Assembly (NCBI GenBank): GCA_025677815.1
Contig: JAIXMP010000003.1
Span: 1,674,001-1,738,000 of the forward strand
DNA: 64,000 nt
Origin: Phascolomyces articulosus
Taxonomy: Eukaryota; Mucoromycota; Mucoromycetes; Mucorales; Lichtheimiaceae
Reading direction: 5' to 3'
Shown: positions 1 through 64,000 of the stretch, in pieces
Layout: each line of letters opens with the position of its first letter
How positions within the stretch are numbered: position 1 is the stretch's first letter
Program-made: the position numbers and the translations under genes
Notes under the pieces: generated by a model
Told to the model about the DNA's origin: nothing
The model's database searches: none
What the model saw: the letters and a program-made list of their open reading frames with translations, nothing else

Positions 1-1342
1 TTATGTAAGATCCAACAAGTTTACAACAAGAAAACAAGAGCATATTTTTTTCTTACCTTGTTGTGATAATGGTGGTGGAGGTGGTGTTGGCGATTTTTGA
101 TATTGTTCTCTATTATAAACATTGGATTGAGGTGCTGGTGGTAATGGTGAAGAAGGTGCTCTAGGTCTACCACGTTGTTGTTGTATTCCTTTACTACTGC
201 TACTTGGTGATAAGAAACTGGATGGTTTTTGTTCTACCGGTTGTTGCTCTTGATCATATTTTGACATAAACTCTTGAATAAATCCTTTATTCTGTTCAAT
301 CTCTTGAGCCGTAATGCCAAGTGATTTCAATTGGCCAATAATATCACCACTTTCTCCTTCAACAGTAAATCCTTTCTCTTGCGTAAATCCAATATGACCT
401 GTATGTCTGTTTTTTTTGATAAATTACATATAAATTAGTATTATTACATTTATATTTCGTCATTTGTCCCTGTTTATATACCGAAAGTCCGCAGGTGATC
501 CAATCAATCCTTTGTCGATCCGTTTTTTTCGTAATTTATCTCGCCATGCATGTTGTTTAGGTTGTTGTTGTTGTTTATTAGCTGCTGCTGCTAAATAATA
601 ATAATAATAATAATAATGCGTTATTTGTTTGTTTATTAAGTAGAATGTGAGGGAATGGGAAAAAATATCGATACAAATACCTTTCAATTGAATGGATTCT
701 CGGTGAACCAATTTTTTGTAAAACGTTTCGCCTTCTTCTTCCTCTACAAACTCTAATCCTGCAATATAGTCCTATAACACATATAATTGAGTTTAATTAT
801 TACCATAGGGTTGATGATAAAAAATAATAATTACATCGGTATCAAAAGTATAAAAAAACCCAGCTTCTTGAACAAAATCAAAATCTTGATATAATTCGTG
901 TTCCCATAAAATACCCGTATGATTCTATTATTATTATTATTATATATCATGATTAGCTGCTCTATGATAGAATGGACATAATCAATCAAAAGAAAATGTC
1001 AAGAACCTCAATATCAATTATACGTATATAATAAGAACCATTTTCTTTACATAGCGTGGCGGCACCCCACACGCCAGTGTGCGACCATACTTCCGGATCA
1101 GGAAAAGCTATCACGAGTCGAGCCACTGCTGCTGTATAAATCGACTATTATTATATATTTTCATCATAATAAGAAGAAATAATAAACAAATCGTCAAACT
1201 CAAAATCCTTCATTTTTGCTCAGCATCCAAAAGGATGGATTATTTCTTTTTTCATGAGAAATCAAATATACGTTACTGCATTGGGTAATGCTTTTCGAAC
1301 AATACTTTTATCAGCAGGTGTAGGTAATGTAACCGTAGGCAT
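1..1342 (-). CDS. LAS17: WASP/Las17 homologue, N-terminal part (cut by window start)
   Basis: Actin nucleation-promoting factor that binds G-actin and the Arp2/3 complex at endocytic patches. Six exons are visible on the minus strand: 1277-1342, 1007-1144, 835-924, 681-771, 482-590 and 57-406. All introns are GT-AG and the phases agree, giving about 281 residues before the window ends inside an intron. Residues about 20-125 form a WH1 (EVH1) domain, with the diagnostic stretches TAAVARLVIAFPD, HTGVWGAA and GSYYIRIIDIE. Near residue 160 a CRIB-like motif (SPADFRHTGHIGF) crosses the exon 5/6 boundary, and a polyproline tract (PTPPPPP) begins the central region. The C-terminal WH2/acidic (VCA) part should lie upstream of base 1. 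The start ATG at 1342 gives MPTVTLPTPADKSIVRKALP, which aligns with the usual Las17 start. It shares a 591-bp intergenic region with the divergent chitin synthase activator. Family assignment is firm; exact splice sites of exon 1 are inferred. Confidence 0.9.
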
Positions 1343-1933
1343 TGAATTGGATATATCAAGTTAAAAAGTTAAAAAAAGAAACAAGAAACACAAGAAAAAA
1401 AAAAAAACCGATGTCGGTTCCGAAAAAAAAAGCTTTCTTATTATTACTTAAAACAAATAACATGGGATTTATTATTAAGTTTTATATCACTGCTATATAA
1501 AATGGTCGCAGTTGATAAAAATTATATAAAGATGGACCCTGTCACAGAATATAATGGGTCCGTATTTCCGATGTATTCATTCAAGAAATATATAATAAAG
1601 TCGTCATCACTTTGTTTGGGTCGTAATGAAAAAAGAAGAGAGTTGATAACTTTAAAGGCAAAATATATAAAAAAAGGGGTTGTTTTAAATTCATGATTTT
1701 ATTTTTAATTTTTTGGGTTTTCTACTCTTTTTTTTTTTTTTTTCCTTCACTTTTTTTTAACGTCCAAAAAGGTTCATCACTACTTAACTTTTATATATAC
1801 TTGATACACTATACTTAATATCATCATCATCACACTCATATATATATATATATATATATAAATCACACTAAAAAAAATAGTATAATAATTTCTTTAATAA
1901 ATATATAATAAATCATTATTATTAAAATACACA
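1343..1933. promoter_or_regulatory. Divergent promoter region between WASP and Skt5-type genes
   Basis: The 591-bp region separates two divergent starts, so it must hold both promoters. Poly-A/poly-T tracts occur at about 1390-1430 and 1727-1757. A TA-dinucleotide run lies at 1840-1860, about 75 bp before the plus-strand ATG. A perfect inverted repeat AACCGA-TG-TCGGTT lies at 1406-1419. A 64-codon ORF here (1502-1696) has no supporting features and is treated as chance. Confidence 0.6.
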
Positions 1934-4207
1934 ATGGCCACCAAGCCGGCTCAACCACCTATTTCACCTGCTGACGACCTAAAAAACGATATTAGCAACA
2001 ATAGTAATAATAATAATAGTAACAACACCATGGATAATCAGCCTCAGTCTATCCCTTCTCTTTCTTCTCCTTCTACCACTTCTCCAACAACTAATACTAC
2101 TACTACTCCTACTGAACAACAACCACCTAAAGACGACATTCAATTGCCATCCATGGAATCACTTTCAATTAATGATCCTTCATTGATTACTACAGATCCT
2201 ACTACAGCTAGTACTCCTCATTCTCGTAGTCCAACACCACAATCTCAATCTACTGCCAATACAGCGGTAACACCACCTTCTTTGGAACAACAACAACAAC
2301 AAAAACAACAACAAAAACAGCAAGCACAGCAAACACAGCCTCCTTTGTCAACAAATAATAACAACACTAATAATAATAGTAACCGTGGCACTCCTACTTC
2401 TTCCCCAAGATTAGTTCCACCGCAAATCAATGTTCCTACACCTTCTTCTTCTCCTCGTATGATGAATCCTGGTCCACCACCTGAGCCACCACAGCATTCT
2501 CATATGCATAATGGTATGGGACCGCATCCACCATCATCTCAACAACAAGGCCCACCTCCTCCACCTCCAACATCCATGATGGCACCTCACCCAACAAGAC
2601 CTTTACCTCAACAATTACAAACACTTCATCCTCATGGCCCTCCTCCTATGTCTATGCCTCCTCCTCAACATCTTCAGCAACAGCATTTTCAATTACCACC
2701 ACCTGGACCACCTGGACCACCGCCACCCAATCAACAACAACAACAATTTTATCAACCTGTTCCTGTAGGACTTGATCCAGCTTATATGTATCATCGTCCA
2801 CAAAGTTTTTATGATGGTGGAAACGGTGGTCCCCCTCCTCCTATGCAACAACCGCAGCCACATCAATTACCTCCATTTCCTCCTCAACAGCAACAACAAT
2901 TCATGCAATTACCACCGTTACAACAAGGAGGAGGTGGCCATCCCTGGAGAAATAGTTATCATGTTGGTATGGTGGCCGATAATGAAGTTTATTTGCCAGA
3001 TAGTTCCTTGTTAGCAGCCAGTACAGCTGGAAGGCGACCCAAAGAAAGTCAATTCCCACCACCTACATTAGAAAATCTCAACAAATTTCGACGTGAAGCC
3101 AAAACATCCAACAACCCTCAACAATTATTGGATATGGCAAAGTATATTTTGGAAGCCGTCCCCCATGTGTGTCGAAATGAAAAGGATCCTAAACGCAAAG
3201 CTCATATTCGTGAAGCATTAACTACGGAAGCTTACAAGACCGTCAAGAAATTGGCCAACACTTCTGGAATTGGAAAATCAGGTTATGCCGAGGCACAATA
3301 TTTCTTGGCCATGAAATATATGCATGAGGATAATAATATGGGATTAAAAAAGGACGCAGATAAGGGGTATTCCTTATTTATGCAAGGTGCCAAACAAAAT
3401 CATGCTGGATGTAATTATCGAGTGGCTGTCTGTTACGAAGTAGGAGCAGGCACGAAAAAAGACAAAGGCCACGCTATTCAATATTATCGAAAAGCTGCAA
3501 ACTTGGGCGATCCTTCGGCCATGTATAAGTTGGGCATGATATTACTCAAGGGATTGTTGGGCCAATCGAAAAATCCACGTGAAGGCATCTCTTGGTTGAA
3601 ACGTGCCACCCAACATGCTGATCAAGATTTACCGCATGCTTTCCATGAATTGGGTTTGGCTTATGAAAAGGACGGTATTCCTTCTGTGATCGCCGATGTG
3701 GATTATTCAAGAGAATTATTTACTCAAGCAGCACAATATGGTTATGCTCCTTCTCAATTCAAGCTTGGGTTAGCATATGAAAATGGATTTTTGAATTGTC
3801 CTATTGATCCAAGACGATCCATTGCTTGGTATTCAAAGGCAGCAGAACAAGGACATTTGGAATCGGAATTGTCACTTTCAGGATGGTATTTGACGGGCGC
3901 GGAAGGGATTTTGAAACAAAGTGATTCAGAAGCTTATTTATGGGCAAGGAAAGCAGCAGATCGAGGATATGCCAAGGCGGAATATGCAGTGGGTTATTAT
4001 ACAGAAACAGGTATTGGTGTAAGGCAGAACTTGGAGGATGCAAAGAAATGGTATATGCGTGCTGCTTCGCAACAAAATAGACGCGCTATCCAACGTTTGG
4101 CAGAATTGAAAAAGGCTGGCAAGAATAAACCAAAACAAAGACTTAAACATACCCGACCTACCAATGGTCGTCCTGATGAAGCAAAGGATGATTGTATAGT
4201 CATGTAA
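1934..4207 (+). CDS. SKT5: Chitin synthase activator, Skt5/Chs4-type, Sel1 repeats
   Basis: Predicted 757-aa protein from a single uninterrupted exon. In yeast the Chs4/Skt5 family binds and activates class IV chitin synthase (Chs3) and recruits it to the bud neck; here the role would be hyphal wall or septum chitin synthesis. The first ~330 residues are low-complexity (runs of Asn, Gln, Ser/Thr and Pro, with PPPPPP blocks), as is usual for these proteins. A folded region begins near residue 365. Residues ~420-715 hold consecutive Sel1-like repeats, recognisable from A-x-x-x-L-G/A-x-x-Y-x-x-G phrases such as AMYKLGMILLKG, AFHELGLAYEKDG and SQFKLGLAYENGF. The protein ends in CIVM, a CaaX box predicting farnesylation, a known feature of Chs4. 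It is divergent from the WASP gene and convergent with HMG-CoA reductase. The ATG is the first in frame after a TA-rich leader. Confidence 0.92.
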   Translation: MATKPAQPPISPADDLKNDISNNSNNNNSNNTMDNQPQSIPSLSSPSTTSPTTNTTTTPTEQQPPKDDIQLPSMESLSINDPSLITTDPTTASTPHSRSPTPQSQSTANTAVTPPSLEQQQQQKQQQKQQAQQTQPPLSTNNNNTNNNSNRGTPTSSPRLVPPQINVPTPSSSPRMMNPGPPPEPPQHSHMHNGMGPHPPSSQQQGPPPPPPTSMMAPHPTRPLPQQLQTLHPHGPPPMSMPPPQHLQQQHFQLPPPGPPGPPPPNQQQQQFYQPVPVGLDPAYMYHRPQSFYDGGNGGPPPPMQQPQPHQLPPFPPQQQQQFMQLPPLQQGGGGHPWRNSYHVGMVADNEVYLPDSSLLAASTAGRRPKESQFPPPTLENLNKFRREAKTSNNPQQLLDMAKYILEAVPHVCRNEKDPKRKAHIREALTTEAYKTVKKLANTSGIGKSGYAEAQYFLAMKYMHEDNNMGLKKDADKGYSLFMQGAKQNHAGCNYRVAVCYEVGAGTKKDKGHAIQYYRKAANLGDPSAMYKLGMILLKGLLGQSKNPREGISWLKRATQHADQDLPHAFHELGLAYEKDGIPSVIADVDYSRELFTQAAQYGYAPSQFKLGLAYENGFLNCPIDPRRSIAWYSKAAEQGHLESELSLSGWYLTGAEGILKQSDSEAYLWARKAADRGYAKAEYAVGYYTETGIGVRQNLEDAKKWYMRAASQQNRRAIQRLAELKKAGKNKPKQRLKHTRPTNGRPDEAKDDCIVM

Positions 4208-4631
4208 AGCAAAATCTCTCTATTTCTTTTACTTTCTTATCTCCCTATTACATGTATTTCATTTGTTACCCCACCAACAACCACTAAAAAAAAGAAAACC
4301 AAGCATATTTTTTTCCACATTCACAACCATTTGCACGCAACACACCCACTCACTCATATTATATATACATATCTCTAATTAATATACTATGTTCTCAAAT
4401 TATTATTATTGTTATTATTATTATTAATAATATATTAGAAATACTTTATTCTTTTATTTTAAAGAAATTGAAGAAAAAAACACAAAAATAGCAAATGAGA
4501 TGATGGATTTAGATAGTGTGGGTTGGGTAAGTGAGAGAGAGAAAATATATAAAAAAACAAAGTGTGTGAATGTGAGGAAAATTATTATTATTGTTTGTAA
4601 ATATGTATGGATTGGATTGGATTATTATAAT
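4208..4631. other. Convergent 3' intergenic region
   Basis: The region lies between two stop codons that face each other. It holds AT-rich 3' UTR sequence, including TTA/ATT microsatellite-like stretches at about 4400-4430. No gene is supported; an 82-codon ORF overlapping the HMG-CoA reductase end is a shadow. Confidence 0.6.
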
Positions 4632-7600
4632 TTAGGACTTAATACAAGAACCAGGAACAGGTGTAGGAGCAGGAGTAGCATTAGCACGGTTATGAGCCAT
4701 GTGAGCCTTTACCAAATGACCAGCTGCCAATGCAGCACACAAGGATAATTCACCAGCCATGACTGCAGCACAAATGATACGAGCCAAACGTCTAGCATTA
4801 TCACCAGGGTTAGTTGGATGAGGACCACGTACACCCAACATATCTAAAACAGCTTGTTGAGGAGGCAAAATGGTACCACCACCAACGGTTCCGACTTCAA
4901 TACTAGGCATGGTACATGAAATACGTAAATCTTGACCATCGTTAACAGGTTCCATCAAAGTCATACAGTTGGAACTTTCAACATTTTGAGCAGGATCTTG
5001 ACCGGCAGCCAAATAAATAGCTGTCAAAAGATTAGCAGCTTGAGCATTGAAACCACCCACGGAACCAGCCATAGCTGAACCAATCAAATTTTTATTGACA
5101 TTAAGTTCACACATGGCAGCCACAGTGGTCTTGAGAACTTTTTGAACAGTTTCACCAGGAATGGTAGCTTCGGCCACAACAGATTTACCACGACCTTCAA
5201 TCCAATTAATAGCAGCAGGCTTCTTGTCAGTACAGTAATTACCAGAAAGAGAAATGATTTGCATATCAGGGAAATATTCTTGCATGACAGCCAATGCCTT
5301 TTCACAACCCTTGGAAATCATGTTCATGCCCATGGCATCACCAGTAGCAGTAGAGAAACGAACAAAGACTAAGCGACCAGCCAAAGCAACTTTGAGTTTA
5401 CGTAAACGAGCAAATCGGGACGTAGAGTTGAATGCTTCAGTAAGAATTTCATTGCCTTCTTGTTCGACCCATCGTTTACATTCACCTGCACCCACAATAC
5501 TTGGGAAGCTAAGACAAGGACCACGAGCCATCATATCATTGGTAACAATGGTAGTAGCACCACCACCTTGGTTAATGGCTTTACAACCACGAGCAGCAGA
5601 GGCAACCAAACAGCCTTCAGTTGTAGCCATGGGGATATGAACGTTGATACCATCAATAATCATAGGACCAGCAATACCCAATGGGATAGGCATGTAACCA
5701 ATGACGTTTTCACAGCATGCACCAAATACTTTTTCGTAATGATAGTTTTCAATAGGCAATAAACTTTGTTCAAGTGTCTTTGTAACAGAAGCACGAGAGA
5801 TCAAGGAACGACGGACACGAACAGCACGAGTGAAATCACCCAAGGTACGTTCCAAGGCATAAGGTTGAATTTTACCCTTTTGGACAAGTGTAACAACTTC
5901 TTCATCATTCAAGGCTTCAGGTGTCTTGATCAATGTAAGACATTCATCAATGGATCGTACAACATCAGAAGAAGGTGGTGCAACAGTAGCTGCTTCAGTT
6001 TTGGCAACAGCGGGAGTGGCAGGCTTTTCAGTGACAACAGGGGCAGCAACAGGGGAAGCAACGGTGATAGGAGCTTGTTGCTTTTCTTCGGGTTGCTTAG
6101 GTTGACGAACGACCTTGAACAAATAAGTGTTGAGGAAAAGAGAAACAAATAAAGCAATCGACAAGAGTTTGCTAATAACGGGATGTTGGATATAAATAGC
6201 AGCAGCACTCAACAAGGTACCCAAAGGTTGGGAAATCACTTCAGGGATAATGCTCTTGCGAACGGATTCAGCAACATGGAAAGGCAAGGGAGGGAAAACT
6301 TCAATAATCAATGGCAAATGGTTTTGCTTGGAAGATTGGTGCTGTTGCAAAAGTTGTTGAAGAATGCCGGCGACACTAGGTTCAGTGGTGTTGACTTGAG
6401 GATTGGTGGATTGGAAAGTAGAACATAATTTGAAAACATGCATGCCAATAAAACCAGCAATCTAAATTATCATTCATCCAATTTAGTTAGTCAAACTTGT
6501 TATTGTTTTTTTTTGGAATCACAGGGAATAAAATAAATAATTAGAAAATAATTACCATAAGCAACTTGAGACGACCGATAATAAAGTTGTCAGCCTTGCC
6601 ATCTTCATTATCACTGACATCCAACACCTTGACAACAGTACGACGAACATAACCTGTATTCTTAACTGAGCCACCCTTCTTGGCAACAGCAGCAGAGGAT
6701 CCATTTATAGCTCGGATACGAGTAAGCTATATATACATTGTTATATATATGATTATTTGTTAGTTAAATTGGATGTGAGAGGAAATAAAAGAAGGCTTAT
6801 ATCCAAATAGAGACAAGGGGGGAGAAAATAAACAGCATATGAAAAGATTCCATATTCATGCACACATATAAACAGCCCGGGTATTGGTTTAATAACAGCC
6901 CGGTATTTGGCATCTGATTTACCTCAAGTTTCAAAGTTAAAATGGCGGTATAACACGTGAACATGGCAATGAAATCATAAGCAAGCAAAAGCGCACTTAA
7001 GAAACAAAATTCGCGAAGACCGGAAATACCAGATTTGGCACCAATTGTAAGCACTACGATTTCCATTAAACAATCACGAGTAATGGATGCAGCAACAGAA
7101 TCCACAGCACGAACCACAGTCTTATGAATATCTTGTTTGGCGATAGGTGTTTCCTTGCTCAATTGGAAAACACGCTTTGTAAGCTTGATAGATCGTTCAA
7201 ATCCAATAGTAACGGTGAGAAACGGAATGGCTTCACTATAATGGATTGAGATTATTATTATTATTATTCCAGTCCCGGACCAACAATTTGTTTATCGTTA
7301 ATAACGTATATATTTCTCTATTTTTAACTTTTTGTAGAAAATACTTACGCCAAGACAACAGGATAAACATCCACGTTCAAAGCATTGACAGTAACTAGTG
7401 CAAGCATGAATGAAACGAAACCATTGAATACAACGGCGGTGGCTATTATATGTGCCAAAACAAATTAGTTTCTCACTATTTTTTCTAAAAAAAATACTAG
7501 TCTCTTTTTGTATAAACATAATAATAATAAAATCTTTACCAAGAGTATAACGAGAACCCATGGATCGCATGTTAATAAACAAGGAAGCAAAAGTGGCAAT

Positions 7601-8437
7601 CATCATGAGATAACCTGCCAAGATGACCATGATATCGACATTATCTGCCATCTATAAATATTTATTAAAAAATTATGAGTCACTGCTGGAACAAACGAAA
7701 AAGAACCACTATACAATTCAATTACTTACATCCAAAAGTTCTTTGATACGGAAAACAACATTACGAAGAATAATAAAGAGCCACGAGAACACATTTTCCT
7801 GATGACCTGTATTAGAGAGTGAGACAAGATCGCCAGGAGCAAGGGTAGCCACTTTGTGTTCCCATAAATCCGTTAAATGTTGACGATAAGCACCAGTTGC
7901 ATTAAAAGCATAAGAAAGAACAATAGAAGAATCGGTTTTATCGTTTTCAAAGAAACACATGTCACTATTATCTTGATGATAACATAAATCTTCGACATTG
8001 AATTGCTTCTTTGTATTATCAGGGACATGAATTTCATTCTTGATGAGGTGCTGGAATTGTTGAATAATTTGAGGATCCAAAGCTTGTTGTTTTGGGTCAG
8101 AAATAGCCATTTGTTTCAATTGAATCTTGACAGCATGATGATGAGAAGCGGTTAATTCGGCACCACGATCAAGTTGGGTAAATGCAGCGTCGGATGGTGA
8201 GGCAAAGACAGATGTTGGATATAAACGTGTTACTGTACCGGAAAAGATATCAGAAGTACGTGCAAGGTTAAAGAGGTAGAAATAACAAAATGACGAAAGG
8301 ATGAGAACGGTTACGACCATTTCGATAGGACTACGTGAAGCTATCCGAGCAGCATGATGAATCGCACCCCCAAAGAGTGACGAAACAGACCGGAATGCAG
8401 TAGTACCACCGCCACCATTATACGATTGACGAGGCAT
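4632..8437 (-). CDS. hmgR: 3-hydroxy-3-methylglutaryl-CoA reductase
   Basis: Rate-limiting enzyme of the mevalonate pathway, reducing HMG-CoA to mevalonate with 2 NADPH; an ER membrane protein feeding sterols, carotenoids and trisporoids. Six exons: 7730-8437, 7540-7651, 7349-7442, 6923-7235, 6556-6726 and 4632-6461. They join in frame to 1075 aa, within the usual fungal size. Residues ~38-60 form the first membrane span. Residues ~237-410 form a polytopic region resembling the sterol-sensing domain ([16 protein letters not shown], then [11 protein letters not shown] and hydrophobic spans). A further hydrophobic span and linker follow. The catalytic domain starts near [16 protein letters not shown]. 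Visible catalytic elements are the Glu in TTEGC, the GDAMGMNM loop, the Lys in DKKPAAINW, the Asp in GQDPAQN, the Gly-rich GTVGGGT and the general-acid His in AHMAHNRA near residue 1056. The start is [11 protein letters not shown] at 8437. A 1.2-kb 5' region separates it from the next gene. Mucorales often carry several hmgR copies; which one this is cannot be told here. Confidence 0.96.
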
Positions 8438-9637
8438 TATGGTTTGAGTTTCTTTTCAATGAAGGAAGGAGAAAGGGGAGGAAAAAAAAAAAAAAAGAGA
8501 AGCCAAATGTTGAACGTGGCTCTGTTTTTTTTCTTATTAGTTCTATTAAAGAATAATAGTTTGGAGCTTTTTTTATAAAGTAGCTGTTTAAGCTATTTTG
8601 TTTTTAAGGAAAAAAAAAAGTGATAGAAAATGGAGTAAAAAACTAAGGAAAATCACAAATAAAAGACACAAGAACCTTTAATATGTGCGGAGCTAATCTC
8701 TGTATCAGAACCGACGACCGGTTCCAGTGCCCGATTCAACTTCCTCCCCTATAGAGAGGTTTACAGAACAAAGTGTCTTTTTATGGTGGGGAAAATGGAT
8801 AATAAGAAGATTCCTTTTCTCATAGCTGTCTTTTTCGTCTTATTTTTTATAATGACAAAGATGATACTCATGAATGATTGTACTTTGATAATAACAAGTC
8901 CAATATTTTTGGACCTTGGACCATATATGTTCATGATCTTGTCGTTATGGTACGGTATTTCAAAAAAAAAAAAAAAAAAAGAAAATAGAGAACAGACATT
9001 TTTTTTTGCAGATCACTAAGCAGTTTTTCGGAAGGAGGGGATAAAAGTGATTATCCACACACTCACGTTATTAATGGTTACAATACAATCCACCCTTTTT
9101 TTTTAGGTAAATTAGAATAAAGTGTGGGATATAATAATATTACTTACACATTGTGCATATCCATCTTGTATTGCTGCTATTCCCTCCGTTGAAATTCTAT
9201 GCAAAAGATAGAAAATGTACTTCTTTCTCCTTCCCTCTACAACTTTATCTTTGCACATCTCCCCTTGATTATTATGTAGTTACTTTGTTGGGTCTATTTT
9301 TTCATTGATAAAAAAATATTGAATTAAAATGGATTAATAAAATGAGATTGGAATAAGTTTTAGGGTTTGTTACCGTTTTAGCTTAGTATGAATATGTTTA
9401 AAATCTTATTTGATCTACTATTTATATATAAATATATTGTGTTACGTGTGTGAAGACGTGTGTACGAGAGAAAGTGCGAAAGTATATAAATGTGTATGTA
9501 TGTGGTGAATAATATAAAATAATGACAATAAAATGACAAAAGGATGAGGGAAAAGGGAAATATGCTTATTCTTTTTTTTTCTATCTATGTAAAATAGTAT
9601 GCGTTGGTTTGGATTTGGATCTTTTTTTTTTTTTTGA
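8438..9637. other. 5' region of HMG-CoA reductase; no supported gene
   Basis: The 1.2-kb region holds homopolymer A/T tracts and a slightly GC-richer patch at 8690-8760. That patch contains the inverted repeat GAACCG-ACGAC-CGGTTC at 8708-8724. On the minus strand a short open stretch (about 9149-9197) ends in a canonical GTAAGT donor and could be a 5' UTR exon. A 78-codon plus-strand ORF at 8783 looks like chance because it includes poly-Lys from an A tract. Confidence 0.5.
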
Positions 9638-10961
9638 TTAACCGGACTTTGCAGGTTTTTCACGAATATCATTTTGATAATCCGTCAAACGAAGCAAATT
9701 GCGTTCAAGCATAGCAACGGTGACTTTACCAACGGAAGGAACGAAAATGGATGCCTTGGTCTTCACATCATCTTCAAAGTTTTTGGAAGAAGAAAAGTTG
9801 ATAGCAACTACACCATCTCTAAGTAACTTGGTGGGTAATTTGTAGTTGGGTGAAGGAACACCAGTAATCACCACATCGGATTGAGCAACAACTTGTTCCA
9901 AAGTAGTATCAATATCTTCTACCTTGTGAGCCTTGAGCTTGATACCATCACCACGGGTAAATACTTGAATACCATTGACATCAACGGAAAACACTTTGGC
10001 ACCATCGTTAGCCAACATGGCTGCCAATGGACGACCTACAATTTCACTGCGATTGACAACAGTAATAGTACGACCATAAAGACGATTACCATAGGTAATA
10101 ACGGTATTGTAAACGCCAATGTATTCGAGAATCTATGTCGTTACACCAAAGATCAGCGATTAAGAAAAAAAAAAAACTTTTTATCTTTTCCATTCCATTC
10201 CACCACTTCAATAATTACCTTAACAATGGCTAATGGTGTACATGGAATAATACACTTCATGGTTTCTTCTTCATCCATAAAACGAACATTGTGATATACA
10301 TTGTGGACAAACTTGTGACAAAGACCTTCAACATCCTTGAGTTCACTCACACAGTTTTGCAAATAGGCATCCTATTTATCAATCACAAAAAGGAAAAATA
10401 TAACCTTAATATTCTTATTGTAACTTGTATTGTTTTGACACATACACACGCGTCTCTCCTTCCTCTTTACCTGTTTACCACCAAAGACAGGGTAATACAC
10501 CATGATACCATTGACAGCCTTATCTTCATTGGCTTCGGTGATCTTTTCTTCAAGATCTTGTTTGTCTACTTTACGTAACTCGAATCCACAACCAGTTTCA
10601 GCACAGGTCTTTGCAGTCCATTCGGCATATTTTTTGGCGGCAGGATCATCGTTTGCCAAGAAACCAACAAGCTTGGGTTGAATTTTACGCTCTTGAATAT
10701 CCTTATGGATTTGATCTCTGTAGGATTTTTTTTACATATAGATTTATATGTTGGATAAAGAAAGAGAGAAAGAGGGAGGAGGAAGAGGTCGCATAAAGAT
10801 ATAGATGGATGAATCTTTGGTTGGTAGGGTGGAAAAGAAAAGAATCCATATATATATACAATAGCTCTTTGTTTTAAGATGGTTCTATTCCATGATTATA
10901 ATTACCTGAAAGAGGCAGAAACTTTAGAAGCAAGGATAGTTTTACACGAAGTAGAAGTCAT
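9638..10961 (-). CDS. MTD1: Methylenetetrahydrofolate dehydrogenase (NAD+), MTD1-type
   Basis: Cytosolic one-carbon enzyme oxidising 5,10-methylene-THF to methenyl-THF, for purine synthesis. Four exons: 10906-10961, 10471-10717, 10219-10371 and 9638-10132. They join in phase to 316 aa, close to the ~320 aa of yeast Mtd1. The N-terminal catalytic half has NDDPAAKKYAEWTAKTCAE (Tyr/Lys region) and YYPVFGGKQ. KDVEGLCHKFVHN and PCTPLAIVKILEY follow. The Rossmann half carries YGRTITVVNRSEIVGRPLAA, where bifunctional NADP enzymes typically have a VVGRSxIVGxP form. SVDVNGIQVFTRGDG and the closing PSVGKVTVAMLERNLLRL are also typical of the Mtd1 branch. That branch is monofunctional in yeast; here this is inferred from similarity. 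It is head-to-tail with HMG-CoA reductase, with no sign of joint control. Confidence 0.93.
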
Positions 10962-12840
10962 GATAGTCTAAAACAGTTGGCGTTTATATGTATATAAAAA
11001 AAAGTAAAAAAAAAAAAAAAGAGAGAGACGTGGTGGCTTTGCCTTTATTACTCATTGTTTAGCATAAATAAGGTCGGAGTCTATCATTATTTATAACAAC
11101 CACCCATTTTGACATGGCAACAAACAGGAAAGATCATCTATAAAAAAAATAGACAGAAACAGCTTTTCAGTCGGATGTCAACTATTTATTTTGTAAAACA
11201 TATACTCAATTTACTAACTTTTATTTATGGAATGATATTAGCGTCCGATTTTACACTTTTTTTTATCGATTAGATCCACCTATATCCTTATGATTTAAGG
11301 TGATCAATATTAATGTGAACTAATAGTTAACCAGCAGATGATTTTCGTGTTGACGGACCCTCAAGGGAAAAGATCGGAAAAATCGGATTAATCTGTCAAA
11401 TCATTAAAAGCCATTCACAGACACGTGACCCGCATATTCAATAAGTGGTCGAAAATAGCATCGAGTTTTGTAAATAGAGCTTTTTTTTAATAAGATAAAT
11501 AGAATAATAATAGAGTGTAAAAAAGAAATTAAAAAAGGAAATCTGTAGAAAGTGAAAGAGAGAGAGAGAGACAACAAGAAACAGATTGGGTAAAGTAGAC
11601 ACACATTAAATAAAGCGTGTGTATGGATGATCATCAACTCAAGCGCAGTCTCTTGATCTTCTATTGTCGTAATTAATAGCCATATATTAATCAACACGAG
11701 AAAAATGGATAAAAGAGCCCAAAAACGAGTCTTAAAAATTGATAAAATCCTTCTTTCAACAAAGTGCAGTGAAACTCGAACATGACGTGTTATATCCTAT
11801 ACACTCTCAAGCGATGTACTTGGGAGTAATCTGTATATAAATATACTTTTTTTTTTTACCATTCCTACTCTTTTTATTTTAAATTACCGATTTCATCAAT
11901 CAAACAACAAGGTCTTGCTCTATCCATCCATGATTCCCCGATTTTGGTCTTTGTGCTCAAGTTCCCCACTGGTTCTGATCCTGTTGATGAAGCTTCCATC
12001 ATCATCCATCATAAATTCTTTGGATTCTGCTCGTAGTTTTCATCGTCTCCTTGCAACACTTGTTAAGGTGATTCATGATTTGTATCTATTTTGACCATCT
12101 ATGCTGTGGCAGTCATAACATATACATCCAGCATTTTCTCCGTGTTATTTTGTGTTCATCCTCTGATCATCCATGCTCTTGGCTTTCTTTTTGATATTAT
12201 TTTGGATATAGATAATGAGTCGAAACACGATATTAAAACTTTTCCATGGAGTAAATAACATCGACATGATTTGACGGAAGATGGTTGAAGATATCGTAAT
12301 ACGAAAGCTGGATATGATCTTATTGGATAACATGGGATTTTATTATTGGGGCTTTACGAAAGGGATTACGTATTAAAATACGCAGGTATATTAATGTACT
12401 ACTGGCAGAGGACTACATGTAGCGCACGCATCATACGCAGCGTTTCGCTGGGAATCTTGAAAAGCCTACACTGCGCATAGAGCAATGGGTTTTGCGGAGC
12501 CTAATTTAGAAATCTTTTGGTGGTCCTAAGGTCTATTTACGCAGCATACTTGCTATTTTGGAAAATCTATTTAACACCTCCACCGAACTTTACCATAAAA
12601 AATGCCAAAAGCACGACCACCAAAATGTATTGGTTTTCCTTCAACATATTCATTATATGAACGAACGTGCAAAAAACAAAATCTTGATGATTTATTTATT
12701 AACTTTCAAGCTGCCGACTGACACTCACCAAAACGATAAGCAGAAGTAGCAGCCAAAATATATTTGAAACGAGTACATCACAAAAAAAAAATTGTGAATT
12801 TTCGAGCTGTTCCAAAAGGGGCAGTGGAAGTACAAGAAGT
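10962..12840. other. Gene-poor region upstream of transposon remnant
   Basis: AT-rich sequence with the MTD1 promoter at its left edge. One short open stretch, 11890-12050 on plus, has protein-like composition in two frames, but no start or splice structure can be chosen with confidence. Positions 12395-12560 are less AT-rich and contain a run of translatable but frameshifted sequence that may belong to the transposon remnant to the right. No gene is supported. Confidence 0.45.
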
Positions 12841-12851
12841 TTTGTGAAAGA

Positions 12852-13446
12852 GTGGAACGATTAGAACAAAGTGTTAAGTCTATTTACGATATCGTTGATC
12901 GCATTGACAAAAAGTTCGATTTGCTGATTAGTAACCAAAGACAAGGATCATTCGACGATTTAATGTCTGAGGAACAATCAACTGATCGCTTATTCGTAAG
13001 GACATACCTCCAGAATTCGTTGAGCAACCAAGAAAAAAGTGATGGAACTAAACGACCTGGTGCGAAAAAAGATATATATAACGCATTAATGGTGTTATAC
13101 AAGAATGACAAACAACTGATGAAAACGAAGATGGCTGGATTGGGGCAGCATCTAAGTGCATCCATTAACTTTATGAAGACACTGTTGGCAGATAAAAAAA
13201 GTTTTATACATCATGGAAAGCTCTCAAAGAAGCAAATAGCCAGCAGAAGGAAATTGTGATGAAAAGATTTATCCAAATGGTTTCTACGACATCACCACAT
13301 ACTCCAATTGATCAATGCGACAACAATTGGATTGCACACGGATTAATCTCTACCAAATGGGATAATATTCGAGTGCCCAAAAATAAAAACAAGGAGCTCA
13401 TTCGAGAAACGAAGTATCTACAACAGGGCAAGAAGAAAGGTAAGTT
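12852..13446 (+). pseudogene. Frameshifted ORF of unknown function near transposase remnant
   Basis: Two overlapping-frame ORFs (12852-13259 and the stretch ending 13450) read as one protein of about 200 aa if a -1/+1 slip is allowed around the seven-A run at 13194-13200. The first part is helical and charged (YDIVDRIDKKFDLLI, coiled-coil-like). The second part contains SWKALKEANSQQKEIV and PIDQCDNNWIAHGL followed by KWDNIRVPKNKNKE. I do not recognise the domain. Because it lies directly upstream of Tnp2-like fragments and is broken, I read it as an accessory or N-terminal ORF of a decayed DNA transposon. A genome assembly error in the A run is the alternative. Confidence 0.45.
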
Positions 13447-13505
13447 ATAGAATTAGTATCTGGGCATATAGGTTAGTGTTTTTTTTTACTTTGATTCCAA
13501 AACAA

Positions 13506-13943
13506 TTACATGAACTGCAAGTGTATCTATTGCACATATTACAATGTCACTAGAGACAATCCAACAAAGATTCGGGCTAGAATTAATTGTAATTTTGACT
13601 CAATAGCAATGTTGGGGAATCAGCGGTATAGCATTCAAAATTTCCCAGAGCTTATTCTACATATTGGAAACAATCATCTTTGAATGACTTCAACGACGCG
13701 TACGAAGAAAAATGTGTTGAAATAGAATTAACGCGTATCAAGAAACAAACCATGAACATCAAGAACTTTACATGTGCCAAAAGCAGAAGAATAGCTGCCA
13801 AAATTGTATACGATAGTTTGGAAGACCAAGTAGGGAGTAGTCTCGATGTGAACACCACCACTACTACCAGGAACAATAGCCAAGGTAAATCTTATAAATT
13901 CATTCATTGTTCTCCCATTTGTCCAGATCAAATAGACTACTAA
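13506..13943 (+). pseudogene. Cys-rich and charged fragments, probable transposon N-terminal exons
   Basis: The frame from 13506 to 13679 reads a Cys-rich start (NYMNCKCIYCTYYNVTRDNP) and continues to a TGA. The frame beginning near 13665 (YWKQSSLNDFNDAYEEKC) runs to 13943. The order Cys-rich patch, then a charged segment, then the Tnp2-like domain downstream resembles the zinc-finger plus Tnp2 layout of fungal Plavaka-type CACTA transposases. Stops and frame changes mean it is not an intact gene. Confidence 0.4.
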
Positions 13944-13968
13944 GCATATATTTACATCAAATTAGGAG

Positions 13969-14295
13969 TCGTAGATCATTCCAGTCAAACTTGCAACGGG
14001 TAGATTGGACAATTTCTTGGACCCTTTATACAAGGAATTAGATATGCTTCAAAAATACGGCGTTGATATGTCATGTTCTGATGGCACTTTTCTTCATTTC
14101 AAAGTTCATGCAATGTTCATGACTGGTGATGTTGTTGGTGTCCAAGAACTGGTTCATAATAAAACGTTCCGTTCCCGATTTAGTTGTCATATGTGTTATA
14201 TTGAACCTGAAAGCCATGAAAGTAGACAAGGGCTTGGGATGACCAAGTGTTTTCTTGGGAATCAAGATGGGGTTTACGAATTACGTGACAAGTGA
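13969..14295 (+). mobile_element. Tnp2/Plavaka-like (CACTA superfamily) transposase fragment
   Basis: A ~100-residue fragment contains GRLDNFLDPLYKELDMLQKY, then a short variable loop, FKVHAMFMTGDVVGVQELV, and a closing Cys pair in FSCHMCYIEPES. This order is typical of fungal Tnp2-like transposases: S-F-L-x-P-[L/M]-x-x-E-L, T-x-x-A-x-x-x-x-x-x-G-D-[I/V]-x-[A/G], C-x-x-C. The ATG at 14005 is internal; homology starts earlier, around 13969. The downstream DDE-type catalytic part is missing after the stop at 14295. No terminal inverted repeats were found by eye. It is a dead remnant. Confidence 0.6.
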
Positions 14296-15300
14296 GATAT
14301 TTTGACATATCTACACTTCTTCTCATATAATAATACTAAAATCACTAATGATCGGTTGCTCCCCTCTTTTACATTCCAAAATCATCACATTCTTTATCTT
14401 ACAAAGAATAACATAATATGACACCACATTCTTATTTTATACGATGCTCATCGTCAAATCTAACATTCTTACCGATGTATCTTTATAATGAATATACTTT
14501 AACATTCTCTCTATGAATACTTGTATCATATCGACATTCCAAACAAACTTTAATAATAACAAACTACCATGATCAACTATCAAGTGGCATGGATAAGAAA
14601 ACATATAAATACTGTACTTGTAAAACTAGAAATAATTATCATCTTGATTATCAGAATAAATATACATTGGTTCTCACAAGACTTCTTTGACTCTTTTCTC
14701 TTGTCTCTATTTTACTTCTTATCCATACCACAGTATGTGCAAAATACCCTAAATTTGAATTTTTCTCGAATATTTTTGCCTTTTTAACAATGAAAAATAT
14801 TTAGGATATATTCAAAATATATTTGAAGTTGAACATGTAATTTTTTTTTTTGTATCTATGATGAATATTTTTTGAATATTATTTTTCTAAGGTGTTAAAT
14901 AGAGTTGCTAATAAAAAACCCTTTTGTAAGATATTGAAATGGATTATTATTATTGTGTGATGGAAGGTAATATTATTTTTTAATAGACATTTAGTATCTT
15001 ATTATGGTAGCAGAGGAACGATAGTTTCAGAAGGAATGATCAAGAACGGTGGTTATATTGGGACAGTAGTAGATGATATAGTTCATAAAATAGTTGAATT
15101 ATACAGCAGTATAAAAGGTTTCGCTTCTTGACACGGCAACCATAATAAAATTTTTTTTTTCTCCAGTTCATGATAAAAGCATGTTGAAATGATATGCACA
15201 GGTAATTGTGCTTTATGCTTGGAAACAAAATGTTGAGCAGTAGTAACTACGGGACTTAAACGTCATCAGTTTTTGCTATTTTTGAAGCCGCAGTAACTCT
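14296..15300. other. AT-rich region with one copy of a dispersed repeat
   Basis: No gene is supported. A ~110-bp segment at about 14732-14840 is shared with 22281-22450 (described separately). The rest is AT-rich with homopolymers. Confidence 0.5.
14732..14840 (+). repeat. Dispersed repeat, copy A
   Basis: Begins TATGTGCAAAATACCC and continues with near-identical sequence to positions 22281-22450 (AAATTTGAATT, TCTCGAATA, then AATGAAAAATATT and AGGATA). Copy B carries an extra ~65 bp in the middle. The two copies lie about 7.5 kb apart in the same orientation. Probably an old non-autonomous mobile element; its ends are not defined. Confidence 0.55.
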
Positions 15301-15360
15301 CACCGAACTTTAGGTCAGCATTCTTCTCTCAACCCAATAGACACACACTTTTTCTTCTAC

Positions 15361-15625
15361 AAAAATGAAACTTCAAGTTGCTAATGAAAAAGGTACTTTT
15401 GAAATCTTTACGACGTTTTCAATGATCCTCTCTTGACAATGGATAACTTTATTTTAATCTAGTTTTGCTTTTTCACTGAACTAATTAACCAAACATTTTT
15501 TTTAATTCAGTTAACAATTCTGGTTTCCATTTGTTTTCAAGTTACATGAAACTTCATGCTGTTTTAAGGTACCTTTGAAATCGTTACTCAGTCTTTCAAT
15601 GCTCCTCTCTTGGCATTGAATGGCC
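15361..15625 (+). repeat. Degenerate direct repeat of ~85 bp (two copies)
   Basis: Copies start at about 15364 and 15547. Both read ATGAAACTTCA, then GGTAC-TTTGAAATC, then TTTCAATG-TCCTCTCTTG. The first copy sits after a pyrimidine-rich leader and an A-run, like a short first exon (MKLQVANEK followed by a GTACTT donor). The second looks like a decayed duplicate. No downstream exon could be joined. Confidence 0.4.
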
Positions 15626-15939
15626 TTAATTGCTTTTTTTTACTGATTTATTTAATCAACCTTCTTTATTCTCTCAAACTTTTCCTCCAATACTTTTTTT
15701 TCGTTACCATTCCATATCTTCATTTTGCTTATGCATTCTTTTTTATATTATATTCTTTATTTTTAGTATTCTCAAACTTATTTTTTTAAGTTCATTCTTC
15801 TATTTGGATCTTCTCAAGTCATTTCGAAATGAATGCCGCTATATTGTTTCCAAAGCATTCAGGGTTCCAATGTTTTCTTTTTCTAGTCGATACCATTTCT
15901 TTCCCTTTTGGTCAAGCCTATGCTCTGCTTTTCGTATTA

Positions 15940-15995
15940 GCCAAGTCTATGTAGTTTTGGTACATACGGTGACGGGTTCGACTCCTGTACTTGGT
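15940..15995 (+). ncRNA. tRNA-like element lacking a D-arm, with Pol III A and B boxes
   Basis: The sequence folds by eye into a 7-bp acceptor-like stem, GCCAAGT (15940-15946) with ACTTGGT (15989-15995), with one G-U pair. It also has a 6-bp stem TATGTA/TACATA with a 7-nt loop GTTTTGG (15948-15966), and a T-arm ACGGG-TTCGACT-CCTGT (15972-15988). The B box GGTTCGACTCC (15975-15985) matches the consensus exactly. TAGCCAAGTCT (15938-15948) matches the A-box consensus at 10 of 11 positions. A D-arm is absent, so it is not an ordinary nuclear tRNA. It could be the tRNA-derived head of a SINE, the promoter of a longer Pol III RNA, or a nuclear copy of a mitochondrial-type tRNA. A five-T run at 16047 could act as terminator. 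Confidence 0.5.
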
Positions 15996-16480
15996 TCAAG
16001 GGGCCTGAGTTCTTGTTGGTGCCAGGTCCCACTGGATATGGCGCGTCTTTTTGACAATCCAACGGAGCCGAGGAGACGACAGTTGGTTTAGCTGAGGTTA
16101 AGGTGCGGCCTTCTGTTCCCCTTTCGGCACACCCAAGATTGTGGTCAGTAACCATTCGCATGCAAGGAAGAAGTCAGACTTAGGAACTGGCCAGGGTATA
16201 GTACTTGCATGTGTTCACAACAGTCTGTATAATCTTGGTAGAATTGTCCTTATTGTGTACTCTGGAAGGACGTTGATTTCCTTTGATCAACTAAATGCAC
16301 ATTTTGGAGGCTAACAGTGCGATAGCCATACGTCTCTGCATTCCACAGAACTCGCATTCCCTGGGAGTAATTTGACTATCCATAGTCATCCCGCTTGTGC
16401 AGTTAGTACAACCAAGTGTTCGAAAACAGCTTTCGGTCGCCCATGAGTCTTTGTAGCTGACTCAAAATGCTATGTCCGTT
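15996..16480. other. GC-richer block of unknown nature
   Basis: This ~480-bp stretch is visibly less AT-rich than its flanks and follows directly after the tRNA-like element. I looked for signatures of RNase P/MRP RNA, SRP RNA, 5S rRNA and the U1-U6 RNAs and saw none. Reading frames in both strands are short. It may be the body of a SINE or of a long Pol III transcript, or the 3' end of a retroelement. Confidence 0.35.
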
Positions 16481-16502
16481 CATGACAAAAACTGTCGAGG
16501 CA

Positions 16503-16523
16503 GTGCTACCATTTTACCTGGTA
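16503..16523 (+). repeat. Perfect 7-bp hairpin
   Basis: GCTACCA and TGGTAGC flank the 7-nt loop TTTTACC, at the right edge of the GC-richer block. It may mark a structured end of the same unit. Confidence 0.4.
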
Positions 16524-19191
16524 GCCTTCCACCACACCAGCAAGAAAAAAGTGCTCGGGCGAAAAAGCCATGTGAGAAGGGGATGAAACCAATAAAAGAG
16601 GGGGACGAAAACAAAAGAGGGACGCGAAGGAAGAGAGTTGTCCATGCATAAAATACTTTTACCTTTTTCTCTTTGTTAAAATAATAGGTGAAATTTCGAG
16701 TGCCATAGCCAACAACAAAAAAAAAAATCAATATGAATTCATAACATTGATAGCCCATCTGCTCCCGTTCTGTCTGTATGTATTTCAATTATAACTATTT
16801 CATTACTAAAAGAAACTTTATATATGAGCAATTAAACTAATATACGTTGTATATAAATATATATAGTAGGTTATGCCGTTTCTCAAGTTGACGATTCTTA
16901 ATCATGATACGCCCCTGTTTTGCGGGTATGTTTTTTTTCTGTTTCTTTGAACTATAATCAGTTTATTATAAAAGAAGAACAATTGACAAACATATGTATT
17001 TAAGCATGGTTTCCAAGGTGAACGATTGTCTTTATGTGTCATGATGGTCTTACTGAGTATTTTTATGCCAAATGAAACGGGGTCTCAGTTGATCTGTACG
17101 GTTAGCAACCAATATATCGAGCGATTATATCTGTAAGTTTCTCTTTCTTCTTTACTACATTTTTTACATATTGAATTGTTATCTGTTCATCAGCTTATAC
17201 TCTTTTGCGAATTTTCTAGTATGAAACTGAATGGATTCCGATTGTGCACCGATGAAATCTTCTCCTGTTGATGCTAACGACTGCTGCAAAGATGGCTACT
17301 CCTGTTATGTATGGACAAAACAATCGAATGGCGTGGAACAAATTTTATTGTCTTATTATTCAAGCGAAGCGCGTATATGTTGATAATGTAAGTACAGTCT
17401 GGCTTTTATTGATCTGATCTTATGTACTGGTGGAAGTGATTCAATATATTTCCCGCTTTTTTCAATATATAATCATACCTACATTGTTATTGTTTATTGA
17501 TATGCCGTTAAAAAATGACATTGAATCTCTAACACCATATGCCATTATATTATATTATATCATAGGTCTTTCTTCTTTGCAAGCTTCTCTTACAGCTATT
17601 AAACACAGCTGGTTCTTCCCTTGTTGTATAGTTTATGGTATATAAATTTATCTTATATATATATTTGTCTTGTTAAAATGTAAAGCGAAGAATGAGATCT
17701 TGGTTGACATTTGATTCTTCTTGTATTTTATATTTAAAAATAAATAGGTAAACAAAGGGCACCCAACGATCTGAATCAGAGCATGGCAGACCATTTGAAA
17801 GAAGGATGGATCACGTATAAAAAAACAAAAAAATGATAGAAAGCAGCTGATTTATCGACCCTTTGCTCTTCCTTTGTGGAGGGTGCTTCTTTTTGAAGGA
17901 GCCGTTTGAATTCGTAATCCAGGTGTACTGAACTATGGGTTAAATTGGTCATTTTTTTTCTTAATGGCATAAGACATTGAATTTTTTTTCCGTGTCTAAA
18001 AAATGTCGAAGGGAGAAAAAATGGCTTTTTTAACGTATAGTGGTCGACCATCAATTCCAGCATCCGTATGGAGGTGTCGCTCATGGCCGCGGCTGCAGTT
18101 GGATTGCGGGTTTAGGCGAAGAAACCTTTCTATTGGGTCTTTTGGGTAACCATTTGACAAAGTGTAGGCTGTTGGTCAGTAACTGAGGCAAAGAGGTTAT
18201 GTAGGAGTATGCGACCGGACGACAGCATATATAGTTGATTTAAATGGATAATTCATGTACGATGACGATTTAAACGAATAATGGAATTATGTGGATAATC
18301 GATTTACGACGACGATTCGAACCAATAGTGGAATTATGTCGATAAATCTGGAATTGTTGATGCAAAGCAAATTAAATTGTTTGGTGAAATGGTAAAACGA
18401 AACGACAACAATGGTTTTACTGTACTAATAGACTAATATTATCCATGTTTATTAAATATTTCTAGACCAGATTCTTCCCTTTTGAAACATGTGACCTATC
18501 TTTTGCGTCCTCAAGTTCTTTGCGTCCTCGTGTATTTCAAGCTCTTTAATATAGTCAATTCCTTTACGTTCTTCAGGTCATTCAAGTCATTCACAGTAGG
18601 CTAGTCATTCACAATAGTATTCCTTTAGTCATTCAATTTTTCCTTCTGTACATCAAAAACATTTGGGTCTTCTGACATAGTGCAGTTGGGTCAACCTACT
18701 GAGGGATAGGGTGGGTTTTCCTCGTTTTAATAAACATCAAACTTAAAAAAACATGACTCTGTTGGTATTTTTTTTTATATGTTTGAAATAATTAATTCAT
18801 TTTAATAATGACTGTTTGTACTTGATCAACCTTATCGGAATGACTCCGAGTGCACGGGCCATGGTTATAAAGTTGAGATATTGGATGGTTGATCTTTATT
18901 CAAAAAGAAAACAGGGCTTATTGGTTTGCATCTATGCTCTACAACAGTTCAACTGTTGTGATGATTGATGTGCCTGTTGTATTAAATCCTAAGCCACCTT
19001 AAGAAAATAATCATCTCTTTTTCATTTGTGATAATAATAATGAAATTCGTATAGTTCAGGGTAGTTTTCTTAGTCTTGTTACTTGTAACTAATAATTGGA
19101 AGGTGGAAGAACGGAGCAAAGAAACATGATCTTTTATTATTAATAAAGTCAAAAGTATATTATATACAAGCATATGGGCTTGGTATGAAAG

Positions 19192-19238
19192 AAAAAAAAA
19201 ACACCGTGAAGGGGGTTTTTTCACGATGTTTTTTTTTC
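19192..19238. repeat. Fold-back element with A/T-run ends
   Basis: A near-perfect inverted repeat: nine A then ACACCGTGAA, a G/T loop, then TTCACGATGT and T's. One mismatch lies in the arm. On DNA it could extrude as a cruciform; on RNA it resembles a hairpin followed by a T-run. Confidence 0.5.
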
Positions 19239-19363
19239 CTATACTTCATTATATTATTGATTGAGTTGCAAAAACACACGCAAACATAACACACAATATT
19301 ACGTAACAGCGATTTATCATTATTCTTTTGCATTCTTAATGGATTTATTATATGAATAAGATT

Positions 19364-19400
<37 letters not shown>
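19364..19400. repeat. (TTA)n microsatellite
   Basis: About 12 tandem TTA units followed by TATATA. A simple repeat with no associated gene. Confidence 0.9.
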
Positions 19401-19405
<5 letters not shown>

Positions 19406-19799
19406 AATGATAATGACTACTATGTGATCATCATTTATTAAAAAAACAATATGATCGCCGTAGTAGAAAGATGGTTTTTTTTTTTTTGATTAAATCATCG
19501 TGGGTCCTTCGTATATTGAAACGCCGACACCCATGATATCATTTAGAGGCACAAAAATAGGTACACACGCCATTCACTCTTCTCTTTCTTTTTGCATATA
19601 AACTCTCTTTGATACATACATACATACATAAATATACACACGGTCATTACTTAACCTTGATTCAATTCCCAATCGTTCGATCCGATCCCATCCGTCATGG
19701 CCATCTATTCAGTTGATACCCTTCCACTTATCCTGTTATGAAACCAAATATCCTGTTGCGATAGCAAATATACACGCGTAATATATTTTTTTTTCTTGA

Positions 19800-20576
19800 C
19801 CAAACTTGACAACCGATTCAAAAGAGACTTGGTCATCTCAATCTTCACTTTTGTCAACTAACACTGGGACGCGTCATCATTATAGTAGGAAGTCTAATCC
19901 ACTTGCAATTTGGGCTATCAACTTTTGGGTATATAACTATATATCTTTTTCTTTCTTTCAAAGTCGGGGCCCCTTTTTTCTATTTGTTGCAGGATGAAAC
20001 AGTTTTCATAGTATCCATGGAAAATGGCTCATCTTTTTTTATTTATTTATCGGTCTAGACTATCAAGTGAACAGCAGCCGCGAAAAACAACAACAACAAC
20101 AATTCTGGCCTCATGCTAGCATATTACAATGTGCATCACTCGACCTTCAAGCATGATCATTCCAATACGTGTGTATAAGGACCATGATTTTCTGTAGATG
20201 TTACAGTAAATTTGGAGAAACATGGCAATACCAGGGGTCAACCGGAAGGATTGGATGAAAACTTACAGTCAATCAATAGCATTATCATGATGAAAAATGA
20301 AGATGATAACAATGGTACGTAGACACAATTTTTCGATCATCGAAAGGGGCACATGTGGGAAAAAAAATGTTTTCATTGGAAACCGGGGTGTGTTCAATAA
20401 GATGCATGATGCTGATAAAATATTTTCCTTTCTTATGGCTTTCCCGAACAGGTATGACGGTTATATTTACTTATATTGGAAAGGGGAAAGAGGATAACGG
20501 ATCGAACATGGATTGGATGATGATGATGGTGATGATAATGATGATGATGATAATGGAACAAGACATGTGTTATCAT

Positions 20577-20607
<31 letters not shown>

Positions 20608-20890
20608 TTTCGAAGAGTGTTGTTCGATTCAATGGTATGTGAATATGGATCAAGAAAGAATGACGGGATAAGGACAACGAATCTGGATGATGACTTGTGT
20701 AGGTATTTGCATCAACAGTTTCAGGTACTTTTTTTTTCTTCCTTCATTTATTGGATAAAAATCAAATCATATATAAAAATAAAGTATATATTTAAACTCA
20801 TTTTCTTAATAATGATTGTATTATTGGACTTTCTTGACGATTTGAAAGAGGAGGAGATATGTGATCTGTATGAGGTTAGACACTGGCTAT
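19800..20890 (+). other. Unresolved multi-exon gene candidate or decayed gene
   Basis: Several open stretches bounded by canonical splice sites lie in one direction. The clearest is 20198-20314, after a CTGTAG acceptor, ending at a GTACGT donor (reads TVNLEKHGNTRGQPEGLDEN). A second at about 20640-20724 ends RTTNLDDDLCRYLHQQFQ before GTACTT. A third at about 20827-20873 reads LDFLDDLKEEEICDLYE before GTTAGA. Protein-like composition (acidic, Gln/Asn-rich) argues for real or former coding sequence. I cannot join them into one frame from a start codon, and I do not recognise a family. A GAT-rich microsatellite lies at 20515-20557. Confidence 0.3.
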
Positions 20891-22280
20891 ATATTTAAAG
20901 AGATACAGGATCAAACGACGTATAATGGTGCTTTGACAAAGCGATTACCATTTTAGTCAATTGGGTCTGTTTATTCATTAAAAAAATACTGCTGTATATC
21001 CTGTATATGCATCTCATACGAATCCATTTTGAGATAATCTGATTCTCGGTTATTATATTCTTTACTTTCACTTCTACTTCTCCAAAAATACTCAATTAGC
21101 AAATCTAGTTGTTCCCATTGCAGTTTTTTTTAGGTGTATATATATGACTTGGAATTTTCGGATCCTTTTCCTTTTTCTCAAATGGTCTTTTTTGTTCTAA
21201 CACGATATATACATATTACTTATTGGATATACAATAAAAGTGACCAGTCACGATGATGTTTCGTTTTGGTTGAAAAGGGTTTAAGACGATGGTTCTAGAT
21301 TTTTGAGGATTAAAGCGTAGGTACAAACAGCGATAGTAAAAGTAGCATCAACAAGAGCTTATTATTACATCCTGAAATTATACTACATGATGATACCTCT
21401 TACTAATATGTTGATCCAATCATCATTAGCGTGTTGATTATATTGAAACTCATACGTTGCTAGAAAGCTCTCATTATGAAAAGGGGCCTTCTTGAAAGTG
21501 GAGTTTTACTGAATTTGGAGAGGAATAAAATAAAATTGTTTTGGGCTAAGGAACGGTAGAGACCAAATTAGGACAATCAGGTTTCTCCATTATTCTGATG
21601 ACAGTGTATTAATATAGTAATTACTTTTTATTACTGAGAGCAGTTATAATATATTGGCATATCAAAAAAAAAGTTACTGTAACAAAAATACTAGATTCTA
21701 TTATTATGGGCCTTGATAATTACTCATTTTTTACTCATTCATGCTGTTCCTTATCCACTTTCTTGAAACTATTGGTACGAGTTCTGAACAAAGTATTCTG
21801 ACCAGTAGGATGGTTAAATAATAGTAATAAAATATAGTAAATAATCGATCCAACTGAATCAATGCAAGAATGTAGACTAAACAAAAGAAAATAAATCAAA
21901 GCATCGTAAGTGCAGTAAATATAATAATATTTGTAAAAGTGAAAGTGTAGTTACAAGTAATATTATTACGTAGTAAGTGTTTATATATTGTATTTTGTCT
22001 TCATAGAATTAAAATGACAAAGTATATAACAGTAGAAACATCAGTGATACGTAAATTGAATGTTGTTGTTGTTGTTTTTTACATTTTACGTATGATGGTC
22101 AAATTTTTAACATAGGGTACGTAGTATAGATAGATATTATTATTGAGCATAGATTGGATATGAGAAGAATACTACACATGAAGGCTCTGATTATGAATCA
22201 GTATACTGCATCTGCATGAATGTTATATGTTTTGGATACCGGGTAGCAAATCACTCCAGAAAAAAATATTCAAACGCCCG

Positions 22281-22450
22281 TATGTGCAAAATACCCCAAA
22301 TTTGAATTTATCTCGAATACTTTTCAAATACCTTTTTTTAAGTATCTTTTGGATATGCATGTTTTTTGTATATATTTCGAATACTTTTGTCTTTTCAATA
22401 ATGAAAAATATTCAGGATAATTTAGAGGTTGATTATGTATATTATATATC
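22281..22450 (+). repeat. Dispersed repeat, copy B
   Basis: Matches copy A at 14732-14840 in the same orientation, starting TATGTGCAAAATACCC. It differs by an internal insertion of ~65 bp that includes a second TTCGAATACTTTT, so the extra part may be an internal duplication. Confidence 0.55.
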
Positions 22451-25400
22451 AAAGCTTGTCTAATAACTTTAGTTATTTGTAACGTCCCATCATGAAGGAT
22501 GTAACAAAAAAAAAAATACTAAAAATGACTTAGGTAATAAAAGAACTTTACTTTTTTTCCATCCCTTCCATCCAGATTGTAGTCAATTTCCTCATTATAT
22601 TTTATTATATTATTACAGTATGAAGGAACATTGGATAGAAAAAATTTGTAACACATGTTTTCAGAAGTTGTAGTTTTATATCCAAGGTTTTATTTTTTTT
22701 TCCAACAGACAGGCTTTTTTGATAAAAATAACCAAATATTGACCACCTATATTTAACAATGAATATTTATTAATTCAAATTAACTTATTTCCTATAATGC
22801 GCTGAACAAAACTTTCTCGAGTTAAGCCATACATAGCATGTGGTTTCTTTTTAATTTAACAATTGTCTTCATTTTTTGTTTCTTATATGCTTCACCTATT
22901 TATCGATATTCTTATATATAACCAAGAGAGGAATATTAAACATTTATGAAATCCATGTTATATAATATATAATCAACTATTTACAGTAATAAATTACCAA
23001 TAACAAGTACGAAGTCAAGTTATTCTATCATGTTCTCTTGCAGATATTGAAGTATTTTCGTGGCACATCAAAGTAACATTTTGACCATAGATAAGACTTT
23101 GATAAACGATATTTGATGAGCCTACATGCTTGCTGATGGATCAATTGCTGCTATTTATGAAATACTCTATACTGTCCTCTTAATAGAGCCGTCGCTTTTA
23201 CGTTTTGAGCACGAACAATGATTTACATCTTGTGAATTATCCTTTTGATGCAGGAACATGTTTTATTTCTTAATCTACTGAGGACCAGTCATGTTTAATT
23301 ATGTATTTGTTAACTTTTTTTTTAAAAGGGTCGGTGTAAGGGCGACTTGTACTATGTCTATAGTATGAAAAAATCAAATATTATTTGAAAGCACATACTG
23401 TTGGATAGTAGGACTTTCTTATTGATCATACTCACTCAAATTTAATATAATGTTTTAGCAATAAACTATGTACTGCTATCTTTCTCGAATTTCTAAAAAA
23501 AAAAAAGACTCTACCACGAGTACATTTGCTTTTATAAAGTTGTAAAACCTTGGGTCGGGACATATGTATTCTTATTATTAACAGTTTAGACCAGGGTAGT
23601 AAGCAGCGGAAAGAAACGCTTATTCAATATCGGGATCACTTTGTTCCAAATATAAACGATAAAAATAAACAACTTTAGAGATATATAAAGCACCAAGTGT
23701 AAACCAAGAAAAAGCTGATTGATGATATGTATTATAAAAGAATAAAAAACATAGCTGGTAAACCATCTACACATTAGTCAATATAATAAAGTAATAGACT
23801 AGCATCTACCCATAATAAATGTAGTAATTTTATCTAGAGCATATCAAGGAGAATGTATATAAACTTGCAATAGTTTTTCTAATAGTTTACGATTGGTTAA
23901 GAATAATAATTATAATATAATTGTATACTATTCTATTGATCCGTGTTTGAATGAAATAATAAGTAGGTAAGATTGTTACTAATACTTAAGGTTTTTATGA
24001 ATAATTCAAAAGGGATTATTCTTATTTTTGTATATACGACATGTTGTTTTTGCAAATATCTATTTTTTTTTTTGATGAGATGCGGGTAATACCGTTAGCT
24101 TTCAAACTTCAAACAACGCGTAATAAGAGAATAATAGTGAGCACTCATAATGATGAAATAGTTTGTAAAAAGACATAAAATGGTACAGGTCAATATCATT
24201 TAAATCAATGACGACGGTAAAAATATGACATTAAGATTGTTTGTGGCATCGGTTTATTGGAGAGGAAAAATCGACATGGATCAGAACAAAGCTGTGATAT
24301 GGACGCACACATAGAACCATTACATACCACAATATCGTGGTCATACATTGCAGCATGTGATCGATCATGGTCAACATGAAAAAAAAGAAGGAGGGGGGTG
24401 ATTGTACACATTGACCGCTAAGCAGTTTAGCCGGACGTAAACTCCCCATAATGTTGAATTATCTAAAGTTGCCGAAAGTACGGCATTTCGATAAACCTTC
24501 TTTTATTTTTTCTTCTCCATAGAAGAAAAGGGGAGAGGGTATAATAATATAACTGTTTCATTATATATTTGTTTGAAAGAAATCTAAATGAGAAAGTTTA
24601 CTATGATTTGTTTCAAATAAAACAAAATTATAGATGGCGATTGAATAAAACAATGAGGTAGTATAGATAACTTCATAGATACTTTTACTATCTAATGATA
24701 ATGTATTATATGACATGGTATGTATATTATAACACAAAGCTGTTGAGATTGTTCATTCTTTTTATCGTATCACTAGATCATCGCTAACTATTGGATAATG
24801 GTGATACAATTTTTAAAGAGAAATATCCAATCCTTTTTTTTTAAAAAAAAAATATAATCTTGTTTATCGTGGTATCATGGATCCACGTCATTGCTCAATT
24901 TTTTATTTTTTATCAACGGTCAAGAGACATAATAGTACATCAAAGGTTAATAAGTTATAGGTTAAATGATTATACAAATGTTGTACAATCCATATGATTC
25001 TCTCCTTCACTTTGTTTTGTCTGATCAGATGAACAAAAACATGATGTGCCATCATTCAATTATAATCTAAGGCAAATATATATATATAAAAAGTGGTTTT
25101 CTCTGTACTACATTTCGTTCCCTAGTCAATGGATTACATTTTAACCTTGATGATAGTACATATGATATAATAAAGTTTTTAACGACTTCTCAATTCAATT
25201 TCACAGACAATAATAATTTTGCCTATACCTGATAGCTTTTTTTCTAAAGAAGTATATGTAATGTTCCATTTAAAATTTGTTTTATATAAATTAATTAAAA
25301 AATGTATTTTATAGTGTTGAATCCATTTATAATCGTAGTAAAATATGTATAATCGTATACGAAAAAAAAATTATGCAAGATGTATATACCCAGCTTTTTC

Positions 25401-26147
25401 CATAAAATATACTTCTATTTATGGAAATATTTTGATGGAGTTGATATATTGATAGCTACCCAAATAAGCGCTGTTCGGCTATTGACATAATTCAGCGCAT
25501 GTGAAGATGAAGTCTATTACCATTATAATCATATTTATCGATATGAAATGAAACATCAGACATAAAAAAAAAAAGTTTTTTAAATATCCGATTAAAATAA
25601 CTTGGTTTCCTTTTTGACCTATTTTGGTTACTAAAAATATGTTCAGCCAATTAAAATATTACATAAAAAAAGTGGTCAATGCTGCGATCTTTTTTTTTTT
25701 TTTTAGAATCATATGGTTTCACCTCACAGAAGTCGGATCATTGACTTCTTTAATTCTTTATTATTCATATTTTCCTTCCTCGGGAGGAGTCAGATTCCTT
25801 TATTTGTTCGTGTGTCATATAAAACTGTCGTGTATCGAAGCTCATAGAACTATAGACCGGCTAATATTATTATTAAACCATGCTCTTTTTTGGGGCTGTG
25901 TTCATGTGTATTGATTTTTTTCAAACATTTTATTATTATTATTATTATTATTCATAATTAATATCATATCATAAAACTATATAGTAAATCAGTATGTTTG
26001 ACTTACTAGTATGCTTATTATCGTTATTGTGTTGCCTTTCCCTTTAGAAAAAGAATGAAAGTTCATCAATTGCATGTTGTCATTGACATTTGCATCTAGT
26101 ATCTTTCCTTCTTATCTCAATTTTTGCCTCTTTTGTCGTATAAACCC

Positions 26148-26159
26148 TTAACCGGTTAA
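26148..26159. promoter_or_regulatory. Palindrome TTAACCGGTTAA (CP2/Grainyhead-like site)
   Basis: A perfect 12-bp palindrome containing AACCGGTT, the consensus for the CP2/Grainyhead transcription-factor family known in animals and fungi. It lies 574 bp before the ATG of the 93-aa gene. Function is inferred from the motif alone. Confidence 0.3.
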
Positions 26160-26608
26160 CGAAAAATTACTCGGAGAATGAAAACAAACGTTTTTGCGGC
26201 TGGTGTCACGCAATCATAATCGGGATCGGATCACTTTTTTAGGAAAATTTTTTTGTACTGATGATGACACTTTTTTTCTTTCTTTTATCTTGAATTTGTC
26301 AGGAGATAACAACCTATCAAGCTTCCATTCTCTTCTTTTTATTGTATCGTGTTAGATCTCATATTACCCTCTTGACTAAAAAAAAAACCACCTTATGCTT
26401 TGTAATAAAAAATATATATAGATTAAATAACGATGATTAAATAAAAGTTGGGGGGAGGGAGTTATACATATTATCGGAATATTCCGTTCTTTCAATGACA
26501 AAAACAATCTCAGAACCAAATCATACATTTCGGCAAACCGTCGATCCGAGGACAGGGCGCTTATTAGCGCCTTATCGGATAACCGTTTATGAGAGAAAAA
26601 AAAATAAA

Positions 26609-26619
26609 CTATATAAATA
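26609..26619 (+). promoter_or_regulatory. TATA box of the 93-aa gene
   Basis: CTATATAAATAG lies ~120 bp before the chosen ATG, followed by a pyrimidine-rich stretch. This is the usual spacing for a TATA promoter with a leader of about 90 nt. Confidence 0.55.
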
Positions 26620-26732
26620 GGATACTTCTTGAACATTTCCCCCCTTCCATTCTTCATTACAATCAATCAATTACAGCTACTTCTTTACGCTTTTTAAAAG
26701 TTTATATACACCACATTTTCATAATAACAACA

Positions 26733-27014
26733 ATGTCCTTCTCTATCTCCAAATTCTTCAGTGGTTACAAATCCTCCAACTCTTCTACCAAGGGTGATAC
26801 TTCTCCATCCAGTGCTGGGTCCCCTACCAACTCTCGCGCTGGTTCCATTTTCAGTGAATTCGCACCCTCTTCTTCCAACGACCGATATCTTCACGATCCT
26901 ATGCGCAACAACAAGCATGCTGATACTATTGGAAACTTTGTTGACCCAATGAGCATTCAACGTCACGGTCATATGGTAACGATGCATTACGATGTTACCA
27001 ACACTGGTGCCTAA
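26733..27014 (+). CDS. Small serine-rich protein, 93 aa, unknown function
   Basis: Single-exon ORF. I chose the ATG at 26733 (context AACAACAATG, the first after the TATA box leader) over an upstream in-frame ATG at 26589, which precedes the TATA box. The protein starts MSFSISKFFSGYKSS and has a Ser/Thr/Pro-rich middle (STKGDTSPSSAGSPTNSRAG). It ends in a more ordered, His/Met-containing tail (NNKHADTIGNFVDPM, QRHGHMVTMHYDVTNTGA). There is no signal peptide, no membrane span and no cysteine. Codons such as TCC, ACC and AAC are more frequent than in nearby chance ORFs, suggesting good expression. Its isolation, strong TATA box and compact form suggest an inducible gene. The function is not known to me. 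Confidence 0.7.
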   Translation: MSFSISKFFSGYKSSNSSTKGDTSPSSAGSPTNSRAGSIFSEFAPSSSNDRYLHDPMRNNKHADTIGNFVDPMSIQRHGHMVTMHYDVTNTGA

Positions 27015-30000
27015 ACAACAACATTATTATTATCTCCTATTATACAAGCCATTTATTATCCATCTCTAACTTCTTTACAACATTATAATTTACTTTCAAT
27101 ATTTTCTTTTTGCATGCATCATCATTACTTATCCAACATACCACCTGCATCCATATCAATTATATCTTTTCTATTTGTAAATGTTTCTTTTATTATATAC
27201 TTATTATACTCCTTATTCTATTATTTTATTACTTAGTCTTTATTTCAAATAAATCATTTTAACTCTTACAAAAAAAAACTGGTGTTATTTTCATTGTATG
27301 TTTATGATTGAATATTTTTGGTATTTTCTACCTAGTAGAAGCTCATGAATGAATGCTTTTTCTTTCGTTATTTTTAATAAATGAAAAGGACGATTATTTG
27401 ATAATGGGAATAGATAGACTGTAGCTTGCTAGCTACGTAGTTATCAAAAGGTGATCTCCGTTTCTAACTTCTCGTGCTATCATCGCTGTATATCACACCA
27501 TTTTTTAATCTTCATTTTATTGACTGGCTAGATATGACATGAAAATATTGTTTATAGCAAGTCAATATTTAATGTAGGTTCAATATATTTATATATCACA
27601 TGGAAAACTTTTGTCAAATTATTAGTTGTTCTATTTATTCTCTTTCTATACTATAATGTCATTTATGAAAATCTTTTTTTTTTTTTTTACGATATGTACC
27701 CAATGCGGTATTATAAAAAAAATTTATGATGTGTCAAAAGTAATATTCACCAAATCTATAAACATGTGCCCTTTTTCTGGCTTCCCTTGTTTCGATCGAT
27801 CTGTTTTCGAAAACTGCTCGGGAAAGATCGTGTTTAACAATAAATCGGATAATAAAGTTTTTTTTTCTAATTGTTACTTATTTTATCTTGTTTCATTATA
27901 ATAAAACGTAAAAAGTCCTTCCTCCTCTCCGATATTTTACGCAGCCATGTATCGATTTAAAACTGTATCAGAGTAAGATATCAAATGATAGTAATCTAGT
28001 AATTATCTGATAAATCTTCTCTTTTGGGTATTATCATAATATATCGGTATCGAAGTGAGAGAACAAGCTAGCTTTTTTCAAAGTTCTACAGATAATAATC
28101 ATTATTAGAGAAGCGAACTTGTTGTTCTATTGTGTGATGGAAATAAAAATGAACGTGGTGTTTGCGTTTTAAAGTGGAATGACAATAATCTTCTTCATAA
28201 TTATTAGTTTCCACCAAGATATATTTTTGTCAGATACTATTGTATTATTGAAAAAAAAATTAGAAGGGATCATTCTATTAAGAAAGAATTTATCAAATTC
28301 AAATAATGGGTTGTTAATATAATAGACTATAAATAGAAGTAAAAAGCAGAATTCTTTTCCATATATTAACTGAATTTATTATCTTTTGCCAACTCCAGAA
28401 TTTTCTCAAAGGAATGATTAAAAGTGCGCAACATTTGAAAAAAAAAGAATAAGTATAAAGAATGAGGTAGCAAGAATTTATTATGTTGTCCACAATAATT
28501 GCTTTGAAGCGCATAGCAGGCGGTGCCTCACCAAAGCGTTAAGTGTCTGTGATACATACTAGATTCAAAAAGTTATATCAAATAATAACTATAAAATGGA
28601 ATTTTCGCTATATACCGTGATTGCCACTACTGCTATTATGTAATGTTATATATATGATGGTACTTTATTGATGATATAAGTACCATATACAAATATATTA
28701 TGTACTTCTCGTAATTTGCCGCCTTATATCTCTTTTTCTCCCGCATCAGTTTCTTTTTTGGTATCGTAAATAAATCGAACGTCGTCTATTTTAAAGAACA
28801 ATGGAAGTTTGTTTTCTCAAAGGGTTTTTTTTGCTACTGGCCCTGCTGACACTCTCGCTGCTATAAACGTATATAGTTAAAATAATTCATATAAAAGTAT
28901 ATAGCTTTCAGTTTTTGTGATTTACCTTTTTTGCTCGAATCAAATTACCATTGATGGATAGGATTGATTCGTATTTAGTGAAAATCAAATGCTTTCATTT
29001 CAATGGCCAATTTTTTGATTTTCAAAAAGATTGTGGTTAATTTATATCCACTTTTAATGGTTCTAATATTTTGGCTAATCTCCTTTATCTTATTCTCCAT
29101 AATTTTGACAAGTATTTTTGACCAGATGACTCATCGCTGTCGATCTCTTCTAGCTGTAATATTCAACATTCATAACATTATTAAAGGTACTAGAAAATAT
29201 AACAAAAAAAGAAACTCAAATAATTCTTAACTTAAAGCACATAGTAACGCTCAACTCGATGATATACTTTGAGGAACACGGTGCATTTCAGGTTTATTTT
29301 TTGTTATGGATCGTACTGAGTTCTTCATGTTGTTATCATTAGAGAATTGTAACTGGTAAATCTACCAGATCGAAGATTGCTGAGTGGCTGTATATAAATA
29401 TTTTTAATTAGCAAAGTGCTTATCAATCTTTAATTGTCACTACAGCACTTCTTTCGACGGAAGCTCTTTAACAAACCGCTGACTGTCTAAATCTACAGAA
29501 AATATTCAATTTTGACAATTTTCCAGGTTTCCAGTCTTCGCCATTTCAAGATAAACAGTTGTTTCGTGTAGATTTCTAGTATATTTAATAATGTTATCCA
29601 TAGATTCCCAGTATATTTTATAATATTATCCATAGATTTTCATAGATTTTTCAGAGAATTCCAGAAGATAAGATAATGCTATGTGTATTTGTTCATAAGT
29701 TCTGAACTTAAATTTTGGGCTAAGGCCATGTCATCACGTTGATACCATTAGAAAAAAGAGGGAGAATGGGTGTATAAAAATATCATAACCTGTAATATAT
29801 AGCAAACAATTTTTACGTATCAGACGAGTGCAATTTTGTTCTATGTTTCCAGTACGCAACTGGTTCTCTTTTATTTTTTTTTTGTCTTTTTCATTCGAGA
29901 TAGTCATATTGTTAACAGAAATATAAGATTGTCGTTGATTATTTATCCAAGTATAATAATTAAAATATTGAAATTAGTAGAGAGGCCTCGAGATTAAAGA

Positions 30001-31478
30001 GATTGAAACAAGAGTGAAATTACCGTAATAATGAAAGAATTGTATATATTTATCATTATTACATAGCGAGCTTAAGAACCAAAAGAACGGGAATCCTAGC
30101 TATTATAAGCTGTTTTGCCAACCTAATTCAAATAAAGTGGTTGAAGGTGATTATTGACATTAGCAGAAAGAATAATAGAATGATAGTACATAATTTTACT
30201 TTTCATTACTCCCTCTTCATATATAATAAAAACATTTCCTCCATGTTTTAGAAAAGGAAATGCGAACGTAACACAAATGTTATGCAATTTTGAGATACCG
30301 AGATTCCAGAATCTGAACGAAAAATCGTGGATGTAAATAATAAAGGGGTTGTTGAGATATTTGTGTTGGATCAAATTGTCTACTAATAAACATTTATATT
30401 TGATTACCAACATTGTGGATATCTCAAATAAAAAAGAGCAATTATGATGAAGCTTTTCATAGAAAAAATCAGCGTGAAATATCTGAAACTGCCTGTACCA
30501 AATAAAAAAAATCACCCACAAATCTAAACCCTTTACTATATCTAAAAATTACCATAGCATCAATTTGAGCATTAGTATGTGCAGTAAGTTATTGATGTTT
30601 TATGATATAAATATTTTTTTGTGATTTCTTAGATTTTCAATAACAACTATATGACTATTGGATGCAGCATCAAAGGTAGTAATGACGATGTGTCTTCATG
30701 GAAAATAAGATCAACACATAAACAAAAAAATATAGTAATTTCATATTTTTATATATGAGAAGATACACAATTTAACTTTATTTTTTAAGACAACTATTGA
30801 AAAACATGCTCAAAACATCAAGGTTGAAATAACTGAATTGGACGACAGACGTCTATCAATGGGTATATAATATGATACGTGGGTGGTTCCTTTGCTTGGT
30901 CATTTACTTTCTTTCAGGTTCAATTTGAGCAACATGCTACCCACCTGATAGGGATTACTATTTAAAATCCTGTATTTCTACTGATCATTTTGGTGATATG
31001 GCCAGCCAAGCGCAACCCACGGGGGTGATATTGCCAACAATAATGACCTAATTGTGGATTTCTTTTATGACACAATAATTTTACCAACTTACACTATGAT
31101 CAATACTGCACTAGTAAGATTTCATAATCCAAAAATATTATTCTTCCCTATTTTCCTCTAGCTATCCTTTACAACCAATATTACTTATTTCTTTATATTT
31201 TTCAACACGCAATAAACAACAAGAGGTATGATTCATAATCATACTTTACAATACTATATTCATTTATGCATAAAAATACATTAATAATAAAACGACACAC
31301 ACATACTATATAGGTTTATAACAACATCATTGGATGGTTATTGATACAAGTGGTAGCTATTATAGTAAAACAAAGTAATTACACAATAGGATGCCCACTA
31401 AAGGCCAATTCCATGCAAAGCAAAAAAAAAGTATCTTTTAACTAGGTATAAGAAATAAATAGTAAAAGGAGGTTCAGG
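27015..31478. other. Long gene-poor region
   Basis: The left edge holds the 3' UTR of the 93-aa gene (AATAAA at about 27249). The remaining ~4.2 kb is AT-rich with no supported gene. A 132-codon minus ORF at 30123-30521 is rich in Phe/Ile/His/Asn, as expected of random AT-rich sequence. Confidence 0.55.
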
Positions 31479-33757
31479 TCAAGGGGTGTAATAAAAAACA
31501 TTTTTTACTTTATTCTCTATATCCAATACACAATCTTTCGTAACAGTGCTACACCCCACAAGGTTTAATTCCGTCAATGTTGAAGAAGTCTTGTCCACTA
31601 AAGCTCTTACGCCTTGATCCGTCACGTTCCTTAGCTTGTTCGCATGAAGAATAGATAGGTTTTTTCCGTGTTCACCAAGGACTGCAAACACACTATCGTC
31701 CACACAATCCAATATGCCTAGATTTACTTTTGTCAGTTGAGGCCCGATTTTACAGAAAAACTCTGTGATACCACTTTTTGAAACACTGGGTGCTTCAAAT
31801 AAATTGATTTCCTTCAATGTTCTTATTTGCGCAAGCGTTTTTAGCATATCATCTGATCCTTCGTAACTGGAGAAAAGATAAAGAGATTCCAATGATGTCG
31901 ACGTTGTTGAAAATTGTGCATACTTTTCAAATAGTCTAATCAAACTCGACTCTCCTCCTGTTTCAACAATAGTTTCATTATCTGGTTGTACCGTCGTCAT
32001 TGTAATCGTCGTCGATCTCCAGATATCGAGACATCGAAGGGGTGGCATTTCAAAAAGAGTATCAGCCAACTTTTCCATATTAGATACGCCATGCAAAATG
32101 AGCTTCTTTAGTGTGGTTGACTGACGAATTATTTGTAACAGAAACTCATCAATCATCCACGGCGAACCATCATATTTTATGTTTTTAATTTTCTCCAAAT
32201 TAAAGTCAGGATAGCGTGTATAGAGTGTTGCAAGGTCTTTTTTGGTGATTGCTCCTTGTGTGTTGGCATAAAGCGTCTCCAATGTTGTCTTATTTTTGTA
32301 TAAAAGCTGAAGCATCTTCATTTCGCATAAAGGTTCGGTGGATGTGAATATATATAAATGGAGTAGACCCATTTCTTTACGTTTCTCTATTCCTTTTTCT
32401 AGAGGCGGTAAATATTGGGTACTGTAGTTGAACCCTAATGTTTCTATATTAGATGGCATCGTTTGGATCAAGATATCTAGGACAGAGATATCACCTCCAT
32501 TGATGGCGAGGCGTCGTAATTGTTGGGATCGTCGTATAATAGGTTCAATGTCCTGTCCAGATATCGATTTTGCCGCTAGCTCCAAGTTGCTTAAACGTTG
32601 ATGTTCTTGAAATCCAGAAGCAAAATTTCCGACGTGGGTCGATAATTCAGTGCTTGTAGAGAAAGTGAGGTCGGTTAAATTATTACATGTTGATAGGATT
32701 GTTGATAATGTAATTGAAGTATCGTTATACTGGATATCAACATTAAGATGGGTAAGTGTGTTTTGGATCCCAGACAATACAATAGAAATGTTTGCAACAA
32801 AATCTTGCATCTTTTGAATTCCGTTCGACGGCACTATAATTTAGAAATATTAAAACCAAGTATTAATTTAAAACATTAAACCTTCTATCAATGTTATTAA
32901 GTCATTTAGAGACTATGGGGTGTTACGATAGAACAATCTACTATACTATATATTTTTTCCCTTTATAATAAACTAAAGTATTTACCACAAAGTCTAAGTG
33001 ATTCGATTCTACTTTTAGAATGCCTTTTTTGCAGACTTTTCAAATAGACAGAACGAATGATATCGGAAGTAGTTGTATCAATCGTCAAGTTTTTTACATG
33101 CTCACAAAGATCATCAGCTACACCTGCCAATGGAATAGTTTTTGCTCCATCATGTCCAAGATCTAAATCCTTCCACACATCTGGACAATGCAAGATTTTC
33201 TTTCTCCACACTTTTGAAACATGGATGCAAACAACACGATCATTTTGTGATAATAACGTGAGGATTTTTTTTGTGATTTCGTCAGGGAAGGTGGATATTG
33301 GATCGATTTTTTTTCGTGACAATTGAATGGCGATGTTTTTTCCTCTTTCCAGATCAGCAGTAATGGTCTTGGACCTTTGGCCTGCTGTAGAGTGTTGTCG
33401 TAAAACTTGCAGACCCTCGTTATAAGCTTTAAGTGCGCGACCTTGATATCCATACATGGAAAGAACATGGCCCATTCTTGCATAACCACTTGTTGGTGTG
33501 GGTTTAAAAAGCTTGATCATTCGTTCAGCGTCTGTATAAGCCTGATAAAATTGACCATTCAATGCTAACGCATAGGAACGAATTTCGAAAAGTACAAGCA
33601 AGAGTTGCTTTCGTCCATATATATCGTCCATCATCATGGAAGTATATTCCAGTATTTGTTGATGATCACTACTTTGAATGGCACCATTCAGTCTTTGGAC
33701 TTGGTTGGGTAAAGATTCTAAAATATGAAGGAGATGAAGTGGTGGCGATGTAGCCAT
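31479..33757 (-). CDS. F-box protein with N-terminal TPR-like and C-terminal LRR regions
   Basis: Two exons, 32986-33757 and 31479-32833, joined by a 152-bp GT-AG intron in phase 1, give 708 aa. Residues ~5-150 are helical TPR-like (EIRSYALALNGQFYQAYTDA, ARMGHVLSMYGYQGRALKAY). Residues ~160-205 form an F-box (FPDEITKKILTLL, CIHVSKVWRKKIL, PDVWKDLDL). The remainder is a series of leucine-rich repeats, clearest near the C-terminus (LTELNLVGCSTVTKDCVLDI). TPR/F-box/LRR order is that of Dia2 (budding yeast) and Pof3 (fission yeast), SCF substrate receptors acting at replication forks. Mucorales have many genes of this layout, so it need not be the orthologue. In general it would bind Skp1 by the F-box and select substrates by the LRR. 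The second exon begins in frame with GTG, not an ATG. Confidence 0.82.
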
Positions 33758-35027
33758 GGATATTATATTTAATTTTAGTGATAAAAAGAAAAAGGAAGAT
33801 GAAATAAAGAGAAAAAGAAGGTGGGAACGTTACTAATCATCAACATTAAGAGAGATAGGTATTATCATTTCTAGTTCTGGATCACATCATTATTACACTG
33901 TGCTACCATTTTCTTTCTTAATTGGCTAAGTCCACTTATAAATATATATTCTTTTCTTTCCCATGCCATTGGCCTATTTTTTATGATAAGTAAAATAGAA
34001 GGTAAAAAGCAAGTTGAAAAAAAAGATGGGTAATGCGTCTCATATTTAATTTCAAAATTTGCAACGGCCCATTGGGTATTGGCCCTGGTTTTTTGAAGCA
34101 GGGAAAATCCCAGATTTCTGGTTTATTTTTATGCAAACTTTTGATTAATAATCAATCGTCGGTAAATTAATTCACCGATTCTAATTGATTTCAGAAAACT
34201 ATAAATACTGAACGATCCTATATCTTTATTCTTTTTCCTTCTGTTTTCTTAAAAAAAATATATCTATTTGATTCTTATTCTTTATTTCATGTTATGTTTA
34301 CTATCGTTTTCTTGATGGTTAATTTATAAATTATGTATATACATCTTTATATATGTACAATGAATTGCTCTATATAGAAAAATAATAAGCCAAAATATAA
34401 TAAAAAGAATGCATTTAACAATTTACTGGGATATCATGATTGTGAATGATTATGCATTGCATCTTGATAACAAGTACAATCATCATCAGATGTAATAACT
34501 ATGTAATCAAATATGTATATAAATATACAAGCAAGAATGGGGTTATGTAACTTAATCCTTTAAGGAAAGTATTCTATAAAAAAATTATGAGTCATTTTTT
34601 TTTGTTACAATCAATAAAAAACGTGAAATCCCTTTTTATATACTAGTGATTTTATAGTCAATGTTTGTAATATACTTTATCATTATTTTACATTCTGTAA
34701 TAATTTCCATGTTTTTATTCAAAAATGTCATTTTTTTCTTTGAATCATGTATAAATGTATATGAATGTAATGATAGAGATGAAAAGGGATCTTTTATAAA
34801 GGAGGACGGGACAGAAAAAATCGTGGAAATACGTAAGCTTTTTACTTGATTTGGATACTATCATGTTACTTTCAATTAAAAATATTTATACTAAACATTA
34901 ATAGCCACCACACTCTATATATTTTACAGTAGGTTCTTAAGGATCGCCCATATGTATAGCGTGTCAGGTATTTGTTGTTATACAATAAATCTATATCCGA
35001 TTACCTGTTTCAAAAAGGATGAATATC

Positions 35028-35059
<32 letters not shown>

Positions 35060-35521
35060 CGATAAAAAAAATCGCTATTTCTCATTTCAGAATCTAGTTG
35101 ATTTAAGGATGTTCATCATCATGAATCTTTGTTTTTTATTACAGGGTAATATTACAAAATGATTATCAAATGTAGAACAAGGGTAAAGGTTGTTGTTATA
35201 ATATGATTATAATAAACATATGGAACAAATCAATGCAAAACGTGCTCAGACAAATAGAGTCGTTGCCTGGGAAAAACCATAATTTTCCATTCCTTTGGTT
35301 GTCCCAGGCAAAAATCCCACTACAATAACAATCTCAATGGTTGGAGGATTGTCCTGCAATCTAAATCGGAGTTTTGCGGAATGTATTATTTTGTAGGTCC
35401 GGTCGAGTAGATTTTATTTTTTCTTTTTTTTGCTCTTTTCTTCCATTTTTTTCTCCACTGTTTTATTTTACTTTTTTTTCATATCAAAAATATTCCAATA
35501 AGAACATTTAACAAATAAACA
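33758..35521. other. Divergent intergenic region, F-box gene and bZIP gene
   Basis: The 1.76-kb region holds both promoters and no supported gene. It contains a TA microsatellite at 35028-35055 and a perfect 10-bp inverted repeat at 35263-35311. A long T-rich tract just before the bZIP start resembles a leader. Confidence 0.55.
35263..35311. repeat. Strong hairpin in bZIP promoter
   Basis: TTGCCTGGGA (35263-35272) and TCCCAGGCAA (35302-35311) are perfect complements, and inner ACCA/TGGT can extend the stem. It is GC-rich against an AT-rich background and lies ~210 bp before the ATG. Confidence 0.5.
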
Positions 35522-37425
35522 ATGGTTTCAACATTTACAGGATCTATTGAACAACAACTCACAACAACAACTTCAGGAACAAATTATTCACAAACTGAAA
35601 GTTCTCCTGACTGGAGCATTGATGATAGTGCTCAAGAGCTTTTAAATGAAGCCATTGCCAGTAATTATCGATCTCAGGACAATGTTTCCAATAAACAAAT
35701 TGGTTCGAAACGCAAGTCGACTAATGCTACTGGAAAATCAACAGAAGACAGTAAGCTTCTTTCTTTTTTATTGATTTATTTAATATATATAAAGTCAATG
35801 AAATGAAATTGAATTCTTGATAGGCAGAAAAATGAGAATTGTCTTCTAAACTCTCTCTTTTTTTTCTATGACCATAAAAAAAATAAAGGTTCTTCACTGT
35901 CGTCTTCTGGAGCCGAGAAAAGAAAAAATAACAATAAAGGTTAGCCAGTCTTTTTATTGTTTCTTATTTATTTTTGTTATTGTTGTTGTATTCTTTTTTT
36001 TTCATGTGGATAATAATCTGAGTCTATGTATATCAATCATTTACAGGCAATAATTCTAATACATCTGGTCCAAAAAGAGCTGGTCGAAGGCCATTGGAAA
36101 AGACTGTACCCACGGTAAAGTGTTTTTCCCTGTTGCCGTTTTACTTTTTTTTGGGGGGGGGAGAGAAGAAAGGAGCAATGCGTATTGCCACACACATTTA
36201 TTATATAATAACAATCAAAAATAAAAGAAAAAGGAAATAACTAACAAATATAAACATTCTTTAGGACGCACCATTGGATCCAAAACAAAAGCGCAAAGAA
36301 CAAAATCGAGCAGCACAACGAGCTTTTCGTGAAAGAAAAGAGCGTCATGTGTCAGAACTGCAAGAGCGAATTCGGCAATTGGAAGAAGAAAATGCATCAC
36401 ACAGCCACCTGGCAGAGGAAAATGCCATTTTAAAAAAACAATTACAAAAACTTCAAGAGGAGAACTATTCTTTAAAGGGCACTCCTTTCACATTTGAATT
36501 CCCACCAAAGACTGGTATTGTCCATGAGGATGAATTCCAATATAGGAGTAGCAGTACTACCAGTAGTAGCTGCGGCAGTTTGAGCGTCACGGGCGATAAA
36601 TCATCCACAAGTAGCAGTAATAGTGAAAAATCCAGCAGTAGTGAATCACCTTCCATGACATTGGATCACCTTTCCAGTTTGGAAGAAGATGAAGGTGAAC
36701 AAAGAGAAGAAGAAAAAGATTTACTTGAACAACAACAGTTCCAACAACAACAACAACAGCAAGAACAAGTTCCGGAGCAAAATCAACTTGAACAAACACA
36801 ACAAGATATATTGGATCAACAAACATTCCCATCATTCCAAAACGCGCAAGAATTATCAATCGATGATTTACTCGCTCCCTTTGCTAATAACACAGATAAC
36901 TTTTTCTTCAATAATAACAATACGACCACTACCACCAATGCCATGTTACCCAAAGACCAATTCGCATTTACTGATTATCGGGTACCTCAGTCAGCCGACA
37001 GTTTTCTATTTCAGGCGGATTTACCACCACTTTTTGGTGGCGACGTGGATCTATTTGGTTTATCGGCCCCTGCACCGAATAATGATAACATTGATCCCAT
37101 CACATTGACTTCATCCAATCCTATCTTGAGCAACAACCCTGCATCCACATCCACTGCATCATCACCGACTTCACCTATTACACCACCTGCCGATAACAAA
37201 AAATCAAGCTGTCAAATCTTGAATAAATTACGAGAAGCCAAAGGACAAAATCCAAAAGCCATGGAAATTGATCGACAACTTAAAGACTACTGTCCAGAAT
37301 TTGATCTTGACAATCTTTGTTGGGAATTGAAAGAAAAAGCCAAATGTTCAGAAAATCGATTTTCTGAAAAAGAAATGGGTCATATCATTGATTATTTTGA
37401 AAAGAAGGGTGAGTGTAAGAATTAA
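35522..37425 (+). CDS. YAP1: Yap1/Pap1-family bZIP transcription factor
   Basis: Oxidative-stress regulator; in yeasts it is kept cytosolic by Crm1 and accumulates in the nucleus when C-terminal cysteines are oxidised. Four exons: 35522-35750, 35889-35939 (51 nt), 36047-36114 and 36265-37425. They join in phase to 502 aa. Residues ~123-142 are the basic region, KRKEQNRAAQRAFRERKE, with the Pap1-subfamily signature NxxAQxxFR. A leucine zipper follows (LQERIRQLEEENA, LAEENAILKKQLQKLQEEN). The middle is Ser-rich, then Gln-rich, then acidic or Asn-rich, and resembles activation regions. The C-terminal cysteine-rich domain is clear (LDNLCWELKEKAKC), with Cys at about 432, 459, 468, 477 and 500. 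It overlaps the expected Crm1-dependent export signal. An N-terminal cysteine cluster like that of yeast Yap1 is not obvious, which is more like Pap1. Two quinone-oxidoreductase-like genes in the window belong to a class that such factors often control. Confidence 0.93.
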
Positions 37426-37440
37426 GCATAATTTGCTCTC

Positions 37441-37486
<46 letters not shown>

Positions 37487-37908
37487 GTAAACACCATTTC
37501 ATTTCAAACAACAAAATCATCCTATCATCATCTACCACGCTTTCTTCTTGGCACATAAATATTCCCTCCATATCATCTTTCCTATATAATTTTTTGTATG
37601 ACTTGCGCTTCATGTTCTCCTTCATTTCCTCTTTAACTTGACGTTATTCTATTTTTTTTCTTTTTTTCTCTTTATTCTATATTTTTTTCCACATATATCT
37701 TTTCGTTGTTTTTTTTTCCTTCATGTTATCTTTTTTTTTGTGTACAGAAAATGAAAAAATGAAATAAATACATATTTATATATAATAATAATAATATAAT
37801 AATAAGATATAAAATAAACGATAGGGATTTGGTATTATAAAATATATTAGACTAATTTATTCTAGCTATTATAAACTACTTATTATGATGATAGTGAATG
37901 ATGATGAT
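37426..37908. other. Convergent 3' region with CT microsatellite
   Basis: The 3' UTRs of the bZIP and LMBR1-type genes meet here. A pure (CT)n run of 19 units lies at 37445-37482 just after the bZIP stop. The rest is T-rich then TA-rich. No gene is seen. Confidence 0.7.
37445..37482. repeat. (CT)n microsatellite
   Basis: 19 perfect CT units in the bZIP 3' UTR. Confidence 0.95.
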
Positions 37909-40900
37909 TTAAGCGTCATCAAAGATATTATTATTGTTATTTGGATCATAACGTGAAAAAGGCTTGTGATTATCTCTGGAAGAAATGTTTCCTGCGATGC
38001 CATTAGACACGGTATGTAAAGAGAATCGATTATTTGTTGGTGATGGAGATCGAGACCGAGCAAACTGTCGTTGTTGTTCAGGAGAAGTAGGGCGTCCGAG
38101 GACTCGGCCAGTTCTACCACCAAATCCTGTGGGGGTTTGTTGATGATGGTGGTGTTGTTGCTGCGGAGCAACGATAGTGGGTACAGGAGGAAGAGGGGTT
38201 GTGGCTGATGCTGATGATTGCTGTTGATGATCCAATAATGGTTGAGTATCCTGACCCTTTTTTGTAAACAACGTGTTTAGCTTGGATTTTAAAGTTTCCC
38301 CGAACACTTGAAGTCCAGATTCTTCATCTGATGAGGAAGATGCATCTCGACTGTTGACACCACCATTTTGTCGTCGATTTGGGCTTCCTTGACTACTACT
38401 AGCAATAGAATTAGGTGTTGTTCGACCTGATAAAATTTCATCAATGCGTCGATCTCTTTCTTGTCTGATATTGGATGAAAGCGGACTACGATTATGATTG
38501 TTGGCAAGTGTATTCAAAGATCTAGAGCTATTTGTGCTGTGAACAGAAGATGCACGGTTATATTTGGATGTATAAGCCTAGTGATTTATGGATTAGTATT
38601 GTTTTCATTTATGTGAGACGGAAGGATTCCGGCCGAAATTTTCTAAACTAAGAAAGAACAGGAAGAAGATTTCCTTTTTTAATATTTATACTTACTTCTA
38701 ATGCATTACGAGCGCGGCTCAATATACCCCTCTGGTTGGAAATATCCGGATTGATATTACGTTCCATCATCAATCGTTCTATTATATTTTTTTTGTTATC
38801 ATTGTTACCTGGTTTGTTTATTTTGACGTCATTTTTTTAAATAAATTTTAGATTTTTACCTTCATTGATCAGTTCTTTTCCTTCAGCAATATCTGCATTA
38901 ATTGCTCCAGGTCCTTCAAAATCAGGATTTTCTTCATCATTATCATATGGATCCTTGACTCCACAGAAATCTAAGCAACGACCACCCACATTGAAATAAG
39001 CTGAAATGGCAGGAATTAAAATGACCACAGGGAACCAATCTATAAATGTTGTTCCCAAGAATGGTACAAGGTCAGCATGTCCCATAAACTACGCCATGAT
39101 GGAATGAGCAAATTGTGCTTAATTAATAATGGTTTGACAAAGAACAAAGAAAATTTCTAATTATATAAAATAGAATAAGAAAAGAAAAAGACAAAATGTG
39201 TGGTATCTTACTTGGTTAAATACCGATTCCTCGGCACCACTAGAGTTTCCTGCCAAATTGATATAATTGTAACACAAAGGAGCCCTGATCGTCATTATTG
39301 TTGCCACGTCAGTTAAAAGCTCTGTAAATCGGCCCGCCCAGCATATTTTTCCCTTTTTTTCTCATTCGTCAATACATAAATATATATACTTACATCATTT
39401 TACATAAGTATCCAGTGAACCAAAGTAAACTATTTTCATCTGTGTGATGATTTGGAATAAGAAGGTAAAGATTGAAAAATCGAACTTTGAACAAAGATGT
39501 ATAAACACAAAGACACATGAATGTCAATGTAAAAAATGCCATAAACTATTTGTTGCATAATGAGAATGTATGATGAAAAAAATTACATGAATTAGTAGAC
39601 TCTGCATTATCTATCAACGATACTTTTTCTATTGGAGACACGAATATGAATATTTACCTCCACAGCAGCATAATTGAGTCCGCACGCTCGTAATCCAATT
39701 GCTACCAACGAAATAACAGGACTCTTGACATTAAATACAAGCTCAGACCATAAAATACAAATACTGATCAATCCACAAAGGATGGCTACACCACGATGAA
39801 ATATTGGCTCAATTCGTAAAACCCACCACCATTCTAAACATACAGTAATTTTGTTAGAAAGTATAAAATATACTAGGTCAAAATCGGTTATCCTTTTTGA
39901 ACTTCTAGATTAGATATAATTACCAAACGAGGCTTTGAAATCATTCCATCGAGTGCTTTCTTCAAGTGTTCTTAATGTTGAATGGAATCGACTGCCATAT
40001 CAATTATAAATAAATTTGATTAACAATGCTTGTTATTTTGAATGGTGTTAACATCACAGCTTTCTCCCTTCCTTCCCATAGATTTATATAGCAGTTAAAC
40101 TTACTGATCAGTGTTACTCTTGTTCGCAATGATATCTTGTAGATAAAATGCCTCTTTTAACAAATTTTTCCATAATCTATCAACAACAACAACAACATAT
40201 CAAAACACCTTCCTGTACTCCCTTCCTATTGTGTTCCTTTATACACAATTATATATATATGGTTCTGTTTTTTTCCTCAGAAAACAAATAAATCTTACGC
40301 TAATTTTCGATCCCGTAATCTTGAAGCAATAATCATATCCTTAGATAATTTGACAAGATACTCTTCAGTAATATTTCGTGGTACTCGAATCGTATGTTCT
40401 CTATCCCCATAATCTGGATCAAGAACAAATGAGAATCGTCGAATCATTTGGTCCACACGGTTACGAATAAATGGATCACTTCGTGTTGTGCGTTCATTAA
40501 TAAAATGCATGGTCTATAATATACAAAAGAGAATCCACGTCCTATCCGTTAGCGATTTACTTTCAAAAGAGAGAGAGAGAGAGAGAGAGAGAAAATGAAA
40601 TCACACATTGCTATGTATTAGTATATAAATTCACTTTTTTCTTACCTTAGCCAATTCGATAAACTCTAATTCACTATCCATACAATCCTCTTTCGCTTTA
40701 GGAGCATTTGAATATAATTGATTAAGGTGTCGTTTTGTACTTCCTGTAATCCATAATCTTCTTGGTACAGCCACCAACCCGTAGCCTAAAAAGACAATCA
40801 CCAAAAATAAACCCCAACTATTTGCCATTGCCATAACGAATCCTTGAATTTTTTCTCTGAATATATTGATGACAATGAAGGTGAGTCAATAAGCAATGAC

Positions 40901-41698
40901 AAAAAGCGAGCCAGTATCCCTTTGTATCTACTCATATTTATCCAAATATAGAAATCCTTACTTTGTAGTATATCCACTGCCCAAAACAAGATATAATAAA
41001 CCAAAGAATCCAATAACAACATAGATGGAATAAAATCGAAGATTGACTTGTATGGCTGATTTCACTTGCTGAGTAAATCCAAAATCCCCGGTATTAACGT
41101 AAGCTTGCATCATTGGTATCATGACCCTGTTACATTGAAAAGATGCAGGTATAGTGAGTTATTTACATAAAATGGAACAACCAATTATTTATATAAAAAT
41201 ATTTAAATAAAGCCGGAAAATCCATCCACTGCATTACATACCAAGTTAAACAAAATGAAGTCCAATAAAGTGTGCGCCAAGCAACATATAGAAAAGACTG
41301 TGACACGTGCGAAAAGGGTGTTCTACAATCTCCTTCACAGTGATCATACATTGTCTAAATAAATAGAATAAAGCCACCATTTTCTCTTATATTCAATATA
41401 ATATTCTAAATCAAAAACGTCTTTCGGTAAAATAAAAAATATATATAATTGTATATACCGATGCAATATCAAGAGGTAGTAAGAGTACAATCCAAAATGG
41501 AAAACACCATCCAATGATGCAAACAACAGAAACATACCACGGCTGTGTTTTTAGATTGCCATAATGTGAAACTGTTGATACTGAAAGAATGAACAGCGTG
41601 ATAGTGCCAATAATAAGAAGAGCGTAATTATTAGCTGCATCGTTATCTCCAATGGGTGGTTGTGGTGTTGGTGTTGGTAATGGAGGGTCGTCTTCCAT
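37909..41698 (-). CDS. LMBR1-domain integral membrane protein (LMBRD2-like)
   Basis: Polytopic membrane protein of the LMBR1/LIMR family. Thirteen exons: 41459-41698, 41242-41354, 40962-41126, 40646-40856, 40299-40513, 40105-40176, 39924-39991, 39658-39833, 39394-39545, 39212-39284, 38860-39088, 38696-38778 and 37909-38577. All have GT-AG borders and consistent phases, giving 821 aa. N-terminal spans include NYALLIIGTITLFILSV and CFPFWIVLLLPLDIAS, a typical LMBRD2 phrase. TLYWTSFCLTWVMIPMMQAY follows, then two more spans, and a cytosolic helical loop of ~140 residues. A second set of spans follows (LRIEPIFHRGVAILCGLISI, MAFFTLTFMCLCVYTSLF, FIDWFPVVILIPAISAYF). The C-terminal ~270 residues are a disordered, Ser/Asn/Gln-rich tail unlike animal LMBRD2. 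Exact function is unknown; animal LMBRD2 is linked to receptor signalling and endocytosis. It is divergent from the first quinone-oxidoreductase gene. Confidence 0.88.
40569..40592. repeat. (GA)n microsatellite in an LMBR1-gene intron
   Basis: 12 perfect GA units inside the intron between exons 4 and 5. Confidence 0.9.
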
Positions 41699-42772
41699 TG
41701 TTATTTTTTATTTAGGGAAAGAAAAAAAGAAAAAGAAAGAAAGAGCGTGGCAAAGTAACAAACAAATGTGCTAAGTTTAGCAACCTATAAAGTTGCTTGG
41801 TGGCAATGCTGCATTGATGTGCTGAAACTCAAAAAAAAAAATGCATCCATCTCCTTTTCAAGTTTTTTTGCTGCGCCTAGTGATAAATTATATCAATTAT
41901 CAAAGAGAGATAGCAGATGGGTCTATGTTTTGCTCTTAAAGGATCATTATTTCACTATCCGTAATAATAATTGCCGCATGTTCTAATCCTGGCACTATCC
42001 ACAAAGAACGAACTATTATAAAACAATCAAGCCATCTTTTTTGTAACTACTGATAATCGTGAGTTACAAAATAATACTATTATCCCAAGATGTTATTCAA
42101 ATTATTCACATAAATAAATACTGAAAATATACATCGACGATATAAAACTAATAAATATGCTATCGTATTTCTTTGCTAAAGGTATTTTATTATAATAAAC
42201 AAATATGGGTCATTTGTGACCACGCAATGTTTTCATAGAGATTGTACCATATAATGAAGAACAGATGCTATCTTCTTATTATCACACATGTTAAGTTATA
42301 ATGCAGAATAAGTAGTAAAAACCACATGATTTACTAAAAAAAAGATTAAGTATCATCATTACTATATCTTTCTAAGAGAATTTTGTAAATGTTTTATAAC
42401 CATTTAAAGAAATAAATGAAAAGACGCCCCGATATTATGAAAACTTACTTGATCTGTCCAGTTCTCTTACTCCTCCTACTGATAACTTGTAATGATCCAC
42501 ATTGAACAACGTTCTTGGGATTGACAGGAATAGTAATCTGACGTGGAATAATCCAACAAACACACCCTTTTTATCTCTTGTGAATAAAATCTGATACGAC
42601 TGTCACCATATAGATATTTATGATGACAATACAAAACCGATTAAAAATTAGTAAAAACGCGTCATTTCGAACTATATTTTTTATACTCCTTTTGCATAAA
42701 GAGTCAACAAAGCATTGCACTTGTATTGTTTTTTCAACTCATAAACACAAAAAAAAAAAAAAAAAAAAAACC
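41699..42772. other. Divergent intergenic region with an orphan exon-like segment
   Basis: The region lies between the LMBR1-type and quinone-oxidoreductase starts. A minus-strand open segment at 42449-42537 with an AG acceptor and a GTAAGT donor is described in the findings. A TTACTAA motif, the Yap1 recognition element, lies at 42331-42337. A 20-A run directly precedes the ATG at 42773. Confidence 0.5.
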
Positions 42773-44122
42773 ATGGCCAAATCAACTACCATTCCCGAAA
42801 CAATGCACGCATTGCAAGCAGTGAAACTAGGATCTCCTGAAGAATCATTAAAATATGTTGAAATCGAAACACCCAAAGTGACACGTCCAACTGATATACT
42901 GATTAGGATAAAAGCAACGGGTGTCAATCCTGTCGAAGCCAAAGCCAGAGCTGGCAACCTTCCCATTCCATTGCCCATGCCTCGCATCTTCGGTGGTGAT
43001 TACGCTGGTATTATTGTTGATAAGGGATCCAAGGTCACTGATTTCAATATTGGTGATGCTGTCTATGGTGCATTGAGTGTACCCATTACTGCCAACGGTA
43101 TGTTGTCTCTATTTTTTAATTAATTAATAATAGTGAAACGCTGAATGAGAAAAAACTAAATTTTATTATCATATGATTTTTTATGCGTCACCAAGGCTCT
43201 TGTGCTGAATATGTAAATATTATTATTTTTATCATTTCATATCTTTTTTTTTTTCATTGCATCTCTATCGAAAATAACAGCTAATCTTTTATTGTCGTTA
43301 TTATATGTAATAGATGCTTGCATCTCAAAATTCTGGTGTAATTATCAAAAAACCTGATAATATATCATTTGAAGAAGGTGCTGGTTTTGGTGTTGCGAGT
43401 AAGTTCATAAGATTGAATTTCTCTTTATCTTCTCGTGATGATAACAATATAAGAAAATACTCATACTATAATCAATTCACATAAATCTAGTGATTACGGC
43501 ATATCAAGCTATTACTGTATTGGGCAATTTGCCCAAAGAAGGAGCCAAGAAAATTCTTGTTATCGGTGCTTCTGGTGGTGTAGGAACTTATGCTATCCAA
43601 TATGCAAAGACGATTCCCGAAACACAAGTAGTTGGCATTTGCAGTGGAAGAAATGCAGAACTGGTCCGTAGTATTGGTGCTGACCGTGTCATTGATTATA
43701 CATCCACGGAAGCGATGGACAAATTGGTCAAAGATGAAGTAGAAACCTATGATTTAATTGTGGATTGTATTGGCGGTGATGATTATTATAATCAATTAGT
43801 CAATGTGTTGAAAAAGAAGGGAACTTTTGCAACTGCAGTAGGCCCCACCATGCATATTGGAGCAGAAAAAGTTGGATTGTTTAGTGGCTTTATGATGGGT
43901 TCGACTGTCCTTGGTCGTAAATTGTTTGGTAGTCGCTATTATCAAGTGGTTATATATCTTCCATGGAAAAAAATGGCAACAGATATTAACCCGTTGGTGG
44001 CAAGCGGTAAGATCAAGACTGTTTTGAGGGATGATCAAATATTTGATTTGAAGGATGGTGTACAAGCACATAAGAAGATCGAATCTCACCGTACTGTTGG
44101 TAAAATTATTATTCGTGTCTAA
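42773..44122 (+). CDS. Zinc-free MDR quinone-oxidoreductase-like protein, copy 1
   Basis: NAD(P)H-dependent oxidoreductase of the medium-chain dehydrogenase/reductase superfamily, zeta-crystallin/quinone-reductase type. Four exons: 42773-43097, 43196-43212 (17-nt micro-exon), 43314-43398 and 43491-44122. Together they give 352 aa. The catalytic half has IRIKATGVNPVEAKARAG and FGGDYAGIIVDKG, where zinc ADHs would have Cys and the GHE motif; these are absent. The micro-exon encodes part of NGSCAEY. The Rossmann dinucleotide motif is VIGASGGVGTYA at residues ~167-176, followed by GICSGRNAELVRSIGADRVI, which is typical. The C-terminus reads AHKKIESHRTVGKIIIRV. The substrate is unknown. The start ATG follows a 20-A tract; an ATG at 42620 is in frame but precedes that tract and lacks family similarity. 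A paralogue of this gene lies at 58479-59857 with conserved intron positions. Confidence 0.9.
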
Positions 44123-45271
44123 AAAAGATGGTCCTCCATAATTCTTCTCTACTACCTCCCTTCTTTCCCATTTATTATTAGTATTAATGTTATTTTACTA
44201 TCTATCCGTATGTACATTCAATATAAATAACTTTATTTGTATTATTTACCCATTTTTATTACTTCTCATCATTGTCCTTCTATCGAATATTCCCAAATTA
44301 ACCATTCTAATAAATATCTTCATCAGAAGTTTGGTATTGTCTTTAAATGCGTTTCAATGTTAGATTGTTATTTAAATGCATTTAAAGTATGCTCACCATG
44401 CGACAAGTGTTTCCCGCATTTATCTTTTATCACTTTCCTCGTTTTCTTGGATAAGAAAGGGTTAAAGAAGAATACAAAATTTTGAGTTTTGAACTAATAT
44501 ATAATAATAATAACAATGGATTTTGGTAGCTATCAGCGTGATATGCAATATTGCTATGGTCTGAAGAAGTGTAAAGTTGTAACAAAGGGTAACATGCTAT
44601 TGTACCAATGGTAAACAATAAAAGTAGTAGCAAATAAAACGCCACATGAAGTTGTACAAACATAACCATGATAAACTATACACTAGTGTGTAAAATATGA
44701 GCATACAATTGGACTGTTTGAATGGATTTAAATCCATTTATATGTATTTAAAGGTATCTTATCGTAATTACAGTCGGGGGTTATCTTTATTACCTTTTAA
44801 CAATTTGAATACATATACAGTGGACCCTCTTTAATTTCACAGCCAAAATTCCCATTTTTTTGATGAAAATAAAGAGGTGTGAAAAAGCTAACGAGGACAG
44901 CTTCATTATGTATTTCTTAGTATATCTATTTGTGTCCATAGACCCAAATACTGTGAAGATAATTAAGGTTGAAAAAAGTTAACCAATATGAAACTATATA
45001 ACCGAAACCACTGTAATCTGAAATACGGGATAATTAAACCCAATATCATAATCTGAGCGATCCTTATTTATTAGTAGAAACCAAAGAATAGCACATTAAA
45101 GTATTTATTTTCCTAAATAAGATGTCGTCGAAGTGGCGCTGATAGAATATATACTAATAATAACAACTACAGGTATCTTGGTGATTTTGAAACTGGAAAT
45201 GCTGGGTAATATTAAATAAAAACGTGTTGAATTTGTAGTGCATGTAGTATTCCATCGTATGTTGCTTGCCT
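44123..45271. other. Intergenic region containing a pogo/Fot-like MITE
   Basis: The 3' UTR of the quinone-oxidoreductase gene lies at left (AATAAA near 44222). ORFs at 44237-44485 (+) and 44430-44669 (-) have no support. The MITE is listed separately. Confidence 0.5.
44818..45013. mobile_element. MITE-like element, pogo/Fot-type ends
   Basis: The left end is CAGTGGACCCTCTTTAATTT at 44818. The right end, read on the minus strand, is CAGTGGTTTCGGTTATA from 45013. Both ends are flanked by TA (44816-44817 and 45014-45015), the target duplicated by Tc1/mariner-pogo elements. CAGTGG-(N)CCTC-(N)TAA is characteristic of pogo/Tigger/Fot termini. At 196 bp it is too short to encode a transposase. Confidence 0.55.
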
Positions 45272-45457
45272 TTACATAGCCAACGCATTTCTTTTGGTAC
45301 CTTGACGATTTCTTGTAACATACCGATCTCTTGAAACATGACGGTCCCTTTGAGTGTAGCGTTCCCTTTTTTCGACTACTCCTGGAGTACCATGAACAGT
45401 CAAAACTGTCAAGAGAGTAATAAGCGTAAACAATACTATCCAAATAGAACTACGCAT
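45272..45457 (-). CDS. Short secreted precursor, diverged paralogue of the His-hexamer repeat protein
   Basis: 61-aa ORF. The ATG at 45457 is chosen because it begins a clean signal peptide (MRSSIWIVLFTLITLLTVLT, then VHGTPG), and it matches the leader layout of the larger gene at 46973-48028, which also starts MRS. After the signal comes VVEKR, a Kex2-type site identical in place to that of the larger protein. Then follow four hexamer-like units in the same phase, ERYTQR, DRHVSR, DRYVTR and NRQGTKR, and a short end NALAM. DRHVSR corresponds to NTHVTR units of the relative, so common descent is likely. Most histidines are lost. A TATA-like TATATAAAAT lies about 120 bp upstream on the minus strand. 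It may be a functional divergent peptide precursor or a decaying copy. Confidence 0.6.
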   Translation of the reverse strand: MRSSIWIVLFTLITLLTVLTVHGTPGVVEKRERYTQRDRHVSRDRYVTRNRQGTKRNALAM

Positions 45458-46972
45458 GATGGTAAAGATCTTGATAATTTTGACAATATAGAAAAATATG
45501 TTTAATAAATGAATGCTAAAAGTTTCAAGGTGAAGATGAAGAAAAAAACGCCTCCTCCAAACTTCATCCAATCCTTATTTTATATAGATTTTTTTTGGTA
45601 TAACAATCTAAACATATTTATACTAAATATTCGTGACGAGTTTTTAGTGTATTACTAGTTGGGAGACCTCGGAAATTGTTTTCAGTACATTTTTGATTAG
45701 TGTGGTGTATGACATTAAAAAGTTTACATGTTGATGCTACGCTTCCGTAAGTATACTATAAATATCAACTAAAATGGAAAACAACTTTTCTTAATTATAA
45801 AAAATAACTGGCAAAAAACATAGTATTACATTACAAAACGATGATCCGTTTATTGCACAGTATATCACGATTGGAAAAAATGAAAAAAGAAACAACGTAT
45901 ATGTCAAAGTAGTATAAACATAAAATGCCCCGTTATGTGTGGCTGTGTGGTTTGGAACTGCTAAATATACATAATCGCGTTTTATTTATAAAACAGGGAA
46001 CCGATTAATAACATGTAAACTCTCATGGGCCATTAAAAAGAAAATGGATATGAAAAGCATATATCAACAAGATTAGGACATCCCGTATTAAATACCTTGA
46101 TTAATCATCCTTATACTGCTATACAACCCTCGCTATCCTCATTGCTCGGAAAATTACTTAAAGAGATCTCCATTATAATCAACAAATGTAAAACGATCTA
46201 ATCGTTGGATGATAAAAATAGAAAAAATGAGTTTGCATAATAGGTCCTCGTCAAATTGGAATTAATTCCTAGATATTTTTAACTGAAGAGGAAAAATTCA
46301 TGATTAAATCATCAAAGTGTGAACTACTTTTCTGATGATTCTATTGCAACCTTGTGAGGACCTATTACAAAAATACAGGCTAGAACCCGTATAAATTTTT
46401 CTTGGGCTCTCATATTTTTTCCTTTTTAGTTAAAAATCAGTTTTCTCTCAGGATTTAATTATTTGCGACCTGGTGAAATGCCGTAAATTTTTATCTTCTG
46501 TACGAGGAATCATTTTTCCCGAATTTCCCAAGTGACATTGTTGTTTATTTTAATTGATGTCATGACCCCAATTGGATAAAAATAATACAAATAAAGGGCT
46601 ATTATTGATTATGCTTGGTATACTACCTATGTGTCATTTTATGGCAGATGTGCTTAGTTTCACCAATTAGTTTTTGTTATTTCTACTCATAATTACAATG
46701 AACTATCGTATACTTTAACTTATAGAACATCATTCAGATAAATAATATATATCATATTCTTTAATATATAAAAATATTGACAGGTAAATAAAAATGGAAA
46801 CATAAATATAAATAGCATGGTAAAGTGATAATGAATGGTATGTTTTTTATTGCTATATAATACCATGGACATAACAAATACTAGTAACAAGAAAAAAATG
46901 AGAAACATTTTTTTTGTTGGTTCGTAGTCTTGTCAGCTCAACTTTACTTTATTATACTATATATTTTTCGTT
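45458..46972. other. Intergenic region between the two precursor genes
   Basis: It holds the promoter of the short precursor, a TA-flanked inverted-repeat element (46241-46364) and the 3' flank of the large precursor. No other gene is supported. Confidence 0.55.
46241..46364. mobile_element. MITE-like inverted-repeat element
   Basis: TA-GGTCCTCG at the left (46241) is mirrored by GAGGACC-TA at the right (ending 46364). The outer match extends as TAATAGGTCCTC / GAGGACCTATTA, and weaker complementarity continues inward. Internal AATCATCA/TGATGATT forms a nested stem. The 124-bp size, terminal inverted repeats and TA borders fit a Tc1/mariner-type MITE. Confidence 0.5.
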
Positions 46973-48028
46973 TTATGGAGCGTGGCTATCTCGTTTACCA
47001 GCATGATTATCTCTGGTTACATGGTCATCCCTCTTATCAGGGTGATTGTCGCGAGTAACGTGTGTGTTGTCAGTGGCATGTTGGTCGCGCTTTCCAGCAT
47101 GGCTATCGTAGCCAGTTGCGTGCATATCTCGGGTGACGTGTGTGTTCTTGGTAGCGTGCATATCACCAGTGGCATGTGTATCTCTCTTACCAGCATGGCT
47201 GTCTCTGGTTGCATGGGAATCTCCAGTGGCATGTTGATCGCGCTTTCCAGCATGGCTATCGTAGCCAGTTGCGTGCATATCTCGGGTGACGTGTGTGTTC
47301 TTGGTAGCGTGCATATCACCAGTGGCATGTGTATCTCTCTTACCAGCATGGCTGTCTCTGGTTGCATGGGAATCTCCAGTGGCATGTTGATCGCGCTTTC
47401 CAGCATGGCTATCGTAGCCAGTTGCGTGCATATCTCGGGTGACGTGTGTGTTCTTGGTAGCGTGCATATCACCAGTGGCATGTGTATCTCTCTTACCAGC
47501 ATGGCTGTCTCTGGTTGCATGGGAATCTCCAGTGGCATGTTGATCGCGCTTTCCAGCATGGCTATCATAGCCAGTTGCGTGCATATCTCGGGTGGCGTGT
47601 GTATTCTTGGTAGCGTGCATATCACCAGTGGCATGTTGATCGCGTTTTCCGGCGTGGTTTTCTTTGGTTATGTGCAAATCTCGCTTTCCAGCATGGTTAT
47701 CTCTGGTTGCGTGGGCATCACCCGTGGCATGGTTGTCTCTTGCTTGAAAATTGCCTCCACCAGTTACATGAGTGTTTCCTCTCTTTGTCATATGGCTGTC
47801 CTTGGATATATGGCTGTCTCTTGCTTGAAAATTGCCTCCACCAGTTACGTGAGTGTTTCCTCTCTTCGTCATATGGCTATCCTTGGTTGCATGGTTGTCC
47901 CTCTTGGTTGCATGCCCATCGCCAGTTGCATGGACGTTCCTTTTCTCTACTGCAGGAGCGGCATTCACTGTTGATATTGCCAAGATGGCCAGCACAACAA
48001 ACAATGCAATCAAATTAAGACTACGCAT
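46973..48028 (-). CDS. Secreted His-rich repeat precursor with 15 Lys-Arg (Kex2-type) sites
   Basis: 351-aa single-exon ORF. The ATG at 48028 is chosen because it opens a signal peptide (MRSLNLIALFVVLAILAIST, then VNAAPAVEKR). An upstream in-frame ATG at 48118 would put 30 residues before it and lies close to the TATA box. The whole mature part is built of hexamers [D/N/E]-x-H-[A/V/M]-[T/G]-x, for example DQHATG, DSHATR, DMHATK and NTHVTR. About 48 histidines occur and no cysteines. Lys-Arg occurs 15 times, mostly as Gly-Lys-Arg. Cleavage after each would give peptides of 13, 19, 27, 32 and 33 residues, with the 19- and 32-mers alternating. Residues from the middle repeat as a 51-residue (153-bp) unit, almost identical at DNA level in three tandem copies starting (plus-strand marks) at 47087, 47240 and 47393, with a partial fourth. 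The layout is that of fungal Kex2-processed repeat proteins. Metal binding by the histidines is possible. Function is unknown. Confidence 0.82.
   Translation of the reverse strand: MRSLNLIALFVVLAILAISTVNAAPAVEKRNVHATGDGHATKRDNHATKDSHMTKRGNTHVTGGGNFQARDSHISKDSHMTKRGNTHVTGGGNFQARDNHATGDAHATRDNHAGKRDLHITKENHAGKRDQHATGDMHATKNTHATRDMHATGYDSHAGKRDQHATGDSHATRDSHAGKRDTHATGDMHATKNTHVTRDMHATGYDSHAGKRDQHATGDSHATRDSHAGKRDTHATGDMHATKNTHVTRDMHATGYDSHAGKRDQHATGDSHATRDSHAGKRDTHATGDMHATKNTHVTRDMHATGYDSHAGKRDQHATDNTHVTRDNHPDKRDDHVTRDNHAGKRDSHAP
47087..47641 (-). repeat. 153-bp tandem repeat inside the His-rich precursor
   Basis: The marker GCGCTTTCCAGCATGGCTAT starts at 47087, 47240, 47393 and 47546, exactly 153 bp apart. 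The next partial match starts near 47642, 96 bp on. Copies 1-3 look identical or nearly so by eye. The period is a multiple of three and of the protein's hexamer-plus-KR units, so gain or loss of units keeps the frame. Confidence 0.9.
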
Positions 48029-48097
48029 AAGAATATGTAATAAAAAAGGTGTTGGATAAAAAAGAAAGAAGAGGGAAAAAAATGCTAGCCTTTTATA

Positions 48098-48108
48098 TAT
48101 AGTTTTAT
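48098..48108 (-). promoter_or_regulatory. TATA box of the His-rich precursor
   Basis: On the minus strand CTATATATAAAAG lies about 70-80 bp upstream of the chosen ATG at 48028. This supports that start and a strong TATA promoter. Confidence 0.6.
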
Positions 48109-48119
48109 CATACCGCATC

Positions 48120-51100
48120 AGAGCCCTTTATATATTATTTCAAATCCCCTTGTGTTATGTTCACAAGATATCACATTTTTGTTCTGTAAAGCATTACACA
48201 ACAGCGATAAACACGCTCTTTTATTCGCTTGTCCGATCTATACGGAGATATATTGGATTTTTCCTAATACTTCGCGGGTGACATAATTTCATTTCGTGTA
48301 TGCAATAATTTTTAACCTTCGAGGTTTTCCTGTATATTTGTATTATAAAATGCGCGAAGTTAAAAAATCACCTTCAGTGAAATTGAAAATGCATGGGCGC
48401 GAAGTAATAGGAAAAATCCATTATATTTTTTGGTTAAACATCATTGTTCTTATGTTATACATTAGTAACCAGAAAGATTCTTAGCAATTATACCTCAATA
48501 TTTGCATACATATAAAAATCTTACCAGAGAGCTTTTTGACAACCCAGTGAAATAATAGGTGCTTTCAATTAATACCTAGGTCAGCAGGCTTAATCATCGT
48601 TAAGAATGTGCCATAAATTGATATTATGTATTAAAGATACAATTGAATTATTACAGTTTTACAAAAGTGCGTGATAATTAAAGAAATACAGGTTGACAAT
48701 GAAAGAAAACACTATATAATAGTCAATATCAACAAAAATTGGAAATTTTTCGCTGATGCGTGAAATAAATTGTGGCGTCGATGGTTTTTATAACGCTTTA
48801 CGTTACTAAAAATGGAGACGGTGGGAAATAAGAGAACTACTTGTAAAATAGTTACACAATCAAATTGTTCTGTATCATTTATATTATTTCCCTGATAGGT
48901 TACAAAAAAGGCCTGGCCAGTCTACTGTGGCATGAAATTTTTCTAATAGATAGACATATCAACAGTTTATGTAAATAGTGCATAATTGTTGCACATTGTA
49001 CATGCGAAAAGTGGGATTGGTTTTGCACAATAATAGAAAATGTGGAAAAAAAGCGAGGAGCGTTTCAATTTATTTGATTCATCGATCGACCTCTTTTAAA
49101 AAACGGTATATCACATATTTTTCTCAGTAGTACAAAGAAGCAAGGGTTATCTTTTCTGGATAAGTAGTACATAGTACGAATATTAGGTGCCACGCAAATC
49201 CAGTAAAATGCAGTTGTGTCACCAATAAAAATAAGGGGCGACAGATCAATATAAACTGAAGTATGACTGTTGAAGACATATTATTAATGATGTTGTAAGA
49301 AAAATCAGCAATCAACAAACTGTTTTGGATCAGATTTCATGTATTTTAAATATATAACTTGAGCCCTTTTCGCTCAAGTGACCATAATAGATAGATAAAC
49401 ATTTTAAATTTGTAGATTTATGCCACATATATAGAGATGATTTACGTAATGATAAAGTGACATCATGTTAATTTGTTTTCATGGTCTGTAAATAGCTCCG
49501 TCAGGAGCTTCTATTATTGCGCGCAGGTATTGCGGATATAAGGAAAAGTAGCAAGAGTGGCACCCAGGCAACCAACAAAGTTTATTCATCATATTATTCT
49601 AGATATCACTAGTTCTACATCATTATGTCTTCTAACCGATTTATCTTTAAAATGAATTAAGATACCGTTGTATTCAATATAGAAATTAAAGGCACCAAAT
49701 AAAATACTGATGCATATAATGCTAATTTGAATATAGCCTACCTTCATTAAACATCCTTACTCTAAATAGCTAATAAGCTGTAGTAAGTACATATCTTGTC
49801 TAAATATTTATGTATATGTTCGTCATATATACTACACTTGTATCGACCATTTTTTTTAAAAATGGAAAACATTTCTTATTTTATTTGTAATATCCGACCG
49901 GCACGTTTTTCATTTCTTTCTTTCTTGAATACCGTTTGTTGTATGGAAAGTAATAAGGTTATAAACAACACTCCGCTGGGGGAAAAAAAACCAAAACGAT
50001 GGTACACAACGCAGGAGGAATAACTGAGCTGCTTGTTTCACAGAATCCCAACTAAAGACCACTCGAGACATTGGTATTCTGGAACATAGCAAGAATATTG
50101 GATACCATATTGTATAAGTGTTTATTGTATCCTAGATACTATAAATAATAAGAATAAAAATACTATTCGCGGTTATCATTGATCATGATGACCTTCTTCC
50201 AATAAGGATAGGTCCGTGTTAATGCTTAGCTTGAAAACTATTCTAAATAAATTTGGTGAGATACTCATCGGGATGTCATGACTCATGTACGCGCCGGTAC
50301 TTTGGCGATGACAAATTATAATATTATCAATCCTTTCATAACCAACTATAAAAATATCAGAAAAGGTTCTTGCTTAGCAAAATCATCAACTGATCAAGAA
50401 GAAATGCCCGCTCAGAAACATAGAATATGCCATATTACTGGGCTCATTATAAATTCATTGTTTATTACCAGAAGAGTACTCTGCAGCGTTAAAAGTTATG
50501 ACATTATCTCTCTTCGGTGTGTTTTCAGTAAAATAATGACTGGAGAATAGGAACGAAGTCTCCGTAATATAAGAAGGTGATTGAGAGGTATATACCAACA
50601 AATATCACACGGTAATTACCTTGTATTATTATTACCCAAGTTTTTTTTTTGTTGTGACTCAAATATATGATCATGTAGGACGAATAGCCCGTTATTTTTC
50701 AGTGAACCCTGGCACCTTTGCGTTAATGGGAAAATAATATAATGTAAAAAAAACCGGTGATGTATAGATATACTATTCTATCAAATTACTTGCTGGGTTG
50801 CTATGATGTATAAAAGGAAAAACATCCAACAAGTTATCGATATCCAAAAAAAAAAAAAAAAAATACAGCACACATGATGTATACAAAAAAAAAGGGTCCC
50901 AAGAAATATTAATTGGAAGAAGAATATTATCAATTTTGTATCTGATAATAATGCTGTGCTACGTACAGTATTTGTCTGTTTAAGAAATGGAGAGGTATAT
51001 ATGTCTATATACTAGTAATAGAAAATATCGTTTCCATTTTCTTTACCTCCCCATATAGTAAAAAAGAAATACAAGAAGAAACACAGCCTTTATATATCGT

Positions 51101-51454
51101 TCCCCTCTTCATAACAATGGTTAATAACTAAGTCTTCTGTATCCAAAAAAAAAGAAACAAAAACATGTAAAACTAATTTGTAAAAAGAAAATGATTGATT
51201 GATTTATTTTTTTATTAAAATAATATGTATATATAGCAAAATTGAATGAGAAAAGAATATACCATGGCTTCGTAAAAAAAGATTATGAGTGTCAATGAGA
51301 AATGCACATGACATAGTAAAATAATATCTATAGAATGTTTGATGATATGAAAATGAAAAGATATGTATAATATAATATAGTATATACGTGAAAAAGATAT
51401 AATACAAATGAAAAGAAATAGTAATGGGATTAATAAAATAAAAAATTTAGCCAA
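48120..51454. other. Gene-poor region
   Basis: No gene is supported. A 90-codon plus ORF at 50278-50550 has a fairly protein-like composition but no domain or splice context. AGCTCCGTCAGGAGCT near 49494 is a small hairpin. The right edge holds the 3' flank of the sulfate permease. Confidence 0.5.
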
Positions 51455-54216
51455 TTATTTTTCAACCTTCTTTTCTTCATGATCAACATTGACATCGTTA
51501 GAAGGTGAATTATTGGAAGAAGTCAACGACGATGATGAAGTGTTCTGGCTTTCCGGAAGAATATGACGAGTACAGGATGCAACTACCGCTTCATGCATTG
51601 TAAAGAAAAAGTAGGGATAAACATCAAGTAGCTGTTCGTCATGGTGATGATACATATTATCGCATGACAATGCTGATTCGGTCTTGATAATAGTGTGATT
51701 TTGAACGTCGTTGATCATTTCAATCACGACTTGTTGTTCTTCTGCTTTTTTATTGTTAGTGGATGACTGTTGTTGCTGGTACTGTTGTTGATTATTACCA
51801 CAGTTATGACAATAACGAGAAGGAACAAGGATACCACCTTTATGTTCACCTTCTTCTTTCTGTCGCTTTTTGAGATCTGAACGGAATGGACCACCACGTT
51901 TGCGTTCTTGGGTACCAAAACCTCCAAACAATAATGCTTTTCGCACCATCAATGAATCGTTGATAACAAAGTACCAGGAAACAGGTTTACCGGCGTAACG
52001 TTCTGCTTCAAGAACAGCATCCTTGATACGGTCGATACCAGTATAATCCATTTGGTAAAAGCCAGTAAAATCCACAATCACCGCATGAAGCAACGGTTTA
52101 CTCATATCATTATCAGCAATTGTTTGTCGACCCACTTCATTCCAAAACCGGTCGCCCACTTTTTCGGCCAACGGTTTACCTCGACGTGTTGTGCGTTTGA
52201 TTTCGTCCAATAATCTTTGAGTAAAAAACAGGGAATTTTCAAAGACCATGCTTTCACGTGGTTGGAATGCAACGACACCAGGAGCAATGGGCTGTATATA
52301 TTGGCCAAGCATAGGATGGGTGAAAGAAACATATTTGCAATTGTTCTTGGTATCATTATGGATCCAGTCATCATCTCCGATGAGGTCGTTTCTTTTTAGT
52401 CCTAATTTCTCGCTTCTGCTATCGTCTTTTTCGCTACTATGACTTGCTTGCTGTTGATCTGCCATCCATGTTTTATTATCCAGGCGGCCTAAGAAAGCAT
52501 AATTGGGTCGAGCAGTACGATAGAGTTGAATAATAATGGTAAGACCGATAGTAATATATATACTGATATCAAGACGAGAGAAAAAGGCAACAAAAAAAGC
52601 GCATGCGAAAATAAAAAGTTCAGAAGGATGGACATTCCAAAAACGACGCCAAAATTTAGGCATGACAATAAGTTCAGTGACAGCATGAGCAATGACTGCG
52701 GCAAGACTTGCAACGGAAATAAACTGGAAAACGGGAGTAAGGGCGTATAGTGCCAAGACGACTATAACAGCAACAAAAATGTTGTACAAGGGTGTTTTGG
52801 CACCGCTCACGTTTGCAACAGCACTTCGACAAAAACTCCCAGTTGCTGGATAAGCAGAGAAAAAGGCACCGAACACATTGGTAATACCTAGAGATAAGAT
52901 TTCTTGATTGACATCAACTAGTAGAATAAAAATAAACGTTAGCATTGTTATATTATTAAAAAAAAGTCAAGAAAGAGAGTAAAACTTACTTCGATAGCCA
53001 GATCTTTTGCCCAAGGTGATAGCTACTGCGCATTGTTCTACAATAAGAAGAACTACCATACTTGGAAGATTCGATGCAACATGAGCAAAAAGACCTGTAT
53101 CAAACTTTGGGACAGCCATATTTTGGAAACCAGCAGGGACAGGGCCAATAATAGTAAATGAATGCTCACTGTGTTGTTCATAATCACTAAAGTGGACAAG
53201 TACCCAAGCCAAAAAGGTTGTAAAAATGAGACAAATGGCTTTGCGGCATACGCTAAAATAGTTTATTGCACGAGCACGGTTTGGGTATCGTTTGGCAAAA
53301 TATTCGCCTGCGTATTGGACACCGTATAGCCAAACCAAGGATAAAATACCAAAAACTGCATCATAGCTGGTATGTCGAATATTTTTTAAGATGTTGACAA
53401 GAATCATGAAAGGTGAATCTCGGGTGCTAACATGAACGCCTAATATTTTACCAAGTTGACTGATGACAATAGTGACGGCACTACCTGTCATTATACCTCC
53501 AAGGGCAGGTTGACTGATGAAATCGAATAAAAAGCCAAGTCGAAAAAAGCTGAGAGCAAGTGTAATAATACCGGAAAGAAAAGCCATTGTTACTGCGAAC
53601 TGTTGATCTGTCCAAACACCTGATTGATATTGTGGTGTACTCTGTACTGATGTAAGAACTTGGCTTAGGAAAAGTGCACTGATAGCAGTAGTGCCTATTA
53701 ATGGTGATTGTTTAATATGTTAATTATTATTATTATTATTTGAATAAGATGGCCACTGTGATTGTAGTATATTTATTACTAGTAATAAACAATTTGTGAA
53801 TATCATACCAATATTGATATCTTTTGAAGTTCCAACAAAGGGATATATAACAAGACCAACAAAACAAGAGTATAATCCAAATTCTGGTGGAAAACCAGCC
53901 AATTGAGCTAATAATAATAACATATTGTTAAGGAATGAGTTAGTCAATTTAATATTGTACAGCAATATTATATGTGTAATAGAGGTCATTATAAACTATT
54001 ACCGTAAGCTATAGCTTGGGGTACGATAATTGTTCCAACTGTAAGTCCACTAATAAGATCGTTCAATAACCATATCCAGTTGTAACTAGGTAACCATGAA
54101 ACTATGGGAAGCGTAGTGGAAAAATAAGATCCAGCATTTTTTGGTAGATTTCGTACTGTCGATCGTACTTGTTCGGTATATGTTGATGGTGGATTGTCAA
54201 CAAAAATTGATGACAT
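51455..54216 (-). CDS. SulP-family sulfate permease with STAS domain
   Basis: Plasma-membrane sulfate transporter of the Sul1/Sul2 type. Four exons: 54003-54216, 53809-53907, 52990-53694 and 51455-52917. They join in phase to 826 aa. The first membrane region carries the family signature in SGLTVGTIIVPQAIAYAQLA followed by GFPPEFGLYSC, which spans the exon 1/2 junction. Further motifs are GGIMTGSAVTIVISQLGKIL, then DVNQEILSLGITNVFGAFFS and YPATGSFCRSAVANVSGAKT, the conserved SulP core. About 12 hydrophobic spans can be read. The cytosolic C-terminal part from residue ~520 is a STAS domain (HAVIVDFTGFYQMDYTGIDR, then IKDAVLEAERYA). It is split by a long polar insert rich in Gln/Asn, as in other fungal permeases. 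It ends in a disordered Ser/Asn tail. It would supply sulfate for cysteine and methionine synthesis; regulation by a sulfur-sensing bZIP is expected but not visible. Confidence 0.92.
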
Positions 54217-57200
54217 GGTATACTATTGTTATAAATATTATAAAGAAGAAAAAAGACAAGTGAACTGATTTGATTTAACAATTTTGATTCTTTTATATAC
54301 TTCTTTTTTTCGCTAATAATAACTAATTAGGACTAATACTTAAACAAATGATGATTATATTATTTTTGTTATCGTCGATCCTTCTTATCAATGGGTGCAT
54401 GTCAGCATGTAGCAGGAGATATCTTTTTTTTTTTTTATAATTGAAGTTTTTTAACCGACATTTTCGGATTCATTATCAGCTGGCATCATATTGTCGTTTC
54501 ATATATAAACCATTCCGACGACGACGGAAAGCTCTTTTTTTTCACTGGGGATTTGGAAGAAGCGACCCGGGGGGAGGACTGGTTTTTTTTGGGGGGGATG
54601 AAGGGAGGGTGGTATCGAAAAGAAGATATTAAGAAAGGGAGAACCTTTCGTATATATATATTATATAAAAAGAAACGAATAAGCTGTAGTAGGCAAAGCT
54701 TAGAATAAGTGACTCCTTGGCTTTGTTGTATTTTAGGTAAGTACCAGTAATAGTTTGTCGTACGTGATGCGTGAGTTTCAAAATAAATAAGCTTATTTTC
54801 TATTTTTTTAAGTTCTCCTGAATTTTTTATAAGATAATAACACTGGACGATCTCCATCATAATCTCGTTGAGATATCTGAATGGATCTCTCACTTTATAC
54901 TAAATATATATATTATATTTTTATCTTTATAACCGTTATCTTTATTTAACTGGTTACTTTAGTACTTACGATAGCTAATGGTAACACATTTGGTCAAAAA
55001 AAAATTTTCCTCTTATCATTTGAAAGATAAGGTAATGATGATTTGACCAAAGGAAATCTTATAACAAATATATAATTAAGTTTAAAACCACGCGGGTTTA
55101 TATCTTTCCCACCAAACAAGTCGACTGATATTTTTTGATGAACTTTTTAAAAAATATTTTTCTTTAAAAATATGTTTATGATATAGTCCATTGTATTATG
55201 CTGTACAACAACAAACATGGAAGGAAGAAAAAAAAGGTTAAGGTTTAAAATATGTATTATTTTAACAATTTTTTAAGTACAAAAAAAACAAACCTTCGTT
55301 TCTTACGCAAGCCTACGCAACTATGCGTATCTATTATTGTCATTAGATATAGTCAGAATATTTAAGATCATCCTTTACTACTATAAATTATTCTTTTATA
55401 CAACTAAACGTTTTGCTATTATAATGATAAAACTTAAAAATGTTTTTGAAAAACAAACAAACACAGCATCGAAGGTCACCATTCCTTTCTTCTGGAAGGA
55501 GTACAGATAAAAGATTCAGCTTATCTTATTTTTGATGAAACGGTGATGATGGTCTGGTTAAGATAATGATATGATGACGGAAGGAGCCAAATAGAATTTT
55601 TATATTTCATATTGTTTGTTTGATCGTTTTTTAATCTTATTTAATCCTTTTCATCTAATATTTTAACAAACAAACAAGAGGATCATTTATCTCGTCTTTT
55701 TTTTTTTTCAACGCCAAATAGGTAATGTCTTATTCTGGTTATCAGCACTACTTGCTAATAAATAAGATAATATAATAAACCTGTTTTAAAAATAAGAGCT
55801 TTTTCACGGTTGTTTATATTATCATTCATATCCATTTGTTTATAGAAATTAAAACCAAAAAACGTTTATTATTAACACGTTGTTTATAGAACTATTGTTT
55901 ATTAATTTGGGTACGTGGATTCCCTTATTAAAAATGTGATATAATATTTGATAGTTTCTTTTACCCAAATATATTATTGACATAGCCAGTTGCAGTAATA
56001 TAAAAAAAATTGTATATCAAAACACTCAATACAAATTACTGCTAGCCAATAGGTAATTTTTTTTTAGTAATTCTCGGATTAACTCATTTATTTAGATTGT
56101 AAATTTGTAGTCTAATGCATAGTTGCACTTAAGGTTATTATCTTTTACCAATCCAGTGTATTCAGTGTCAAGTATATATAAAATAGAGAATCCCCTCCTC
56201 TTCTGTTTCAATGTCTATTATACTACAGATAACTTACATATAAAATACACACCATGTTGTTATTAGAAGTATCTTTTTTTCTAGATATGCACAGATCTTT
56301 TCCTGGTGTGATCTTATTTTAAGAATAGTCTGATATGCCATAAAAGTAATTATAAGGGGTGGCAGCTGTAGCATTATGTCTCGTTGCTAAGTATTTTGTC
56401 CTTGCTGATTTTTCTTTTCTCTTGAAATCCAAACAAAAGATTCAAGTTTTGCGGCACCATCTTCTGGCTAAAAGAACAGTAATAGTTTTTTTCTGTACTG
56501 GTAGTTACACATGAGTAAAAAAAAAAGATCAGGTCATCTTCTTTAACTGCTATATTCTGACTGTGCAATTTCCTCCATTCAATTAATATTATTATTCAAT
56601 TGAAATGATAGTGACCTATTACTTTTATTCATCAATAACGTTGCTTATAAAGGACATATATAACAGCTGTTGTGACCCTTCATAAATTCGTCCTTTGTAG
56701 TAGTCACTTTTTTACTATATCTTGGTTACCTGAACAGATATTTTTTTTTTAAAAAAATAATAATAACTATTTGTGTTGCTTGTAGTTTTATGGTCAAACT
56801 TTCCGTTAGTTCATATTTAGATATTTCAGCGAGATACGCGGGATGGTGGTCGAATTACGGTTGCTCTTATTTGTGCGACTCTTTTTCTACCGCTTTTCAT
56901 ATGCAATGGGTAGTATAGAAAGTATATCATAATATACCCAATCAATATTGAGTAATTGTAGGTGCGGTAGAATTTTGACCATATTCATTCGAGATTGAGC
57001 CATGCAAAGCTTTGATGGACAAACAATTAAGGTCAACATTATCGATAGACAAAAAAAAAGGCCGAAATATCATAATTCGCATACTTGTAACAACAATATT
57101 ATAGATACTGGAGCCTTGGTGAAGTTACTAGTGTCAACCCAATCGGTAAAGTGGTGTTGTATGAATCATCTTGAGAATCAACAAGGTGTAAAGAAATATA

Positions 57201-58478
57201 AGGCTCAGAATGGTAAATACTTGGCGAATATTTTCTTCTGTTCATCCCAGTACGTAATATTATTTGCTTTTTACATTATTTGCTTGTTTAGTATCAATAT
57301 CAATATATAACACTTAAAAATAATAATCTATCTGTACAGCAACAATAATAGCGTAAAATGGAAACAAGAGCATCTTTCAGTGATTATGTGTATATCGGAG
57401 AAATGATAGGAGAGATGATAGAGCAAATGGTAAAAAAAAATATTATTTATATAGAATACAGCATATTGTAACCCTTGGTTTTAAGATAGGACTTAGGTGG
57501 ATTACAGGTAATAGATAGTTTAATATAGTGAGCACCAGTAGTAATTAACGTATACTACAACGATATATTTAATAAAATGGTCTTCAATTATTGTAGAAAT
57601 TAGAAGACTTGTATTGAATTGATTAAATCAAGTGGTTAGATAAAATAAGGCTTTTTAATAAGCAATTGGATGGATATGAATTGTATCAAGAATATAAAAC
57701 AAATATAATTATTCAATATTTGAGTGATCGAGGGATAAGAATGTTAATTTATTCTTTTAGTGAATTGTTCGATAATTATTTCAGTTCAAAAATCCTGGCC
57801 TTTTATACTTTTTCCAAAGCAGCGCAGCAACCAATTATTCTTGGCAGAAGACAACTTGGTGAGGAATAATATCCAATCGTATTGCATATATGAATGAGAC
57901 AGAAGGTTATTGGTTGGCCAAGATCCTTGGCTGCATTACCAAGATGCTAAGATCCTTGGTAATTGAGAATAATGTTGAAAGTGATGGAATAAACAAGAAG
58001 GTCGAGTAGGACCAAGAAGTAACATCATTTCACAATTAAAAATCTCAATATTGGATATCAAGGTCAGATTCAGGAATGATATGCAGGTTACACAATTATG
58101 GACGGATGTATGATCAATGAGTTGGTTGTGCGAGTGGAAAAAAAGGCCTTTGGCTTTATAGATTTTACTGCTATTTCTAATACAAAATAATGATAAAAAT
58201 GAGAAGGCACTAATGATAAAAATAAAAGGTACTGATGATAATAATAATAATATAACTGATATAATAAATAATAATAATAAGAATAATAATAATATAGGAA
58301 AGATATAAAAAATAAAATAATTGAAATAAAAATATATAAAAAGAAAGAGGAGAGTGGTAATCATTGAGGATTACAATATGATAGTAAAATAATGGCATTG
58401 ATGTAAATATATATATTAAAGAGATTAAATAGATAAATGAAGGGAAGAAGAGGAAGGGACAACCTCAGGTATTATTTT
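54217..58478. other. Gene-poor region
   Basis: It holds the sulfate permease promoter at left. ORFs at 54486-54893 (-), 57002-57310 (+) and 57666-57869 (+) are open but lack any recognisable domain. The second contains VKWCCMNHLENQQGVKKYKA and may be a transposon fragment. A nested hairpin lies at 54989-55051. The right edge is an (ATA)n-rich 3' flank of the next gene. Confidence 0.5.
54989..55051. repeat. Nested inverted repeat
   Basis: TTTGGTCAAA (54989-54998) pairs with TTTGACCAAA (55042-55051). Inside, CTTATC pairs with GATAAG around an 8-nt loop. It lies upstream of the sulfate permease start on its 5' side. Confidence 0.5.
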
Positions 58479-59857
58479 TTAAATACGGAGAACTATTTTA
58501 CCAATGGTACGTTGAGATTCGATTTTTAAATGAGCATCCGCGCCATTTTTCAAATCCACAATGTTTTCATGTAGAACAATACTTTTTACTGATCCATTTG
58601 CCAAAAAAGGTCGTAAATCATTTGCAAACCGTAACCAAGGATATTTCAATACCAGTGAGTAATTACGTGGACCAAAGAGTTTATGAGATAACGTCTTGAA
58701 CGCCATATTTGCACCACTGTATATATCCACTCGATTGGCCCCTACGTGTTCCTCTGGTCCCACTGTCGATGAATACACTCCTCTTTTCTTGAGTATATAA
58801 ATTAACTTGTTATAATAATAATCACCACCAATACAATCCAAAATTAAATCAAAAGTTCCCTTTTCTTCCTTGGCCAGAGTATCAATACTTCCATCCACTG
58901 TATAATCCACAATACGATCCGCACCTAAACTACGCACAAAGTTAGCGTTTCTGCCACTACAAATGCCAACTACTTCAGCACCAGAAAGTTTGGCGATTTG
59001 GACACCTAATTTTTAAAACAAGTTAGTATATTACCATTAAACCATTTAAGCTGCAATAACCGTACCATAACTACCAACACCTCCAGATGCACCTATGACT
59101 AGAATTTTCTTGGGTCCGGATGTGGGAAGGCGTCCATCCACAATGATTCCTTGATATGCGGTAGTAGCTAATAAAAAGCGAAGGTATTTGAATACGTGAG
59201 CATTTTATTATTAATATAAAAAACAACAACTATGACTTACCAGCAATACCAGTAGCAGCAGCCTCTTCAAATGATATGTTTTCTGGTTTCTTGACAATGG
59301 AATCATATCCTTGTTTTGCGATTATCTAAAATTTATGCAATTCAGAATGATAAGCTTTTTTTTTCTAAATCCGACTAGTCACATAACTTTAAAAAAAATC
59401 ACTACATATTCTGCGTAAGTTCCTGGATAAAAAAAAACTATTATCAGTAGCAAAGAAAAAATAGGGCATGATACTATTATTATAAGATGAAAAAGTATAC
59501 TAAAATAAACATACCGTTTGGACCCCAAGGAGTCCATAATGACCCATACACTTCATCACCAATTTCAATATCGGTCACTTTATCACCTTTGTCAACAACG
59601 ATGCCTGCATAATCGGTACCAAAAATTGCTGGTGTTTTAATAATTATAGAAGAAGTTGGAACATTGCCCATTCTGAACTTGGCTTCTACTGGGTTGACAC
59701 CAGCTGCTTTTACTTGGATAAGAACATCGGTGGGTTGACTTTGTTTTATTTTGGGTTTTGGAACTTGATTATATTGAAGAACGTCTTGTGCTTTACCGAA
59801 TTCCATGGTTTGTAACGCGTACATCATGGTGGTTTCTTTTGTTGACGATTTTGACAT
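58479..59857 (-). CDS. Zinc-free MDR quinone-oxidoreductase-like protein, copy 2
   Basis: Paralogue of the gene at 42773-44122. Five exons: 59515-59857, 59406-59422 (17-nt micro-exon), 59241-59325, 59066-59167 and 58479-59005. They give 357 aa. The start MSKSSTKETTMMYALQTMEF aligns with copy 1; an upstream in-frame ATG at 59980 lacks similarity. IQVKAAGVNPVEAKFRMG, FGTDYAGIVVDKGDKVTD, the dinucleotide motif VIGASGGVGSYG (~173-184) and GICSGRNANFVRSLGADRIV match copy 1 closely. The C-terminus KIESQRTIGKIVLRI is also shared. The micro-exon (17 nt, encoding part of NGTYAEY) and the next exon (85 nt) have exactly the same lengths and phases as in copy 1. Copy 2 has one extra intron inside the Rossmann region. 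The substrate is unknown, and the catalytic zinc ligands of alcohol dehydrogenases are absent. Confidence 0.9.
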
Positions 59858-62244
59858 GGTGGACAAATAATATATGATTTCGCGTTTAATTACAAAGTGT
59901 GGAAATAAGAAAAGAAAGAAAGAAAAGAAAAACGGATTACCTTTTCCAACAGTAATTTTATATAATATTTTTTCCTCCACTCCGTCTCCACGTTGTACAA
60001 AGATATTGTTGGGTTGACGTACTTTTTGAAATTATCGTAACGGTATGGTTTTGTTTGTCAAGCATTTTTTCAATTTATTGTGAAAATTCAATTCACTTTT
60101 ATAACAAAAGATCCATTAATACGTTATAAACTATAATTCAATGGTTTGCTTGCACATTTTTCGTATTAGTTAGAATACAAAAAGATATTTTTTTATGATC
60201 AACAAATGACAGGAGACCCTGATTGCATTTGCGGAGTTAACAGTTTAGATCAAAGTGTATTTTTTATTAAAGGGTGTCTATTCAAGGGCAGCGTCTATTA
60301 GGCAATTTGGCTTTTCATATTGAAGAAATTTGTAATTTTCCAGATATTTAACGTTGAGACCTCCCAGTGTGTCGATTTGAAATAATTTTAAATTTTCTCT
60401 ATTGGTTTTTTTATAGCATTTTGTTAATGGATACAAAGATGATATTATGAGATGTTGATGGAAAATAATAAACTTACAACCAATATCACCAGTATAATGA
60501 TTCAAATATGGTTTCCATTTTGGTTAAATTCAAGCATAGTATGTACATTGGAATAATATGAAGTTTTGTTGAGAAATTATAACACATTTTCCCTCTATTA
60601 AGCCATACGGAATAGCGAAATTTCATCAATCAACCCTATTTTATTCATCCGGTCACTATCAGTTCATCGAATATTGGTGAGATAGATAAAACGAATGTTA
60701 ATATACATACCTTCAGCTATATGTATCATCATGAAACATGATAATAATTTATTAAGGAGTACTTTCGATAGAGCTTTGCACCAAACCGTCAAGATGATGT
60801 CCTTGGATTTAAGTCATCCATTATACTAAACTCTCATTGCAGATACTTTTGCTAATTGTGTTGCTGAGTACCAGCCAGTAGCAGCGGCTGTAAGATAAAA
60901 AATAACCTGTTTATTTTTCGTTTTTCCAACTCATTCACTCATTTGTTTTATTAATGAATGGAGGTAAAGTTGATGGAAAGCCAGTACATTTTGGTAAGAT
61001 AAAATTATTATAAGTGTCAAGTTTGAGAGAGGAATAATAATTCAGAACTCGGATTAATTGGTATATGTGGACAATAAAGCATTGCATGTACGCACTGCAT
61101 TTGACACCAAGTTACCATAAAAAGAAATATTTTAAAAAGCTGGGAAAAGCAAAGAGTCATAAATCCAACAACTTGGTACTATAATTTGCACACATGATCA
61201 TTATTTTATGTGTTACTGTTGGTATATTATAACAGGAAGTTATTACATCTTATCCTTGCGTCCTTTTTTATTGGATAAGCTAATGACTAGAAAAGTTTTA
61301 TGATATTCTAATAGTAAATCATTTTATTAATAGTGTATCGGGTAGCGTGAAAGAGCGTACATATTATTTGTTCCTGCATATATATTTGTACTATAGAAAT
61401 ATTAACCAACTCTTGGATGTATGTAAATTTTGGTTATAAACATAGGAATTATGGCTTGAAATGTAATCAAAATATGTAGCGTGTTTTAAAGCAACAATGA
61501 TGTGATAAGAGGCGAGGATGATACAGTAGGTTATTCTTTGAAAAAAAATATATATAACATTTCCGTTTCTTATATAGCATGCATGTCTTAAGTGAAAACG
61601 ACTCGCTGTCTACATTTACGTCTTTATTGAGTTACTAAAAGAAAAATCTATTAATAAATGTGATGATAGCATCTGAAACTATGGTTAGGTCAGAAACCCG
61701 GATTTCAGAGCATTGAAAATTAATGGCTTTCGGCAGGTTAGTTAAAAAAACATAACAAGTAGAAAAAGAAACTAAAGAATGCTTTGATCTATATAATCAT
61801 GTGTTAGATCCTCTGCGTATACCTTATTACTTCTTGTGTTTAAGTATGAAGGATAAATGGTACAAAAAGTACGAGCAGCCCTATAATTTCTTGCTAAGCC
61901 GACATTTATTGTAGTAATAGTATAAAAAAGAGTAGGAACCAAAAAGGTTTGTTTGATCATATTTGACTGGTGATCATTTCAGCCGGTAGTTTGAAATTAT
62001 GCGCCTTGTTAGCGCAGGAGGAAGGTTCACATTTCTGATATGTCTGGGAGATTATCATTGTGGTGATGTGGATGGAATGGCTAAAAACACCCAAAAAAGG
62101 TTACTGTTTGTCCGAAAATCAGGCATTCGGCTTAGTAGGTTGTTTAGCATATTTTACGGCTAAGTGCATATAAAAACTAGATTTTTGTTGAATTCTTGAT
62201 CCTTTTTTTCCCTCCCAGATATATCTCTTGTAGTATTCATCATT
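59858..62244. other. Intergenic region with coding-like fragments
   Basis: On plus, three short coding-like stretches lie between 60758 and 61000: STFDRALHQTVKMMSLDLSH, then TFANCVAEYQPVAAA ending at a GTAAGA donor, then NGGKVDGKPVHFG ending at GTAAG. On minus, 60278-60520 reads WKPYLNHYTGDIG with a GTAAGT donor. None can be assembled into a gene. They may be remnants of one or two pseudogenes. Confidence 0.35.
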
Positions 62245-64000
62245 ATGGTCGAGATACTAGGGCAACGATCTATTTTTGCATTATCAATGATGTTAATAAT
62301 GAGCCAGCAATTTATCCTTTTAGTTTATTCACTTACACCACAACCTAGAAGTGATCATAGTAATTACTATTATTCTTACATCCTTTTTCTATATAAAGTA
62401 TATGAACTTGTTTTTTTTTCTACGTATCCATAAAGAAATAACGATATTGAAATTTTTTTAGAGTGCGTTTATATGTCGACAGTAGCAAAAATATTTTGTT
62501 ATGGAGGAGAATGGTTTGGTCCTACCGATGATGGTTATACTAGGCCCACGATGGATCTTATCTTTTTCAGTCTTGATTTATCGCAGAGAAGGACCATTAC
62601 AGAGATTCAAGATGCTTGGGAAAATATAGATGCAAATGTTGGACCAAACACTTATTTTGCTATGGTCGCTGTACCAACTCATAATCTTATATTCATGGAT
62701 GGTGGTGCTGGTGCTCGAGATCCCGATTATGGAACACCCCATGTAAGATATAAATCTGCAACCTACAATACCGAAACGGGTGGAACTTGGTCTCAGGTAA
62801 CTCCAGAGCGTTTAGGTACTGCTGTGTAAGTGTATTGCATTTCTTCAATGAACAAATATAGTTATTATATGCTTTTTTTACGGCACTGAATTCAATAAGG
62901 TAGCAGTATCCTGATACATCAATTATTTGTCATTTAATAATACGTACCTATGTACAAAAAAAATCTTAATAAACAGGAACATGCATACTGCTACGCTTGG
63001 ACCAGATAATGATACAATTTTTATTTGGGGTGGTGAAAGGTAATGTCAATTGGGCAGTTCCTGTGGTGGATATTCCTTAGTTTATCATATATATTTGTTA
63101 ATAGAAACAACGGATGGTTGTAAACATAATAAATACATTATTATTTTATAAGAGACGAAGACACGGGTTTAACACCAGGAGAAGCACCAAATCCGCGTGA
63201 GATGTTCATATTCGATATCAATGTAAGTAAATTACGATTATATTTTCTGTTGTCTTACTTTTCATGATACTAACAATCAATATATTTCTAATGTCTATTT
63301 ACATAAAATATTCATATGTATAGAATAAAGAAACACCTTGGAAAACAGGCAACGTAGCAGAAACAACATATTATACACATACGGGTGTACTTGTTGGATC
63401 TCTTATTTATTACATTGGTGGTTCGTACATCAGCACTTCTGAAGGTGGACGTGAATTTGTACCAATGAATATTGTTCGAACCTTTGATACCAATACGGAG
63501 CAATGGGGTTCTTTACCTATCACGGGTGATGTTATTCCCACAAAGCGAGATGGACATACTGCAACCTTGAGTAAGATATTTATGTGGCCGGTCACTTAAT
63601 GTATACAGCATGATGGTGATTACAGAGACTTTTAAAAACAAATGATCATATCACATCATTTCCATACTGATGGATAATGGTCTTTTTTCATTTTATTAGA
63701 ACCAAGTACAGGAGAAATTATCTTATTTGGTGGATACGATGCGGGTAAGAAACGATTTAAAGTATTCATGTTGGAATGTTATCATTACTATTGTTGCTGT
63801 TGGATTTTTTTTTGGAAAGCTTCACCATCCTAATGTATTCATGATGAAAATATGCTATATCAACTCTTATAGATGACTATTTCTATATATTAAATACCCA
63901 TGGTGACTTGAGTTGGAGCAACAGAACAATTCAAGTTACAGCTAATGATTCTTTTACTCCAAGACAATTAGCTGCTCATTCAAGTATGTGGTTGTATATT
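62245..64000 (+). CDS. Secreted or membrane-anchored kelch-repeat protein, 5' part (cut by window end)
   Basis: Seven exons are visible: 62245-62359, 62462-62825, 62977-63039, 63153-63222, 63324-63570, 63700-63744 and 63873 to beyond 64000. All have GT-AG borders and consistent phases, giving about 344 residues so far. The N-terminus is a signal peptide or anchor (FALSMMLIMSQQFILLVYSL). Exon 2 begins just before CVYMSTVAKIFCYGG, the first kelch blade. Further blades are marked by Gly pairs with aromatic residues: TATLGPDNDTIFIWGGE, TGVLVGSLIYYIGGSY, and HTATLKPSTGEIILFGGYD. Each is followed by a FDxN or YILNT strand. The fold should be a beta-propeller. Many such extracellular kelch proteins, some with a C-terminal membrane span, occur in Mucorales; their role is not known to me. 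The C-terminal part is outside the window. Confidence 0.85.

Follow-up and report, generated by a model that had tools for sequence, protein, structure and literature searches.

A single-exon gene in the genome of the fungus Phascolomyces articulosus very probably encodes the precursor of a set of secreted peptides, as judged from its sequence. If this precursor is cut as predicted at its Lys-Arg (KR) sites, it follows from the sequence that 13 of its 15 peptides carry ATCUN N-termini, that is, X-X-His starts of the kind that bind Cu(II) or Ni(II). The gene was found in a window of 64,000 nucleotides, which is the whole stretch of DNA that was analyzed, and it is accompanied there by a small, diverged tandem paralogue.

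Structure of the precursor gene

The first-pass annotation had placed an open reading frame at 46973..48028; these coordinates are correct and the frame is open, to which we add that it lies on the minus strand. It comprises 352 codons including the TAA stop at 46975-46973, with its Met codon at 48028, and its GC content is clearly above that of the window as a whole (Table 1). An alternative, longer frame extends beyond this Met to 48118. Starting at 48028 places the hydrophobic stretch MRSLNLIALFVVLAILAISTVNA at the N terminus, where the 9-residue Kyte-Doolittle average peaks at 3.49, and leaves a TATA-like stretch between the two Met codons. The order seen on first reading, a signal peptide and then VEKR, is borne out as an apparent signal peptide of 23 residues followed by APAVEKR.

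Table 1. Features of the precursor gene and its tandem paralogue in the window.
Feature	Positions	Strand	Remarks
Precursor CDS	46973..48028	-	Single exon, 351 aa + TAA; open reading frame; GC 0.50 versus 0.33 in the window
TATA-like stretch CTATATATAAAAG	48090..48102	-	Putative; 62-74 bases 5' of the precursor ATG
Apparent signal peptide, residues 1-23, ending VNA	47960..48028	-	Hydropathy; cleavage site by eye
Short pro-stretch APAVEKR with first KR, residues 24-30	47939..47959	-	From sequence
Mature array, residues 31-351	46976..47938	-	15 predicted products, 48 His
81-bp tandem repeat (27 codons)	47729..47886	-	In the part with the two GNTHVTGGGNFQA stretches; tandem-repeat analysis
153-bp tandem repeat (51 codons, 19-mer + 32-mer)	47071..47636	-	3.7 copies, 99% matches
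Diverged tandem paralogue, 61 aa + stop	45272..45457	-	Own-genome searches, E 0.0074 and 5.3e-4; 1.5 kb downstream of precursor
TATA-like stretch of paralogue	45577-45586	-	Putative; from sequence

Composition and repeat structure of the array

The mature part contains 321 residues, of which 48 are His and none is Cys. No dibasic pair other than KR, which is present 15 times, occurs in the precursor (RR, KK and RK are all absent); the earlier counts of about 48 His, no Cys and 15 Lys-Arg sites are therefore accurate. Gly precedes ten of the 15 KR pairs, in line with their description as mostly Gly-Lys-Arg, the remainder following Thr (three), Glu (one) and Asp (one). The proposed His hexamer is equally well founded: the pattern [DN]xH[AV][TG] fits 41 of the 48 His residues, whereas after shuffling the residues of the mature region 1000 times the number averaged 0.29 and never exceeded 3. 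Two positions before His the residue is Asp in 39 cases, Asn in eight and Glu in one, and the 47 His-His intervals measure 6 residues in 27 cases, 7 in 16, 8 in two and 13 in two. A six-frame scan of the window showed no second stop-free stretch of at least 60 residues with three or more such motifs or five or more KR.

Two points of the first description need to be amended. The array had been called uninterrupted, but a GGGNFQA stretch breaks it twice. The alternation of 19- and 32-residue units holds for eight of the 15 units, while units of 27, 33 and 5 residues had gone unreported; in order, and including KR, the unit lengths are 13, 13, 27, 33, 13, 32, 19, 32, 19, 32, 19, 32, 19, 13 and 5. 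Both tandem periods (153 and 81 bases) correspond to whole codons. For the 32-mers and the 19-mers alike, three of the four copies share the same DNA sequence, which suggests that the middle of the array is young and that part of its regularity reflects recent duplication.

For analysis of selection within the array, units were chosen by their position after a basic run (34 places, 22 distinct) or after KR (15 places, 10 distinct), regardless of His. Pooled pN/pS is 0.46 for the distinct basic-run units and 0.60 for the distinct KR units, values that count non-independent events, the units being kin by duplication. Among the 22 basic-run units, pN is 0.23 in column 1 and 0.13 in column 3, the Asp and His positions, compared with 0.53-0.56 in columns 2, 4 and 5; pS is saturated at columns 1 and 3, and both His codons are in use (CAT 13, CAC 7). 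The ten KR-anchored units have the same tendency, with pN of 0.29 and 0.28 in columns 1 and 3 versus 0.70, 0.56 and 0.43 in columns 2, 4 and 5.

The tandem paralogue and neighboring genes

Searches of the organism's own genome (47.4 Mb, 110 contigs) at the protein level returned at least one further place besides the array. This is the paralogue, which is new relative to the first-pass annotation. A similar signal peptide is followed there by VVEKR and then by ERYTQR-DRHVSR-DRYVTR-NRQGTKR-NALAM, so that its mature part starts ERY and holds one His. In a single BLASTP comparison, which draws in part on the hydrophobic signal peptide, 22 of 57 residues are identical to the precursor (E 4e-9). 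The precursor and this paralogue, which may be a working gene or a remnant, seem to form a tandem family of two members that share VEKR and the hexamer without sharing the wealth of His.

Elsewhere in the window, frames of zinc-type dehydrogenases (PF13602) flank the region on opposite strands (43490-44122, plus; 58479-58937, minus), and the frames upstream of them (42620-43123 and 59480-59980) look like candidate first exons. At 51455-53587 on the minus strand is a sulfate permease (PF00916) in two frames, the downstream one containing STAS, with a short gap between them that is probably an intron. A bZIP factor at 36274-37425 (plus) has a weak PAP1 match in its Cys-containing C-terminal part (21.1 bits, cut-off 23.2). 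The HMG-CoA reductase frame at 4635-6443 (minus) matches that of Fennellomyces sp. T-0311 (Mucorales, Lichtheimiaceae) from end to end with 83% identity; among the best 120 of 7908 matches, no other full-length one exceeds 76%, and two partial matches have 80% identity across 74% and 63% of the query.

A probable Kex2-processed repeat protein

Kex2-processed repeat proteins (KEPs) are defined by a signal peptide, no further membrane segment, at least four fragments delimited by KR or RR, at least three of which are similar, and repeats covering at least 15% (PMC6339444). In the precursor, 15 KR delimit 15 products after the first KR, including four 32-mers and four 19-mers, and the four 19-mers alone account for 76 of 351 residues (22%). 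Hydropathy, the sole measure applied to the signal and membrane features, gives a strong N-terminal hydrophobic stretch and negative GRAVY in the 11 distinct products. Since its repeats agree with the definition, we place the precursor in this known class. The proposal of a secreted, Kex2-type multi-peptide precursor, here in the Mucoromycota, is well supported by sequence, with secretion and cutting as its predicted parts.

Candidate enzymes for the cutting are encoded in the same genome. Two kexin-type loci, on contigs C24 and C18, each contain subtilase (PF00082) and P-domain (PF01483) exons, followed by a frame that by eye has a hydrophobic stretch and a charged tail; the last P-domain piece of the C18 locus scores 20.8 bits, slightly below the cut-off of 21. 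The P-domain of both loci is split across two frames near profile position 56, which looks like a common intron place. The genome also has genes for peptidase S10, the family to which Kex1 belongs. KR is followed by Asp at 12 of the 15 sites, and published support for cutting at such sites is mixed. Cleaved Kex2 sites show an excess of acidic residues at P1', P2' and P4' (PMC2515848), whereas a scan in Pichia that covered all 20 residues at P1' gives K, G, W, R, N, Y, F and L as the better ones, a list that does not include Asp (PMC10135057).

Two kinds of further modification were considered and are not adopted. For a cyclised, ustiloxin-type product, neither the genome nor any of 14 control genomes gave a match to UstYa (PF11807, DUF3328), and Tyr is scarce (4 in 351 residues). 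Gly before Lys-Arg is the C-terminal amidation signal of animal neuropeptides. Despite the Gly at ten of 15 sites, amidation is unsupported here, as the genome has no match to the PHM amidating enzyme (PF01082 or PF03712, E up to 1), the 14 control genomes being empty as well.

A single-sequence AlphaFold2 model has a mean pLDDT of 49.2, with no residue at 90 or above and nine at 70-90, and its N-terminal helix (residues 3-19) averages about 66. The missing confident fold fits a peptide precursor, as a weak indication from a model.

Predicted products and their N-termini

Cut after KR, the precursor would give products that start, in order, with NVH, DNH, GNTH, GNTH, DLH, DQH, DQH, DTH, DQH, DTH, DQH, DTH, DQH, DDH and DSH. 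His would therefore be third in 13 of the 15 and fourth in the two that start GNTH, conditional on Kex2 cutting. The tendency goes beyond KR, as X-X-His follows 32 of 34 basic runs (KR or single K/R). Seven of the eight distinct triplets have His third, for which p is 1.2e-5 under an assumption of independence that the triplets violate. Pro at position 2 or 3 is incompatible with an ATCUN site. The residues present at position 2 are Q, N, T, V, L, D and S, never Pro or Ala (0 of 15 each), and position 3 is His or, in two products, Thr, again never Pro (0 of 15), so that neither ATCUN chemistry nor STE13 trimming raises an objection.

Eleven of the 15 predicted products are distinct in sequence, and one 17-mer (DQHATGDSHATRDSHAG) and one 30-mer are present as exact cores three times each. 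All 11 are hydrophilic (GRAVY -0.71 to -2.14), with at most one Tyr or Phe each and no Trp. Their computed net charge lies between -0.1 and -3.1 at pH 7.4, and between +0.2 and +3.7 at pH 4.5.

Possible copper or nickel binding

An NH2-XXH start defines the ATCUN motif, a Cu(II)/Ni(II) site, and histatin 5 begins NH2-Asp-Ser-His; the Kd values listed there range, depending on method, from about 10 uM to about 8 pM, and Zn is bound weakly by two histatins, with Kd of 238 and 195 uM (PMC12787115). In histatins the Cu(II) complex has a band near 515-520 nm and the Ni(II) complex one near 420 nm (PMC12787115). The position of His in 13 of the 15 products left by the KR sites favors Cu(II)/Ni(II) over Zn, and by the weak Zn binding of the histatins, too, copper or nickel is the predicted metal.

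We propose the following sequence of events. The precursor, with its signal peptide-like start, would enter the secretory pathway, where kexin, of which the sites and two loci are observed, would cut after Lys-Arg and a carboxypeptidase would then strip the KR. The outcome would be about 15 hydrophilic peptides, linear, lacking Cys and 5-31 residues long, eight of the 15 being 17- or 30-mers. Each of the 13 X-X-His N-termini could bind a single Cu(II) or Ni(II) ion as a square-planar ATCUN complex, predicted to be of the 4N type, and the downstream His residues, mostly every six or seven residues, would provide weaker metal sites. Extracellular copper is the metal that the peptides would most likely bind, whether to buffer it or capture it on behalf of the hypha, or to turn redox-active copper against competitors; we prefer neither of these. 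That copper or nickel handling, acting on extracellular copper, is the function for which the ATCUN peptides were selected is the reading we favor, though tentatively, as possible but some way from probable. A stronger version, in which basic residues have been placed so that nearly each cut, at KR or at a single K/R, exposes Asp-X-His or the like, we hold to be rather doubtful. If it were true, one transcript would give rise to over a dozen ATCUN peptides, and the KEP route would yield an extracellular Cu(II)/Ni(II) ligand that is genetically encoded in a fungus, a peptide counterpart of metallophores.

The paralogue counts against a metal role, as it is the only close relative and does not keep the His-first arrangement, and its poverty in His speaks in part against a metal function of the family as a whole. 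The DxH register after KR could also stem from descent of the units from one ancestral hexamer. No copper genes were seen among the ten scanned of the 28 open reading frames of the window. Secreted proteins rich in His, for which a role with metals was suggested, have been reported before from another fungus of the Mucoromycota (PMC5293756). An ATCUN reading for a Kex2-processed protein was not found among the open-licence papers listed, and a histatin review deals with ATCUN and Kex2 in separate places (PMC7409060).

Alternative readings

Those characterized KEPs that PMC9769878 names act as mating factors, virulence factors and modulators of mutualism, and the peptides might likewise be signals or ligands in biotic interactions that act through a receptor or target, in which case the His pattern would be ligand sequence and metal binding incidental. 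The exact repeats of the 17-mer and the 30-mer would suit a ligand amplified in dosage, and a paralogue that retains the plan without the His wealth favors signaling as well. However, the heterogeneity of the units, with 11 distinct sequences among 15 products, fits this poorly, as does the absence from all 15 sites of the alpha-pheromone-like STE13 signature (XA or XP after KR), and the Mucoromycotina are said to employ apocarotenoids as sexual pheromones (PMC6339444). We regard signaling as somewhat unlikely. The charge values instead bring to mind antimicrobial or surface peptides switched by pH, acidic near neutral pH and cationic in acid, when His is protonated; ATCUN sites are found in the antimicrobial peptides histatin, hepcidin and piscidin (PMC7701195). 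Against this, hydrophilic products so poor in aromatic residues are not expected to insert into membranes or to form Rep1-like amphipathic fibrils, which makes the reading improbable.

The protein might also remain uncut, as a long secreted or wall-bound His-rich polymer. KR-Asp cutting is a prediction here, and Asp is absent from the better P1' residues of the Pichia scan; both would allow for this, as would the low-confidence strands modeled in the 32-residue units (pLDDT about 50-63). The KR pairs tell against it, standing at the unit borders at all 15 sites and being encoded by seven different codon pairs, as do the acidic P1' residues over-represented at cleaved sites (PMC2515848) and the kexin loci of the genome; a polymer is in our view very improbable. 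Least credible of all is a young or decaying repeat gene without selected function, which the recent exact 153-bp duplications, the small and diverged paralogue, and the failure to find a full-length homologue outside the genome among the candidates listed would permit. The conserved columns with synonymous change and a frame that is open over 351 codons speak against it, joined by the N-terminal region of the paralogue (pS 0.54 versus pN 0.28 over 30 codons), where the sites are few and the indication weak.

Relatives and novelty

No full-length relative was found outside the organism's own genome: 7994 candidates were scored, and neither of the two matches among those listed has a KR-separated array. 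With residues 1-60 as the query, none of 40 candidates matched; no Pfam family scored above its cut-off for the precursor, and no match with E up to 1 was found among 177635 distinct sequences of solved structures. Prokaryote genomes and viral contigs, where a fungal gene is unexpected, gave five pattern stretches and one, respectively, none confirmed by tblastn. Within these searches, the suggestion that the family is likely undescribed holds, there being no Pfam family and no KR-separated array among the candidates listed.

One match is to protein P0001 of Penicillium bovifimosum (PF04616, GH43; its source name is that of an unrelated reductase), which has 15 DxHxT units such as DQHATGD, DSHMTG and DAHATRD and scores 53.9 bits; when its residues 196-400 were shuffled 100 times, the score rose no higher than 20.8. 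It differs from the precursor in that 13 of the units lie inside the enzyme, at residues 197-375, and in having three YRR sites and no KR. Three YRRDTSNIF-type repeats (one of them YRRRDTSNIF) accompany a hexamer vocabulary common to the precursor array. The likeness may reflect either convergence or a shared repeat. The other, P0002 (an ENA protein of 195 aa with 11 Cys, E 1.2e-4), looks like a low-complexity match and was rejected as a relative.

A survey reports 7878 KEPs in 1345 of 1461 strains, with 9.15 per Mucoromycota strain, and 2560 of them are without homologues (PMC7329392). Private repeats are thus common in KEPs, which makes missing homologues ordinary for the class. KEPs are numerous and their functions largely unknown (PMC9769878). 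If ATCUN binding is true of the precursor, a class linked until now to mating, virulence and mutualism would gain a metal-handling role, and the phasing of protease sites would appear to serve the making of metal sites. If the prediction fails, the precursor is one more lineage-specific KEP.

Comparison with known systems

The precursor has in common with KEPs the signal peptide, at least three similar KR-separated units and a compact array, while its His-rich DxHATx hexamer array does not appear in the descriptions of KEPs given in the relevant parts of PMC6339444 and PMC7329392. Two proteins of Ustilago maydis are close in plan (PMC4617103). Rsp1 has hydrophilic imperfect tandem repeats, 11 in number and of 18 or 21 aa, with putative Kex2 motifs between them; its function is unknown, and we liken it by its description, in which His content is not mentioned. 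Rep1 likewise has tandem repeats separated by Kex2 sites and releases many secreted peptides, but these are amphipathic and form surface-active, amyloid-like fibrils (PMC4617103), whereas the products of the precursor are hydrophilic. By mean hydropathy, the only measure used, the GRAVY values of the 11 distinct products are not those of amphipathic Rep1-type peptides, and Rep1-like fibrils were set aside on this basis.

Within the Mucoromycota, the SP7-like effectors of Rhizophagus share with the precursor a signal peptide, hydrophilic imperfect repeats and KR-type sites (PMC5293756, PMC11333574). This likeness is by description, and several members of that family have a nuclear localization domain, with no hint of the family in the Mucoromycotina. 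Rhizophagus RiSP319, 631, 531 and 256 are, as is the precursor, secreted and His-rich, and metal binding has been suggested for them; again we liken them by description, in a passage that does not list them as cut by Kex2 (PMC5293756). For the N-termini, the nearest counterparts are human proteins for which we claim no homology to the precursor, and affinity is here a prediction: the ATCUN sites of histatin 5 and serum albumin present the same free N-terminal Asp-X-His as the predicted products, and histatin, like them, has further His downstream (PMC12787115, PMC7701195).
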